A DNA stretch of 53,092 nt from Acidobacteriota bacterium (lineage in GTDB: Bacteria; Acidobacteriota; Terriglobia; Acidiferrales; UBA7541), in the NCBI GenBank assembly GCA_003224525.1, contig QHZB01000196.1:1-53092 (forward strand), in the 5' to 3' direction. Positions 1-53,092 of the stretch are shown one piece after another (position 1 is the first letter of the stretch; every line of letters starts with the position of its first letter). Made by a program: the position numbers and the translations under genes. Below the pieces are notes generated by a model. The model had not been told where the DNA came from. It ran no database searches and worked only from the letters and a program-made list of their open reading frames with translations.

Positions 1-1913
1 AGGCCAAAACGCTTTTCGGCGGCGCCAATGACAATGACGAAATGTTTCTTTCGAACCAGCTGGGTGTCGATACTGCGCAAGCGGCTAAGGTGATCCAGCC
101 GAACGAGCGTGAGAATCTGGTCGCGAAGACGCAGCACCTCACGCTGGTCGATGCGGTGAATCTCAGGGGCCGTGATGCGCGTGATTTCCACAACGGAAGA
201 TAGTGGGACAGCAAACAAGCGGCCACCGACGCGGAACAGCAAGGTCTGGATACTGGCGAGGGTGAGCGGGGCACGGAGTTGCATCGTTGTGCCGCGGCCT
301 GTTTGCGAGGAAACGTGAACGGTTCCCTTGAGACGGTCGAGGACAGTTCGAACGACGTCCATGCCGATTCCGCGGCCAGAAACTTCCGTGACTTCTGCAG
401 CAGTGCTGAAACCCGACTCGAAAATCAGATTAAGAGTGTCCTGATCGGTCAGGCGCTTGGCCTCCTCGAGTTTCAAGATTCCTTTTTCAACGGCTTGCGT
501 CCGCAGACGAGCAGGGTCCATCCCACGGCCGTCGTCACGAACTTCAATGACGACCTGAGTGCCCTGGTGATAGGCATTGAGATACACGGTACCGCGTGCG
601 GGTTTGCCAGCAGTGAGGCGCTCGCCGGCCGGCTCGATACCATGGTCAACAGCATTGCGGACGAGATGCATGAGCGGTTCGGAAAGAGCATCCAGAATGC
701 CCTTATCGAGGTCGGTGTTTTGGCCAGAAAGCTCTAGGGCCACATCCTTGCCACACTGCTTGGCAACGTCGCGGACGACGCGCGGGAAACGCCGGAAAAG
801 TTGCTCGACGGGGACCATGCGGATTTTCAGAACGCATTTGTGGAGTTCGTCGAGAATACGGGTTTGAAATGCCATGGCGTCCGCAAGTTTGGCGCGCAGG
901 GGATCACGGGAGTGCTTCTGGTCGAACTCCGTGAGCGTGCGATTGAGCATGGACTTTCCGATGATCAATTCGCCGACCAGGTTCATGATCGCATCGATGC
1001 GGGCGGCATCCACGCGAAGCGTGCTTTCGGCAACCGCGGTTGCCGCGGAAGCGGAAGTACCGGGATTAGTTGCTGCGGCGCTTTCGGTGGTCCCGGCGGC
1101 GCCGGCGACAGATTTCGCCGCCTGCGCCTCCAACAAATCACCAAGCAGTTCATGGTCCGGTGTCTCCGCGGTCGAGGCCCGTTCGAGACGCACATCGGAG
1201 ACAATCGAAGGAATCCGGCAGCGCTGGAGAAGTCTTTCTTCCGGCTGGGAACTTGCCAGGGCCGCTTCGACAATTTCCACGGTTGCGGCGGCGATATTGT
1301 CTTCCGGACGCAAGGCGATGACCGTACCGCTGCCGTGAAGAACGTTTCGAATGAGCTGGAAAGCAGCGGCGCGCATCGGGCTGTTGGGGTCGATGCGAAG
1401 GGCCACGTTGTAAACGGTCTCTCCGCGATGCACGGCTTCCGAAATCATGAGCTGTTCGTATTCCGTCCAGGCAAATTGCGCGGGCAATTGAGGCAGCGCC
1501 GGGCCAGCAGTCTTCGCGGAAGCAGGCTCATCCAGCAATTTGCGAATCATGGCGTGGAGCGCTTCCACGGCGGGCGGCTCGGCCTTCCGTTGATAAGCGG
1601 TGAGCATTGCGCCAAAACTATCCGCGGCGGTTAGGACCAGCTCCGCGAAGTCTGCGCTACGCGCATAAGCAATCTGCGGGGTGAGCACATCCTCGAGTTC
1701 ATGGGCGAGCTCGCTCAGTTTGTGAAATCCACAGGCCGCGGAATCGCCCTTCAAGGTATGCACTGCGCGGCGGACACGACGGATCACTCCCTCGTCAGCG
1801 GGGCGCGACTCGAGTTCAAGTCCAGCCTCGTTGAGCGATTGAAGCAGTTCGTTGGCGCTCTCAAAGAAGAGCGCGCGCAACTCGCCGCCGCGATCCTCGG
1901 GAGGAGGACTCAC
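1..1913 (-). CDS. cheA: Chemotaxis histidine kinase CheA (3' end beyond window)
   Basis: Histidine kinase that phosphorylates its own HPt histidine under receptor/CheW control and passes the phosphate to CheY/CheB-type receivers. I translated the minus strand directly. A GTG at 1913 overlaps the cheR stop by 4 bases (GTGA). An N-terminal HPt domain carries AVHTLKGDSA with H52. After a linker comes the P3 dimerisation helix (RIDAIMNLVGELIIGKS), the ATPase with HLVRNAVDHGIE (N box), DDGRGMD (G1) and GRGIGMDVV (G2), then the start of the C-terminal CheW-like domain (FRVGGRLFAVPLSSVVEI). The reading frame stays open to base 1, so the C-terminus is missing and a fused receiver cannot be excluded. 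It is the last visible gene of the minus-strand TonB-MCP-cheW-cheR-cheA set. Family assignment is certain; the pathway it controls is not visible. Confidence 0.95.
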   Translation of the reverse strand, partial: MSPPPEDRGGELRALFFESANELLQSLNEAGLELESRPADEGVIRRVRRAVHTLKGDSAACGFHKLSELAHELEDVLTPQIAYARSADFAELVLTAADSFGAMLTAYQRKAEPPAVEALHAMIRKLLDEPASAKTAGPALPQLPAQFAWTEYEQLMISEAVHRGETVYNVALRIDPNSPMRAAAFQLIRNVLHGSGTVIALRPEDNIAAATVEIVEAALASSQPEERLLQRCRIPSIVSDVRLERASTAETPDHELLGDLLEAQAAKSVAGAAGTTESAAATNPGTSASAATAVAESTLRVDAARIDAIMNLVGELIIGKSMLNRTLTEFDQKHSRDPLRAKLADAMAFQTRILDELHKCVLKIRMVPVEQLFRRFPRVVRDVAKQCGKDVALELSGQNTDLDKGILDALSEPLMHLVRNAVDHGIEPAGERLTAGKPARGTVYLNAYHQGTQVVIEVRDDGRGMDPARLRTQAVEKGILKLEEAKRLTDQDTLNLIFESGFSTAAEVTEVSGRGIGMDVVRTVLDRLKGTVHVSSQTGRGTTMQLRAPLTLASIQTLLFRVGGRLFAVPLSSVVEITRITAPEIHRIDQREVLRLRDQILTLVRLDHLSRLRSIDTQLVRKKHFVIVIGAAEKRFG

Positions 1914-2815
1914 GTATGGACCTCGTTGCGCTGGTAAGCGGTGCCGTTGTTTTCATGAACCATGCGGAATTTCTGACTCAGGCCGAATAAACTCTCAGCG
2001 TGCCCAACGAAGAGATATCCAGCGGGATTCAAGCAATGCCAAAACTTTTCAACCAAGCGCTTTTGTTCGGCTTCGTCGAAATAGATCATGACATTGCGGC
2101 AGAGGATAATGTCGTTGCGGCGAGGCAAGAATTCCGTTTTCAAATTGTGAAAGTCGAACTGCACGAGTTCCTTCAACTGCGGCTTGACCTTGTACTTGTC
2201 AGCGGCTTTTTCGAAATAGCGGAGCCGGCAGGTGTAATCGACAGGTTCCATCTGCTGCTCGGTATAAAGACCTTCCTGGCCGACGCGCAAGCTGGCATAG
2301 CTGATGTCCGAGGCGACGATTTCCACTTTCCATGGCGGGGGAATGAGCGGCTTCGGCGAAGGCATTTCGAACGGGAGCGGATTCCGCAGGTAGTAATAAG
2401 CGAGCGCATCGCAGATCAAAATGGCGACGGTGTAGGGCTCCTGGCCGGCGGAGCAACCAGCGCTCCAGACCCTGAGGGTGTAATCGCGGCGCTCCTGCTT
2501 GCGGCGGAGAAGCTCCTCGAGAACGGATTTTTGAAGGAGATCGAGTTGCGGGCGATTGCGAAAGAAACTTGTTTCGTTGACGGTTAGATTCTCAAGCAGG
2601 AGAGCCAGTTCGGAGCGCCCTTCCCTGCTGGTGAGCAAGCGGTAATAGGGATAGAAAGAGTCGAGCTGGCAGGCCTTCAGACGGCGCTGCAGGCGATCTT
2701 TCAGGAAGTGAGAGCGGCGCTCGTCGAAAAACATCCCGCATTCCTGATAGACGAGCGTCTGGAGGAGCTTCAGCTCTGCTTCGGTGAGTTGGACCTGGGC
2801 AGTAATCGTTCCCAT
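1910..2815 (-). CDS. cheR: Chemoreceptor methyltransferase CheR
   Basis: S-adenosylmethionine-dependent methylation of glutamates on chemoreceptors, used for adaptation. The 301 aa match the usual CheR length. An N-terminal helical domain (about 1-85) contains the typical NETSFFR motif. The methyltransferase domain carries RVWSAGCSAGQEPYT (SAM loop) and ends with DIILCRNVMIYFD and a GYLFVGHAES motif. The gene lies between cheW (59 bases upstream) and cheA (4-base overlap), so it is very probably cotranscribed. A second CheR gene (15798-16682) belongs to the other chemosensory set. No cheB is visible on this strand; it may lie beyond base 1, or adaptation may rely on the other set. Confidence 0.95.
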   Translation of the reverse strand: MGTITAQVQLTEAELKLLQTLVYQECGMFFDERRSHFLKDRLQRRLKACQLDSFYPYYRLLTSREGRSELALLLENLTVNETSFFRNRPQLDLLQKSVLEELLRRKQERRDYTLRVWSAGCSAGQEPYTVAILICDALAYYYLRNPLPFEMPSPKPLIPPPWKVEIVASDISYASLRVGQEGLYTEQQMEPVDYTCRLRYFEKAADKYKVKPQLKELVQFDFHNLKTEFLPRRNDIILCRNVMIYFDEAEQKRLVEKFWHCLNPAGYLFVGHAESLFGLSQKFRMVHENNGTAYQRNEVHT

Positions 2816-2874
2816 TGTATTTTCCTGAAGCGGACCCGCAGTTCGGCGGTCTTAGATGCAAGCCGGAAAAAACA

Positions 2875-3351
2875 TTACCTTGCGGTAGCGACGGGTTCCG
2901 CGGCCTCCTCGAGTCGTTTGTACTCCGGGCGATGCAGGAGTTTGGAGATGTCCAACAGAATAATGAGCCGTCCCTTCAGTTTGCCGACACCGGTGACGTA
3001 GCCGGATTCACCTTCCGCAAAGACATTGCCCGGGGCTTCGATCTCGGAGGGAGGAATCTTCAGCACTTCCGAAGCCGCGTTCACGATAAGGCCGATCAAC
3101 TTGTTGTCCAACTCCACGACGAGAATGCGGTTCTTCTTATCGGGATGAATCTCGGTCTGGCCGAATCGTTTGCGGAGGTCCATCACCGGAATGATTTTCC
3201 CGCGCAAATTGATCACCCCCTCGATCAGATCGGGAGCGCTTGGAACCGAGGTAATCTCCGGAACGCGCACAATTTCGCGCACGGCAGCGATACGAACGCC
3301 GTACGTTTCATGGCCGATGCGAAAGCCGACGACTTGAAGGTCTTTTTCCAT
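2875..3351 (-). CDS. cheW: Adaptor protein CheW
   Basis: Couples chemoreceptors to CheA in the cytoplasmic signalling array. At 158 aa this is a single CheW domain. Recognisable elements are FRIGHETYGVRIAAVREIVR near the N-terminus, a VINLRGKIIPVMDLRKRF motif in the middle (the classic NLRG..IPV.DL signature), and GKLKGRLIILLDISKLL near the C-terminus. It sits 18 bases downstream of the MCP gene and 59 bases upstream of cheR, in the same orientation. It is the most canonical CheW in the window; the CheW-like proteins at 20795 and 21325 are more divergent. Confidence 0.95.
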   Translation of the reverse strand: MEKDLQVVGFRIGHETYGVRIAAVREIVRVPEITSVPSAPDLIEGVINLRGKIIPVMDLRKRFGQTEIHPDKKNRILVVELDNKLIGLIVNAASEVLKIPPSEIEAPGNVFAEGESGYVTGVGKLKGRLIILLDISKLLHRPEYKRLEEAAEPVATAR

Positions 3352-3369
3352 CGAGAGGTCTCCCGCCCT

Positions 3370-5382
3370 CTAGGAACGCGCCATTCCGGCGTATTCAAGG
3401 TCTTGCGAGCGGTCCGACTCCGAGCCACGCCGTTTGTTGTACGATTCTCCGCGACGCGGACGCTGCTGGTTGGCGCGGTCGAGAACGAAGCGGTCCATGC
3501 TGTCGAGCAAGTTGCGGGAGAGCTTCAGCATCTGCTCGGCGGCAGCGGAAAGCTCCGTGGAACTCGAGGCAGACTGCTGAACTAATTCGCGCATCTTGTC
3601 CATGGCGCGTACAACGGCCTGTGCGCCGGAAGCCTGTTCTTCGACGGCAGAATTGATTTCCTGGGTAATTTCGGTGAGGCGGCTGGTGGCTTTGGCGATC
3701 TGTGAAGAACCAACGGATTGTTCGTTGGTGGCGGCGCCGATCTCCTGAGAGAACTTATAGACTTCGGTGACGACGTTGGAAATCTTGTGTAGGGCGGCAC
3801 CGAGATCGTTTCCGAGGGTCAAGCCTTCCTCGACGATGCGCGTGCTGCGCTCCATGTTTTCGACGGCCTGGCGGGCCTCGCGCTGAATGCTCTGGATGAG
3901 GTCGGCGATTTCCTTTGTGGATTGCGTGGACTTCTCGGCGAGTTTGCGAACTTCATCGGCAACCACGGCGAAGCCAAGACCATGCTCACCCGCGCGAGCC
4001 GCTTCGATGGCGGCGTTGAGTGCAAGCAAGTTGGTTTGTTCGGCGAGGTCGTCGATGACTTCGATGATTTTGCCGATGTCGTCGGCGCGATGGCCGAGGA
4101 TATTAATGATTTCGGCGGACGACTGGATAGCCTGGTTGGTGCGGTTGAGGCCGTCAGTGGCCTTCTCCATGGTCTGGATGCCGGTGACGACTTCCTCGCG
4201 AGAGCGGTTGGCGATATCGAGCAAGACCTTGGCGGTATCGGCGACGCGCTGAATGGAAGTGACCATTTGGTCGATGGATGCAGAGGTTTCCGCGACGCTG
4301 GAAGACTGCACTTGCGTGTTCTTCACGACGTTCTGCACGTTGATGCTCATCTCGTGCATGGTGCTGGTGACTTCTTCAATGGCGGAAGATGCTTGGACGC
4401 TGACCTTGGCGGACTCATCCGCGGCGCCAGCGACTTGAGTGGAACCAGCCGAAACCTGGCCGGCTGACTCGCGCGTGGTGCGAACAAGTTCCTGCAAGCC
4501 GTGGGACATGCGAAGGAAGGCATTGCCGAGGGTGTCGCGCTTGGAGCGCGGCACGACTTCCACGGTCAGGTCGCCTTCGGCGACGGCCATGGAGACGCTG
4601 GCCATTTCCTTCAGATAGGCAACCATGTTGTTGAAGGTAGTGGCCAGAGCACCGATTTCGTCGTTGCGGTGAATATCAATGTTCTGATCAAGGTCGCCAG
4701 AGTCGCCAATTTCGCGCGCGACCGTGATGAGGTGAGTCAAAGGTTCCGTGATGGACCTGGCGGTATACAGAGCGATGAAGCTGCCGGCGAGGAGAGCCAG
4801 AAGGGTTCCGCCAGTGGTAACCCAGGTGCTGAAGGTGCTCATGCGGCCGGCGGACTTGGTGGTTTCCTCGAGGAACTTGCTGATATCCGCATTGCTCTGA
4901 TCGAGAACGATCGAGGATTTCGTGAGCCAGGATGAGGGATCTTTTTGCAAGTAAAAAATCTGCAGGTCGGAGACGGTAGCATCTCCGGAATCGACTTGAT
5001 GGCGCTTGGCGATCAGCGGCTTTGCAAAGTTGTCGGCCCAGCTGGATTCCGTACTCTCAACCTGGATGAGGGCGGTGCGAACGGCTTCACTGGAGGCTTG
5101 CGATTCTCCGCGCTTGATCTGGTCGACGATATCCATCAAACCCTTGGTCACTTTCTCTTCATCGCGGGGATCGCCGCTGAGGAGGAAATTATTCACGTTC
5201 AGGCGGTTCAACATGATCTGGTAGCGCACGGATTCGACGGTGCGAACGCTTTCGAGGGCCGCGGTGGCGTCGGCGCGCGCCGATCTTTCCTTGAATCCAG
5301 CGATGATGTTCACGACGAATAACACCAACAGGATCGCCAGGATCAGGCCGAAACCCGCATAAAGTTTTTTTCCGATGGTCAT
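3370..5382 (-). CDS. Methyl-accepting chemotaxis protein
   Basis: Transmembrane chemoreceptor, 670 aa. An N-terminal hydrophobic segment (about 8-29) is followed by a roughly 155-residue periplasmic helical sensor, a second membrane segment (about 190-210) and a HAMP domain (ending near 270). The long cytoplasmic coiled coil follows. Its signalling tip reads [20 protein letters not shown] and then [19 protein letters not shown]. The tip carries Leu where most receptors have Arg (GxGRGF), a position involved in receptor trimer contacts in Escherichia coli Tsr. The periplasmic region contains NRLNVNNFLLSGD, as in CHASE3/four-helix sensors, so the ligand cannot be named. There is no NWETF-type CheR-docking tail. 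The gene is 82 bases downstream of the TonB-like gene and 18 bases upstream of cheW. Confidence 0.95.
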   Translation of the reverse strand: MTIGKKLYAGFGLILAILLVLFVVNIIAGFKERSARADATAALESVRTVESVRYQIMLNRLNVNNFLLSGDPRDEEKVTKGLMDIVDQIKRGESQASSEAVRTALIQVESTESSWADNFAKPLIAKRHQVDSGDATVSDLQIFYLQKDPSSWLTKSSIVLDQSNADISKFLEETTKSAGRMSTFSTWVTTGGTLLALLAGSFIALYTARSITEPLTHLITVAREIGDSGDLDQNIDIHRNDEIGALATTFNNMVAYLKEMASVSMAVAEGDLTVEVVPRSKRDTLGNAFLRMSHGLQELVRTTRESAGQVSAGSTQVAGAADESAKVSVQASSAIEEVTSTMHEMSINVQNVVKNTQVQSSSVAETSASIDQMVTSIQRVADTAKVLLDIANRSREEVVTGIQTMEKATDGLNRTNQAIQSSAEIINILGHRADDIGKIIEVIDDLAEQTNLLALNAAIEAARAGEHGLGFAVVADEVRKLAEKSTQSTKEIADLIQSIQREARQAVENMERSTRIVEEGLTLGNDLGAALHKISNVVTEVYKFSQEIGAATNEQSVGSSQIAKATSRLTEITQEINSAVEEQASGAQAVVRAMDKMRELVQQSASSSTELSAAAEQMLKLSRNLLDSMDRFVLDRANQQRPRRGESYNKRRGSESDRSQDLEYAGMARS

Positions 5383-5464
5383 TGCGAAATGCCTCCGCTC
5401 ACCTCAGCAGGGCAGCGTGGAAATCGCCGCATCTGCCGGAACAACCGTTCCTCAACTGTTTCCT

Positions 5465-5809
5465 CTAATTGGCATGAAACTCAAATTCAACAACTTGGGT
5501 GGTCTCTTCCGGCGCAGGCACAAACTTCCATTCCTTCGCGGCGTCCTGGCAAGCCTGAACGAGCAAGGGGTGTCCCCCGACGACCCGGGTGCTTTTCACA
5601 CGTCCCTCGGGCGTGATGACGACTTCGATTTTGACCTTCCCGGCAACGTTCATTCGTTTTGCGAGGTCCGGATACAAAGGCGCCGTCTTGGTCTTGACCT
5701 TGCGCTTGGATTCATCCGTCGAACTAGACTGTGCAAATCCAGAAGCGCAAGAAAAAACGAGCGCCGCCGTTGTGGCCACAGCCAACTTTTTCCACCTGCC
5801 GGTTCTCAT
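5465..5809 (-). CDS. Small secreted TonB C-terminal-domain protein
   Basis: A 114-aa protein with a cleavable-looking signal peptide (residues 1 to about 22, ending SGFAQ). It is followed almost at once by a TonB C-terminal fold: APLYPDLAKRMNVAGKVKIE, TPEGRVKSTRVVGGHPLL, AKEWKFVPA. TonB proteins normally span the inner membrane and have a proline-rich linker; both are absent, so this looks like a free periplasmic TonB-C module. I chose ATG at 5809 because a GAGGAG ribosome-binding site lies 8 bases ahead of it. A GTG at 5815 is only 2 bases from that site. The gene is first in line behind a predicted sigma54 promoter and precedes the MCP gene by 82 bases. The fold call is solid; its role in the chemosensory operon is inference. 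Confidence 0.85.
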   Translation of the reverse strand: MRTGRWKKLAVATTAALVFSCASGFAQSSSTDESKRKVKTKTAPLYPDLAKRMNVAGKVKIEVVITPEGRVKSTRVVGGHPLLVQACQDAAKEWKFVPAPEETTQVVEFEFHAN

Positions 5810-5854
5810 CGACACTACTCCTCAATGGATTGGAAGATGACCCGCATAAGAGAA

Positions 5855-5870
5855 GGCACGTCGGATGCCA
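5855..5870 (-). promoter_or_regulatory. Predicted sigma54 (-24/-12) promoter for the TonB-MCP-che operon
   Basis: Read on the minus strand the sequence is TGGCATCCGACGTGCC, with GG and GC separated by exactly 10 bases, as sigma54 requires. It shares the TGGC..CC..CGTGC pattern with the elements at 10513 and 13277. The predicted transcript start is near 5844, which leaves about 35 bases of leader containing the GAGGAG ribosome-binding site of the TonB-like gene. Confidence 0.6.
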
Positions 5871-6020
5871 TGGCCTAGACGCGTGGGAGTCATCGAATGG
5901 AAACTGCTCGGGCACCGCTAAGTAACAGAAGAACAGTAAGTTATGGAAGATTTAGAACATGAGGGCGACTGAGCATCGGAGTACTATTTGTCTCAGACGG
6001 ACGGGACTCGACAGGCTGAG

Positions 6021-6035
6021 GTCTCAGGCTGAGAC
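6021..6035. promoter_or_regulatory. Inverted-repeat activator site GTCTCA-GGC-TGAGAC
   Basis: Perfect palindrome GTCTCAGGCTGAGAC, centred about 184 bases upstream of the predicted start at 5844 on the minus strand. Half sites (GTCTCA at 5990, CTGAG at 6016) crowd next to it. The spacing and symmetry fit an upstream activating site of a Fis-type sigma54 activator. The activator gene itself begins at 8931. Confidence 0.6.
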
Positions 6036-6098
6036 GCAGAAAGAATAGCGAGCGACGCCACTATAGGCAATTTCGCTACATGGCACTGCCCGGCGATT

Positions 6099-6113
6099 GA
6101 CTCACATTGAGAC
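6099..6113. promoter_or_regulatory. Inverted-repeat site GACTCA-CAT-TGAGAC in front of the kinase operon
   Basis: Same 6-3-6 architecture as the site at 6021, with one mismatch in the left arm. A further TGAGAC half site follows at 6151. It lies 65 bases before the probable start of the histidine kinase gene and could serve autoregulation of the kinase-activator operon. No correctly spaced -24/-12 element is seen between it and the gene. Confidence 0.45.
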
Positions 6114-6178
6114 TCCCCGGTAGGGTTGGAGTGCGCAGCGCCTCGCAACTTGAGACGCATGACGCATCCTCCTGGTCG

Positions 6179-8539
6179 ATGCCCAGAATAAAGCTAACAC
6201 CGTCCGATTATCCCACCCGCCACCGCGGAAGGGCGGAGCCGCACCTGGCGATGTCGAGACACGCCGAGGAATTAATGGAACTCGCGGTGGAGGCGGCGCA
6301 GTCGCGAGATCTGCCGGATTTTCTGGAACAGTTTGCGTTGCGTTCGGCGCGAATGCTGGATGCCTGCTGGGGAGGCGTGGCCGTTTACCGCGGACGCGAA
6401 ACGGAACTTCACGCCATGCCGGGAAGCCGCGGAGCCACAACGGAAGCCGGCGCAGACTGGCTCGTTTCGTGCGCGCGGGCAAGCCAGAACGATGTGGAGA
6501 CTCGAGCGATCCCCAAGGAGGTTGCCGCGGGCATGCCCATTCCTGAAGTGCCGGGAACAATTGTGTTTGTAAGGATCGCGGCGAGCGACAATGAAAGACT
6601 GGGAACACTCTGCCTAATCCGGAACCGAAAGACACTGGGCGCGAATGAGAAACGATTGCTGCATGCGCTGGCGAGTCATGCGGCGCTTTCGCTGGAGAAT
6701 TTCCGGCGATTCTCGCAACTGGAGAGGTCCAAACGGCAATGGGTGGAAGACATCGACGCGATCAGCGATTACATCGTGGTGCACGACCGCGCGTGGAAAA
6801 TCGTTCGAACGAACCGCTCACTTGCGTCCCACCTTGGCGTGCCGCCAGTGGCCCTGGTAGGCGAGGCCATGAGCAGTCTGAGGCAGATCGCGGAGACAGG
6901 AAGCGATCTTCCCTGCCCGTTTTGCCGGGATACGCAGCGATCGAAGGAAGAGTACGTGGCCGCATCGGTGGAGCGCATTTTTCTCGTTTCCACCTCTCGA
7001 ACGCCGGGCGTTTCCGACGACGATACGCGGACCATTCATGTTCTGAAGGACATTACCGACCGGCGGGAAGCGGAACGGCGGTATCGCGAGCTGTTTGACA
7101 GCATCCAGGAAGGATTGTTTTTCGCCACGCCGGACGGGAGATTCCTGGACGTGAATGACGCGATGGTGCGCATGCTGGGATACGCGTCGCGGGAGGAATT
7201 GCTGCGCGCGGACGTGAGCCCGCATCTGTATCCCGTGCCGGAAGCGCGTGAGAAATTCCTGCGGGCTCTTTCCGAGAGAGGGGTCTTGCGCAATTACGAA
7301 GAGACCCTGAGGCGCAAGGATGGAACGCTGCTGCACACGCTGCAAAATATCACCGCCGTGCGCGATGCCCGAGGGCGCATCGCGCAAATTCGCGGGCTGA
7401 TGCTGGACGTTACGGAACAGAAGACTTTTCAATCGCAACTGCAGCGGGAACGGGATTTTAACCAGAAGATCCTGAATACAACGCAGAGCATGATTCTGGT
7501 GCTGGATACGGCCGGGCTGATCAGCTACGCCAACCGGCGGTGCTACGAAATTGGCTACCAGGAAGGCGAATTGATCGGACACCGGCTGGTGGACTGGGTG
7601 GAGGCTTCGCACCGGGAAGACTTCGACGCGGCGCTGGAAACAACGGCGAACGGACAGCAAGTGGAAAACCTGGAGCTGCGGGTGCGGCGGAGCGACGGGT
7701 CGATGGGGCATTTTTCGATCAGCCTTAGCCCGATGAGAGACGAACAAAATGCGGTGAACAGCGTGGTGGTAGTGATGACGGACATCACGGACGCGGCGTT
7801 GCTGCAAGCAAAGCTGGCCCACAGCGAAAAAATGGCCACGATTGGGCGGCTGGTTTCCGGGGTGGCACATGAAGTCAATAACCCGCTTGCGGCGATCTTG
7901 GGGTTCACGGATCTTCTGCTGGAGAATCCCGAGGTGCCAGGATCGGCGCGGGAAGATTTGCAGATCATCCTGCGGGAAACCCAGCGAACGAAAGATATCG
8001 TGCAGGATTTGCTGAGTTTCGCGCGGCAGAGACCGGTGCAGCGAGAGCTCGTGCAGGTAAACAGCGTTTTGCGACAGACGATCAAGCTGCGGAGTTATGA
8101 TTTCGCCAGCCATGGCGTCGAGGTGGTGGAAGATTTTGAAGAGACGCTGGCAGCGGCACTGGGCGACTCACAGCAACTGCAGCAAGTCTTTCTGAATATT
8201 CTGAACAATGCATACGATGCGGTGCAGGATGCGGGGCAGCGCGGCCACATCAGAATTCACACGCGGCGGCAGGCTGAGCTGATCGAAGTGGCGATCAGCG
8301 ACAATGGAACGGGGATTATCGATTCACAGCGAATTTTTGATCCTTTTTATACGACCAAGCAGGCGGGCAAAGGCACGGGGCTCGGACTGAGCATTTGTTA
8401 TGGGATCGTGCGGGCGCATGGCGGAGAAATTCAATGCTGGAACAATGAAGGTGGAGCGGGAAGCACTTTTGTGGTGCGCATTCCAGTGGCGACGGAAGCC
8501 GCGCTGGCCGCCGCAGCCACGAAAGAAGCAGGACGATGA
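6179..8539 (+). CDS. Soluble GAF-PAS sensor histidine kinase
   Basis: Cytoplasmic sensor kinase of about 786 aa with no membrane segment. Order: GAF-like domain (about 25-180), three PAS domains (about 190-300, 303-420, 430-545), HisKA dimerisation domain with VAHEVNNPLAAILG (H564), and HATPase with NILNNAYDAV (N box), DNGTGI (G1), FDPFYTTK (F) and GKGTGLGLSI (G2). The first PAS holds a CPFC pair that might bind metal or sense redox state. The start is uncertain. The frame is open from TTG 6107, but that codon overlaps a predicted regulator site. ATG 6179 is used here; ATG 6251 has a GGCGGAG about 12 bases upstream and also leaves the GAF domain intact. It overlaps the receiver gene by 4 bases and forms one operon with the NtrC-type regulator, its likely partner. 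Confidence 0.93.
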   Translation: MPRIKLTPSDYPTRHRGRAEPHLAMSRHAEELMELAVEAAQSRDLPDFLEQFALRSARMLDACWGGVAVYRGRETELHAMPGSRGATTEAGADWLVSCARASQNDVETRAIPKEVAAGMPIPEVPGTIVFVRIAASDNERLGTLCLIRNRKTLGANEKRLLHALASHAALSLENFRRFSQLERSKRQWVEDIDAISDYIVVHDRAWKIVRTNRSLASHLGVPPVALVGEAMSSLRQIAETGSDLPCPFCRDTQRSKEEYVAASVERIFLVSTSRTPGVSDDDTRTIHVLKDITDRREAERRYRELFDSIQEGLFFATPDGRFLDVNDAMVRMLGYASREELLRADVSPHLYPVPEAREKFLRALSERGVLRNYEETLRRKDGTLLHTLQNITAVRDARGRIAQIRGLMLDVTEQKTFQSQLQRERDFNQKILNTTQSMILVLDTAGLISYANRRCYEIGYQEGELIGHRLVDWVEASHREDFDAALETTANGQQVENLELRVRRSDGSMGHFSISLSPMRDEQNAVNSVVVVMTDITDAALLQAKLAHSEKMATIGRLVSGVAHEVNNPLAAILGFTDLLLENPEVPGSAREDLQIILRETQRTKDIVQDLLSFARQRPVQRELVQVNSVLRQTIKLRSYDFASHGVEVVEDFEETLAAALGDSQQLQQVFLNILNNAYDAVQDAGQRGHIRIHTRRQAELIEVAISDNGTGIIDSQRIFDPFYTTKQAGKGTGLGLSICYGIVRAHGGEIQCWNNEGGAGSTFVVRIPVATEAALAAAATKEAGR

Positions 8540-8934
8540 ACGCGCAAAAGGTGTCGTGGACGGGCGGGCCGATCCTGCTGATCGAAGACGAGCCGTCGGT
8601 AATCGCCTTTCTGCGCGCGGCGCTGGAGCGCAAGGGATACGCCGTGGTGAATGCTTCGTCGGGAGCGGAAGGATTGCAGCGGCTTTCGAATGGACGGTAC
8701 GCCGGCGTGATTTCCGACATTCGAATGCCGGGAGCGGTGAATGGGGCGGAAGTGCACGGGTGGATTCAGAAGAACTGCCCGGAACTAAAGAGGCGAATCA
8801 TTCTCATCAGCGGTGACACGGCAAACAGCGATACGCAGGCGTTCCTGGCGCAAAGCGGGACACCGTGCATCGAGAAGCCTTTTCGGGTACAACAACTGAT
8901 ATCAATGGTGGAAAAGACATTCGGTAAACCATGA
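8536..8934 (+). CDS. Single-domain response regulator
   Basis: A 132-aa stand-alone receiver domain with a complete phosphorylation site: acidic pair in LLIEDEPS, phospho-acceptor D61 in ISDIRMPG, switch Ser/Thr in LISGDT, and conserved Lys in IEKPF. No output domain. ATGA overlaps tie it to the kinase gene before it and the activator gene after it, so all three are translationally coupled. It may act as a phosphate sink or relay between the kinase and the NtrC-type regulator, or as an output of its own. Nothing in the sequence settles which. Confidence 0.93.
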   Translation: MNAQKVSWTGGPILLIEDEPSVIAFLRAALERKGYAVVNASSGAEGLQRLSNGRYAGVISDIRMPGAVNGAEVHGWIQKNCPELKRRIILISGDTANSDTQAFLAQSGTPCIEKPFRVQQLISMVEKTFGKP

Positions 8935-10349
8935 GCGACGAGATGAAGACACGATTACTGGTGGTAGATGACGAACAGAGCATCCGCCGCCTGTGCATGA
9001 CGATCGGAAACACGCTGGGATATGCCTGCACGGAGGCGGAAAGCGGGGAGGCAGCGCTGGCGCGACTGGATTCCGATACTCCGGATCTACTACTCACCGA
9101 CCTGAAACTACCTAACATGTCCGGGGTCGAGTTGCTGAAGCAGACGAGAGTGCTCCTCCCGCATACCGAAGTCGCGATCATGACCGGCCACGGCTCGATT
9201 GAATCAGCAGTGGATGCGATGAAACTGGGGGCCTACGACTACATCGAAAAGCCGTTTCGCGTGGAAAAGATGCGGCTGCTGCTGCAGCGCATGGCTGAAA
9301 AGGTGCGACTTGTCTCGGAAAATGAGTTCTTGCGCGAGCGGGTGACAACGGAAGAAAACCTCGACGGTATCATCGGCAGTTCCGCGAATATCCAAGACGT
9401 CCTGCGCATGATTTCCCGGCTGAAAGATACACGGACGCCGGTACTGATCTCCGGCGAAAGCGGCACGGGAAAGGAGCTGGCGGCCCGTGCGATTCACTTC
9501 CGCGGGGCCATGGCAAAAACGCCTTTCGTAGCAGTCGATTGCGGCTCGCTGGTGCCGACACTCATGGAGAGCGAACTGTTCGGATACGAACGAGGCGCGT
9601 TTACGGGGGCGACGAAATCGAAGGCCGGGCTCTTCCAGGCCGCGGATGGGGGAACGATCTTCCTGGACGAGATTGGGGAGCTGCCCCTGGAAATGCAGGC
9701 GAAATTACTGCGCGTGTTGCAGGAAAAAGAAGTGCGGCCGGTGGGCAGCAACGAGAAGATAAGCGTCGATGTTCGCGTGATCGCGGCGACGAATCGCGAT
9801 CTGGAGGCCTCTTATCGCGCTGGAACATTCCGAAAGGACCTGTATTTTCGATTGAACGTGGTGACCGTGCACCTCCCTCCCCTGAGGGAGCGCCGGTCGG
9901 ACATTCCGGTCCTGGTTCATCATTTCCTGGATCGCTACGCCAAAGGCTCGCAGATTCAGGTCACCGCTGCGGCGATGAAGAGCCTGCTGCACTATGACTG
10001 GCCGGGGAACGTCCGCGAGCTGGAGAATTGCATCGCGCGTGCGGTGACCCTCGGTGACGGGAAAATCATTGATGTCGCCGATCTGCCGCCCGCCATTCGG
10101 AGCGAGCAGGCAGACTCGGGGATCGTGACGTCCGAAGACGGCACCACACTGTCTACCACGGCGTTGGCGGACATGGAACGAATGACGATTCTGCGTGTAT
10201 TTGAACAGGCGAATGGCGACAAAGCCCTGGCAGGAAAGATGCTAGGGATCAGCCGCGCGACGCTGTACCGCAAACTGAAGCGTTACAACATTGCGTTAAA
10301 GGCGGGTTCGACAGGAAGTGGGGCTGACCCGCAGGCGGCGCCCCAGTAG
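8931..10349 (+). CDS. NtrC-family sigma54-dependent response regulator
   Basis: A 472-aa transcription activator that uses ATP to open sigma54-RNA polymerase promoters. An N-terminal receiver (about 8-122; D57 in LLTDLKLP, Lys in IEKPF) is followed by the AAA+ domain with Walker A GESGTGKE (about 175-182). It also holds the sigma54-contact loop GAFTGA (about 222-227) and the GGTIFLDEIGELP Walker B region. The C-terminal Fis-type helix-turn-helix (about 425-460) reads GKMLGISRATLYRKLKRY. All activator signatures are intact, so it should be a true sigma54 activator. It is last in the kinase-receiver-activator operon. Three predicted sigma54 promoters with shared inverted repeats lie on either side, making this the best candidate regulator of both chemosensory gene sets. 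Confidence 0.96.
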   Translation: MSDEMKTRLLVVDDEQSIRRLCMTIGNTLGYACTEAESGEAALARLDSDTPDLLLTDLKLPNMSGVELLKQTRVLLPHTEVAIMTGHGSIESAVDAMKLGAYDYIEKPFRVEKMRLLLQRMAEKVRLVSENEFLRERVTTEENLDGIIGSSANIQDVLRMISRLKDTRTPVLISGESGTGKELAARAIHFRGAMAKTPFVAVDCGSLVPTLMESELFGYERGAFTGATKSKAGLFQAADGGTIFLDEIGELPLEMQAKLLRVLQEKEVRPVGSNEKISVDVRVIAATNRDLEASYRAGTFRKDLYFRLNVVTVHLPPLRERRSDIPVLVHHFLDRYAKGSQIQVTAAAMKSLLHYDWPGNVRELENCIARAVTLGDGKIIDVADLPPAIRSEQADSGIVTSEDGTTLSTTALADMERMTILRVFEQANGDKALAGKMLGISRATLYRKLKRYNIALKAGSTGSGADPQAAPQ

Positions 10350-10415
10350 CCAGGAGAAACGTCTCAAGCCAAATGCTCCGGGAATTCATGACCCGCCAGG
10401 CAGTGAGACGAAAAC

Positions 10416-10430
10416 GTTTCACGGTGAGAC
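10416..10430. promoter_or_regulatory. Inverted-repeat activator site GTTTCA-CGG-TGAGAC
   Basis: 6-3-6 inverted repeat with one arm mismatch, centred about 116 bases upstream of the predicted start of the PilZ-like gene transcript. Additional half sites flank it: GTCTCA at 10361, TGAGAC at 10404 and TGAGTC at 10434. It lies in the 220-base gap behind the activator gene. Confidence 0.55.
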
Positions 10431-10512
10431 AGGTGAGTCAACAAAACGCTCCGAGAAAATCTTAAGCCTCACCATTTCTGCAACTTGCAACAGCCGCACC
10501 TTTCCAGCCCTT

Positions 10513-10528
10513 TGGCGTCCAGCGTGCA
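10513..10528 (+). promoter_or_regulatory. Predicted sigma54 promoter before the PilZ-like gene
   Basis: TGGCGTCCAGCGTGCA with GG-N10-GC spacing, matching the elements at 5855 (minus) and 13277. Predicted start near 10539, ahead of both candidate TTG starts (10574, 10622). Confidence 0.55.
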
Positions 10529-10621
10529 TCTCTGTCATCGGAAGTCTGCGTCTCTTGCGGCGAGTAGTGTGTCTTGCCACCAGGGAGCGATTGGATTCTG
10601 ACCGGTAGGGCGAGAGGCGAT

Positions 10622-10975
10622 TTGGGAAAATCCGACGGCTTGGCAGGCACAGCGAACGAGCAAGACTGCGCAGAGCGGTTGGCGAGATTCTTTCCGCAGG
10701 CAAGACCCGTTCGAATTCCAGTGCACGTGACCGCGTCGCGCGGAGGCAGGACCAGTCTTCGCGAAGCTGCAATCGTGGAATTTGGCGGCCCGGAGCACGC
10801 TATTTTTCTTTCCAACTTGCCGCTGGAGTTCGACGACCGCGTGCGGATCGAGGCAACCGGAGAAGGACAGCCGGCGGAGGCAAATGTCGTCGGCGTGCAG
10901 TATCACGAAGGACGCAAAGCGGTGGCCGTCCGATTCTTACATGGCCCCTGCGACTGGGTGGTGACAGAGCCGTGA
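10622..10975 (+). CDS. PilZ-like domain protein (tentative)
   Basis: A small protein of 117 aa whose central part (VRIPVHVTASRGG, AIVEFGGPEHAIFLSNLPLE, VVGVQYHEGRKAVAVRF) has the beta-barrel rhythm of PilZ domains. The cyclic-di-GMP signature ([D/N]xSxxG) is not clear: the expected place reads EFGGPEHA. Binding of that nucleotide is therefore doubtful. The start is a TTG at 10622 preceded by GAGAGG with short spacing; a TTG at 10574 in the same frame would add 16 residues. No ATG is available. The stop overlaps the GTG of the next gene. It is the first gene after a predicted sigma54 promoter. PilZ proteins often accompany type IV pilus control, which suits the Chp-like cluster downstream. Confidence 0.6.
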   Translation: MGKSDGLAGTANEQDCAERLARFFPQARPVRIPVHVTASRGGRTSLREAAIVEFGGPEHAIFLSNLPLEFDDRVRIEATGEGQPAEANVVGVQYHEGRKAVAVRFLHGPCDWVVTEP

Positions 10976-12456
10976 ACAAAACAATGACAACGCTGAATCT
11001 CTCCGCTCCAGCAAAATCGGAAAGCTCGCGGCAGGCGCAATGGAAGGAAGCGCGCTCGGTGTTTCCGATCTATCTGGCGCTCGCGAAACAACTGGAGTTC
11101 GAAATTCCCTTTCCGCAAGCGCAGCGGAACCTCCCTGAGATAGCGGACCTGGAAATCTTCAGCCAAGTGCACGAGTGGCTGGATTCGATGGACCAGCGCG
11201 TGATGGTGCATCAACTCCGTCATCTTCTGCAGATGACGACGCTGAACGCCAGCGAAGCGGGACTGCGCGCGCTGATTCAGCGTCATCTGCGCAAGACAAC
11301 GAAAAGCAATTACGATCGAGACAAGATCGACTTCCTGCTCGTACAGTACTTTGCGCTCTGCGCGCCCGCAAAGATTTATCACAAACAGATTGCACTGGCG
11401 GATGTCGCGCAGGTCATCCAACCAGTGCTCGGAGATGTGGAGCCGGACCCGCTCGCATGGTGTGCGCCGCTGGAGCAAATGATCGATGCGCTACGGGGCT
11501 TCCGCAGCCTGAGAGAGATCCTGAAAACGAATTTCATCGAGCAGGGCCGCAAGGTGAAGGAAACGGCCGGCGCGATGTTCTACGATCCCGCGGCGCTGGT
11601 GGCTTTCATCCGGTTTAATTTCCTAATGCGCCGGACGTTGATCGAGTTGATGCACGCAGACTTGATCGCCATCCGCGCCGGACTCGGCCAACTGCAATCC
11701 GCAGGTGCACGCATCATCGACTGCCACCATTTCGGACTGTCGGCCACCGAACCACTTCCAAAAATTTGTGCGATGGCCGACGAGTGGAAACAGCCCTTCC
11801 AAAAAAGCTACACGGAACGGTCGGTCAGCCAGGCCTTCGAAGAGCTACTCGGGCTGCGCACCGACGTGGAGCAGGCCATCGAGAAGGCACTTGTAAAATC
11901 GGGCGAAAGCTCTCCTCAACCGACAGCAGTGGAGCTAGGAAAGCCTCTCCCGGCGGCGACCAAGCCCGCGGCGGAACCCACGGCTTCCACTGCCAACGCG
12001 AAAGCGAAGGAGCGTCCTCGGACACCTGCGACGGAGGAGGCGGATGCCATTGTGGTGCTGGATTTTGAAAACTGCATGGAGCAAGTCTGGGAGCAACTGA
12101 TCGCCACACCGCCTTCGCGTGGAAGGTCGATGACCACCGTCAAGATCGGGGGAGCGCGAATTCTGATGTCGTCATGGGAAGTAACGGCGTTCGTCAGCGA
12201 AGACGGGCCCTCCGCGGAGGATTTGCGGCGGGCCGTTGTGGCCCGGGCGCTGGTCACTGCGGCAACGGAATCCGCCAAGGAAACGGGGAATGCCACGTCG
12301 CTCGACCGAGCGATGAACATTGCGCGCGTGGAAGTCACTCGATTGCAAGAGCGCGTGGATATGGCCAAGCGAGCGAAGGATACGGAAGCGGCGGTAAACC
12401 TCGGGATCAGTACGAAACGTCTGCTCTCGGCGCTGGACGAAGCAGAAAAACTGTAA
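10972..12456 (+). CDS. Unrecognised 494-aa cytoplasmic protein in chemosensory operon
   Basis: I do not recognise a family. No signal peptide or membrane helix is visible. The first two thirds (about 1-310) is a helical, Leu/Ile-rich region with patches such as VMVHQLRHLLQM and FLVQYFALCAP. An Ala/Pro-rich linker follows (about 311-355). A C-terminal alpha/beta then helical part starts with ADAIVVLDFENCMEQVWEQL and ends in a charged helix (RLQERVDMAKRAKDTEAA). The GTG start overlaps the stop of the PilZ-like gene, so the two are coupled; ATG 10984 is an alternative. A 56-base gap separates it from the receiver/DHp-like gene. Its position between regulators and a full Chp-like set suggests a dedicated but undescribed signalling or motility role. 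Confidence 0.85.
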   Translation: MNKTMTTLNLSAPAKSESSRQAQWKEARSVFPIYLALAKQLEFEIPFPQAQRNLPEIADLEIFSQVHEWLDSMDQRVMVHQLRHLLQMTTLNASEAGLRALIQRHLRKTTKSNYDRDKIDFLLVQYFALCAPAKIYHKQIALADVAQVIQPVLGDVEPDPLAWCAPLEQMIDALRGFRSLREILKTNFIEQGRKVKETAGAMFYDPAALVAFIRFNFLMRRTLIELMHADLIAIRAGLGQLQSAGARIIDCHHFGLSATEPLPKICAMADEWKQPFQKSYTERSVSQAFEELLGLRTDVEQAIEKALVKSGESSPQPTAVELGKPLPAATKPAAEPTASTANAKAKERPRTPATEEADAIVVLDFENCMEQVWEQLIATPPSRGRSMTTVKIGGARILMSSWEVTAFVSEDGPSAEDLRRAVVARALVTAATESAKETGNATSLDRAMNIARVEVTRLQERVDMAKRAKDTEAAVNLGISTKRLLSALDEAEKL

Positions 12457-12512
12457 CCGATGGCGAACTGGTCCGGCTAGGCCGGACGGAAAATTCAGGG
12501 AGCGAGTTTTCA

Positions 12513-13196
12513 TTGCGACACGCCAACGTAGTCATTCTCACCGACGAAACCGAATTTGCCCAGCTGCTGACGGCCTGCTGGCAGGCCGAACGCCAGGCCC
12601 CGAACATCACTGTCCTCAATAGCGATTCGTGGCGTGAACAAGCTGCACCAACTCACGACCTGGTCGTGGTGGGGCCAGTGCGCGATGGAAAAATTACCAG
12701 CGTGCTGCGCTCTCTCGATCCGGCAACCGCGGTCATCCTTTGCGCTCCGGCAGATTCCCGGGAATTCGGGCAGTTGCGCACCAAGTATCCAAGACTGGTG
12801 CATATCCCGCTTCGCGAAGACTGGGCGCAAACGCTTTTGCTGGTGGCCGGCGAATCGCTGCGCCGAGCGAAAGCTTTGCAGACTGCACGGCAAGCGGAGC
12901 AGAACGCCGCCAGAAACGAGAACCACGCCACACTCGGGCGCTACATGCTGGACATGAAGCACAGCGTGAACAACGCGCTGACCTCCATGCTGGGAAATGC
13001 CGAATTGCTGCTGCTGGAGCCCGGACAGCTTTCCTCCCAGTCGCTGGCACAGATTAAGACCATGCACAGCATGGCGCTGCGAATCAACGAGGTGATGCAG
13101 CGTTTCTCATCGCTTGCAAGCGAGATGCGGGAAGCTGAGAATGCATCTCAAGCTGAGACAGAAGAGACGACAATGCCAACTTCGCGCCGTCGCTGA
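12513..13196 (+). CDS. Degenerate receiver fused to a DHp (HisKA-like) domain without ATPase
   Basis: About 227 aa. The N-terminal half resembles a receiver fold (NVVILTDETEFAQLLTACWQ, THDLVVVGPV, TAVILCAPA), but the phospho-Asp position is not convincing (DLVVVG). The C-terminal half is a histidine-kinase dimerisation helix pair with MKHSVNNALTSMLGNAELLL. This aligns with the H box of HisKA kinases (H-x-x-N-N). The protein ends about 50 residues later, where an ATPase domain would normally begin. Such a domain can act as a phosphotransferase (Spo0B style) or be phosphorylated in trans. The start is a TTG at 12513 with AGGGAG about 10 bases ahead; the open frame continues further up into the preceding gene but that part is antisense-like overlap. 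The predicted activator site at 13145 lies inside its 3' end. Confidence 0.82.
   Translation: MRHANVVILTDETEFAQLLTACWQAERQAPNITVLNSDSWREQAAPTHDLVVVGPVRDGKITSVLRSLDPATAVILCAPADSREFGQLRTKYPRLVHIPLREDWAQTLLLVAGESLRRAKALQTARQAEQNAARNENHATLGRYMLDMKHSVNNALTSMLGNAELLLLEPGQLSSQSLAQIKTMHSMALRINEVMQRFSSLASEMREAENASQAETEETTMPTSRRR
13145..13159. promoter_or_regulatory. Inverted-repeat activator site ATCTCA-AGC-TGAGAC
   Basis: Differs from the palindrome at 6021 in only 2 of 15 positions. It is centred about 151 bases upstream of the predicted start at 13303. It lies in the coding 3' end of the preceding gene, where it overlaps another TGAGA-N5-TCTCA repeat beginning at 13135. Confidence 0.55.
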
Positions 13197-13276
13197 GTTC
13201 CTCCGACATCGCTGCAACCTGCTCATTTAAAGATATTTAGCGTGAAACGACACCGGAGCACGCGGAATGCAAAAGC

Positions 13277-13292
13277 TGGCTGCCGACGTGCA
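13277..13292 (+). promoter_or_regulatory. Predicted sigma54 promoter of the Chp-like operon
   Basis: TGGCTGCCGACGTGCA with GG-N10-GC spacing; 12 of 16 positions equal the element at 5855 (minus). Predicted start about 13303. This places the GTG start at 13330, with its GGAGA ribosome-binding site at 13316, about 27 bases into the transcript. It argues against the upstream ATG at 13267. Confidence 0.6.
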
Positions 13293-13329
13293 CCTTTGCT
13301 CTATGGACAAGTATGGAGAAACGACGGCT

Positions 13330-13692
13330 GTGCATAAAAAAGTTCTAATCGTTGATGACTCCCCCGCTGAGGTCAGGCTGATCGAAGGCTTGCTGGAAAA
13401 GGAAGGCTATTGGCCGATTGCGTTGCACGACCCCAGGCGCGTCGAGGAAACCATTACGAACGAGCGGCCCAGCGTGATTCTGCTCGATGTGGTGATGCCG
13501 GACCGAAACGGGTTTCAGATTTGCCGCGATCTCAAAGGGAACGCGGAGTTCAACATGATTCCGGTGATCCTGGTGACCTCGAAAGATACGGCGAGCGACA
13601 AGTATTGGGGCCAGCAGCAAGGCGCGGATGGATACGTCACGAAGCCCTTCACCCGGGAAGATCTGCTACGCGCGGTGCGGCGGTTTGCATGA
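13330..13692 (+). CDS. PilG/PilH-like response regulator
   Basis: A 120-aa single receiver domain. Phosphorylation site: DD in LIVDDSP, D53 in ILLDVVMPDRNGF, Thr in LVTSKD, Lys in VTKPF. The VMPDRNGFQICRDLK stretch and the sequence around VTSKDTASDKYWGQQQGADG closely resemble the PilH/PilG receivers of type IV pilus chemosensory systems. GTG at 13330 is chosen because GGAGA lies 9-10 bases upstream and because the predicted sigma54 start is at about 13303. In-frame ATGs at 13267 and 13303 would add 21 or 9 residues. First gene of the chp-like operon. Confidence 0.92.
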   Translation: MHKKVLIVDDSPAEVRLIEGLLEKEGYWPIALHDPRRVEETITNERPSVILLDVVMPDRNGFQICRDLKGNAEFNMIPVILVTSKDTASDKYWGQQQGADGYVTKPFTREDLLRAVRRFA

Positions 13693-13717
13693 GACTTTCT
13701 AGGGATAAGAACAGGCG

Positions 13718-14245
13718 ATGAGCGAAGACTTCCATCTCGAGCCCCTTCCCGCAGACGCTGATACCGGGGATCTGCTCGAAGCTCTTGGGCCGATCGAAGA
13801 GCGGCCGCCAGAGTCGCAGTATTGCGTCTTCCGCAGCGGACGCGAGCGATTCTGCCTGCCGGTCTTGGACGTCGAGGAAGTGCTTGATTGGCCGTTACTG
13901 ACAAAGCTCCCACTTGGCCCCGCATACCTGGTGGGAATATTCAATTTGCGCGGCGCTATCGTGCCGTTGATAGACATTGCGATTTCCGAAGGCCGCCGGC
14001 AAGGCTTGCTCCCCAAGCACGTGGTGGTCGCTTCCCTGCGCATCGAGAACCATCACGAGGACATTCGGATCGGCATCGCCGCAGACGAAGTCATCGGAAC
14101 CTATTCGGTGAACACCGAGGATTTGCTCGAGCAAGCGCCGGAAAATGTGCCGCATTGCATCGGAATGTTGCGGCATGACGACCGCCTGGCGCTGGTCATC
14201 GATTTGCGCCGGCTGCTCGAAGTTTTTCCGGGGCCCAGCATTTGA
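13718..14245 (+). CDS. CheW/PilI-like adaptor
   Basis: A 175-aa CheW-domain protein with a roughly 30-residue acidic N-terminal extension. Core motifs: [39 protein letters not shown] (the NLRG..P..D signature) and [18 protein letters not shown]. It links the downstream MCP to the hybrid CheA. By order (receiver, CheW, MCP, CheR, CheA, CheB) it corresponds to PilI of the Pseudomonas pilGHIJK-chpABC cluster. It lies 25 bases after the receiver gene. Confidence 0.93.
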
Positions 14246-14306
14246 GTTTGGTGGAGACCACGCTGATCGACAGGGCGGGCTCCGCGGAAGAGATTTGGAG
14301 GGTGGC

Positions 14307-15734
14307 ATGAAATCGCGACTGAGTTCCACAATCTGGATGCTGGTCCTGCTGAACGCAGTGGTCGGCTGCTTCGTCCTCTGGCTTGCCTTCAACGCCGGGA
14401 AGAAGGCCGGTGACGCCTCCTTTCTGGACTTTGGCTCGCCGGCCGGCGGAAGCATACTCTTCGCCATCTTACTCGCGGTGGTGACGTGGGGCATTCTGGC
14501 GTGGCGGTTCGGGGCGTTGCTGGGGCCGGTGCAGGCTCTCTCAGAATTCTCCGAACGCTTTGCAGCCGGGGACCCGCGCGCACGCGCAGAGGTCACTTCG
14601 AACGATGAACTGGGCTACATTGCAGAAAATCTGAATCGCGCGGTCGCCAAAGTGTCCAAGGCCACGAGCAACCAGGATGCCAACGACGCGCTGCAGCGCA
14701 GCATCACTGAATTGCTAAGCGTCATCAACCAAGTAGCCCGCGGGGATTTGTCGCAGCGCGGCAAAGTGAGCAACGACGCGCTTGGAAACGTAACGGATTC
14801 GATCAACTACATGCTCGATAATTTCACCAAGGTCCTCGAGCGCGTCCGCAAAGCGGCCATGGAAGTGACCGCGTGCTCCAACAACATTCTCGTAGCCGCC
14901 GATGAAATGCAGGCGGGCGCTACGCAGCAAGACCAGGAAATTACCAACACCTCGAGTGCCGTCGAAGAGCTTACGGTCTCCATGAAACAGGTTTCGAACA
15001 ACGCCGAAGCGAGCGCCGAGGCGGCCCGCCGCGCGCTGGATGCCGCCGAACAGGGCAACCGCGCGGTCCGCGACACGCTCGAGGGCATGCAGCGAATCCG
15101 CGCTTCGGTACAGGCGACTGCCAAGAAAATCAAGTCTCTCGGCGACCGCTCGCTGGAAATTTCCGAGATCATCAACGTCATTAACGACATAACGGAACAG
15201 ACGAACCTGTTGGCGTTGAACGCGGCGATCGAGGCAGCACGCGCTGGGGAGGCGGGGCGAGGCTTTGCGGTCGTCGCTGACGAAGTCCGCAAGCTCGCCG
15301 AACACAGCCGCAGCGCGACGAAGGATATCGCGGCGCTCATCAAGGCGATCCAGGCGGAGACGAACGAAGCGGTCGTGGTCATGGAAGAAGGCACAAAGGA
15401 AGTGGAAGGCGGCGCACAACTTGCCGATCAGGCAGGCCGCGCGCTGGACGCCATTTCCAACGTGGTGCGCCAATCAGCGGAACTCGTACAGGAAATCTCG
15501 CTAGCTTCAAAGCAGCAGGTCCGCGGAACAGAAGGAGTAGCGCACGCCATGCAGATCATTTCGAGTATCACGCGGCAGACATCGCAAGGAACGCGCGGGA
15601 CGGTGGCAACTGTAAGCCAGCTCGTCAAGCTGTCGGATCAATTGAACGAGGCACTGGCGCAATTCCGCGCGTCATCCAAAGCAGCAGCGCATGAAGATTC
15701 CGCGCGACCCGTCCCGGCCGGCGCTCTTCGTTAA
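14307..15734 (+). CDS. PilJ-like methyl-accepting chemotaxis protein
   Basis: A 475-aa chemoreceptor. A first membrane segment (about 8-28) and a second (about 45-68) enclose a periplasmic loop of only about 17 residues. It therefore probably senses through the membrane, the cytoplasm or a partner rather than by a periplasmic ligand domain. A HAMP region (about 70-125) is followed by a second HAMP-like stretch ([15 protein letters not shown]). The signalling coiled coil has a canonical tip ending [23 protein letters not shown] 14307 is preceded by a strong GGAGGGTGG. The short periplasmic part differs from Pseudomonas PilJ, but gene order supports an equivalent position. Confidence 0.94.
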
Positions 15735-15797
15735 GCAGTGACGCTCTTCTTCGCCAGGTGGCGGAACTAAGAACGCGGCCCAGAAGACGGGAGCACG

Positions 15798-16682
15798 ATG
15801 AGCGAACGCCAGGGACAGGTGCACGGACTGAGCGAACACGAGCTAAGCGAGATTCGCATGTTGATCGAAGAGCGGACGGGAATTTGCTTCGATGAATCGC
15901 GCGAGCGCTTCTTCTCCACGCGTGTGCGGGAACACCTGCGCTCAAAAGGAATGGAACACGGCACGGAACTGCTGCGCGCCGTGCGCAAATCCAACGTCGA
16001 ATACGAGGGGCTGCTCGAGCGGCTGCTGACGCAGGAAACGAGCTTCTTCCGGTATCCCGGTGTGTATGAAGCGTTCGAAAAGCGCGTGCTACCCGAGTTG
16101 CACACGAAGAAATTCTGGAAGAATCCGCGCACCCTGAGGATTTGGAGCGCAGGCTGCTCAACGGGTGAAGAGCCATATTCGATCGGCATCACGATCGCGG
16201 ATTCACTGTCGTTCGCGGATGCCTGGAACGTCGAAATACTTGCAACCGATGTCGGACGTCACGCCCTGAAGCACGCTGAACGCGGGATCTACAAAGGGCG
16301 CAGCATAGCCAGCGTGAGCGAGAGGCAGCTGGCAAATCACTTTACAGAGGTCGGCGGCGGGCATCAAGTAAGGCCGCGGCTCCGCAAGATGGTTTCGTTT
16401 GCGCAGATGAATCTTGCTTCGGCGGTATACGTCGGCCACATGGACATGATTTTCTGCATGAACGTCCTGATCTACTTTTCCGAAGAGCGCCGGCGCTCGC
16501 TGGTGCAACGGTTCTACGACACGCTGGAACCGGGCGGCTATCTGTTCCTGGGGCACTCGGAGTCGATCTCCAAGATGCCGGTGAAGTTCCAAGCTATCGT
16601 GTTGAACGATTGCATTCTCTACCGGAAGCCGACCGCGGATGAATTGCAGAAGCTGGAACTCGTGGCGGAGGGGCGAGCGTGA
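15798..16682 (+). CDS. cheR: Chemoreceptor methyltransferase CheR/PilK-like
   Basis: 294 aa, usual CheR length. The N-terminal domain contains LTQETSFFRYP. The SAM-binding loop is RIWSAGCSTGEEPYSIG. The later part has DMIFCMNVLIYFSEE and GGYLFLGHSES. It methylates the MCP encoded 63 bases upstream and overlaps the hybrid cheA by 4 bases (GTGA). In order it matches PilK of the type IV pilus system. It is clearly distinct in sequence from the other CheR of the window (1910-2815). Confidence 0.95.
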   Translation: MSERQGQVHGLSEHELSEIRMLIEERTGICFDESRERFFSTRVREHLRSKGMEHGTELLRAVRKSNVEYEGLLERLLTQETSFFRYPGVYEAFEKRVLPELHTKKFWKNPRTLRIWSAGCSTGEEPYSIGITIADSLSFADAWNVEILATDVGRHALKHAERGIYKGRSIASVSERQLANHFTEVGGGHQVRPRLRKMVSFAQMNLASAVYVGHMDMIFCMNVLIYFSEERRRSLVQRFYDTLEPGGYLFLGHSESISKMPVKFQAIVLNDCILYRKPTADELQKLELVAEGRA

Positions 16683-19663
16683 GCACGCTGGATCGCGAAG
16701 CCGTCGAGCTATTCCTCCAGGAAGCCTCGGAGAACCTGCAGTATTTGCGGGAGTATGTGAGCGTGCTTCAGGACGTGGAGCCGCGCCGCGAAGACCTGGA
16801 ACGGCTTTACATCTCGGCTCACACACTGAGCGGCACTTCGGCGAGCTATGGATTTCCGCGGTTCTCTGAAATTGCCGGCAAACTCGCGCACGTCTTTCAA
16901 TACGCCCTGAACGCGACTCTCGGGAGCGATCTCCACGGGCCGTTGACGGAATTCCTTTCGGATGGAATTTCGCTGCTGGAAACGGTTCTTCTGGAAATCA
17001 GCGACACCGGCAAAGAAAGTACCGATGATATCGCCGTTTTCAAGGAGCGCTATCGCTTCGCGTTTCCGACGGAACCACCGCCACTGAATCTTTCCCCCCC
17101 AGAAGTGCGTGAGCGATTCGTTGTGGAGGAGCGCGATGAGCCCATTACCGCTGCAGCGACGGGCTCTTACTTTGACGCGCTGCCGCTTGACCAAGAGGTG
17201 CCGGACGAGATCCTTGAGTTCTTCCAGCCGGAAGCGGAAGAGCATCTCCAGGTCGTCAGCGATTGCCTTATTTCGCTGGAAGGCAACAACAATCCGGAGG
17301 AGATCAATAAACTCTTTCGCGCCATTCACACAGTAAAAGGCTCAGCAGCGCAAGTCGGGCTGAAGAGACTGGGAGCAATTGCACACCGCGTCGAGGATTT
17401 GATCGGCCGTTTGCGCGATGGAGAGATTGAACCGTCGCCCGGCGTCGTGGATTTGTGTCTTGAGTCAGTGGACGTTTTGAAGAAGACGCTCCACCGCCAG
17501 TGGGCAAGTGAAGTCGAGATGCGAACGGGCATCGATTCGCTGTTGGGCCGCATCGCGGAATTTGCTCCGCTCGACCCGGAAGATGCGGAAGTTTCGGCCG
17601 GGTCTGCCGGGGCAGCGGAACTTCGGCATGCGAGCGAAGTAGCAGCCACAACAAAAATCGCCACACCCGCAAAAAAGCCTGGGAAACAATCCGCAAGCGG
17701 CACGTCGACGGTAAAATCGGTTCGAATTGCGCTTGCCCGGCTCGACCGCATGATGAACACGGTCGGTGAACTGGTCATTAATCGTACGCGCATGGTCGGC
17801 CGTGTAGCGGAACTCGAAAAGCTCATCGATACGCTGAGCTTCTCGAAAGAGCGGCTGCAGGGCAAAGTCGCCGAATTTCAGGAAAAGTACGAATTTAACC
17901 GCATCAGTAACAACCGCGCCGCCCAGGGACAGTGGAAGTCCGAGCCGACACCAAAGATGCTTACGAGCGCAGCTGCGGGCGACACATCGTTCTGGTCCGA
18001 ATTCAGCGAACTGGAAATGGACCGCTACGACGATTTCAATATCTTGTCGCGGTCGATGGCCGAGATTTCAGCAGACGTCAACGAAGTACTCTCGCAACTG
18101 CAAGGGTTCATCGGGCGCGTCGAAGGCGATATCGACGAATTCACGAAATTGGCGCATCACCTGCAGGACGAGATTACTGCCGCGCGAATGGTTCCGATAG
18201 GTACGCTCTACTCGCGATTGTCGCGGGCCGTTCGCGATGCAGCGAATTCGACTGGCAAGCACGTCGAACTGGACCTTTCCGGAAGTGAAACCGAGCTCGA
18301 TAACAATATCATTCAGCAGATTTCCGACCCTCTGGTGCACCTGGTGCGCAACTCGGTGGCGCACGGCATCGAGCACAGCAGTGACCGCACCGCCGCCGGC
18401 AAATCGTCCACCGGGAATATCATGTTGCGTGCCTATCACCGCGGCAACCACATTTACATCGAGGTCGAGGATGACGGCGGTGGAATCAAGTACGAGCGCG
18501 TGAAGCAAAGCGCGATCGAACGCGGGCTAGTTTCCGAGGAGACTGCCGACCGCCTTACGGAACGCGATCTTCGGGAGATGCTTTTCCATCCCGGGTTTTC
18601 AACGGCTCCCGTGAAAACGGAACTGGCTGGGCGTGGAGTCGGGCTCGATGTGGTGCGGGCAAATCTGACCGCGCTCAACGGCGAAATCGATATCCAGAGC
18701 ACGAGCGGCAAGGGCACCAAGTTTACGCTCAAGGTGCCCCTCACCCTGATCATTTCCCCGGCCCTGTTTGTGCGCTGCGGCACGACGAATTTCGCGCTGC
18801 CATTGGCAGTTGTCGAGGAAATCCGCCGCCTGCGCGCTGATGAAATCGAGGACGTCGGCGGCAAACTGCTGACCAAAGTACGCGACGTGGTTACCGAGGT
18901 CGTGCGTTTAGATACCTATCTGGGGTTGCCGCCTCTTGAAGCGATCAATGGCTACTTCCGTATGGTGGTGGCAAATGCCGGAAACCGGAAGATCGGTCTC
19001 GTCGTGGAAGAAGTTCTTGGCAAGGACGAAATCGTTATCAAAAACCTGGGTGAATACCTGCGCCGCGTGAAACTCTTCCCGGGTACGACGATTGCGCCCG
19101 ATGGCAGCCTCATTCTGCTGATCGACTTGAACCGCATGGTGGCGACAGAGCCAAACGAGCGCCGGCCGATACAAGCTAGCGCCAGCGCCGCGCGAATATT
19201 TGCGCCGGGCTCGACGGCGATTGCGCGCGGAAACATTCCTTCCGAGGCCATCGACCGCGTCGAGCAAGAGCGCGTAATCGTGGTTGCGGACGACTCCATC
19301 AGCGTGCGCAAATTCGTCGGCCGAATGCTCGAGAAGAACGGCTACCGCGTGAAGCTGGCGGCCGACGGACTGGAAGCGGCCGAACTGGTGACGCAGCACG
19401 GCTGCCATCTGGTTATCACCGACCTCGAAATGCCACGCATGACAGGTTACGAATTAATGGTGCAACTGCGCCAGAGCCCCTCGACGCGGCGAATCCCGGT
19501 GATGGTCGTTACCTCTCGCGCGGGTGCGAAGCATCGCGATCGCGCGATGAAGGAAGGCGCCACGGCCTTCCTGACCAAACCGGTGCAGGAGGATCAACTG
19601 ATCGCGGCGGTTGAACAACTCATAGGAACGGAGGCGCCACGCACCGTCGCGCCGGTAGCGTAA
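16679..19663 (+). CDS. Hybrid chemotaxis kinase CheA with two HPt domains and a receiver (ChpA-like)
   Basis: 994 aa. Order: HPt1 with SAHTLSGTSASYGF (H48), HPt2 with AIHTVKGSAAQVGL (about H217), Ala-rich linker, P3 dimerisation (LDRMMNTVGELVINRTRMVG) with a long insertion of about 100 residues in its helical hairpin. The ATPase follows (LVHLVRNSVAHGIEH, DDGGGIKY, GRGVGLDVV), then a CheW domain and a C-terminal receiver (about 866-985; D915 in ITDLEMPRMTGYE, Lys in LTKPV). Multiple HPt domains and a fused receiver are the hallmark of ChpA kinases that control type IV pili. It overlaps cheR by 4 bases and cheB follows after 7 bases. ChpA of Pseudomonas has more HPt-type domains, so this is a compact version. 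Confidence 0.95.
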   Translation: MSTLDREAVELFLQEASENLQYLREYVSVLQDVEPRREDLERLYISAHTLSGTSASYGFPRFSEIAGKLAHVFQYALNATLGSDLHGPLTEFLSDGISLLETVLLEISDTGKESTDDIAVFKERYRFAFPTEPPPLNLSPPEVRERFVVEERDEPITAAATGSYFDALPLDQEVPDEILEFFQPEAEEHLQVVSDCLISLEGNNNPEEINKLFRAIHTVKGSAAQVGLKRLGAIAHRVEDLIGRLRDGEIEPSPGVVDLCLESVDVLKKTLHRQWASEVEMRTGIDSLLGRIAEFAPLDPEDAEVSAGSAGAAELRHASEVAATTKIATPAKKPGKQSASGTSTVKSVRIALARLDRMMNTVGELVINRTRMVGRVAELEKLIDTLSFSKERLQGKVAEFQEKYEFNRISNNRAAQGQWKSEPTPKMLTSAAAGDTSFWSEFSELEMDRYDDFNILSRSMAEISADVNEVLSQLQGFIGRVEGDIDEFTKLAHHLQDEITAARMVPIGTLYSRLSRAVRDAANSTGKHVELDLSGSETELDNNIIQQISDPLVHLVRNSVAHGIEHSSDRTAAGKSSTGNIMLRAYHRGNHIYIEVEDDGGGIKYERVKQSAIERGLVSEETADRLTERDLREMLFHPGFSTAPVKTELAGRGVGLDVVRANLTALNGEIDIQSTSGKGTKFTLKVPLTLIISPALFVRCGTTNFALPLAVVEEIRRLRADEIEDVGGKLLTKVRDVVTEVVRLDTYLGLPPLEAINGYFRMVVANAGNRKIGLVVEEVLGKDEIVIKNLGEYLRRVKLFPGTTIAPDGSLILLIDLNRMVATEPNERRPIQASASAARIFAPGSTAIARGNIPSEAIDRVEQERVIVVADDSISVRKFVGRMLEKNGYRVKLAADGLEAAELVTQHGCHLVITDLEMPRMTGYELMVQLRQSPSTRRIPVMVVTSRAGAKHRDRAMKEGATAFLTKPVQEDQLIAAVEQLIGTEAPRTVAPVA

Positions 19664-19670
19664 ACGAACA

Positions 19671-20795
19671 ATGGCGACCGCCAATAAAAAGTTTCGTGTG
19701 CTTGTCGTGGATGATTCCACATTCATGCGGAAGGTCCTTGAGAGGATTTTCAACACTGACGAGCAACTGCAGGTCGTGGGCAACGCCAAGGACGGCCGCG
19801 AGGCCGTTGCACTGGCGGAATCACTGAAGCCTGATGTCATCACCATGGACATCAATATGCCTCACGTGGACGGACTCCAGGCCACTGCGGAAATCATGAC
19901 CACGAATCCGCGGCCGATCGTCATCGTCAGCTCGGAATCGCACGAAGGCGCAGCGAGCACTCTTCGAGCGCTGGAACTCGGAGCGATTGAATTTGTCGCC
20001 AAGCCATCAAGCGCCATCGACCTCGACATGCAGAGTGTGAAGGAAGACCTTCTGCGCAAGGTGCGCATGGCAGCCAAAGTGCGTGTCGTGCGCACGGCTT
20101 CACGCCTGGCATTGACGATTCAGAATGCCATCGGCTCCAAGACTCCGTCCCCCGCCCCGGTGAGCGCCCGCCCCATGCCTACGACCGGACTAGATCAGCG
20201 CTTCCCTGTAGTCGTGCTGGCAGCGTCGACGGGCGGACCAGCGACTGTCATGCGCATCGCTCCAGGCTTCACGGGAGACTTCCCTGCGGCAGTAATTCTG
20301 GTGCAGCACATGCCTGCGGCATTCACAACGCAATACGCCGCGCAACTCGCGGAATTCACCGGAATCCGCGTGAAAGAAGCGGAAGCCAATGAGTCGCTTC
20401 AGCCAGGAACGCTCTATATCTGTCCAGGCGGTCAGCATCTTCGAGTTACATCCACGGGTCGAATCCAGCTTGACGGGACCAGCGGCCGCATTAATGGTTA
20501 TCTGCCGAATATTGACGCTACCATGGAATCCGTTGCGGCCTTTGCCGGCCCACTAAGCATTGCGGGTGTTTTAACAGGCATGGGTAACGATGGGGCTAGT
20601 GGGGCCAAGGCAATCAAGGCGGCCGGAGGCCTGGTGGTAGCGCAGGACGAAGCAACGTCCGTGATTTTCGGCATGCCAGCCGAGGCTATCAAGGCCGGCG
20701 CTGTCGATCAGGTGCTCGGTATTGACGACATTTATGCCGCCATCGAAAAACGTGTCCTGGGAATCTGCCGCACGGCACCGGCGGGAGTTCGCTAA
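19671..20795 (+). CDS. cheB: Protein-glutamate methylesterase CheB
   Basis: 374 aa. Receiver (about 8-125; D in ITMDINMPHVDG, Lys in VAKPS), linker, and C-terminal methylesterase (about 180-365). The catalytic triad is visible: Ser in LAASTGGPA, His in LVQHMPAAF and Asp in TGMGNDGA. It removes methyl groups from receptors and opposes CheR. It is the only CheB in the window. It starts 7 bases after the hybrid cheA and its stop overlaps the next start by one base (TAATG). Confidence 0.96.
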   Translation: MATANKKFRVLVVDDSTFMRKVLERIFNTDEQLQVVGNAKDGREAVALAESLKPDVITMDINMPHVDGLQATAEIMTTNPRPIVIVSSESHEGAASTLRALELGAIEFVAKPSSAIDLDMQSVKEDLLRKVRMAAKVRVVRTASRLALTIQNAIGSKTPSPAPVSARPMPTTGLDQRFPVVVLAASTGGPATVMRIAPGFTGDFPAAVILVQHMPAAFTTQYAAQLAEFTGIRVKEAEANESLQPGTLYICPGGQHLRVTSTGRIQLDGTSGRINGYLPNIDATMESVAAFAGPLSIAGVLTGMGNDGASGAKAIKAAGGLVVAQDEATSVIFGMPAEAIKAGAVDQVLGIDDIYAAIEKRVLGICRTAPAGVR

Positions 20796-21328
20796 TGCGT
20801 CTGGCGACCCCCGCGAAGGCCAGTCCGGCAAAGACGGAACAGATCATTCTCTTTCGCGTCAGCGGCCAATTGTTCGCTATCTCTTCGTCTTCGGTACAAG
20901 AAGTGCGCAGCGCGGATAGCATGTCAGGCGGGGCTACCGAAATCAGTGCGCCCGGCCTTCGAAAAGTTCGCCACGTTCTGCGGCGCGGGGACAGGTCACT
21001 CTTCATCGTCAACGGCGCCATGCATTTTGGATTGCACGCGGCGGAGGGAGCACAGCTATTTGTGCTGCGCAAGACGCGCACGGCCCTCTTGATCGATGGC
21101 ATCGAGAAGATGACGACTATGACGCAGTTGCAGGCGCTTCCACTCTCCTTCTGTCACGAAGAGCGGCAATGGTACCGCGGACTGACGGCCCTCGATCAGA
21201 CGGTCGTACCAGTGGTGCATCCGGAAGGGTTTTTGTCGCCGCAAGAACTGGCTCTGCTCGATGCGGCTCTTTTGCAAGCGGACAAGACCGAAAGCGAGAA
21301 TCTTGAGAGGACAAGCGCCGGGCAATGA
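20795..21328 (+). CDS. Divergent CheW-like protein
   Basis: 177 aa with a CheW-like core: IILFRVSGQLFAISSSSVQEVRS at the N-terminus, a central RRGDRSLFIVNGAMHFGL replacing the usual NLRG motif, and a C-terminal half that ends with YRGLTALDQTVVPVVHPE. Because the NLRG..P..D signature is lost, it may scaffold a subset of receptors or may bind something other than CheA. The position after cheB matches chpC of the Pseudomonas cluster. Start and stop overlap the neighbours (TAATG before, ATGA after). Confidence 0.8.
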   Translation: MRLATPAKASPAKTEQIILFRVSGQLFAISSSSVQEVRSADSMSGGATEISAPGLRKVRHVLRRGDRSLFIVNGAMHFGLHAAEGAQLFVLRKTRTALLIDGIEKMTTMTQLQALPLSFCHEERQWYRGLTALDQTVVPVVHPEGFLSPQELALLDAALLQADKTESENLERTSAGQ

Positions 21329-21804
21329 CGGTATCGACCGAACTCGAACTGCAATCGTTCGTCCTGCTGCGCCTTGGCGAACGGAGGTTTGCCGTCTCGG
21401 CGAACCAGATTGCCGAGCTCGTTGCCCCGAGCCGGGTTTTTCGCTTTCCGCACCGAACACCAAAATTGGAAGGTGTGATTCTGCGACGAGGCCGGATCGT
21501 TCCAGTATGCGACGTTTCTGAAATGCTGCTCGGGAAACGCCTGACGTCCCGCCGCTTTTACCTGATCGCCGTGCGCAAATACGGAGCGCAGCGGGAATGG
21601 GTGGCGGTGCCGGTTACTGGTGAATGCGAATTGATCAAAGCGGAGATGATGGCGGCGGTCGAATCCGACGCGCCTCACGTCGCAGGGTGGCTGTCGCATG
21701 ACGGCGATGTGATCGAAGTCTTGAATCTCGACGCAATCACGCCCGGCCCGGAACAGCTGCTCGCGGAAGCCGCGGCGCGGCAAAGACCGGAGGTGCGACC
21801 GTGA
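21325..21804 (+). CDS. CheW-like protein
   Basis: 159 aa, single CheW domain: FVLLRLGERRFAVSANQIAEL, then LEGVILRRGRIVPVCDVSEM (a diverged NLRG..P..D motif), then AGWLSHDGDVIEVLNLDAI. It is coupled by 4-base overlaps to the divergent CheW before it and the receiver-DUF4388 gene after it. With three CheW-type proteins for one CheA, this set could build arrays with different partners. Confidence 0.87.
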   Translation: MTVSTELELQSFVLLRLGERRFAVSANQIAELVAPSRVFRFPHRTPKLEGVILRRGRIVPVCDVSEMLLGKRLTSRRFYLIAVRKYGAQREWVAVPVTGECELIKAEMMAAVESDAPHVAGWLSHDGDVIEVLNLDAITPGPEQLLAEAAARQRPEVRP

Positions 21805-22574
21805 TCCCCACCGGACGTTCCGCGAAAATTCTTCTCATCGACAGCAACGTATATTTTACAAAGCGGCTTGGCGATGCGTTGAAACGCGAAGGCTTTGAGG
21901 TCGTGATCAGTACGCAAGCCGGTTTCGCACTCACTACGCTCGAATACGACGCGCCGTCCGCCATTCTCTGCGCGACAAACATGCGGGAGATGGGCGCTCT
22001 GGAAATTGCAAGGATCATTCACGCGGACTCAAAGAACTCCAATCTGCCCGTTATCGCTCTTGGGGATGGAAGCCAGCGCGCGTTGATGGAAGCATTTCAG
22101 GCCGGCTGCGACGATTACATTGACCGCAACCGGCAACCTGCGGTGATTGCCGCCCATATAAAGCAGATCATCGTCAGCAAAGCGGAGGGGTTTCAACCCA
22201 CGCAGATGCTTGCCCAGTCCGACACAAGTCTCAGCGGCAACTTGACGCACCACGACCTAACGGGCGTGATGCAGATGCTGGGGCACGCGCACCAGACAGG
22301 CGCGTTGCACATCAACGCCGGTGAAACGGACGGTGTGTTGTTCTACGACGCCGGGGAGATCACGCACGCGGAATGTGGCACTCTGTTTGGCGACGAAGCT
22401 GTCATTCACATTTTGAAAAACTGCGGAAACAGCACCGAAGGCGTCTACAAATTCGCCTACGGGACAACTTCGACACAGCGCACCGTGCTGCGCTCGGCCA
22501 CCGATCTTATGCTGGATGCCATGCGCGAATTCGATGAAGCAACGCGAGACATGGCGGACAAGGAAGCGCTATGA
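21801..22574 (+). CDS. Degenerate receiver fused to DUF4388 (PATAN) domain
   Basis: 257 aa. The N-terminal receiver-like domain (AKILLIDSNVYFTKRLGDAL) lacks the phospho-acceptor: where LLDxxMP is expected it reads AILCATNMREMG. The conserved Lys is also gone (DDYIDRNRQPA), so it should not be phosphorylated in the usual way. The C-terminal part (about 140-250) fits DUF4388/PATAN: SLSGNLTHHDLTGVMQMLG, TGALHINAG, GVLFYDAGEITHAECG. PATAN proteins accompany chemosensory and gliding systems. It starts at GTG 21801, overlapping the previous stop, and overlaps the next gene too. Confidence 0.85.
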   Translation: MIPTGRSAKILLIDSNVYFTKRLGDALKREGFEVVISTQAGFALTTLEYDAPSAILCATNMREMGALEIARIIHADSKNSNLPVIALGDGSQRALMEAFQAGCDDYIDRNRQPAVIAAHIKQIIVSKAEGFQPTQMLAQSDTSLSGNLTHHDLTGVMQMLGHAHQTGALHINAGETDGVLFYDAGEITHAECGTLFGDEAVIHILKNCGNSTEGVYKFAYGTTSTQRTVLRSATDLMLDAMREFDEATRDMADKEAL

Positions 22575-23368
22575 GTGAAGCCATGACCATTCCGCCGCTG
22601 GGCGAAGCTCCGGCCAAGCGGACACCCACCGTCTACTTCATCGATGACAGTGCCACCATGCGCGAAGTTATCAAAATCGCTTTTCGCCGCGAGAATATTA
22701 ACGTGATTACCTGTGCCGACGCGGCCTCGGCGCTGGCACAATTCGAGCAAAACCGCCCCGACGTGGTGATCACCGACGTGATCATGCCCGATCAGGACGG
22801 CTACTCCGTGTGCAGCCAAATCAAGCAGCATCCGGAATTCAGCCAAACCCCGGTTGTGCTGATGTCCGGCGTAGTCAATAAGAGTGTAGCCGACAAAGCG
22901 GTTTCGGTGAAAGCCGATGAACTGATTCGCAAACCCTTTCAGCCCCAGGAATTGATTGGGCGGGTGAAGAGCCTCTTGGAGCCGAAGAGTGCCACGCCGG
23001 CGCCGGTGGCTGAGCGCTCCACACCTTCGAATGCTTTGAGCAATCTATTTGCGCCGCCTCCGGTTCCAGTCGCGCCCCGCAATGTCGCGCCTCCACCGTC
23101 GACTGCGGCTACACCGCAATCTGCCTGGCCACGAGCGCTCGCCGAGGCGTTCACCCCCCGGCAGCCTTTGCAGCCACAGCACGACCCCCAGCAATCGATA
23201 GCTGCCACGGTTCGGCCTGCTCCGACGGTGGCCGACGTCCAGAAGCTACGCGTCGAGATTGCCCATTTGGATCTGCTGGTGAAAAAGCTACAAGCGGAAC
23301 TTCAGATCGAGCGGCAATACAATCAAGCTTTGGAAACACAGATTCGCACGCTCACGGAAGTGCGCTAG
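22571..23368 (+). CDS. Response regulator with proline-rich linker and C-terminal coiled coil
   Basis: 265 aa. Intact receiver (about 17-137): DD in YFIDDSA, D in VITDVIMPDQDGYS, Ser in LMSGV, Lys in IRKPF. A long Pro/Ala-rich linker (about 140-225) is followed by a short coiled-coil helix (VEIAHLDLLVKKLQAELQIE). The architecture recalls FrzS-type receivers with coiled-coil tails that localise to cell poles, but this is an analogy only. It is the last gene of the Chp-like operon and a plausible output of the hybrid kinase. Confidence 0.85.
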   Translation: MSEAMTIPPLGEAPAKRTPTVYFIDDSATMREVIKIAFRRENINVITCADAASALAQFEQNRPDVVITDVIMPDQDGYSVCSQIKQHPEFSQTPVVLMSGVVNKSVADKAVSVKADELIRKPFQPQELIGRVKSLLEPKSATPAPVAERSTPSNALSNLFAPPPVPVAPRNVAPPPSTAATPQSAWPRALAEAFTPRQPLQPQHDPQQSIAATVRPAPTVADVQKLRVEIAHLDLLVKKLQAELQIERQYNQALETQIRTLTEVR

Positions 23369-23514
23369 CTGCGCGAAAGCCGGCCTGCCACTTCCTGTAA
23401 TCCGTCTTGCCATTCCGCGCGGACAGTTGACGCTCGAACACGGATTCAGTAGCCTCATTTTCTAACGTTCACTTATCGTTTTGCTTTTCTTGTTCTAATC
23501 AAGGGGGACCCGCG

Positions 23515-23934
23515 ATGGGCAACAAGAGCGATTCGGCTATTTCTCGCCGTGAATTTGCGCGGCGCGCAGCTTTTGTTTCCGCGGCGGCATCGCTGGCTCC
23601 GTCAAACCTTCTCAGGTCTGAGTCTAGCGCCGCAACGCTGCCCGCGCAGCAGTCGCCGAATGCGCCAAAGATTTCACGTGAAGGCCAGGCCGAGGTCGAA
23701 TCACGGATTCAGTCTATTTTCGCTCAATACGGCAACCGGCTCTCTGACGCTCAGAAAGCCGATATTCGGCGGCTAGCCACCGAAGCGCAGCCACCGCTCG
23801 ATCGCCTGCGCGCGTTTGCAACGGACAATGGAGACGGGCCGGGGCTGTACCTCAAGCCTTTGATGGAGCGGGAAAAGAAACCTTCGCCGGTGTCGGCGAA
23901 ATCAAAACCGGCCACTGTGCCGAAGAATTCTTGA
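23515..23934 (+). CDS. Small Tat-exported protein
   Basis: 139 aa with a twin-arginine signal: SRREFARRAAFVSAAASLA near the N-terminus, then a mature part of about 95 residues. That part is mostly charged and helical (EVESRIQSIFAQYGNRLSDA) with a Lys/Pro-rich tail. ATG 23515 follows AAGGGGGA. It lies 12 bases upstream of the amidase gene and is likely cotranscribed. Small Tat proteins of this type precede amidases or oxidoreductases in acidobacterial genomes, but I do not recognise a named family, and no cofactor motif is seen. Confidence 0.85.
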   Translation: MGNKSDSAISRREFARRAAFVSAAASLAPSNLLRSESSAATLPAQQSPNAPKISREGQAEVESRIQSIFAQYGNRLSDAQKADIRRLATEAQPPLDRLRAFATDNGDGPGLYLKPLMEREKKPSPVSAKSKPATVPKNS

Positions 23935-23946
23935 GGAGCATCCCGA

Positions 23947-25356
23947 ATGCCTGGCGAAGAGATTGTCTATCTGTCTGTAAGCGAACTCGCGAAACGCATC
24001 GAGTCAAAGAAACTCTCGCCTGTCGATCTGACCGAGGCATATCTCGACCGCAGCCAAAAGCTCGGGCCGCGATTTAACGCCTACGCCCGCTTGACACCGG
24101 AGATTGCCCTCGAACAAGCCAAGGCAGCGGAAAAAGAGATCCAGCGCGGCCACTACCGTGGCCCGCTTCACGGGATTCCTTACGCCGCGAAAGACCTGCT
24201 GGCGGTGAAAGGGCTTGCGACCACCTGGGGTGCGAAGCCCTATGCGAACCAGGTATTCGATTACAACGCGACTGTGATCGAACATCTGAACCGCGTAGGC
24301 GCGGTGATGATCGGCAAGGCATCCATGATAGAACTCGCCGGCGGAATGGGCTACCGCTTCGCCTCCGCATCCTTGCAGGACGAGGCCAAAAATCCTTGGG
24401 ACACCAAGTGCTGGACCTGCGGCTCGTCTTCCGGCTCAGGCGCGATCGTGGCCGCAAGCCTGGCGGCCTTTGCTATCGGCACGGAAACATGGGGTTCGAT
24501 CATCTGCCCTTCGGCTTTCTGCGGCGTGAGCGGTTTGCGGCCTACCTATGGACGTGTCAGTCGTTACGGTGCGATGGCGCTCGCGCCTTCGATGGACAAG
24601 ATCGGCCCGATGGCCCGCAGCGCAGAGGACTGCGCACGCATTTTTGCCGCGATCGCGGGTCATGACTTAAAGGACCGGGGAACGGTGCCCATTGATAAGG
24701 GCGCGTTCACCTATTCGCCGTCAATGGAATTGCATTCGCGGCCACTAAAGATCGGCTGGCTCACAAATGCATGGAAATCTCTTGCACCAGGCGTTGCGAA
24801 GCCCATCGAAACCGCAAGCAGAGTCCTCAAGAGATATTTTTCGAGCCTGAAGGATGTCGCCTTGCCTGTTGGCCCCTGGGAGGATGCTGGCAACATCATC
24901 GTTGCCGTGGAGAGTGCCGCTTCTTTTCGATCGCTGATTCGCTCCGGGCGCGTGAGCGAATTGACCGATCCGCTGGGGCAAATCGCTGGCTATGTGAACG
25001 AGCAGTATTCCGCTGCGGACTATCTGCAGGCCCTAAAGGTGAGAGAGATCGTCCAAAAGAAAATGGATGCAATGTTTGAGACGTTCGACATCATCGCCAC
25101 CGCCGCCCAGCCGATTGCAGCAACGCCTCTGACGTTGAATCTCGAGACCGATTTGGCTTTTCCCGATCCTCTCGGCGGCATCGGCAATATCTGCGGGCTT
25201 CCGGCAATGTCCGTCCCTTGTGGATTCACCGAAAAGAATCTCCCGGTCGGGCTGCAATTTGTGGGCAGAGCCGGCGACGATTTTGCGGTTATCCAGGCAG
25301 GACGGACCTTCCAACTGCATACCGACTGGCATAAGAAACATCCGAAGATCCATTAG
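23947..25356 (+). CDS. Amidase signature-family hydrolase
   Basis: 469 aa, close to GatA and other amidase-signature enzymes that hydrolyse amide bonds with a Ser-cisSer-Lys triad. Lys is in PYAAKDLLAVKG, the cis-Ser in the glycine/serine stretch CGSSSGSGAIVA, and the nucleophile region reads GTETWGSIICPSAFCG where most members have GTDTGGSI. The first Gly of the GGS motif is thus Trp, with Cys residues close by. No signal peptide. No gatB/gatC neighbours, so it is more likely a free amidase than a tRNA amidotransferase subunit. It sits right behind a small Tat protein. Substrate unknown. Confidence 0.9.
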   Translation: MPGEEIVYLSVSELAKRIESKKLSPVDLTEAYLDRSQKLGPRFNAYARLTPEIALEQAKAAEKEIQRGHYRGPLHGIPYAAKDLLAVKGLATTWGAKPYANQVFDYNATVIEHLNRVGAVMIGKASMIELAGGMGYRFASASLQDEAKNPWDTKCWTCGSSSGSGAIVAASLAAFAIGTETWGSIICPSAFCGVSGLRPTYGRVSRYGAMALAPSMDKIGPMARSAEDCARIFAAIAGHDLKDRGTVPIDKGAFTYSPSMELHSRPLKIGWLTNAWKSLAPGVAKPIETASRVLKRYFSSLKDVALPVGPWEDAGNIIVAVESAASFRSLIRSGRVSELTDPLGQIAGYVNEQYSAADYLQALKVREIVQKKMDAMFETFDIIATAAQPIAATPLTLNLETDLAFPDPLGGIGNICGLPAMSVPCGFTEKNLPVGLQFVGRAGDDFAVIQAGRTFQLHTDWHKKHPKIH

Positions 25357-25811
25357 GGATCGGCAGGCGATCTTAGTTGGCGGGAGAAATGCGGACGACT
25401 TCAGGATTGCTTCAGGATTTCGTGAACTGCGCGAAGAAGGGACGGTGCCTTGCAAGAAGGGGGCACGTTGGGGCATTTGGTGGCTGCTCGCGACACCGGC
25501 CAGCGCAACAGTGCACCGCCGGCGAGGGTGAGTGCTGCGCCCTCCGTTTGGATTTATTCTTGCTTACTACGACGAATTCTCAAACCGGGAGATAGCTAAT
25601 CGTTTTAGTCATAACGAAAGCCGAAGCCTCGTGAATGCAATCGAATGCGAAAACGTCGCGAAAATGACTGTACCAAAGGGCAGGATAGCCTCTCAAAATA
25701 CCCGACTTTTACTGCGATTCCCCGCATGTTAGGCTCCCCCCGTTCTCTGACAACGCGGACACGCGCCTTAATCACAGTCCGCGCGGGCATCACCGAGGAG
25801 GCAATTCTGCT
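25357..25811. other. Intergenic stretch without a recognised gene
   Basis: 455 bases between the amidase and the DUF421 gene. Reading frames here are short and lack homology I can recognise. GAGGAGGCA at 25795 is the ribosome-binding region of the DUF421 gene. No hairpin terminator or repeat stands out. Confidence 0.5.
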
Positions 25812-26399
25812 ATGCACGATACTTGGAAAGATATGTTCGTCATGGGGCTTCCCCTGGCGGAAAAGATCCTTCGGCCGATCATCGTTTATGCCTTCCTGGT
25901 GGTCAGTCTCAGGCTCTCCGGGAAGCGCGAACTCGTCCAGCTCAATCCATTCGATCTGGTCGTCCTGCTGACACTCTCGAATACGGTGCAGAACGCCATC
26001 ATCGGCGAGGATAACAGCGTCCTCGGCGGAATCATCGGCGCTACTTCCCTGCTGGCGACCAACTATCTCGTCGTTCGCTTCCTGTACGATCACAGGAAGC
26101 TGGACCAATTGGTCGAAGGCAGAGCTGATGTCTTAGTCCAGGGCGGCAAGCTGCGCACGCAGAATTTGAAGAAGGAACTTATTACCGTGCCGCAGCTCGA
26201 AGCGGCCGCACGGAAGCAAGGCTTCGATTCGCTCTCCGAAGTCGCACAATGCGTGCTTGAGCCCGGCGGGACGCTTACATTTCTCGGGAAGAAGCCAACC
26301 GGCGAGGACCTGCGCCACCAGGAATTGCTTGGGAAGCTGGAACGTCTGACACAGGAAATCGCACTGTTGAGAGGTTCACAACCGCCGGCACGTGCTTAG
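25812..26399 (+). CDS. DUF421 (YetF-like) membrane protein
   Basis: 195 aa. Three hydrophobic segments in the first 90 residues, then a soluble domain. Family features: LRLSGKRELVQLNPFDLVVL, VQNAIIGEDNSVLGGI, GRADVLVQGGKLRTQNLKKE, and QCVLEPGGTLTF. DUF421 proteins sit in the inner membrane with the C-terminal domain in the cytoplasm; YetF-type members relate to spore and stress physiology in Bacillus, but function is generally unknown. A good GAGGAGG precedes the start. It converges with the DUF4337 gene with one base between the stops. Confidence 0.92.
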   Translation: MHDTWKDMFVMGLPLAEKILRPIIVYAFLVVSLRLSGKRELVQLNPFDLVVLLTLSNTVQNAIIGEDNSVLGGIIGATSLLATNYLVVRFLYDHRKLDQLVEGRADVLVQGGKLRTQNLKKELITVPQLEAAARKQGFDSLSEVAQCVLEPGGTLTFLGKKPTGEDLRHQELLGKLERLTQEIALLRGSQPPARA

Positions 26400-26400
26400 T

Positions 26401-26940
26401 TTAATGAAGGAAGAAGCCGGTCGCCGACAGCGCGACGCCCACGGTGCCGATGAGCAGGCCGCCGAACCAGAATCCCTTCCGCTTGGTCAGAAGCGTGATT
26501 GAGCAGATGACCAACCCTATTTCCAGAAGCGCCTCTCCTCCATCAAATCGATCGGCTTTGCGAACCGTCAAATCGCGCTCCTCTTCCAAATTCTTAGCCT
26601 CTTTGCTGACATCGACCTTGTCGCCCTCGTAGTGCTCGACTTCCTTTACATATTTCTCTTTCAGTTCTTCGCCCAACTCCTTGTTCAGCGGTGCCACCAG
26701 CCTGACCACGTCGGAGAACCCCTGGGCTTCGTGGAGGCGGACGCTCTTCGCCTGGTACTGTGTCCAGCGGCTGGCTGCCTGAGTTTCCAGGCGCAACCCT
26801 TCGGTGTGCGCCCGATGTCCGAGCAACGACGCACCGGCCACTAATACCGCCATAATCGAGATCGTAATCGACACGGGGAGGATCAACGGATGATCCTCGG
26901 ACCCGTGATGACTCTCGGGAAGTTCGATACCTTCGCTCAT
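26401..26940 (-). CDS. DUF4337-family membrane protein
   Basis: 179 aa with one N-terminal membrane segment (ITISIMAVLVAGASLLG), a long charged helical region (about 45-125) rich in Glu/Lys, and two closely spaced hydrophobic segments at the C-terminus. This layout and the AxxASRWTQYQAKSVR stretch fit DUF4337. Function unknown. It is 23 bases downstream of hemL in the same orientation and could ride on the heme operon transcript, although a heme-related role is not suggested by its sequence. Confidence 0.8.
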   Translation of the reverse strand: MSEGIELPESHHGSEDHPLILPVSITISIMAVLVAGASLLGHRAHTEGLRLETQAASRWTQYQAKSVRLHEAQGFSDVVRLVAPLNKELGEELKEKYVKEVEHYEGDKVDVSKEAKNLEEERDLTVRKADRFDGGEALLEIGLVICSITLLTKRKGFWFGGLLIGTVGVALSATGFFLH

Positions 26941-26963
26941 CCCTCTACTCGCCTTCTCCAGGA

Positions 26964-28292
26964 TCAGACCGCAGAATCAGAGGAAATGACCTGCAAAGAT
27001 TCGTGCGCCGCCGCCAGCGTACGGTCAATATCCTGGGAGGTGTGGGCGGCAGAAACAAAAGCAGCCTCGAACTGTGACGGCGCCAAAAATATTCCCCGAT
27101 CTAGCATTTCGCGGAAAAACCTGGCGTATCGTTTGGTGTCGGAGCGCTTGGCGTCGGCGTAATTTCTTACCGGCCCCGGCGTGAAGAAAACCGTCGAGAG
27201 CGAGCCGATGGCATTGATCTGCCCAGGTATTCCGGCATCTGCCAGTTCCGCGCGGAGACCAAATACCAGCCGCCGCGCCAGTTGCGTCATCTCCTCGTAC
27301 AAGCCAGGCTTTGTGAGCTGTTTGAGAGCAGCAATACCGGCCCTCATCGCCAGCGGGTTTCCCGCGAGCGTGCCGGCCTGATACACCGGGCCGAGCGGCG
27401 CCACTTGGTCCATCAATTCTGCGCGCCCGCCGTACGCCGCTACGGGAACACCGCCACCGATGATTTTTCCGAGTGTCGTGAGATCCGCTTCGATTCCTAG
27501 AAGTTCCTGCACGGAACCATTGTGCAGACGAAATCCTGTGATCACTTCATCGACAATCAGGAGCGCGCCGTGCTTCTTAGTAATTTCATGCAATCCCTTC
27601 AAGAAACCCGTCTCCGGAGGAACAACTCCCATGTTGGCGGCGATGGGCTCGACGATGATCGCAGCGATCTTATCCTTATGCTGGAGAAATACGCGTTCGA
27701 CCGCTTGGAGATCGTTATAGGCTACGTTCAATGTCAACGCAGCCAGTGCAGCGGGCACTCCCGGGCATTCGGCAATTCCGAGCGTAGCGAGACCAGAACC
27801 GGCCTGCGACAGGAAACTGTCCGCGTGTCCGTGATAACAGCCCTCGAATTTGACGATAAAGTCCCTCTTCGTCACTCCTCGCGCCAGCCGCACAGCGCTC
27901 ATCGTTGCTTCCGTGCCGCTGGAGACAAAACGAATCTTTTCAATGAAAGGAATTGCCCGTGTAATCAGCGTGGCAAGCTCAAGCTCCAGCTCGGTCGTCA
28001 CACCAAAACTTGTGCCGCGGCCTGCCTGGTCAGCGATTGCCTCGCTGATGGCGGGATTCGCGTGTCCCACGATTATCGCGCCCCAAGAGCACACAAAATC
28101 GAGCAGCTCGTTTCCGTCCGCGTCGTAAAGGTGTTGCCCGCTGCCGCGCTCGATGATCAGCGGCTCTCCACCGACGGATCGGAACGCCCGGACGGGGCTG
28201 TTCACGCCGCCAACCAGCACCTTCTCGGCGCGCTCGAAAATCTCGCGCGAACGTTTGCGTTCGCGCCTCACTCGGGATTGCGCTGTTCTCAT
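26964..28292 (-). CDS. hemL: Glutamate-1-semialdehyde 2,1-aminomutase
   Basis: 442 aa. PLP enzyme that converts glutamate-1-semialdehyde to 5-aminolevulinate, second step of the C5 heme pathway. Motifs: GGVNSPVRAF near the N-terminus, RFVSSGTEATMSAVRLARG (phosphate binding), LIVDEVITGFR (Asp contacting PLP nitrogen) and TTLGKIIGGGVPVAAYGG with the Schiff-base Lys. The C-terminal part includes YQAGTLAGNPLAM. Last heme gene of the minus-strand operon, 15 bases after hemB. Confidence 0.97.
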   Translation of the reverse strand: MRTAQSRVRRERKRSREIFERAEKVLVGGVNSPVRAFRSVGGEPLIIERGSGQHLYDADGNELLDFVCSWGAIIVGHANPAISEAIADQAGRGTSFGVTTELELELATLITRAIPFIEKIRFVSSGTEATMSAVRLARGVTKRDFIVKFEGCYHGHADSFLSQAGSGLATLGIAECPGVPAALAALTLNVAYNDLQAVERVFLQHKDKIAAIIVEPIAANMGVVPPETGFLKGLHEITKKHGALLIVDEVITGFRLHNGSVQELLGIEADLTTLGKIIGGGVPVAAYGGRAELMDQVAPLGPVYQAGTLAGNPLAMRAGIAALKQLTKPGLYEEMTQLARRLVFGLRAELADAGIPGQINAIGSLSTVFFTPGPVRNYADAKRSDTKRYARFFREMLDRGIFLAPSQFEAAFVSAAHTSQDIDRTLAAAHESLQVISSDSAV

Positions 28293-28307
28293 GTTTTCTC
28301 GATTAAA

Positions 28308-29285
28308 TTAGCACGCCTTCAGCCAGCGTGCGACATCCTTGGCATGGTAGGTAAGAATAATTTCAGCTCCGGCGCGCTGGATGCCTGTCAGGATTTCCAG
28401 GACAACTCGCTTTTCATCCAGCCAGCCATTCTGCGCCGCCGCTTTGACCATGGCGTACTCTCCGCTGACGTTGTAAGCGCCGACAGGAACATCAAAGGCA
28501 TCGCGCACCCGCCGGATAACATCCAGGTACGCCAGCGCGGGCTTAACCATCACCATATCCGCGCCTTCTTCGAGATCAAGCTCCACTTCCTTCAACGCTT
28601 CCCGCGCATTAGCAGGATCCATCTGGTAGCTGCGGCGGTCGCCAAATTGGGGGGCGGACTGGGCCGCTTCCCGGAAAGGCCCATAGAAGCCAGAGCAGTA
28701 TTTCGCGGCATAAGCAAGAATGGCAATGTTCTCGAACCTGTGTTCATCTAGCGTTTCACGAATGGCCCCCACACGCCCGTCCATCATGTCTGACGGGGCG
28801 ACGATGTCGGCGCCAGCTCGCGCGTGCGAGAGCGCCTGCTGGGCAAGAATCGCCACCGTGGAATCGTTGGCCACATCGCCATCTTCGACGACGCCGCAGT
28901 GGCCATGGTCCGTGTACTCGCAGAGGCAGACGTCGGTGATGACAAGAAGTTTCAATTTTGCTTTGCGAATCGCTTCAATGGCGCGCTGGACCACACCCTG
29001 GGCGCTGAGGGAACTGGCGCCGCGTGGGTCCTTGGACTCGGGCAATCCAAATAAAATTATCCCCGGAATCCCCAGCGACTCAACTTCACGAGCTTCTTCC
29101 ACGATCTGATCGACCGACTGCTGATAGACACCGAGCATGGAGCTGACTTCCTGGCGCACCTTTGTACCCGGACACACGAACATCGGATAGATGAGACCCG
29201 CCGTGGTAAGGCGCGTCTCGCGAATGAGACCGCGCAGCGCCTCGCTACGACGCAAACGCCGCGGTCGATGGGTAGGAAAACTCAT
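28308..29285 (-). CDS. hemB: Porphobilinogen synthase (delta-aminolevulinic acid dehydratase)
   Basis: 325 aa. Condenses two 5-aminolevulinate molecules into porphobilinogen. Visible features: [14 protein letters not shown], a Cys-rich zinc site in [30 protein letters not shown], and the active-site lysines in [12 protein letters not shown] and FYGPFREAA. The start at 29285 ([11 protein letters not shown]) overlaps the hemD stop by 4 bases; the open frame extends further up but that part overlaps hemD and is not protein-like. The zinc cysteines indicate a zinc-dependent rather than magnesium-only enzyme. Confidence 0.96.
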
Positions 29286-30109
29286 GCTCGCTTTGCTCCT
29301 GCCGGCGCCTGTTTCAGGGTACCCGCAAAATATTCTTCCAGCGCTTCGACGACCGCCGCTGCCGTAGTGTCTCCGGCCACCACGGTGCACCCGACACCCG
29401 CTTTGCGCAATGCCTTTGCGGTGACGGGTCCCACCGCCGCAATCGCCAGTTTATCTTGTAGAGCGCGCAGTTGCTCGCCCCCAAACAGCTCAGCGAAATG
29501 TTGGACGGCCGACGGGCTGAAAAATAGAACCGCGTCCGCAGCACCTTCGGCTATCTGTCCTAAATTTCTTTGCTCCACATCGCTTGGCCGAAGCGTGCGG
29601 TAGGCGATCACTTCCGTGACCTTCGCGCCGTGGCGCTTCAACGTCCGCGGCAAATCCGGATTTGCACGATCGCTCCGCGGCAAGAATACTTTCTCTCCAC
29701 AAAGTTTGTTCCCCAACTCCTCCGCGAGCGCCGCGCCGGTGTGCGTCTCCGCAACATACTCGACGGGAAGTCCGGCCTGCCGGGCAGCTTCGGCGGTTAC
29801 GGGACCGACGGAAGCGATTCGCAGCTTGCTCCCTATGTGAATCAAGCTACGCTTCAGCTCTTCGGTGCGCTTCACCACCGCACGAACGGCTTGCGCGCTG
29901 GTGAAAATGATCCAATCAAAGCGATGGAGTTCCACGATCGCCGCATCGAGCGGTGCGAAATCTCGCGGGGCTGCAAACGCCACAAGCGGAAGCACCACAG
30001 GAATAGCTCCACGTTCGGAGAGTACCCTCGCCAGCACTTCACTCTGCGCCGCCGAACGTGTTATCACAATTCGCTTGCCGGCCAAGGCGCTTGGAGATGC
30101 TTCAGGCAC
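29282..30109 (-). CDS. hemD: Uroporphyrinogen-III synthase
   Basis: 275 aa. Closes and inverts ring D of hydroxymethylbilane to give uroporphyrinogen III. HemD proteins are poorly conserved, but the start [20 protein letters not shown], the middle [15 protein letters not shown], and the later [12 protein letters not shown] and [12 protein letters not shown] stretches are typical. Its 5' end overlaps hemC by 8 bases and its stop overlaps hemB by 4, consistent with a hemCD-B transcript. Confidence 0.93.
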
Positions 30110-31019
30110 GCTGGCGGCTCACTTCTTCCAGAATCGACTGCGCGCCCGCCTCGATCAGCACCCGCGCCATGTGCTCTCCAAGTTGCGCCGCCTGATCCAG
30201 CGGAGAGGTGGCGCGCTGCTTCACGTATTGCACTCCGTCCACGGAACAAACGCACGCGTCGAGCAATAGTTCGCCGCGCTCGATGCGCGCCCACGCACCC
30301 AGCGGGACCTGGCACCCGCCCTGCAATGCCGCCAGGAGTGCGCGCTCCGCAATGATCGCCGTGCGGGTCTCTGCGTCGTCCAAAGGCGCCAAGAGGTTTC
30401 CCGCTTCCGTGTCCTTCAACCGGCATTCCACCGCAATGGCACCCTGCCCCACCGCCGGCATGCAGACTTCCGGCGAGAGCACCTCCGAAATCCGCTGGCT
30501 CAATCCGAGGCGATCCAGGCCCGCTTTGGCAACCATCACCGCTTCATATTCCCCGCTCTCCACTTTTCGCAATCGAGTGTCCACGTTTCCACGCAGGTCG
30601 CGGAGATCGAGGTCCGCCCGCAGGTGTTTCAACTGCGCTTGCCGCCGCAGACTGCTCGTTCCCACACGCGCTCCGTGCCGCAGATTCGCAAGCATGGAGC
30701 CTACCAGGCAATCACGCACATCATCGCGTCGGCACACCGCAGGAAACACGAGCCGGGAAGGAATGTCGGTCGGCACGTCCTTCACGCTGTGCACCGCAAG
30801 ATCGATGGACTCCTCCAGCAGCGCCTCCTCCAGCTCTTTGATAAAAATTCCCTTTCCGCCAATCTGCGTCAGTGGCGCTTGCGGCATCTTGTCGCCGCTG
30901 GTCTTGATGATGACAATTTCCGCTTCCATGCCGGTGGCGGCAAACAGTTTCTTGCGAACGGATTCCGCCTGCCATTTGGCAAGCATGCTGCCGCGCGTGC
31001 CAATCCGCAGGATTCTCAC
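30102..31019 (-). CDS. hemC: Porphobilinogen deaminase (hydroxymethylbilane synthase)
   Basis: 305 aa. Polymerises four porphobilinogens. Features: RIGTRGSMLAKWQAE at the N-terminus, AVHSVKDVPT (catalytic Asp region), VGTSSLRRQAQL (substrate arginines), and the dipyrromethane cofactor Cys in ALQGGCQVPLGAWA. 4-base overlap with hemA upstream and 8-base overlap with hemD downstream. Confidence 0.97.
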   Translation of the reverse strand: MRILRIGTRGSMLAKWQAESVRKKLFAATGMEAEIVIIKTSGDKMPQAPLTQIGGKGIFIKELEEALLEESIDLAVHSVKDVPTDIPSRLVFPAVCRRDDVRDCLVGSMLANLRHGARVGTSSLRRQAQLKHLRADLDLRDLRGNVDTRLRKVESGEYEAVMVAKAGLDRLGLSQRISEVLSPEVCMPAVGQGAIAVECRLKDTEAGNLLAPLDDAETRTAIIAERALLAALQGGCQVPLGAWARIERGELLLDACVCSVDGVQYVKQRATSPLDQAAQLGEHMARVLIEAGAQSILEEVSRQRA

Positions 31020-32293
31020 GGCTTCTCCCGATTCGAAAGAAACAGATCGCGCAATGCTTCGACGTTTTGAATCTTCCGCCGGAGTTCTTTCTCGCCTCGC
31101 AGGCGTTCCGCCGGCCCCACAAGCAGCTTCTCCAGCATCTCATCCATCAATTTTTCCACTTGAGCGCGATCCGTCTCCGTCAGATGCTTCATCGGCTCCA
31201 TGCGTGACCGGATGAATGACGCGCGTTCCTCCCGCATCTTCACTCGGAGAGCATCAACAAGCCCGACCAGCTCGACGCTCGCCTGCCAGGATAGGAATTT
31301 AGTGACATGCTCGTCGACGATGCCCTGAGCCCGGGGAACCTCGCTTTCACGAGCGTTGCGATTCTGCCGTACGATCTCGCTCAGGTCATCCGTATTGTAA
31401 ACGTAGACGTTGTAGAGCTCCCCAACGCTTGGGTCAATATTCCGGGGTACACCCAGGTCCATCAGGAACAACGCGCGATTTCCGCGCGCCGCCATCGCCC
31501 GCTCGACGATATCGCGGCGCAGAACTGGTTCATCAGCGCTGACCGACGACACCACCACATCCGGCGATTGCAGCGCTGTTTCCCACTCACCCCACCCGAC
31601 GACCTTTCCGCCGAACTGCCTGGCCAGCTCGTCCGCGCGGTCGCGCGAGCGGTTCATCACATGGAGCTGCGCGATCCCACGGTCCCGGAGTTGAGAGACC
31701 ACTTGCTCGCTGATCGTACCCGCCCCCAACACCAGCGCCCTGCGCTCGCTCAGTTTTCCAAAAATGCGTTCCGCCAGTTTCACCCCCGCGGATGCCACGG
31801 ACATTGGCCGCGTGCCAAGCTCCGTTTCCGTGCGCACGCGCTTCCCGACTTCCAACGCACCCTGGAAGAGACGATTCAGCACGGGCCCTGTCGCACCTTG
31901 CTCGTGCGCGAAACGATACGCTTCCCGCACCTGTCCCAGGATCTCCGCTTCGCCCAGCATCATAGAGTCGAGGCCCGCGGAAACTCGAAAGAGATGGCGC
32001 ACGGCCTCGTGATCGTAGTGGTGGTAGAGCGACACGCTGAGGATATCTGCACGCACCGAATGGAACTCGCTCAGAAAAGTAGAGAGTCCCGGGGCACACT
32101 CATGGGAGGATTCCGGCGGCACGCCGTACACCTCGCTGCGATTGCATGTAGAGAGCACCAGCGTCTCTTCGAGAATCCCGCGCGCGCGAAGTTCTTCAGC
32201 GGCCCGCCGGGCTTGCTCGGCCGTGAAAGACACCCTCTCACGCACCTCAACGGGCGCCGTGCGGTGATTCAGTCCCACAAGAACAATTTCCAT
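31016..32293 (-). CDS. hemA: Glutamyl-tRNA reductase
   Basis: 425 aa. NADPH-dependent reduction of glutamyl-tRNA to glutamate-1-semialdehyde, committed step of the C5 pathway. The catalytic Cys is C50 in LSTCNRSEVYG. The NADP-binding domain contains ALVLGAGTISEQVVSQLRD, and the C-terminal helical dimerisation domain follows. The presence of hemA with hemL and absence of 5-aminolevulinate synthase show that heme starts from glutamate here. It follows the ccsA/hemX-like gene by 18 bases. Confidence 0.97.
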   Translation of the reverse strand: MEIVLVGLNHRTAPVEVRERVSFTAEQARRAAEELRARGILEETLVLSTCNRSEVYGVPPESSHECAPGLSTFLSEFHSVRADILSVSLYHHYDHEAVRHLFRVSAGLDSMMLGEAEILGQVREAYRFAHEQGATGPVLNRLFQGALEVGKRVRTETELGTRPMSVASAGVKLAERIFGKLSERRALVLGAGTISEQVVSQLRDRGIAQLHVMNRSRDRADELARQFGGKVVGWGEWETALQSPDVVVSSVSADEPVLRRDIVERAMAARGNRALFLMDLGVPRNIDPSVGELYNVYVYNTDDLSEIVRQNRNARESEVPRAQGIVDEHVTKFLSWQASVELVGLVDALRVKMREERASFIRSRMEPMKHLTETDRAQVEKLMDEMLEKLLVGPAERLRGEKELRRKIQNVEALRDLFLSNREKP

Positions 32294-32311
32294 ACCGAGA
32301 TTCGATCGCTC

Positions 32312-33124
32312 CTAAAAGTAACGGTGGCTATGCGAGAGATATAGATTTACGACCGTAAAGCTCAGCACTACAATCAAGAAATTGAAGATGCACAATCTTG
32401 AAGCGCGCGCCCCGCGCCACGCCCCAGTGCCCGCCAGACCGAGGTAAAGCACATAAAGCAGGAGCACGAGCAGCGTGACCACGTATTTCGGATCGTAAAA
32501 CGAATATTCGCTGCTCAGCCGGTCCACCCAGACAAATCCCAATGCTGTTCCAATCGCAATGGAAACCAGCCCCACTAGAACGCTCGACTTGCTCATGCGC
32601 TCCAGCAATTCAAGCGGCGGCAACCGCCAGACCATGTTGCCAAGTTTGTGGCTTCGAAGCAGGCGTTCCTCTCCCAGAAAAATGAGGCTGAGAACAAAAG
32701 AGAGCGCGAACGCCGCATAGGCGAGGATGCTCAAGGTAACGTGAAACGCAAACGTGGCCCCGTGCGCCGCGGGCGGCGAAAGCCGGTCGGCCGGGGCAAG
32801 ATGCGCGGCCAGAAAGAACACTAGGATAAAGGGCATAACGAAGGCCCCGACAGATCGCTGCCGGTGATACACCTCCAGGCCCAGATACGTCAGTGCTAGA
32901 AGCCAGCCGAAGAGCGACATGGATCCGTACAAGTCATGGTAGGGAACCGTGTGCAAGCCGCGGGATCTCTCCAAAAGCGCAAAATAGTGCGCCATCAGGC
33001 CCAGCCCCAAGAGCAGCGTGCCCAATCTACCCGTGAGCTTCTTCCCAGAAGCCAGGAAGCGAACATACAAACCAAAACTCATGAGATAGGCAAGCACCGT
33101 CAAAATAGGGAATAAATGATTCAT
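32312..33124 (-). CDS. CcsA/HemX-like membrane protein
   Basis: 270 aa with about eight hydrophobic segments. Conserved pieces: TVPYHDLYGSMSLFGWLLAL, FAFHVTLSILAYAAFALSF and a Ser/His-containing C-terminus. This is the CcsA/ResC/HemX family, which handles heme for cytochrome c assembly or tunes HemA amount. Being first in the operon before hemA points to the HemX-like role seen in Bacillus hemXACDBL operons, but the tryptophan-rich WWD motif of true CcsA is not obvious. The gene is divergent from hemE across a 190-base promoter region. Confidence 0.9.
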   Translation of the reverse strand: MNHLFPILTVLAYLMSFGLYVRFLASGKKLTGRLGTLLLGLGLMAHYFALLERSRGLHTVPYHDLYGSMSLFGWLLALTYLGLEVYHRQRSVGAFVMPFILVFFLAAHLAPADRLSPPAAHGATFAFHVTLSILAYAAFALSFVLSLIFLGEERLLRSHKLGNMVWRLPPLELLERMSKSSVLVGLVSIAIGTALGFVWVDRLSSEYSFYDPKYVVTLLVLLLYVLYLGLAGTGAWRGARASRLCIFNFLIVVLSFTVVNLYLSHSHRYF

Positions 33125-33317
33125 TCTTTGTACCTGAGTCCCGGGCTCATCTGCCGCACCGAATTAACAACTGCCCTGCTCCACAAAACCCTCCTGATTC
33201 TTCAACCTTTCGAGTATAGCCCACCCTTGCACGCGCTAGCACAATTCGATACCCCCTTGGTAGTCGTATCAGCAAGACCGGCTGGGATTTGCTATTCTTG
33301 ATGTGGTCAGACGAAAT

Positions 33318-34391
33318 ATGACCCAACAAAAGGCATCGATTAACCGAAAAGAGTTATTCCTTCGCGCCTGCCGCGGGGAGGTCCTTCCGCGAGTTCCCGT
33401 GTGGATGATGCGCCAGGCGGGCCGGTACCTTCCGGAATACCGCGAAATCCGTGCAAAGCATGCATTCCTTGAGGTTTGCAAGACGCCGCAACTTGCGGTC
33501 GAAGTCTCCATCCAGCCCTTTCGCAGGCTTGGAGTTGATGCGGTCATTGTTTTCTCGGACATTTTGATTCCAGCCGAAGCCATGGGTCTGCAGTTGGAAC
33601 TCGGCGACGCCGGGCCAAACTTGCCGAATCCAGTGCGCTCCAAGGCGGATGTCGCCCGGCTCAAGATCTTTGACCCTGAAACGGAAACGGGCTTCCTGCC
33701 CGAAGCCATCCGGCGCATCGTGAAATCCGTCGGTCCAGAGGTTCCCGTTTTGGGTTTTGCGGGGGCCCCGTGGACTCTTGCCTGTTACATGGTGGAAGGC
33801 CAGACCAAGGAAGGATTCGCCACGGTAAAAAGTTTCCTCTACCACGAGCCCAAAACCTTCCGCGAGCTGCTGCATCGCATCGCTCAGGCAACGATACCCT
33901 ATCTGAAGGCGCAAATCGCGGCAGGGGCAACGGCAGTCCAGTTGTTCGATACCTGGTGTGGCGAACTGAATCTGCAGGACTACCAAGACTTCGCTCTCCC
34001 GGCCGTCCAGGAGATCATCGCGGGCCTCAGCGGCTCGGTCCCCGTGATTTATTACACAAAAGCGTCTCAGCATCTGCTCCCAGCCGTGGCCCGCTCCGGC
34101 GCGCATGTCCTCAGCGTCGATTGGCGCGTGGACTTAGCAGTGATTCGGAAGTCGCTGGGTCCAAAAATCGCGTTGCAAGGGAATGTCGATCCGGCCGTCT
34201 TGTTTGGCCCTCAGGAGAAAATTCGCGACGTAACTCTGGGCGCCATCAATTCCCTTAGTGGCCACGGTCACATCCTCAACCTTGGCCACGGCATTTTGCA
34301 GCATACACCGGTCGAGAATGCCCAGCTATTTATCGAGACGGGCCAGCAAGCGCTGCTTCACCACGCAAGACCTGCTGCGCTGGTGCGGTAG
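33318..34391 (+). CDS. hemE: Uroporphyrinogen decarboxylase
   Basis: 357 aa. Decarboxylates uroporphyrinogen III to coproporphyrinogen III. Signatures: PVWMMRQAGRYLPEYREIR, VFSDILIPAEAMG, LGFAGAPWTLACYMVEG, and the C-terminal LGHGILQHTPVENA. ATG 33318 is used; a GTG at 33303 in the same frame would add five residues. It leads the plus-strand heme genes, 12 bases ahead of hemN, and diverges from the hemXACDBL operon. Confidence 0.97.
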   Translation: MTQQKASINRKELFLRACRGEVLPRVPVWMMRQAGRYLPEYREIRAKHAFLEVCKTPQLAVEVSIQPFRRLGVDAVIVFSDILIPAEAMGLQLELGDAGPNLPNPVRSKADVARLKIFDPETETGFLPEAIRRIVKSVGPEVPVLGFAGAPWTLACYMVEGQTKEGFATVKSFLYHEPKTFRELLHRIAQATIPYLKAQIAAGATAVQLFDTWCGELNLQDYQDFALPAVQEIIAGLSGSVPVIYYTKASQHLLPAVARSGAHVLSVDWRVDLAVIRKSLGPKIALQGNVDPAVLFGPQEKIRDVTLGAINSLSGHGHILNLGHGILQHTPVENAQLFIETGQQALLHHARPAALVR

Positions 34392-34403
34392 GAGACGCCA
34401 AGC

Positions 34404-35816
34404 ATGACACTCGCACATCCAACCCTGCAGCAAATGAGCGGTGAGCTCCACGTCGGCGAGGAATTTCTCGCCAAGTACAATCGTCCGGGGCCGCGCTATA
34501 CCAGCTACCCCACGGCGCCCGTCTGGAACGACGCCTTTGGCCCAGCCGATCTCGAAAGGGTGCACCAAGAGGCCGAGCGTGCCAGGACGCCCGTTTCGCT
34601 GTACATGCACATTCCCTTCTGCGAAAGCCTCTGCCTCTTTTGCGCGTGCAACGTCGTCATCCAAAAGAACAAGAGTGTCGCGCCACCCTATCTTGAGGTG
34701 TTGAAGCGGGAGATGGAACGCGTCAGCCGCAGCATCTCGAAGAATCGCCCGGTGGTCCAGTTCCATTGGGGCGGCGGCACACCGACGTACCTGACACCCG
34801 AACAGATTGAGGACCTGTTCGCATTCACGAAAGAGCATTTCCATTTCGATGCCGACAGTGAAATTGGCATCGAGGTCGACCCACGCGTGACCTCCCGCGA
34901 TCATCTCGAAACTCTGCGCAAACTTGGCTTCAACCGTCTCAGCATGGGCATTCAGGACTTCCATGCCGATGTGCAAGCGGCGGTGCGCCGCATCCAGCCT
35001 TACGAAATGACGCGCGACCTGCTCTTCGCCGCGCGCGAACTCGGCTTCGATAGCATCAACGTCGATTTGATTTACGGCCTTCCCTACCAAACGGCAGACA
35101 CTTTTGCCCATACCGTGGATCAGATTGTTGGACTCGCTCCGGATCGCATTGCCCTCTTCAGCTACGCGCACGTGCCATGGTTGAAGAAACAGCAAGGCTC
35201 ATTCGCCGCGCATCTCCCGGAAGGCCTGGAAAAATTTGAGATCTTCCGCGTGGGCCTGCTCAAGTTTCTCGAGGCCGGCTATCTCTACATCGGCATGGAC
35301 CACTTCGCGAAGGCTGGAGACGAGCTTGCCGTCTCGCAACAAAACCGCACACTTCACCGCAATTTTCAAGGCTACACCACCAAAGCGGGCGCCGACCTCT
35401 ACGGCATGGGCATTACCGCGATCAGCGGCATTCGAGACGCCTACGCGCAAAATTACCGCGATATTCCTTCCTGGGAAAAGGCCGTGGCCGAGCGGGGCCT
35501 CGCTACCATGCGCGGCTATCAGCTTTCGAACGAGGATCGTCTGCGCCGCACCGTCATCAGCCGCCTGCTGTGTCACACCATCGTGATCAAGGACGAGATT
35601 TCACGCGAATTCAGCATCGATTTTGACCGGCATTTCGCGGAAGAGCTTCGCCGCCTGGAACCGTCTCGCGAGGATGGCCTCGTGCTCCTCGAGCGCGGCG
35701 AAATTCGCGCCACCTGGCTCGGCCGCATCTTCATCCGCAATCTGGCCATGGTTTTCGACCCGTATCTCGAAAAACAGCAGCTCATCGCCAAGCCGCTCTT
35801 TTCGAAAACTCTCTGA
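34404..35816 (+). CDS. hemN: Oxygen-independent coproporphyrinogen III oxidase
   Basis: 470 aa radical SAM enzyme that decarboxylates two propionates of coproporphyrinogen III. The iron-sulphur cluster motif is CESLCLFCAC (CX3CX2CXC, about residues 73-82), followed by the glycine-rich HWGGGTPTYL. Also visible: RYTSYPTAPVW at the N-terminus and GFNRLSMGIQDFHADVQAAV. The full CX3CX2CXC motif and the YPTAP start place it in the true HemN group rather than the HemW group. It fits anaerobic or oxygen-independent heme synthesis. It starts 12 bases after hemE. Confidence 0.96.
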   Translation: MTLAHPTLQQMSGELHVGEEFLAKYNRPGPRYTSYPTAPVWNDAFGPADLERVHQEAERARTPVSLYMHIPFCESLCLFCACNVVIQKNKSVAPPYLEVLKREMERVSRSISKNRPVVQFHWGGGTPTYLTPEQIEDLFAFTKEHFHFDADSEIGIEVDPRVTSRDHLETLRKLGFNRLSMGIQDFHADVQAAVRRIQPYEMTRDLLFAARELGFDSINVDLIYGLPYQTADTFAHTVDQIVGLAPDRIALFSYAHVPWLKKQQGSFAAHLPEGLEKFEIFRVGLLKFLEAGYLYIGMDHFAKAGDELAVSQQNRTLHRNFQGYTTKAGADLYGMGITAISGIRDAYAQNYRDIPSWEKAVAERGLATMRGYQLSNEDRLRRTVISRLLCHTIVIKDEISREFSIDFDRHFAEELRRLEPSREDGLVLLERGEIRATWLGRIFIRNLAMVFDPYLEKQQLIAKPLFSKTL

Positions 35817-35840
35817 TCCCACAAGGATGCTCACATCTCC

Positions 35841-37210
35841 GTGACCCGTCACGTCCCAGCACTGGTGGTCGGCGGTGGCATCTCCGGCCTGGTCTGCGCC
35901 TACACGCTGCGTAAAGCTCGGATTGACGCACACCTGGTCGAGGCCTGTCCCCGTCCCGGCGGTGTCATCAGCTCCGTAGCGCGCGACGGTTTCCTCCTGG
36001 AACGCGGCCCCCAGAGCTTTAGCGGCACCATCCAGCTCCGCCACCTATGCGCGGATCTCGGCATCTCTGACCAAGTCGTTCAAGCCCCTTCACGTGCTCC
36101 GCGATATGTACTGATCGACGGCGAACTCCTTCCCGTGCCCCTCAGTCCGCCCGCGTTTTTTATGAGTTCGCTCATCGATGGCTCGACCAAATGGGCCTCT
36201 TCCGCGACATCCTCGGGAAAAGTATTCCTCCCGATGCTGACGAATCCGTCGCTGCCTTCATCCGCAGAAAATTTTCGACACAGCTGCTCGATCGCGTGGT
36301 GGGCCCTTTCGTTTCTGGGATTTATGCGGGAGATCCTGAGCGGCTCAGCGTTCGAAGCGCGTTCCCACAACTCTACGAAGCCGAAAAGGCTGCAGGCAGC
36401 ATCATTCGCGGCATGATTCGCCTGGCGAAATCCAAGAAAGGCCCTCGGGAGCGTCCCACCCTGCAATCCTTTCGCGAAGGCAGCGAAACGCTTGTGCGCG
36501 CGCTGGCGAATAAACTCGGCACTGCGCTGCTTACCCAAACAAGCGTTACAGGAATCTCTTGCCGAAAGGACGGTCTGTTCGATGTTCGCCTGGAAGGCCA
36601 TGGCGGCGACGAATCTGTTTCCACTGGATCTTTAATCCTAGCTACGCCCACTGACGTCACTGGGAGACTGCTCTCCCGACTCGATTCGTCATTCGAATCA
36701 CTGCTGACTTCCATCGACTACGCTCCCGTCGCCGTCGTCTCTTTAGGTTATCGCAAAAAAGATGTCGGGCACTCTCTCGATGGCTTCGGCTTCCTTGTGC
36801 CTCGCTCGGCCCGGCTCCGCGTCCTCGGCGCAGTCTGGAACTCGTCGCTTTTCCCCGGCCGGGCGCCGGCAGGTAATGCGCTTCTAACAAGCTTTGTGGG
36901 AGGCGCAACCGATCCAGCAGCAGCGATGTTGGAGCCGCAAGAACTCGTTAGCCTGGTCCACAGTGAGATCTCGTCTCTGCTCTCCATTGCCGGCGAGCCC
37001 GTCTTTTCAAATGTTACAATCTGGCCGCGCGCCCTGCCGCAGTACAATCTCGGTCATGCCGGCTGCCTTGCCCGAATCGAGCAGCTTCGCGCGCAATTCC
37101 CCGGCCTCTGGCTCGCCGGCAATTATCTGCGAGGACCCGCCATCGGCTCGTGTATCGACCAGGCCTTGGCCGTTGCCGAAGAAGTGCGCGAGCGCCGCCG
37201 CAATAGATGA
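35841..37210 (+). pseudogene. Protoporphyrinogen oxidase, interrupted by a frameshift
   Basis: FAD-dependent oxidation of protoporphyrinogen IX (HemY/HemG-type). The first frame (GTG 35841) encodes the FAD-binding start VVGGGISGLVCAYTLRKARI and continues to SSLIDGSTKW near 36194. From 36194 homology continues in another frame (GLFRDILGKSIPPDADESVA, GPFVSGIYAGDPERLSVRSA, and LAGNYLRGPAIGSC close to the stop at 37210). Joined, the two parts make a full protein of about 456 aa. The switch lies at TGGGCC; one missing G would explain it. No slippery heptamer for programmed frameshifting is seen. The gene could be broken, or the base could be an assembly error; an error seems likely as both halves look well conserved. 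Follows hemN by 24 bases. Confidence 0.88.
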
Positions 37211-37331
37211 TAGCCCACTCGTAGGGGCCCAGCATGCTGCGTCCCTGCTCGGCAACCAACACCGATGTGGGATCAGTTCCCCCCCCTCCACTCCATTGCC
37301 GAACTCATGGTGCGCATTAGGCGCCAAATCT

Positions 37332-37865
37332 CTATTTCCCCCTTCTCGAGTCCGTGCCGTACCTCAGCGCCAAGCGCGTCTTCCGTCGGTCCGCTGCTTC
37401 CCGGTATCGCCGGCGCTCTCCGGCTGTTTTCAGGATCAGTGGCGGCACGGGCTTGGGCATTTTGGTATGTTCGTCAACCGCCACAAACGTCACATACGCC
37501 GTCGTCGTATGCTTCCGCTCTCCGGTCATCGCATTCTCTGAATAAACCTCGACGCCCACCTCCATCGAGGTGCGAAACACTCGGTTCACTTGCGATTTCA
37601 AGTTCACAATTTCGCCAAGATTCACGGCATTACGGAAATCGATGTAATCCACCGACGCCGTGACCACGTAGCTGTTCGAATGCCGGTGCGCGGCCAGTGC
37701 CCCAGCCATATCAACAAGGTGCATCACCTGTCCGCCAAGAAGTTTTCCCAATGGATTCGTCTGCGCCGGCAATACGATTTCCGTCATCTCTGACCGTGAC
37801 GCGCTCACCGGCTTCCCTCGCAGTTCCGCCTCCGGCCCTTGCCTACTTCCATTTTTCCGCTTCAT
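37332..37865 (-). CDS. Acyl-CoA thioesterase, hotdog fold
   Basis: 177 aa. Hotdog-fold acyl-CoA hydrolase of the YciA/BACH type: NPLGKLLGGQVMHLVDMAGA with the acidic active-site residue, ASVDYIDFRNAVNLGEIVNL, and SMEVGVEVYSENAMTGERKH. The C-terminal tail is basic. ATG 37865 is chosen; the frame is open further up (to 37934), but that would overlap the promoter region of the divergent TPR gene and adds no conserved sequence. It hydrolyses fatty acyl-CoA; chain preference unknown. Confidence 0.9.
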   Translation of the reverse strand: MKRKNGSRQGPEAELRGKPVSASRSEMTEIVLPAQTNPLGKLLGGQVMHLVDMAGALAAHRHSNSYVVTASVDYIDFRNAVNLGEIVNLKSQVNRVFRTSMEVGVEVYSENAMTGERKHTTTAYVTFVAVDEHTKMPKPVPPLILKTAGERRRYREAADRRKTRLALRYGTDSRRGK

Positions 37866-37932
37866 TCGAACCCCTTGCCCCTGCGCGTAGTTGGATGCCG
37901 CCGGCGCCACCCGTATAATACGAGACGCCACC

Positions 37933-38256
37933 ATGACAGAACAAAAGAAAACCCGCCGTCAGATGCTCGAAGAGTTCGTAGCCAAAAAGCCCGATGACGC
38001 TTTCTCCCGCTACGGCCTCGCCATGGAGTGCATGAACAGTGGCGACCCCGCCGCCGCGGACACCCATTTTCGAACTCTCCTCGAACGCAATGCCGATTAC
38101 ATCCCCGCTTATCTGATGTACGGCCAACTGCTCGCCCGCGAATCCCGCACCAGCGAAGCCAAGCAGGTCCTTTCAAATGGAATCACCGCCGCCGCGAAAA
38201 CAGGCGATCAACACGCCAGCTCCGAAATGGAAGCCCTCCTCAACGAACTGGCCTGA
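37933..38256 (+). CDS. Small TPR-like protein
   Basis: 107 aa made of helices with TPR spacing: FVAKKPDDAFSRYGLAMECM, AADTHFRTLLERNADYIPAY, LMYGQLLARESRTSEAKQVL. No signal peptide. ATG 37933 follows CGAGACGCCACC; the frame is open to 37891 but the upstream codons are not conserved-looking. It probably mediates protein contacts; the partner is unknown. It diverges from the thioesterase gene. Confidence 0.85.
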   Translation: MTEQKKTRRQMLEEFVAKKPDDAFSRYGLAMECMNSGDPAAADTHFRTLLERNADYIPAYLMYGQLLARESRTSEAKQVLSNGITAAAKTGDQHASSEMEALLNELA

Positions 38257-38383
38257 GTGTCCTCCCGGTTCAAGACTAAGACTGGCACAGGGATTCGCAG
38301 CACTCCGCCATCCGCGGGACTCGGACTGACACCAGTCACCCACCACGGGTCCCTACCTCTGGTATCATCTCTACTTGGGACCC

Positions 38384-39004
38384 ATGCGGCCTGAACTTAT
38401 TCCTCTGTTTCCGCTGAACGTCGTCCTTTTGCCCGGCGCGGACCTTCCCCTGCACATTTTCGAGCCGCGCTACCGCGAAATGGTGAAAAACTGTCTGGAC
38501 GAAAAGTTGGAATTCGGCATGCTTCTTTCTCTTCCAAAGGGTGTCGCGCGCGTCGGCTGCACCGCCGAAATTCTAGACGTCGTAAAACGCTACGAAGATG
38601 GCCGCATGGACATTCTCACTGCCGGCCGCGCTCCCTTTCGTGTGGTGGAAGTCGTCACCGAAGACCCGCTCCTCGAAGGCCACGTCGATTACCTGGAGGA
38701 CCGGGAAACTCCCGCCAATCCGCGCGTCCAGCGCGAACTCGTCGAACTCTTCGAAGCCTGCCACACCCTGATCTTCGACGACTATCCGAAGAATCTCCAA
38801 GGCGCCTCACCTGAGGAACTCTCTTATCTCGTTGCCGCCACGCTGCCGATGGACCTATTGTGGAAGCAGCAAATCCTGGAGCTTCGGTCGGAGGCGGACC
38901 GCCAGGAGCGCCTGGTAGCGTACCTCCGCGAGTGGGCCCCGCATCTACAGAAGTCAGGGGCCATGCGCCAACGTGCTGGTGGTAATGGACATGGCCTGAA
39001 TTAG
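38384..39004 (+). CDS. LON substrate-binding domain protein
   Basis: 206 aa consisting only of the N-terminal domain of Lon proteases: ELIPLFPLNVVLLPGADLPL, HIFEPRYREMVKNCL, RMDILTAGRAPFRVVEV. No ATPase or peptidase part follows. Such stand-alone LON-domain proteins are widespread; they may deliver or hold substrates. ATG 38384 is used, with a TTG at 38375 as the alternative. 47 bases ahead of the ATPase gene. Confidence 0.92.
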   Translation: MRPELIPLFPLNVVLLPGADLPLHIFEPRYREMVKNCLDEKLEFGMLLSLPKGVARVGCTAEILDVVKRYEDGRMDILTAGRAPFRVVEVVTEDPLLEGHVDYLEDRETPANPRVQRELVELFEACHTLIFDDYPKNLQGASPEELSYLVAATLPMDLLWKQQILELRSEADRQERLVAYLREWAPHLQKSGAMRQRAGGNGHGLN

Positions 39005-39051
39005 TTTGGTGCGGTCCCCGGCCCAGGCGGGGACTGCGGAACGGGACCGAA

Positions 39052-40566
39052 ATGACGTCAAGCACATCGATGCAATCTTCAGCACATTCCAGACCGCGCA
39101 CGCTGGGCGAGCTAAGGGGCATTCCCGATTTTGATCCCCGCGGCGCATCCCGCTCCGTCAAAGATGAAATCCGCTGCAATCTGCTTCGTGCCATCGAAAA
39201 GGGCGAAACGCTTTTCCCCGGCGTCCACGGCTACGAAGACACCGTCGTCCCGCAAATCGTCAACGCCCTGCTTTCCCGCCACAATTTCATTCTTCTCGGC
39301 CTGCGCGGCCAGGCCAAGAGCCGCATCCTGCGTGGTTTGACCAACCTATTGGATCAGGAGATGCCCGTCGTCGCTGGCTGCGAAATCAACGACGATCCCT
39401 TGAAACCCATCTGCCGCGCTTGCCGCGAAAAAATCGCCACCGATGGCGACAACACTCCCGTCTCCTGGATGCCCCGCGAGAATCGCTTCGTCGAAAAACT
39501 CGCCACCCCCGACGTCACCATGGCCGACATCATCGGCGACGTCGATCCCATTCGCGCCGCTCGCGGCGGACGCGACCTCTCCGACGAACTCACCATCCAC
39601 TACGGCCTTCTCCCCCGCGCCAATCGCGGCATCTTTGCCATCAATGAGCTCCCCGACCTCGCCGGAAAAATTCAGGTTGGCCTCTTCAACATCATGCAGG
39701 AAGGCGACATTCAGATTAAGGGCTATCCCCTGCGCCTCCCGCTCGATGTTCTCCTCGTTTTCACCGCCAATCCCGAGGATTACACCGCGCGCGGAAAAAT
39801 CATCACTCCGCTGAAAGACCGCATCGGCGCCGAGATTCGCACCCATTATCCCGCCAGCCTCGAAGAAGGAATGACCATCACGGCGCAGGAAGCCTGGGTG
39901 GGCCGCGATTCCGGCAAGAAGATCGACGTCCCGCACTATCTACGCCAGGTCGTGGAAGAAATTGCCTTTCAAGCTCGTGAAGACAAGCGCGTCGACCGCC
40001 GCTCCGGCGTCAGCCAGCGTCTGCCCATCACTACGCTCGAAAGCCTCGTCAGCAGCGCCGAGCAGCGCGCCGCTCGCAACGGCGAAAAGTCAGTCGTCGC
40101 CCGCGTCGCCGATGTCTACGCCGCCCTCCCCGCCATTACTGGAAAAATGGAGCTTGAATACGAAGGCGAACTCAAAGGCGCGGACACCGTCGCCCGCGAA
40201 CTAATTCGCACGGCCGTCGGCCGCGTCTTCAGCAAGCATTTCACCGATGTCAACTTCCAGCCCGTCATCCAATGGTTCGAGTTGGGCGGCGAATTAAAGC
40301 TTCCGGACCTGGCAACCACCAGCGAGCGCCATCAGCAGCTAGCGAAAATTCAAGGCCTGATGGAGCACATCGGTAAACTCGGCGTTCCCGATCGCCGGGA
40401 CGCTGGAGCCGCCGCGGCCGCCGCCGAAATGATTCTCGAAGGTTTGTGGGCCCATCGCCGCATCGGCCGGAGCGAAGAGCGCGGGTATTACGCCGAAAAG
40501 CCCAAACAACCAGATCAACGCGACCGCGAAACTCCCGGCCGCCCCCCGCGCCGCCAATTCAACTGA
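39052..40566 (+). CDS. MoxR/Mg-chelatase-subunit-I-like AAA+ ATPase
   Basis: 504 aa. The AAA+ core (about 60-290) has a Walker A-like LGLRGQAKSR, in which Ala replaces the last Gly of GxxGxGKS, and NRGIFAINELPDLAGKIQVG as Walker B/sensor region. An insert with CRACREK and WMPRENRFVEKLATPD lies between. It resembles the ChlI/BchI and MoxR groups, but no chlorophyll genes are near. The VWA-domain protein encoded 202 bases downstream is the expected partner: MoxR ATPases and VWA proteins act together as metal-insertion or protein-remodelling complexes. Substrate unknown. Confidence 0.9.
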   Translation: MTSSTSMQSSAHSRPRTLGELRGIPDFDPRGASRSVKDEIRCNLLRAIEKGETLFPGVHGYEDTVVPQIVNALLSRHNFILLGLRGQAKSRILRGLTNLLDQEMPVVAGCEINDDPLKPICRACREKIATDGDNTPVSWMPRENRFVEKLATPDVTMADIIGDVDPIRAARGGRDLSDELTIHYGLLPRANRGIFAINELPDLAGKIQVGLFNIMQEGDIQIKGYPLRLPLDVLLVFTANPEDYTARGKIITPLKDRIGAEIRTHYPASLEEGMTITAQEAWVGRDSGKKIDVPHYLRQVVEEIAFQAREDKRVDRRSGVSQRLPITTLESLVSSAEQRAARNGEKSVVARVADVYAALPAITGKMELEYEGELKGADTVARELIRTAVGRVFSKHFTDVNFQPVIQWFELGGELKLPDLATTSERHQQLAKIQGLMEHIGKLGVPDRRDAGAAAAAAEMILEGLWAHRRIGRSEERGYYAEKPKQPDQRDRETPGRPPRRQFN

Positions 40567-40723
40567 TGCCCACAACCGTCCATCGCGCCGAAGTCTTTGC
40601 ACGGGCACTGCGCCGGTGCGCCCCTGCTTGCCACCATCTCTGCGTCTATGCGACCCCGTGCGCACCACGCGCAAGACTGCGCTCCTCCACGAGTCACCAG
40701 TCGCGAGTCAGCAGTCACTTCGC

Positions 40724-40751
40724 TTTCAACTTTCAACTTTCAACTTTCAAC
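40724..40751. repeat. Four tandem copies of TTTCAAC
   Basis: Perfect 7-base tandem repeat, four copies, ending 17 bases before the VWA gene start. Just upstream, 40692-40718 contains a second imperfect repeat of AGTCNNC-type units. Confidence 0.9.
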
Positions 40752-40768
40752 TTCTTAAGGCCCTGCCC

Positions 40769-42046
40769 ATGAAATTCGTCCGCTACGGCAAATACGTCGG
40801 CGAACCCGCCGACGCCATCGACCTGGAAGAACTCATCAAGCGCCTCGGCGATTTCTTTCTCCAAAGCGGCTTCGAATCGCAATACTACGGCGTCTCTCAA
40901 AAGGACCCTGATCGCTCCATGGAAGCCCTGCGCGAAGCCATCCTTCGCGCCCTGCAAGAAGGCGACCTGCTTCCCGAAGACGCCATGAGCGACGAACTCC
41001 GCAAAATGCTTCGCGATCCCGGCGCCTTGAACAGCCAGGCCGTCAACGATCTCCTCGATAAGCTCACCGAACGCCTCGCCAACGAAGGCTTCATCAATCC
41101 CCAACAGCCTCCGCAAGTCACGCCGCCGCCCCAAACTTCCGCCCGCGGCCAACTCGGCCAGCCACAAGACCGCCAGACCGAAGCCCGCTTCGAAATCACG
41201 GACAAGACCATCGATTTCCTTGGATTCAAGACCCTGCAAGATCTGCTCGGCTCTCTCGGCCGCAGCAGCTTCGGCCGCCACGACACCCGCGACCTCTCCA
41301 CCGGCGTCGAATCCGGCGGCGCCTCACGCCACTACGAATTCGGCGACACCCTCAACATGGACATCAGCGAAACGCTTTTCAACGCCGTCCGCCGCGAAGG
41401 CGCCAAGGTCCCCATCGAGATGACTTACTCCGATCTCATGGTCCACCAATGCGAATACCAAAGCTCCTGCGCTACCGTGGTCCTTCTCGATTGCAGCCAC
41501 AGCATGATTCTCTACGGCGAAGATCGCTTCACGCCCGCCAAGCGTGTGGCCATGGCACTCTCGCATCTCATTCGCACGCAATATCCCGGCGATACGCTGA
41601 GCCTCGTCCTCTTCCATGACTCCGCAGAAGAAGTCCCCCTCAGCGAACTGGCCCGCGTCCAGGTCGGCCCGTATTACACCAACACCCGCGAAGGCCTTCG
41701 TCTGGCCCAGCGCATCCTCCTCCGCCAGAAAAAAGACATGCGCCAAATCGTCATGATCACCGACGGCAAACCCTCCGCCCTTACCCTCGAAGACGGCCGC
41801 ATCTACAAAAACGCTTTCGGTCTCGATCCTTTCGTGGTCGGCCAAACCCTCGAAGAAATCAACAAGTGCAAGCGCGCCGGCATCATGATCAACACCTTTA
41901 TGCTGGCCAGCGACTATTCCCTCGTCCACTTCGTCCAAAAGATCACCGAAATGTGCCGCGGCAAAGCCTACTTCACCACTCCCTACACCCTCGGCCAATA
42001 TCTCCTCATGGACTACATGTCCCGCAAAACCAAACAAATCCACTGA
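40769..42046 (+). CDS. VWA-domain protein, partner of the upstream ATPase
   Basis: 425 aa. The N-terminal half is helical and Gln/Pro-rich around 105-135. The von Willebrand factor A domain (about 230-420) has the metal-ion site [18 protein letters not shown] (D241-x-S-x-S), [12 protein letters not shown] and [11 protein letters not shown]. Its place after the MoxR-like ATPase is the classic MoxR-VWA pairing. ATG 40769 is preceded by AAGG. No signal peptide, so it is cytoplasmic. Confidence 0.92.
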
Positions 42047-42088
42047 TCTCTCTCCGCTTGCCCATCCGGTCATTTCTCTCTTCGATTT

Positions 42089-42124
42089 CTCCGTGAACTC
42101 TGTGTTCTCGGTGTCCTCTTGTGT
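42089..42124. repeat. Four degenerate 9-base units CTCNGTGNN
   Basis: CTCCGTGAA, CTCTGTGTT, CTCGGTGTC and CTCTTGTGT follow one another without gaps in the 189-base space between the VWA gene and the rhomboid gene. CTTTCAACTCTTACCTCTCAA-like pyrimidine repeats follow up to about 42180. Confidence 0.75.
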
Positions 42125-42235
42125 TAGGTCCTTTTCTTGAATTTAACTCTTATCTTTCAACTCTTACCTCTCAACTCTCGGCTTCCCTCCCCTGCCTTTT
42201 TCCGTTCGTAAAAAACCTGTTACCATTTCCCTCTC

Positions 42236-43501
42236 ATGTCCCTCCAGCGCTGTGCCACCTGCGGCAAGGAATTCGAACGCGACTTCGGCGATTCGTCCTC
42301 TTCCCTCCATTGCCCCCCCTGCGTCCAGCAACTCGCGCAATCCACTCGCGCCTCGCTGCCCCTGCCGGCGGACACACTTTTGCCCGCTTCATTCCCTGTG
42401 ACCGTCGCTCTCATCGCTGCGAGCGTTTTGGTGTTCGTCATCATGGTCCTCCGCGGAGTCTCCGCCTTCAGTCCCACTCCGCAGCAAGCCATCTCTTTCG
42501 GCGCAGATTTTGGCCCGCTCACGCTCAACGGCCAGTGGTGGCGCCTCCTCACCAGCATGTTCGTCCACTTCGGCCTGATTCACCTCGGTCTCAATATGTG
42601 GTGCCTCTGGAATCTTGGCCGCGCGGCCGAGCGCCTCCTCGGCCGCTTCTCCTATCTTCTCGCCTACCTCGTCAGCGGCATCTTCGGCAGCATCGCCAGC
42701 GTTTATTGGCATCCTCTCGCCGCCGGAGCCGGCGCGTCGGGGGCCATCTTCGGCCTCGCCGGTGTGCTGGTTTCTTTCGTCTATTTGAAAAAGACCCCCG
42801 CTCACCTCCAAACCAACACCAAAATGCTCGGCAGCCTCGGTACCTTTATCGCTTACAATTTGGTATTCGGAGCGGCCATCCCCGGCATAAGCAACGCCGC
42901 CCACATCGGAGGCCTTGTCATGGGACTCGCCGTCGGCGCGCTCCTCCCCTCCGCATCGGCATCCGAATCCTCGCGCCGCACCCGCCTCTCCCTCGTCGTC
43001 GCTCTCTCCGCGATGGTGCTGTTCGCCTCCGCTGTTGCCACCAAACGGCTCCGCGCCGGTGTCAGCGAGCTCGCCTCCATCCAACAACTCCTCGCCAAAG
43101 GAAACAACGATGAAGCCCTCTCCAGATTGCAGCAACTAACCACACGTGAGCCAAATCTGGCTCCAGCGCAGGCTATGCTCGCCTCTCTATATTTTGGAAA
43201 AAGCCGGTATCCCGAAGCCGTCGCCGCTTTGCAAAAAGCCTACGACGCCGATCCGGGCAACATCGCTTATCTGCAGAAACTCAGCCGCGCCTATCTCACC
43301 CTTGGGCAGTTCGATCAAGCAGTCGCCTTCTACCAAAAACCGGCCACCCAAAATCCGCGCGATTCTCGCGCCCATCTCGGTCTCGGCGCTGCGTACATGG
43401 GAAAAAGGCAATACGACTCCGCCATTTCGGAATTCCCTCAGGCTGTTACTCTCGACCCCAAAACGGTAGCGCCGCAACATGTCCTCGCAATCTCGGAGTG
43501 A
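42236..43501 (+). CDS. Rhomboid-family intramembrane protease with zinc ribbon and TPRs
   Basis: 421 aa. N-terminal zinc ribbon with C6, C9, C26 and C29 (RCATCGKEF and LHCPPCVQQ). Six or so membrane segments follow (about 55-265). The rhomboid catalytic pair is visible: Ser168 in AGASGAIFGLAG and His223 in NAAHIGGLVMGLA. After the membrane part comes a C-terminal TPR region (about 275-421: GNNDEALSRLQQL, YPEAVAALQKAYDADPGNIA, YDSAISEFPQAVTLDP). The enzyme cleaves membrane proteins within the bilayer; the added modules suggest it recruits or presents specific partners. Substrate unknown. Confidence 0.92.
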   Translation: MSLQRCATCGKEFERDFGDSSSSLHCPPCVQQLAQSTRASLPLPADTLLPASFPVTVALIAASVLVFVIMVLRGVSAFSPTPQQAISFGADFGPLTLNGQWWRLLTSMFVHFGLIHLGLNMWCLWNLGRAAERLLGRFSYLLAYLVSGIFGSIASVYWHPLAAGAGASGAIFGLAGVLVSFVYLKKTPAHLQTNTKMLGSLGTFIAYNLVFGAAIPGISNAAHIGGLVMGLAVGALLPSASASESSRRTRLSLVVALSAMVLFASAVATKRLRAGVSELASIQQLLAKGNNDEALSRLQQLTTREPNLAPAQAMLASLYFGKSRYPEAVAALQKAYDADPGNIAYLQKLSRAYLTLGQFDQAVAFYQKPATQNPRDSRAHLGLGAAYMGKRQYDSAISEFPQAVTLDPKTVAPQHVLAISE

Positions 43502-43793
43502 TCGGCCCTGAGGTCCGCCAGCGTATTTCCATTTACGTACTTTATTCCAAAAATATAATGCTCATGTAGACACATTAAAGCTATTGAATATTGCCTCGAT
43601 GCAAAACTGCACAGTACTCTACGTACGGTTTGCGTGTGATTCATTATCATAAGCCGCGCCCAGACAATTCCGCATTCAACTACGTCCCTGAGGCACGCTC
43701 CGGTCCAGCTTGGGCCGGCCAGGGGAATGCCGAATGCCCGGCAATTGTTCGCAGCCTCGAAGGCGCAAAGTACTAAAGGAGCAATCAATCTTT

Positions 43794-46544
43794 ATGAAGC
43801 CCCACTTCAAGTCTGTCGTCTCTCTGTCACTACTCCTGACTTCTTTTGCCCTTTCCGCCTGCAGCGGCCCCGCCGGCTCAGGCCCCGGCTCAGGTTCGGG
43901 CGGTGGTCCCTTTACGATCAGCGTGTCGGTTAGCGGGCTTGCGGGCACCGGGCTGGTTCTTGCGGACAATACCACCGATAAGCTTACGATCACTGCGAAC
44001 GGCACCTCTGCGTTCGCGAGCACCGTCGCCAAAGGCGGGTCGTACGCGGTAACCGTTCAAACACAACCCAGCAATCCGGCCCAGACTTGCGCAGCCAGCC
44101 CAAGCACAGCCAGCGGAAGCAACATCAGCGCCAACGTCGCCGTCACCGTGTCATGCACCACAAATCCAGTCGCCGCCACCATTGGTGGTACGGTTTCCGG
44201 GCTCGTCGTCCCTGGCTCGAGTGTAATCCTGCAGAACAACGGCGGCGACAGCCTGACGGTTACAGCGAATGGAACTTTCACCTTCAAGACGCCGGTAACC
44301 GGGACGGATGTCTATGCCGTCACGGTGGTTACGCAACCGGTCAACCCCAACCAGATCTGCACGGTGACGAATGGAAGCGGAGTTGCGAGCGCAAACATCG
44401 CCGACGTTGCGGTGAACTGCGTACTGAGTTTCTCCATCGGTGGCACGGTCACTGGAGTTGTCGGGACGGGCCTAATCCTCCAAAACAGCAGCGATTCCGA
44501 ACAGCTCCCGATTAGCCCAGCGAATGGAAACCAGGCATTCACGTTCAAAAAGCTCGTTCCCACTGGCACCGCCTACAATGTAACAATCTTTGCGCAGCCC
44601 ACGGCGCCGACACAGAATTGCACTGTCACCTCTGGCACAGGCAGCGGGACTGCTACTGCCAACGTCACCAACGTTGCGATTGTCTGCCCTGCGGTGACGT
44701 ATAGCGTCGGTGGAACAGTCGTTGGCCTTGCCGGGATTCCCCCCAACAATGGCGTGCTTACGGACGGCAGCTTCCTCTTGCAGAATAACTTGGGTAACAC
44801 ACTAAACATCACGGAAAACGGACCTTTCACGTTTGCCACGCAGGAAGCGCTCAACGACCAATACCAGATCTCGGTATTTCACGCGGCTAGCACCCAGGGC
44901 CAGGGCTGCACATTGTGGAACTATAAGGGCGTGGTAACCGCGAGCGTCAACACCGTGGTAGTCGACTGTGGGCATAATGACTGGACATGGATCGACGGCA
45001 CAAAAACGGCCGGAACCATTGCGGCGCCGCAGTACGGCTCGTTCCCAGCAAATGCACCTACGACGTTTCCGAACCCTTTCACCAACACGCCTGGAGCGCG
45101 ATACGGCGCAGCTGGGTGGACGGACAAAAGTGGCAACCTCTGGCTGTTCGGTGGCGACGGCTGGGAATTGACGGGGGGCAGCCCGCAAGACACGCTGAAT
45201 GCGCCCATGAACGACCTTTGGGTGTGCGTCAACCTCGGTGATTACTGTCAATGGCAGTTGCAGGGCGCCTATGACCCAACAACGGTGGTCAACACCGTCC
45301 CACCCACTACAGTTGGCAAGCAGATCATACTCAACGCTCAGCACGAGGGGCAAGGCGGCTCCTATGCTCCTCCTGGTAATGGAACTGTTGGAATTCCGGC
45401 AGCAAGGCTGGGAGCGGCCACCTGGACCGACACAACCGGAAATCTTTGGCTTTTCGGAGGTTCCGATGGCAGCAACTATCTAAACGATCTTTGGGAATTC
45501 AATGCGAGCGCCTTGAGCGCGGACTTCACGGCCAAGGCTGGCCAATGGACCTGGCAAAGCGGTTCTGCCACTTTCGGTGTCGATCAGAACGGCATCTACC
45601 CGCCCACTGCCAATCCATACCCGGGGGCTCGAACGAACGCTGTCACCTGGACGGATGGTTCAGGGAATTTCTGGCTCTTCGGCGGATTCGGCAAAGACGG
45701 CGCCGGAACCCTGGGATTCCTCAACGACCTATGGGAGTACTCGGGTGGCACGTGGACTTTCGTCTCGGGTTCTAGCTTGGCTAACCAGACCGGCGTCTAT
45801 GGCACTCCGGGAGTTGCATCAGCCACCAACGCGCCAGGAGGACGGCAAGAGGCGGTTGCCTGGGCGGATGCCGCTGGAAATCTGTGGCTCTTCGGGGGAG
45901 AAGGCGAAGATGCAAACAATCCACCGACGGCCAACGGAATTCTGGATGATCTTTGGGTATACAACATCACTGCCAAGCAGTGGACTTTCGTAATGGGCAA
46001 CACCAATGCAAATCAGACGGGCGTTTACGAAGCTCAAACCGTGGTGGGACCGGTGAGTACCACAGGTGCAGCAAGCACGTGTGGCCTAACTGTCGGCCTC
46101 ACTGTCAGTGGCAACATCATTTGTTCTCCTGTCTCCACGACTGGCGCACTTCCCGGGTCGCGTTGGGGTGCCAGTGGTTGGACCGACGCGGGGGGAAACC
46201 TCTGGCTCTATGGCGGCTGGGGTCTGGACTCAACCGGAACGAATGGCAACGGCGCCCTCGACGACCTATGGGTATACACTCCGAACGCGACCGCTGGCCA
46301 GCCCGGCACGTGGACCTGGATCAAGGGCTCGAACACGGGTGCCGCCAACGGCGTTTATGGCGATGAGGTACGCCCATATAAGACGTACGAGATATGGACT
46401 CCGGGTGGCCGCAGCAATGCGACGCACTGGGTCGACGGCCTCGGCCAGCTCTGGCTCTTCGGCGGCGAGGGCTACGATTCCACCAGTACCACCGGGAACG
46501 GCTATCTCAACGACATGTGGAGATACTTGCCTTATAAGAATTGA
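43794..46544 (+). CDS. Kelch-repeat lipoprotein
   Basis: 916 aa. Lipoprotein signal MKPHFKSVVSLSLLLTSFAL followed by lipobox SAC (C23) and a Gly/Ser linker. Residues about 35-390 hold four copies of a roughly 85-residue beta-rich repeat (GGTVSGLVVPGSSVILQNNG, QPVNPNQICTVTNGSG, ending in a second Cys). The rest (about 400-916) is a Kelch propeller with blades of the form ARLGAATWTDTTGNLWLFGG then LNDLWEFN. ATG 43794 is chosen for the signal peptide and AAAGGAG upstream; the open frame extends to 43710 without protein-like sequence. It is probably displayed on the outer membrane; ligand unknown. Confidence 0.92.
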   Translation: MKPHFKSVVSLSLLLTSFALSACSGPAGSGPGSGSGGGPFTISVSVSGLAGTGLVLADNTTDKLTITANGTSAFASTVAKGGSYAVTVQTQPSNPAQTCAASPSTASGSNISANVAVTVSCTTNPVAATIGGTVSGLVVPGSSVILQNNGGDSLTVTANGTFTFKTPVTGTDVYAVTVVTQPVNPNQICTVTNGSGVASANIADVAVNCVLSFSIGGTVTGVVGTGLILQNSSDSEQLPISPANGNQAFTFKKLVPTGTAYNVTIFAQPTAPTQNCTVTSGTGSGTATANVTNVAIVCPAVTYSVGGTVVGLAGIPPNNGVLTDGSFLLQNNLGNTLNITENGPFTFATQEALNDQYQISVFHAASTQGQGCTLWNYKGVVTASVNTVVVDCGHNDWTWIDGTKTAGTIAAPQYGSFPANAPTTFPNPFTNTPGARYGAAGWTDKSGNLWLFGGDGWELTGGSPQDTLNAPMNDLWVCVNLGDYCQWQLQGAYDPTTVVNTVPPTTVGKQIILNAQHEGQGGSYAPPGNGTVGIPAARLGAATWTDTTGNLWLFGGSDGSNYLNDLWEFNASALSADFTAKAGQWTWQSGSATFGVDQNGIYPPTANPYPGARTNAVTWTDGSGNFWLFGGFGKDGAGTLGFLNDLWEYSGGTWTFVSGSSLANQTGVYGTPGVASATNAPGGRQEAVAWADAAGNLWLFGGEGEDANNPPTANGILDDLWVYNITAKQWTFVMGNTNANQTGVYEAQTVVGPVSTTGAASTCGLTVGLTVSGNIICSPVSTTGALPGSRWGASGWTDAGGNLWLYGGWGLDSTGTNGNGALDDLWVYTPNATAGQPGTWTWIKGSNTGAANGVYGDEVRPYKTYEIWTPGGRSNATHWVDGLGQLWLFGGEGYDSTSTTGNGYLNDMWRYLPYKN

Positions 46545-46661
46545 TTTGCGGAATGAAGGAGTGATAGCACTATGTGTGACCGGTGACTCGAGCAATTCCC
46601 TCACGCTAACCGGTCGCCGCCAGTTAATACGCTCCAGTTTCGGAGTGATTTCTGACCCAAT

Positions 46662-46700
46662 CTCGCCCGTTGCGGATATCCGCAGCGGGCGATTTGCTTT
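46662..46700 (+). terminator. Rho-independent terminator after the Kelch gene
   Basis: Stem CGCCCG-T-TGCGGATATCCGCA-G-CGGGCG followed by ATTTGCTTTT on the plus strand, about 120 bases after the stop. The paired arms are perfect apart from one bulge pair. Confidence 0.8.
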
Positions 46701-46794
46701 TCGAGTGGCCCGGCTTTGCGGCACCGCCCACCCCTCTTTTCCTGTAAGTGTGGCGATACTTGCCTTGCCCCTAAGGTCTAACGGTTCACATCAG

Positions 46795-46833
46795 AAAGCC
46801 GCAGCCTTTGACGTGCTCAAAGTCTGCGGCTTT
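46795..46833. repeat. Long perfect hairpin AAAGCCGCAG...CTGCGGCTTT
   Basis: Ten-base outer arms plus inner CTTTGA/TCAAAG arms around a CGTGC loop. The right arm ends in TTT but no longer U-tract follows. Could be a second terminator or an RNA structural element; 95 bases beyond the terminator. Confidence 0.7.
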
Positions 46834-47150
46834 GGTGTTTCTGTGCCAACTCTTGCCGTGCCCCCTTATGTTCACCCCGGCTCCGCAACCGTTCAACCCT
46901 CAATTTCGACCATTCGCTGCAGAACACTTAGCTACTTGAATAGTTCGTGCCATCCTCCCGTGTGATTCTCGCTCAACATCGTCGCCGCCATCTCTCCCTT
47001 TCGCTAGCCTGACCCCATTTCCATTTCCTATCTTCCATTCTCTTCAACATTGACCACTGTCCGCCGATCACTGCCGCTCTTGCTTTAAGTCCTTTAGCTG
47101 CACCTACAAAAAACAGGGGGGTGGCTTCTTCTCGCGCTACACTGGGAGCC
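46834..47150. other. Intergenic stretch before the redoxin gene
   Basis: About 317 bases with C/T-rich text (CCATTTCCATTTCCTATCTTCC-like runs around 47020) and no credible gene on either strand. GGGAGCC at its end is the ribosome-binding site of the redoxin gene. Confidence 0.5.
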
Positions 47151-47696
47151 ATGGGAATTCTGCGGCGGCTTTCACGCTGGATGGGAAAACAGGACCACAT
47201 GACGCACATCGTTGCTGGGAACACGGCTCCAGGATTTTCGCTCAAAGCACTCGACAACAAGGAGTACTCGCTCAACACCCTGCTGGAACGCGGCCCCGTC
47301 GTCGCCGCCTTCTTCAAAATCTCCTGCCCCGTCTGCCAATTCACATTTCCTTTTCTCGAACGCCTCTACAAACGCTATGGCGGCGACCCCGTAACTTTCC
47401 TCGGTATCTCCCAGGACGATCCTCGGTCCACAAGCAAATTTGCGAAGGAGTTCGGAATAACGTTTCCGTTCCTGATCGATGATGAAAACGGATACGTGGT
47501 CTCCAATGCGTACGGATTGACCAACGTGCCCACGATTTTTCTGATCGATACCGGCGGCACTGTGACGGTCAGCAGCATGGGTTTTGACAAGAAGGGTCTG
47601 GAAACGATTGCCGCGCATCTTGCCGAGCGCAAAAAAATATCTCTGGCGCCGCTTTTCCGTCCCGACGAAGTAGTCCCGGCCAACAAACCGGGATGA
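47151..47696 (+). CDS. Thioredoxin-fold peroxiredoxin (AhpC/TSA-Redoxin family)
   Basis: 181 aa. Fold markers: GNTAPGFSLKALDNKEYSL, the redox pair C59-P-V-C62 in FFKISCPVCQFTFPFLERLY, VTFLGISQDDPRSTSKFAKE, and cis-Pro region GLTNVPTIFLID. A CxxC at this place is more typical of TlpA/ResA-type or bacterioferritin-comigratory-like thiol reductases than of two-Cys peroxiredoxins. No signal peptide is obvious, so it is probably cytoplasmic. ATG 47151 with GGGAG ahead is chosen; GTG 47121, ATG 47181 and ATG 47199 share the frame. Confidence 0.88.
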   Translation: MGILRRLSRWMGKQDHMTHIVAGNTAPGFSLKALDNKEYSLNTLLERGPVVAAFFKISCPVCQFTFPFLERLYKRYGGDPVTFLGISQDDPRSTSKFAKEFGITFPFLIDDENGYVVSNAYGLTNVPTIFLIDTGGTVTVSSMGFDKKGLETIAAHLAERKKISLAPLFRPDEVVPANKPG

Positions 47697-47700
47697 AGCT

Positions 47701-47725
47701 CGAAAAATTAGGCCCGGTCGGGCCT
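47701..47725 (-). terminator. Hairpin terminator, minus strand
   Basis: Perfect stem AGGCCCG/CGGGCCT with a two-base loop, followed on the minus strand by TAATTTTTCG. It ends transcription coming from the receptor and small basic protein genes, and lies 5 bases after the redoxin stop. Confidence 0.75.
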
Positions 47726-47826
47726 GAAGATTCTTGAAGTGCGAGAGCCCTGCCTCCGTTCTTGAGAAGGAAGCAATTGCATCAAAAAGTTGCAGCAAGG
47801 AGTTGTAGCGCAGTCGCGAATCAAGT

Positions 47827-47982
47827 TCAATCGACTTCGGCTTCGAGCGATTGTTTCTTGTGCTTCGGCGGCCGTTTCCGCTTGTCGGGAATGACGCGCG
47901 TGGCGGCCGGCGCAATTCCGGACTTCCGCGCCGCTCGCCGCGCTTCGGTACCCTTGTCCAGAATCTTCTTCCGCTTTTTCAT
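47827..47982 (-). CDS. Small basic protein, 51 aa
   Basis: Translated directly from the minus strand: begins MKKRKKILDKGTEARRAARK and ends KKQSLEAEVD. About a third of its residues are Lys or Arg, which suggests nucleic-acid or ribosome binding, though no family is recognised. It starts 30 bases after the receptor gene on the same strand. A CCGGCC/GGCCGG hairpin (47985-47999) sits directly before its ATG and could mask the ribosome-binding site. A terminator for this strand lies about 100 bases beyond its stop. Confidence 0.65.
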   Translation of the reverse strand: MKKRKKILDKGTEARRAARKSGIAPAATRVIPDKRKRPPKHKKQSLEAEVD

Positions 47983-47984
47983 CC

Positions 47985-47999
47985 CGGCCTCAGGCCGGA
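47985..47999 (-). promoter_or_regulatory. Hairpin between receptor gene and small basic gene
   Basis: CCGGCC-TGA-GGCCGG, ending 3 bases before the ATG of the 51-aa gene. It may attenuate read-through from the receptor gene or control translation of the small protein. Confidence 0.5.
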
Positions 48000-48011
48000 A
48001 TTTTAGCGGAT

Positions 48012-50951
48012 CTAGAAATTGAAGGATACCTGCAAATCGATGCGGCGGTTGGCCGTCGAAGAAGAGTACGGTCCTCCGGCAAGCCCGTTGGCTTGGCCAA
48101 AGAGCGGCGAACTCAAGTTGCCGATGGGAATGGCGAGATTGACGTGATTGAAAAGGTTTCGCGCGGCGACGCTGAACGTCAGATTGTAACGGTTGTTGTT
48201 TGATCCGCCGCCATCCATCCCGCGCCCGCCACCACGCGGACCGCGGTCGCCCGGCCCGCGACCAAATGTGCCGCCAGCACCAGGCCCCCCGGCGCCCGCG
48301 TTTGCTGCTTCCGCTTTTTTGCCAAAGCCGAAGGTCTTGCTGAAGCGGAGATTGAGAGAAAAGCGGCCCGCGCTGGTCAACGAATCAATGGGGACGATGG
48401 TTTCGCCCATCTGGGGAACGAGATTAAACGAACCATATTTGTTAGTGATCATGTTTTGCGGATTGGACTGGCTGGTGGCGAACGCCGGACGATCGTTGAA
48501 GATCGAATCGCCATTCAGGTCCTTCCCTGTGGTGATATTGAAAGGGATTCCTGAACTGGCGATCAGAAACGGACTCAAACGGAAGTTGTAGGGCAAGCCC
48601 ATCGTGCCACCGAAAAAGACGCGGTGGCGAATGTCAAACGGCGCGCGGCCGTAGTCTAGACTGATGTCGTTGCCCGTTGAAGGAAAACTGCCTGCTCCGG
48701 AAGCATCGCTTTTGGCGTAGTTCAGCGTGTAATACCCGAAGAGGGAAAGCTTCGTGCCCATGCGGACGCTGCTGTTGATGATCAGCTGGTTCTGCTTGAA
48801 GACGCCTTCGGACTGATATTGGTAAACGTTATCGCTGTTGCCCAGCGCATGTGGCGCGGTCGCAGGATCGCAAGGAATGGTCGTGCAAATCGGCGCGTTG
48901 ATATTCTCGGTAAAAAACTGGTGCACGCCGCGGGATGTCAAATAGGTGACCGAGAGATTGGCGACCTTCGTGAGCTGGCGCTCGAGGGTCACGCCAGTTT
49001 GCATCGTATAAGGCGTGCGGAGATTCGGATTCGACTGATAAAGAGTCGGGGCGGTGGTGCTCATCAGCTTGAGAGCCGGGGGGGCCGGAGTATCTTTCAA
49101 ATAAAATTGCGGGTTGGCAACGACGAATTGCATCTCGGTGTTGTTGTTCAGTCGCTCTTGCTGCAACACAAGGTCGTAGGAGAAGCGGTCGTAAAAGATG
49201 CCAAAGCCCGCGCGCAGCACGGTCTTGGGAGACTTCTTTCCACTTCCATCAATGCCCCAGGCGAAGCCAAGACGCGGCGCAAAATCGACATGGTCACCGA
49301 TGTTGTTTTGACTCTCGTAGCGCAGTCCGTAGCTGAGGGTGATATTTGGTTTGATGCGCCAATCGTCCTGAGCGTACAGGCCAGCATCAAAATAAGTCAC
49401 ATCGGCAAGGGCGCTACCGGTGGTGATCGAATACTGACTCGCACCCCCACCCGCAGCGATAATTTGCGCCATCGACATTCCCTGCGCAAGACCTTGCACG
49501 GTGATTTGATACGCCTGAATGCCGCTGAAATTGAATCTTCCGTTGAAGTTGGACCTCGACTCGTTCGAATCGCGATTGACGTGCAGGCGGAGACCGAATT
49601 TCAAAAAGTGTTTGCCGAGCGACATGGAAGTGTAGTTCTGCAGTTCGTAGCGATCGAGAACGTCATAGCTGAGCCCGCTGCCGTTTCCGCCACCGGTGAA
49701 TGCGCTCTGGACGGAAATTGAGGGATCCGTGCTCTGCGGAGTCTGGTCACTGGTCTCGCGGACGAACCTGAAGCGGGTCTCATTGATGGTCTTGGCATTC
49801 ACAATCTGCGTATCGCTGAGCTGGAATTGATGTTCGCTGTTGAGTTGATTGAAGGCGAGCGACGGGAGATTGATGAATTGGCCGATGCCGTTGTTGCCGA
49901 TGCCGTTGTTGGTTTCATTTTCGCGTTCGAACTGGTAGCGCACGGTGAGGGTGTTGCCGGCGCTGACTTGATAGTCGATTCTTGGACTGAGGTTCGTGCG
50001 GGTGCGCGGATTGTTGACCGCGTCACTAAATGGAACGATCGCGAAGGTCGTTGGATCAACGATCTGGGCGCTGACAACGGACAGCTCATTGATATCGCGG
50101 CGCTCGAGATTGAAGAAGAATGAGGCCTTCTTGTTAACGAGCGGGCCGCCGATCTCGCCGCTGAATTGTCTGGAGTTGTAGCCAGGCGGCTGAGTTCCTG
50201 CCGGGATGATTTCGAATGGGTTGCGTGAATTCAATCCGGCAGTATTTCCCGTCAGGAAGAGCTGGCCGTGAAACTGATCCGTGCCTGGTTTGGTGAGGAT
50301 TTCGACGCGGCCGTAACCCAGCCTGTCGTATTCGGCGGAAAACGGATTCTGATTGATGCGGATTTCGCGAATGGATCCCTTGGGCGGAAGCGTGCCGCCT
50401 GTAAAACCATCGATGTAAATCTGGCCGCCGTTCGGGCCTGCAGAGGGGCCAGCGAGCGTTTGAAGTTCGGATTGCAGCTCGTCGGGATCATCTGAGAGCG
50501 CTTCGAGGTCCTTGCCTTGCATGACCACCATACCGGCGTTGTTCGAAGGCGCAATATCGACTTTCGTGGAGGAATCCGAAACCTCCACTTTTTCCTCCTC
50601 CATCTGGATGAGCAGGCCAATGTTCAAGTGTTGCGTCTGCCCAGCAAGGATCTGGACATCTTGCTGCGTGAAAATAGCGAAGCCCTTGGCGACGGCCTTC
50701 AGGGCATACGTGCCCGGAACCAGTCCTTTGAATTCGTACAAGCCGTCCCGGTTAGTGGTGGTGTCCAGTGAGGCACCGCTTGCGTTGGTCAGACGGACGG
50801 CCGCTCTTGCGATAACTCCACCGGAAGGGTCGGTGACGACGCCATTCAGTGCGCCAGCAGGAGTCTGCGCATCCAAATCCCTGGCCACCGGGAAAATCGA
50901 CATAAGAAAAACCAAACTCAATAGAACAATTCGAACGAGCCGAAAACTCAT
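48012..50951 (-). CDS. TonB-dependent outer-membrane receptor (Oar-like)
   Basis: 979 aa. Signal peptide (about 1-28, SLVFLMSIFPVARDLDAQ), then a carboxypeptidase-regulatory-like domain (about 30-118; GALNGVVTDPSGGVIARAAV and DGLYEFKGLVPGTYALKA). A plug-like region (GQIYIDGFTGGTLPPKGSIR) and a large beta barrel ending in aromatic DLQVSFNF follow. It imports or binds a large outer ligand using TonB energy; the substrate cannot be deduced. A Gly/Arg/Pro-rich loop near the C-terminus (about residues 885-925) is unusual. The start at 50951 gives a clean signal peptide. ATG 51008 in the same frame overlaps the stop of the upstream gene (TAATG) and would add 19 residues; coupling to that gene is likely either way. 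Confidence 0.94.
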   Translation of the reverse strand: MSFRLVRIVLLSLVFLMSIFPVARDLDAQTPAGALNGVVTDPSGGVIARAAVRLTNASGASLDTTTNRDGLYEFKGLVPGTYALKAVAKGFAIFTQQDVQILAGQTQHLNIGLLIQMEEEKVEVSDSSTKVDIAPSNNAGMVVMQGKDLEALSDDPDELQSELQTLAGPSAGPNGGQIYIDGFTGGTLPPKGSIREIRINQNPFSAEYDRLGYGRVEILTKPGTDQFHGQLFLTGNTAGLNSRNPFEIIPAGTQPPGYNSRQFSGEIGGPLVNKKASFFFNLERRDINELSVVSAQIVDPTTFAIVPFSDAVNNPRTRTNLSPRIDYQVSAGNTLTVRYQFERENETNNGIGNNGIGQFINLPSLAFNQLNSEHQFQLSDTQIVNAKTINETRFRFVRETSDQTPQSTDPSISVQSAFTGGGNGSGLSYDVLDRYELQNYTSMSLGKHFLKFGLRLHVNRDSNESRSNFNGRFNFSGIQAYQITVQGLAQGMSMAQIIAAGGGASQYSITTGSALADVTYFDAGLYAQDDWRIKPNITLSYGLRYESQNNIGDHVDFAPRLGFAWGIDGSGKKSPKTVLRAGFGIFYDRFSYDLVLQQERLNNNTEMQFVVANPQFYLKDTPAPPALKLMSTTAPTLYQSNPNLRTPYTMQTGVTLERQLTKVANLSVTYLTSRGVHQFFTENINAPICTTIPCDPATAPHALGNSDNVYQYQSEGVFKQNQLIINSSVRMGTKLSLFGYYTLNYAKSDASGAGSFPSTGNDISLDYGRAPFDIRHRVFFGGTMGLPYNFRLSPFLIASSGIPFNITTGKDLNGDSIFNDRPAFATSQSNPQNMITNKYGSFNLVPQMGETIVPIDSLTSAGRFSLNLRFSKTFGFGKKAEAANAGAGGPGAGGTFGRGPGDRGPRGGGRGMDGGGSNNNRYNLTFSVAARNLFNHVNLAIPIGNLSSPLFGQANGLAGGPYSSSTANRRIDLQVSFNF

Positions 50952-51007
50952 CAGATCTCGTGAGTAAATATCTTTATTTAAGACTGCCGGTTTAAGACTG
51001 CGAGGCA

Positions 51008-52279
51008 TTACGGTGTGGCCGCTTCCCCGCCGCCTCCGCTGTTGAGGCTCCATGGCGAAAGAATTGTGGACGAATTGCTTTTAGGGGAAGCCTCCAGAAT
51101 GGGCTCAACTCCACAAAGCAGGGTGACCACAGTGGAGACTCCGTTCGCCCCGCCCTCGGTCGCCACAACCATGACGGCATCGCCCTTCTGCAAGTCCGCC
51201 AGTGTGGCGGCGGGCATGCGGTTAATCATCTGTTGCAGATCGGCAGTGCCCCCGCCGCCGGGCCTTCCTATTCCGCCGGACCCGCCAGACTCCGAGCCGC
51301 CGGATGGCGGACCACTGGGTTTCGCGGTTTGCTCGGCATTCGCAGTTGAGCCAGCGCCTCTCGGAGTGGGCGCGGACGGCTGTCCTTCGGTTGAAGTTCC
51401 TTTCAGGTGCATGCCGATCCGTTGCGCCATCGGCGCAGGTAGTTTTCGCAACTGCGACTCCGCCGTGATCCTCACAGTGATGGATTTCTTTGAAACCAGA
51501 TCCTGGACGATGATGGTGCCCGCGGATGCGTCAAGCGCGGAAATCGTGCCGGCGAGATTTCGAAACGTGCCGGAGACGATTTCATCGGCAGTGAGTTCGC
51601 TGCCATCTGAGCTGCGAGTGCCGCGGGCCCGAAGCTGGTCGCCCGGCTTGATCTGATCGAGTGGAGCGGGCTTCGCGTCATCAAACTTCACAGAATCCGA
51701 AGCATACCGGCGCAGGATGGTGTCCTTGGAAAGATGAACGGCAACGCTCTTTTTTTCGCCCGTGGCAGGCAGCGTAACGCTGATCGTCCCGCCGGCAGCA
51801 TCGACGCTGTTCACCAGTCCGCTGAAGCCGTGTCTTTGCCATTCTTCGCTGTCGCGGGATTGTTTTTCAGCAATGTCCGCTTTCTTCATGGCGATAACCG
51901 ACACGGCCAAAACGGATTTTCCATCCTCGGCAAGCTTGCTGCGCACAAGAATGCGGTCGCCGGGTTGAACGTCCGCCAACTGGATGGGCGTGGCTTCCTT
52001 GAGGTCCTTTTGCCCGGGCGCAATTCGAACGAGTTTTGTGGCGTCTTGGACTTGAACGGTCACGTCGCCTCCCGTATCCGTCGTCAAAGTAATGGCATTG
52101 CCCGAAATCGACTTAATTGTTCCGACGGACCTCGCCGCGGCGGGAGTTTGCGAGGACGGCTGCTGCCCCGCTTGGGCCTGGGGAGATTGAGAACCTGCGG
52201 CGCTTCCCGCGCTGAAATTCAGGCAAATCGCTGCGATCAACAATGCTGATTCATGAACAGGCCTGTTCCAAAACACCAT
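51008..52279 (-). CDS. Secreted protein with DUF5666-like repeats
   Basis: 423 aa. An N-terminal hydrophobic segment (ALLIAAICLNFSAGSAAG) acts as signal. Three or four beta-rich repeats follow, each opening with G-x-I/V-x-S-I/V and closing with GD.. : GTIKSISGNAITLTTDTGGD, GLVNSVDAAGGTISVTLPA, GTISALDASAGTIIVQDLVS, interspersed with LADVQPGDRILVRSK and LDQIKPGDQLRARGTRS. This matches DUF5666. A Gly/Ser/Pro-rich stretch (about 300-350) precedes the C-terminus. The stop overlaps a start codon of the receptor gene, so the two are likely cotranscribed and may work at the cell envelope together. No function is known for the family. Confidence 0.72.
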   Translation of the reverse strand: MVFWNRPVHESALLIAAICLNFSAGSAAGSQSPQAQAGQQPSSQTPAAARSVGTIKSISGNAITLTTDTGGDVTVQVQDATKLVRIAPGQKDLKEATPIQLADVQPGDRILVRSKLAEDGKSVLAVSVIAMKKADIAEKQSRDSEEWQRHGFSGLVNSVDAAGGTISVTLPATGEKKSVAVHLSKDTILRRYASDSVKFDDAKPAPLDQIKPGDQLRARGTRSSDGSELTADEIVSGTFRNLAGTISALDASAGTIIVQDLVSKKSITVRITAESQLRKLPAPMAQRIGMHLKGTSTEGQPSAPTPRGAGSTANAEQTAKPSGPPSGGSESGGSGGIGRPGGGGTADLQQMINRMPAATLADLQKGDAVMVVATEGGANGVSTVVTLLCGVEPILEASPKSNSSTILSPWSLNSGGGGEAATP

Positions 52280-52603
52280 CTCGATGCCTCACCCCGCTAT
52301 TTGTCTACTCTAATCCTGATGACGATTGCTTACACCCATTCCCGTGCCACGCAAACTAGGGACTAAGGTCAGGTATTAGACGTATTCAGGAGTGAAAATC
52401 GTTTCACCGGCAGGTTTTTTCCCCCGCAGAAATGAGGGTTACTATCGGTCAGCAGCTCGATGTCTTTGAAGATGCGACTACTCAAACAATCCGCGACTGT
52501 GCACACTCACAATCACTTCGCGTCACGATGCCGCAATTTCATTCGAAGCGACTGATTCGCTCATTTCCCCATCTGCGATACACAGCTGAGCCAGATTGCG
52601 GCT
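52280..52603. other. Intergenic stretch between DUF5666-like gene and oxidoreductase
   Basis: 324 bases. It must hold the promoter for the minus-strand DUF5666-receptor operon. I see a C/T-rich tract (GGTTTTTTCCCCC near 52413) but no clear -35/-10 pair, hairpin or repeat, and no credible gene. Confidence 0.5.
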
Positions 52604-53092
52604 TCAAAACTCAGGCTGAAGCGATCTCGCCATTTCCAGCGTGACGCGCTGTTTGCGGCGATACGAGAGGTTCACCATGTGGGCTGCGATCGCCGAGCGA
52701 TGGCCAATCTCAACGGACGCATTAGGGGTCTTGCGGGTTCGCACGCAATCGATCCAATTGGCCATATGGTTCTGATTCGGAGTTTCTCCGGTGAGTGCCG
52801 TCCCATCATGCCGATTGGCCTTCTCAGGATAATAACGAGTGCCCTCTGCAGACTTTCCGGTCACCATGTCGGTTGCTCCGGATATATGTTCGATGGTGCC
52901 GTCACTTCCGAGCAGGCGCTCGCCCAAGCCGTAATGGCTGTTGCTGAAAGTGGACTGCCACGTGACAACTGTGTCGGCCGGATATTCGAGCGTGGCCACG
53001 ATCGTGTCCGGGACCTGGCGACCATCTTTCTCCGAAAACACACCCCCTGACATGCACGCCGCGCTAGGCTCCGGCAGATCCAGCGCGGTCAT
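52604..53092 (-). CDS. Gfo/Idh/MocA-family oxidoreductase, C-terminal part
   Basis: 162 codons, open to the right window edge, so the N-terminal NAD(P)-binding domain is outside. The C-terminal alpha/beta domain is seen: DTIVATLEYPADTVVTWQST, GLGERLLGSDGTIEHISGAT, then PNQNHMANWIDCVRTRKTPN and GHRSAIAAHMVNLSYR, all characteristic of Gfo/Idh/MocA dehydrogenases that act on sugars or inositols. Members with this NHMANWIDCVR pattern are abundant in acidobacteria and planctomycetes and often carry a Tat signal. The ATG found at 53092 is probably internal. Substrate unknown. Confidence 0.9.
   Translation of the reverse strand: MTALDLPEPSAACMSGGVFSEKDGRQVPDTIVATLEYPADTVVTWQSTFSNSHYGLGERLLGSDGTIEHISGATDMVTGKSAEGTRYYPEKANRHDGTALTGETPNQNHMANWIDCVRTRKTPNASVEIGHRSAIAAHMVNLSYRRKQRVTLEMARSLQPEF

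Follow-up and report, generated by a model that had tools for sequence, protein, structure and literature searches.

The analysed window, a stretch of 53,092 nucleotides of acidobacterial DNA, contains a gene (positions 12513–13196, forward strand, 227 aa) whose product consists of a receiver fold without the phospho-Asp and a HisKA-type DHp hairpin, and has no ATPase domain. Judging from the alignments, this protein and its orthologs, referred to here as family A, may represent a DHp that has retired from kinase work and binds a receiver, either to dephosphorylate it or to read its state (rough probability, 0.45).

The ORF has a TTG start. It is not a chance frame, since stop-free matches to it are present in 36 out of 36 genomes of its own genus, the source genome included. 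Orthologs, defined by a match across both halves of the protein or by a match cut by a contig end, were detected in 60 of the 151 genomes searched: all 36 of the genus, 22 other members of the family and two from another family of the class. With matches of every length counted (E ≤ 0.001), 101 of the 151 genomes gave one, and the matches in the 41 genomes beyond the 60 are shorter, some of them representing the paralogous family B described below and others lying within long frames. In a phylum-wide draw (E ≤ 1e-8), 12 of 297 genomes gave matches, of which five are full-length (own genome, G135, G141, G263 and G406, all within the class), and the remaining seven are partial and located inside frames of 478 to 1303 aa, which are probably kinases.

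The residue counts given below refer to 87 aligned rows (the window, 57 from relatives and 29 from named Terriglobales-type loci), which are phylogenetically related, so that the counts are not independent, and which include one duplicate (L048 and L164, zero tree distance). L059 (G076), with a stop in the match, and G060, with the match split over two contigs, were excluded; L133, which to judge by its length is a named copy of the L059 contig, carries Pro at position 150. Terriglobales-type denotes a clade of records titled Acidobacteriaceae, Sulfotelmatobacter, Angelobacter, Terriglobia and similar, to which we take the order name Terriglobales to apply. A second set of 81 rows (the window and the best 80 of 146 named loci) overlaps largely with the first. 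Searches with the focal protein gave no match in PHROGs at E ≤ 0.01, a single match (E-value, 0.92) among the sequences of solved structures, and AtoS as the best NCBIfam match (E-value, 0.011). No report of a receiver joined to a DHp without an ATPase domain in acidobacteria was found among literature titles and abstract openings, a source that covers few subscription journals; one of the papers listed concerns the accessory regulator RocA (PMC7028121).

The earlier note on this DNA described the N-terminal half as receiver-like and devoid of a convincing phospho-Asp, and both points were borne out. In the AlphaFold2 model of the single chain (81 sequences; mean pLDDT, 87.8; pTM, 0.66), residues 5–103 form a domain of alternating strands and helices, and VIA-align matched the N-terminal half to solved receivers with Z up to 14.9. 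It is on the basis of this predicted fold, and not of the receiver profile, that residues 1–103 (12513–12821, forward strand) are modelled as a receiver: PF00072 gave no match to this half at E ≤ 5, and is absent from the 21 Pfam families listed for 81 members (E ≤ 1). Foldseek matches to flavodoxin and CENP-M were taken as the common alternating fold. At the end of the third strand, the phospho-Asp position (Gly54 in the window) is occupied by Gly in 85 and by Ala in two of the 87 rows; the acid pair is retained, with D11 in all 87 rows and D or E at position 12 in 85.

The DHp hairpin in the C-terminal half (residues 139–204; 12927–13124, forward strand) was recognised by a HisKA match, by the predicted fold and by profile comparison. 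HisKA (PF00512) matches residues 146–202 of the focal protein with an E-value of 8.6e-5 and 23.0 bits, which does not reach the Pfam gathering cut-off of 26.9; across the aligned members it matches 81 out of 81 at E ≤ 1 (best, 5e-8), with the next family at 6/81. hhalign analysis aligned residues 131–203 with the DHp of the kinase from the upstream gene (29% identity; probability, 91; E-value, 9.3e-7). In the model, two long helices (104–168 and 175–220) form a two-helix hairpin, and pLDDT stays below 50 over at least three residues only at 224–227. HATPase was not matched by the focal protein (Pfam, E ≤ 5), nor does it figure in the Pfam list of the 81 members, and according to both Pfam and the predicted fold the DHp is followed by a short tail only, a degenerate ATPase-like domain being absent as well. 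Hpt (PF01627) likewise has no match in the window protein (E ≤ 5) and is absent from the families listed for the 81 members (E ≤ 1). Thus, the previous description of a DHp domain without an ATPase, and of a histidine box in the C-terminal half (MKHSVNNALTSMLGNAEL, residues 148–165), was accurate.

EutV and AmiR are RNA-binding ANTAR proteins, and LvrB is a protein with an ATPase domain. LvrB (PDB 8vc9) ranked first by E-value in the Foldseek search, followed by EutV/AmiR (PDB 6ww6, 1qo0) at ranks 2 and 4. LvrB resembles the focal protein in having an N-terminal receiver followed by a DHp, and is the sole listed row of the VIA list that covers both halves (Z, 13.6; 202 aligned; rmsd, 13.3), its rmsd being taken as a possible hinge between the modelled halves. 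Unlike the focal pseudo-receiver, the receiver of LvrB works, as the entry is titled a phosphorylated receiver form. EutV and AmiR share with the focal protein a receiver-like domain and long helices; an antiterminator of this type was rejected despite the high Foldseek ranks, as, in the comparison with Pfam profiles, HisKA is matched by all 81 members and the model has only two long helices.

Position 150 (codon 12960–12962, forward strand) is His in 68, Pro in 18 and Asn in one of the 87 rows, and His in 65, Pro in 15 and Asn in one row of the second set. Loss of the histidine in orthologs, which according to the earlier note would speak against phosphotransfer, is therefore real in 19 of the 87 rows and does not extend to 35 of the 36 own-genus rows or to any of the 31 rows of the Terriglobales-type clade; the sole Asn150 row (L052) falls in the own genus. 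In a tree built by a quick method without column 150, 15 Pro150 rows lie on one side of a branch (SH-aLRT, 97), three long-branched Pro rows are unplaced, and the three states need three changes. The acid at His+1 is lost in 86 of the 87 rows (Asp in L143), and the Pro at His+5 is absent from all 87. Asn154 at His+4 (codon 12972–12974, forward strand), the counterpart of N375 of CrdS, is retained in 82 rows and replaced by Asp in five (L037, L045, L046, L149 and L162).

The docking face T157...G161-N162 (+7, +11 and +12; 12981–12998, forward strand) is invariant at each of these positions in 87/87 rows. In the 19 rows without His, +3 is Asn in 18, +4 is Asn in 18, and +7 Thr, +8 Ser, +11 Gly and +12 Asn are found in all 19. 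Mean pairwise identity of the DHp is 0.723 in rows without His versus 0.750 in rows with it, and that of the receiver half is 0.455 versus 0.448. As far as the alignment can tell, the DHp is not relaxed in the rows without His, and its docking columns vary no more there than in the 68 rows that retain it. Within the 19 rows, the low entropy of the six docking columns, which had been picked after inspection of the alignment, was equalled by six random columns of the protein as a whole in 9 out of 100000 draws, and by six random columns of helix 1 in 3166 out of 100000.

Such a pattern can be compared with what is published on HisKA kinases. In the cited passages of Willett and Kirby 2012 (PMC3510030), CrdS and three other HisKA kinases, HK853 among them, depend on the +1 acid solely as kinases and on the +4 Asn/Thr solely as phosphatases; mutants lacking the acid keep phosphatase activity. 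The same passages report that CrdS H371A keeps most of its phosphatase activity (half-life of CrdA~P, 2.6 min, versus 53.5 min alone and 0.7 min with the wild type), that CrdS N375D is inactive, and, citing other work, that a His mutant of PleC lost both activities. In HisKA His mutants phosphotransfer was lost and phosphatase activity was not, according to the part of PMC7005713 cited here. The HisKA DHp of CrdS resembles that of the focal protein in its Asn at His+4, but CrdS as a whole is a complete kinase, whereas the focal protein has a pseudo-receiver and no ATPase domain.

DivL, as described in the cited sections of PMC4211667, has Tyr in place of His, yet binds a single-domain receiver, DivK~P. 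This binding is broken by mutations of residues 553, 557 and 562, which by our own count correspond to +3, +7 and +12, and DivL has no phosphatase activity. The likeness to family A lies in a DHp without the usual His, as in 19 of the 87 rows, in a single-domain receiver as the partner proposed here, and in the same docking positions. In contrast, DivL has PAS and ATP-binding domains, and the window protein still carries its His; the combination of a replaced His and a kept docking face is found in the 19 rows and not in the window protein. As far as the cited portions of these papers go, the CrdS, HisKA and DivL results agree with a DHp whose task is to dock a receiver and not to carry phosphate, and they suit dephosphorylating and reading alike.

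Under the preferred reading, the DHp hairpin of a retired kinase core, presumably dimeric, would bind a phosphorylated receiver from its own gene neighbourhood through the kinase-regulator docking face (His+3, +4, +7, +8, +11 and +12). The most likely target would be the stand-alone receiver RR1 or the receiver of the NtrC-type activator. Dephosphorylation of the docked receiver might be sped via Asn154, or its state might be read as DivL reads DivK~P, and the pseudo-receiver half may serve as a regulatory or dimer-contact domain. Against docking stands the His itself, which in 68 of 87 rows is more than mere docking needs. The docking face is no proof of a phosphatase, because DivL, in the sections cited, has no such activity itself. 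The five rows with Asp at 154 also speak against a phosphatase, given the reported inactivity of CrdS N375D, and the Asn at +4 could be kept for structure, since the kinase of the same locus has the same NN.

The genes upstream include a PAS histidine kinase with HisKA and HATPase domains and no receiver (6107–8539 by Pfam; the true start may be downstream), RR1, a stand-alone receiver with a phospho-Asp (8536–8934; Pfam and alignment), and the NtrC-type sigma-54 activator (8931–10349; Pfam), all on the forward strand. A small protein with a TonB C-terminal domain is encoded beside the kinase on the reverse strand (5465–5815), and similar ORFs were noticed by eye near the kinase in L188, L191–L193 and L046. 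Among the 34 named loci examined for neighbours (L132–L165 of the best 80), NtrC is found upstream of the focal gene in 17/24 and RR1 in 16/23 of those with enough sequence. Across the 151 genomes, NtrC, which was counted only at E ≤ 1e-165 so that cut copies may be missed, is present in 57 of the 60 genomes with the focal gene and in seven of the 91 without it (gene alone, 3; neither, 84). An NtrC ortholog (68–77% identity) was found in 11 of the 12 genomes where it was not seen whole beside the focal gene.

RR1 is present in 54 of the 60 genomes with the focal gene versus two of the seven that have NtrC and lack the gene, and the two genes tend to be jointly absent (54/6 versus 2/5; Fisher p = 8e-4, with kinship ignored and the presence tables, as for both Fisher tests, compiled by hand). 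RR1 was not found in six gene-bearing genomes (G049, G060, G064, G073, G074 and G088), and is missing from the locus itself in G049, G060 and G073; therefore, RR1 cannot be the only partner. The kinase adjoins NtrC without RR1 in G037, G049, G059, G060, G069, G073 and G078 (the kinase of G060 being assigned by place and length); the loci concerned, in which both neighbours of the missing RR1 are present, are L188, L191, L192, L046, L036, L194 and L193. No significant association was observed between RR1 and the state of position 150: RR1 is present in 37/39 genomes with His and in 17/21 without (Fisher p = 0.17), the latter including G060, whose residue was unseen.

The earlier note likened the protein to DHp-type phosphotransferases, and the likening is apt. 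Spo0B is a DHp-type protein used without kinase activity, in a relay with separate receivers. The cited passages describe ChpT (PMC3433190), PhyT (PMC5898713) and PhyK (PMC5964349) in similar terms; the degenerate kinase PhyT receives phosphate from a single-domain receiver and hands it on to PhyR, and PhyK acts similarly from MrrA. The main rival to the docking reading, possible and the less probable of the two, is a split relay in the His-bearing lineages, in which a phosphotransferase of the Spo0B or PhyT type would hand phosphate from the kinase to the Asp of RR1, then to His150 and on to the Asp of NtrC, the Pro lineages being decayed forms. The locus supplies the parts of such a chain, namely a kinase that is not a hybrid, the stand-alone RR1 and NtrC, and both the retention of His in the own genus and the Terriglobales-type clade and the joint absence of RR1 and the gene favour it. 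Unlike ChpT, PhyT, PhyK and Spo0B, family A has a histidine box without the acid and the Pro, and its His is not fixed. In ChpT and PhyT, as far as the cited passages tell, a degenerate ATPase domain is kept, and the focal protein has none. The relay is further weakened by the Pro or Asn at 150 in DHp domains that appear not relaxed, and by the phospho-Asp of RR1, which is still intact in three Pro-type loci (L132–L134).

Family B, a paralogous set that surfaced in the searches with family A, has the same architecture of a receiver-like half and a DHp without an ATPase. Its aligned members are L166:8866-9489, L167:9226-9897, L168:8936-9568, L169:8628-9254, L170:8724-9383, L171:9246-9929, L177:8910-9569 and L197–L216. 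A histidine box of the RHE-NNPLTGILGN type, with His, E/D at +1, Asn at +4 and Pro at +5, is present in 27/27 rows, 20 of which were picked as full-length, so that broken or partial copies are under-represented. With a family B query, matches at E ≤ 1e-14 were obtained in 68 of the 151 genomes, to which the genome of the window does not belong; in a phylum draw of 199 genomes, one family B query matched a single genome, over the DHp only. In 8/8 scanned loci (L166, L170, L171 and L217–L221), the gene immediately before family B encodes a hybrid kinase that ends in a receiver, preceded by NtrC in 3/3.

This layout suggests a relay from the hybrid kinase through B to NtrC, and makes family B a candidate relay phosphotransferase of the window's order. 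The existence of such a related set lends some support to a relay in family A as well, and the T-x-x-x-G-N after the histidine box is kept in both families. Nevertheless, family B has the full histidine box (H, E/D, N, P) and the hybrid-kinase setting, and family A has neither, so that the relay idea fits B better than A. The +1 acid is probably useful for phosphate carrying, because family B keeps it without a kinase domain; its loss in family A would therefore argue, together with that of the +5 Pro, against carrying.

Two further genes lie between NtrC and the focal gene on the forward strand: orf133 (10574–10975), a conserved small protein that is PilZ-like by eye only and has no Pfam hit, and orf494 (10972–12456), a mostly helical protein of no known family according to Pfam, fold search and context. 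The latter has no Pfam match, no PHROG match at E ≤ 0.01 and no PDB fold match at E ≤ 0.001. It is the steadiest companion of the focal gene, being found upstream in 30/32 named loci with enough sequence (orf133 in 28/30) and present in 59 of the 60 gene-bearing genomes. With these figures in its favour, family A could be a dimer-forming scaffold for orf494 and orf133 that has no receiver chemistry and keeps the DHp only as a bundle. This explanation is considered unlikely, as the invariant residues fall on receiver-docking positions of helix 1 and not on the core alone, and orf494 is retained without the focal gene in G037, G045, G054 and G069. A C-terminal domain of orf494 (about residues 365–494) was seen in 14 of 37 aligned rows; it is present in 6/6 aligned named loci with the PilH-like receiver next and in 0/23 others, six of the other eight domain-bearing rows falling outside this comparison.

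Directly downstream of the focal gene in the window, on the forward strand, lies the Che cluster. Its first gene (13267–13692; Pfam and gene order) encodes a stand-alone receiver that we take to be PilH-like from the gene order, and is followed by genes for CheW, MCP, CheR, CheA (Hpt-HATPase-CheW-receiver), CheB, CheW and CheW (13718–21804; Pfam). Such a cluster also directly follows the focal gene in 10 of the 34 named loci, nine with the PilH-like receiver next and one (L142) with CheW, MCP and CheA, and this proximity favours the earlier proposal of a relay step that would start from the hybrid CheA or lead to the Che-cluster receivers. In 19 named loci, CheA was found downstream of the focal gene six times. 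Of the 29 Terriglobales-type loci, 19 show no Che gene behind the focal gene other than one that is CheR-like, four show none at all, and L152 has an MCP-like ORF at 45%. The PilH-like receiver, CheW, MCP and CheA were not seen in the 19 CheR-only loci (L137, L138 and 17 others), and Pfam confirmed CheR in both of those scanned, L137 and L138.

Whole-genome searches covered 15 of the 29 genomes, all drafts, 13 of which were chosen for having no Che cluster behind the gene. Where the cluster is linked to the gene, as in two of the genomes (L139 and L154), CheA showed 67–69% and the PilH-like receiver 64–65% identity, whereas orthologs of these two were not found elsewhere in any of the 13 draft genomes without one; 12 of the 13 have another CheA at 34–42%, and L157 has none at that threshold. 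Furthermore, in G037, G045 and G069 the PilH-like receiver, CheW and MCP come straight after orf494 with no focal gene in between, although the kinase and NtrC are kept as well, and in G054, which also lacks the focal gene, CheR directly follows orf494. Such losses suit an accessory regulator better than an obligatory relay step. Thus, CheA is not a conserved partner of the focal protein, orf494, the NtrC activator and RR1 are steadier companions, and the proposed step through CheA or the Che receivers is very improbable.

Tentatively, and with somewhat less confidence than is placed in the docking reading itself, it may be proposed that a bare kinase docking core, without an ATPase domain and with a His that is not obligatory, serves acidobacteria as an independent protein that dephosphorylates receivers or reads their phosphorylated state, and that family B and the His-bearing and Pro-bearing forms of family A are three stages, all extant, on the way from phosphate carrier to docking-only protein. 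In the cited passages ChpT, PhyT and DivL keep an ATPase-like domain, and the two related families described here have dropped it wholly. A full histidine box (B) and a decaying one (A) occur in the same bacterial group. In the portions of earlier work cited here, the DHp residues for carrying, dephosphorylating and docking were approached via point mutants of single kinases; a comparison of families A and B would show which residues serve each of these functions.
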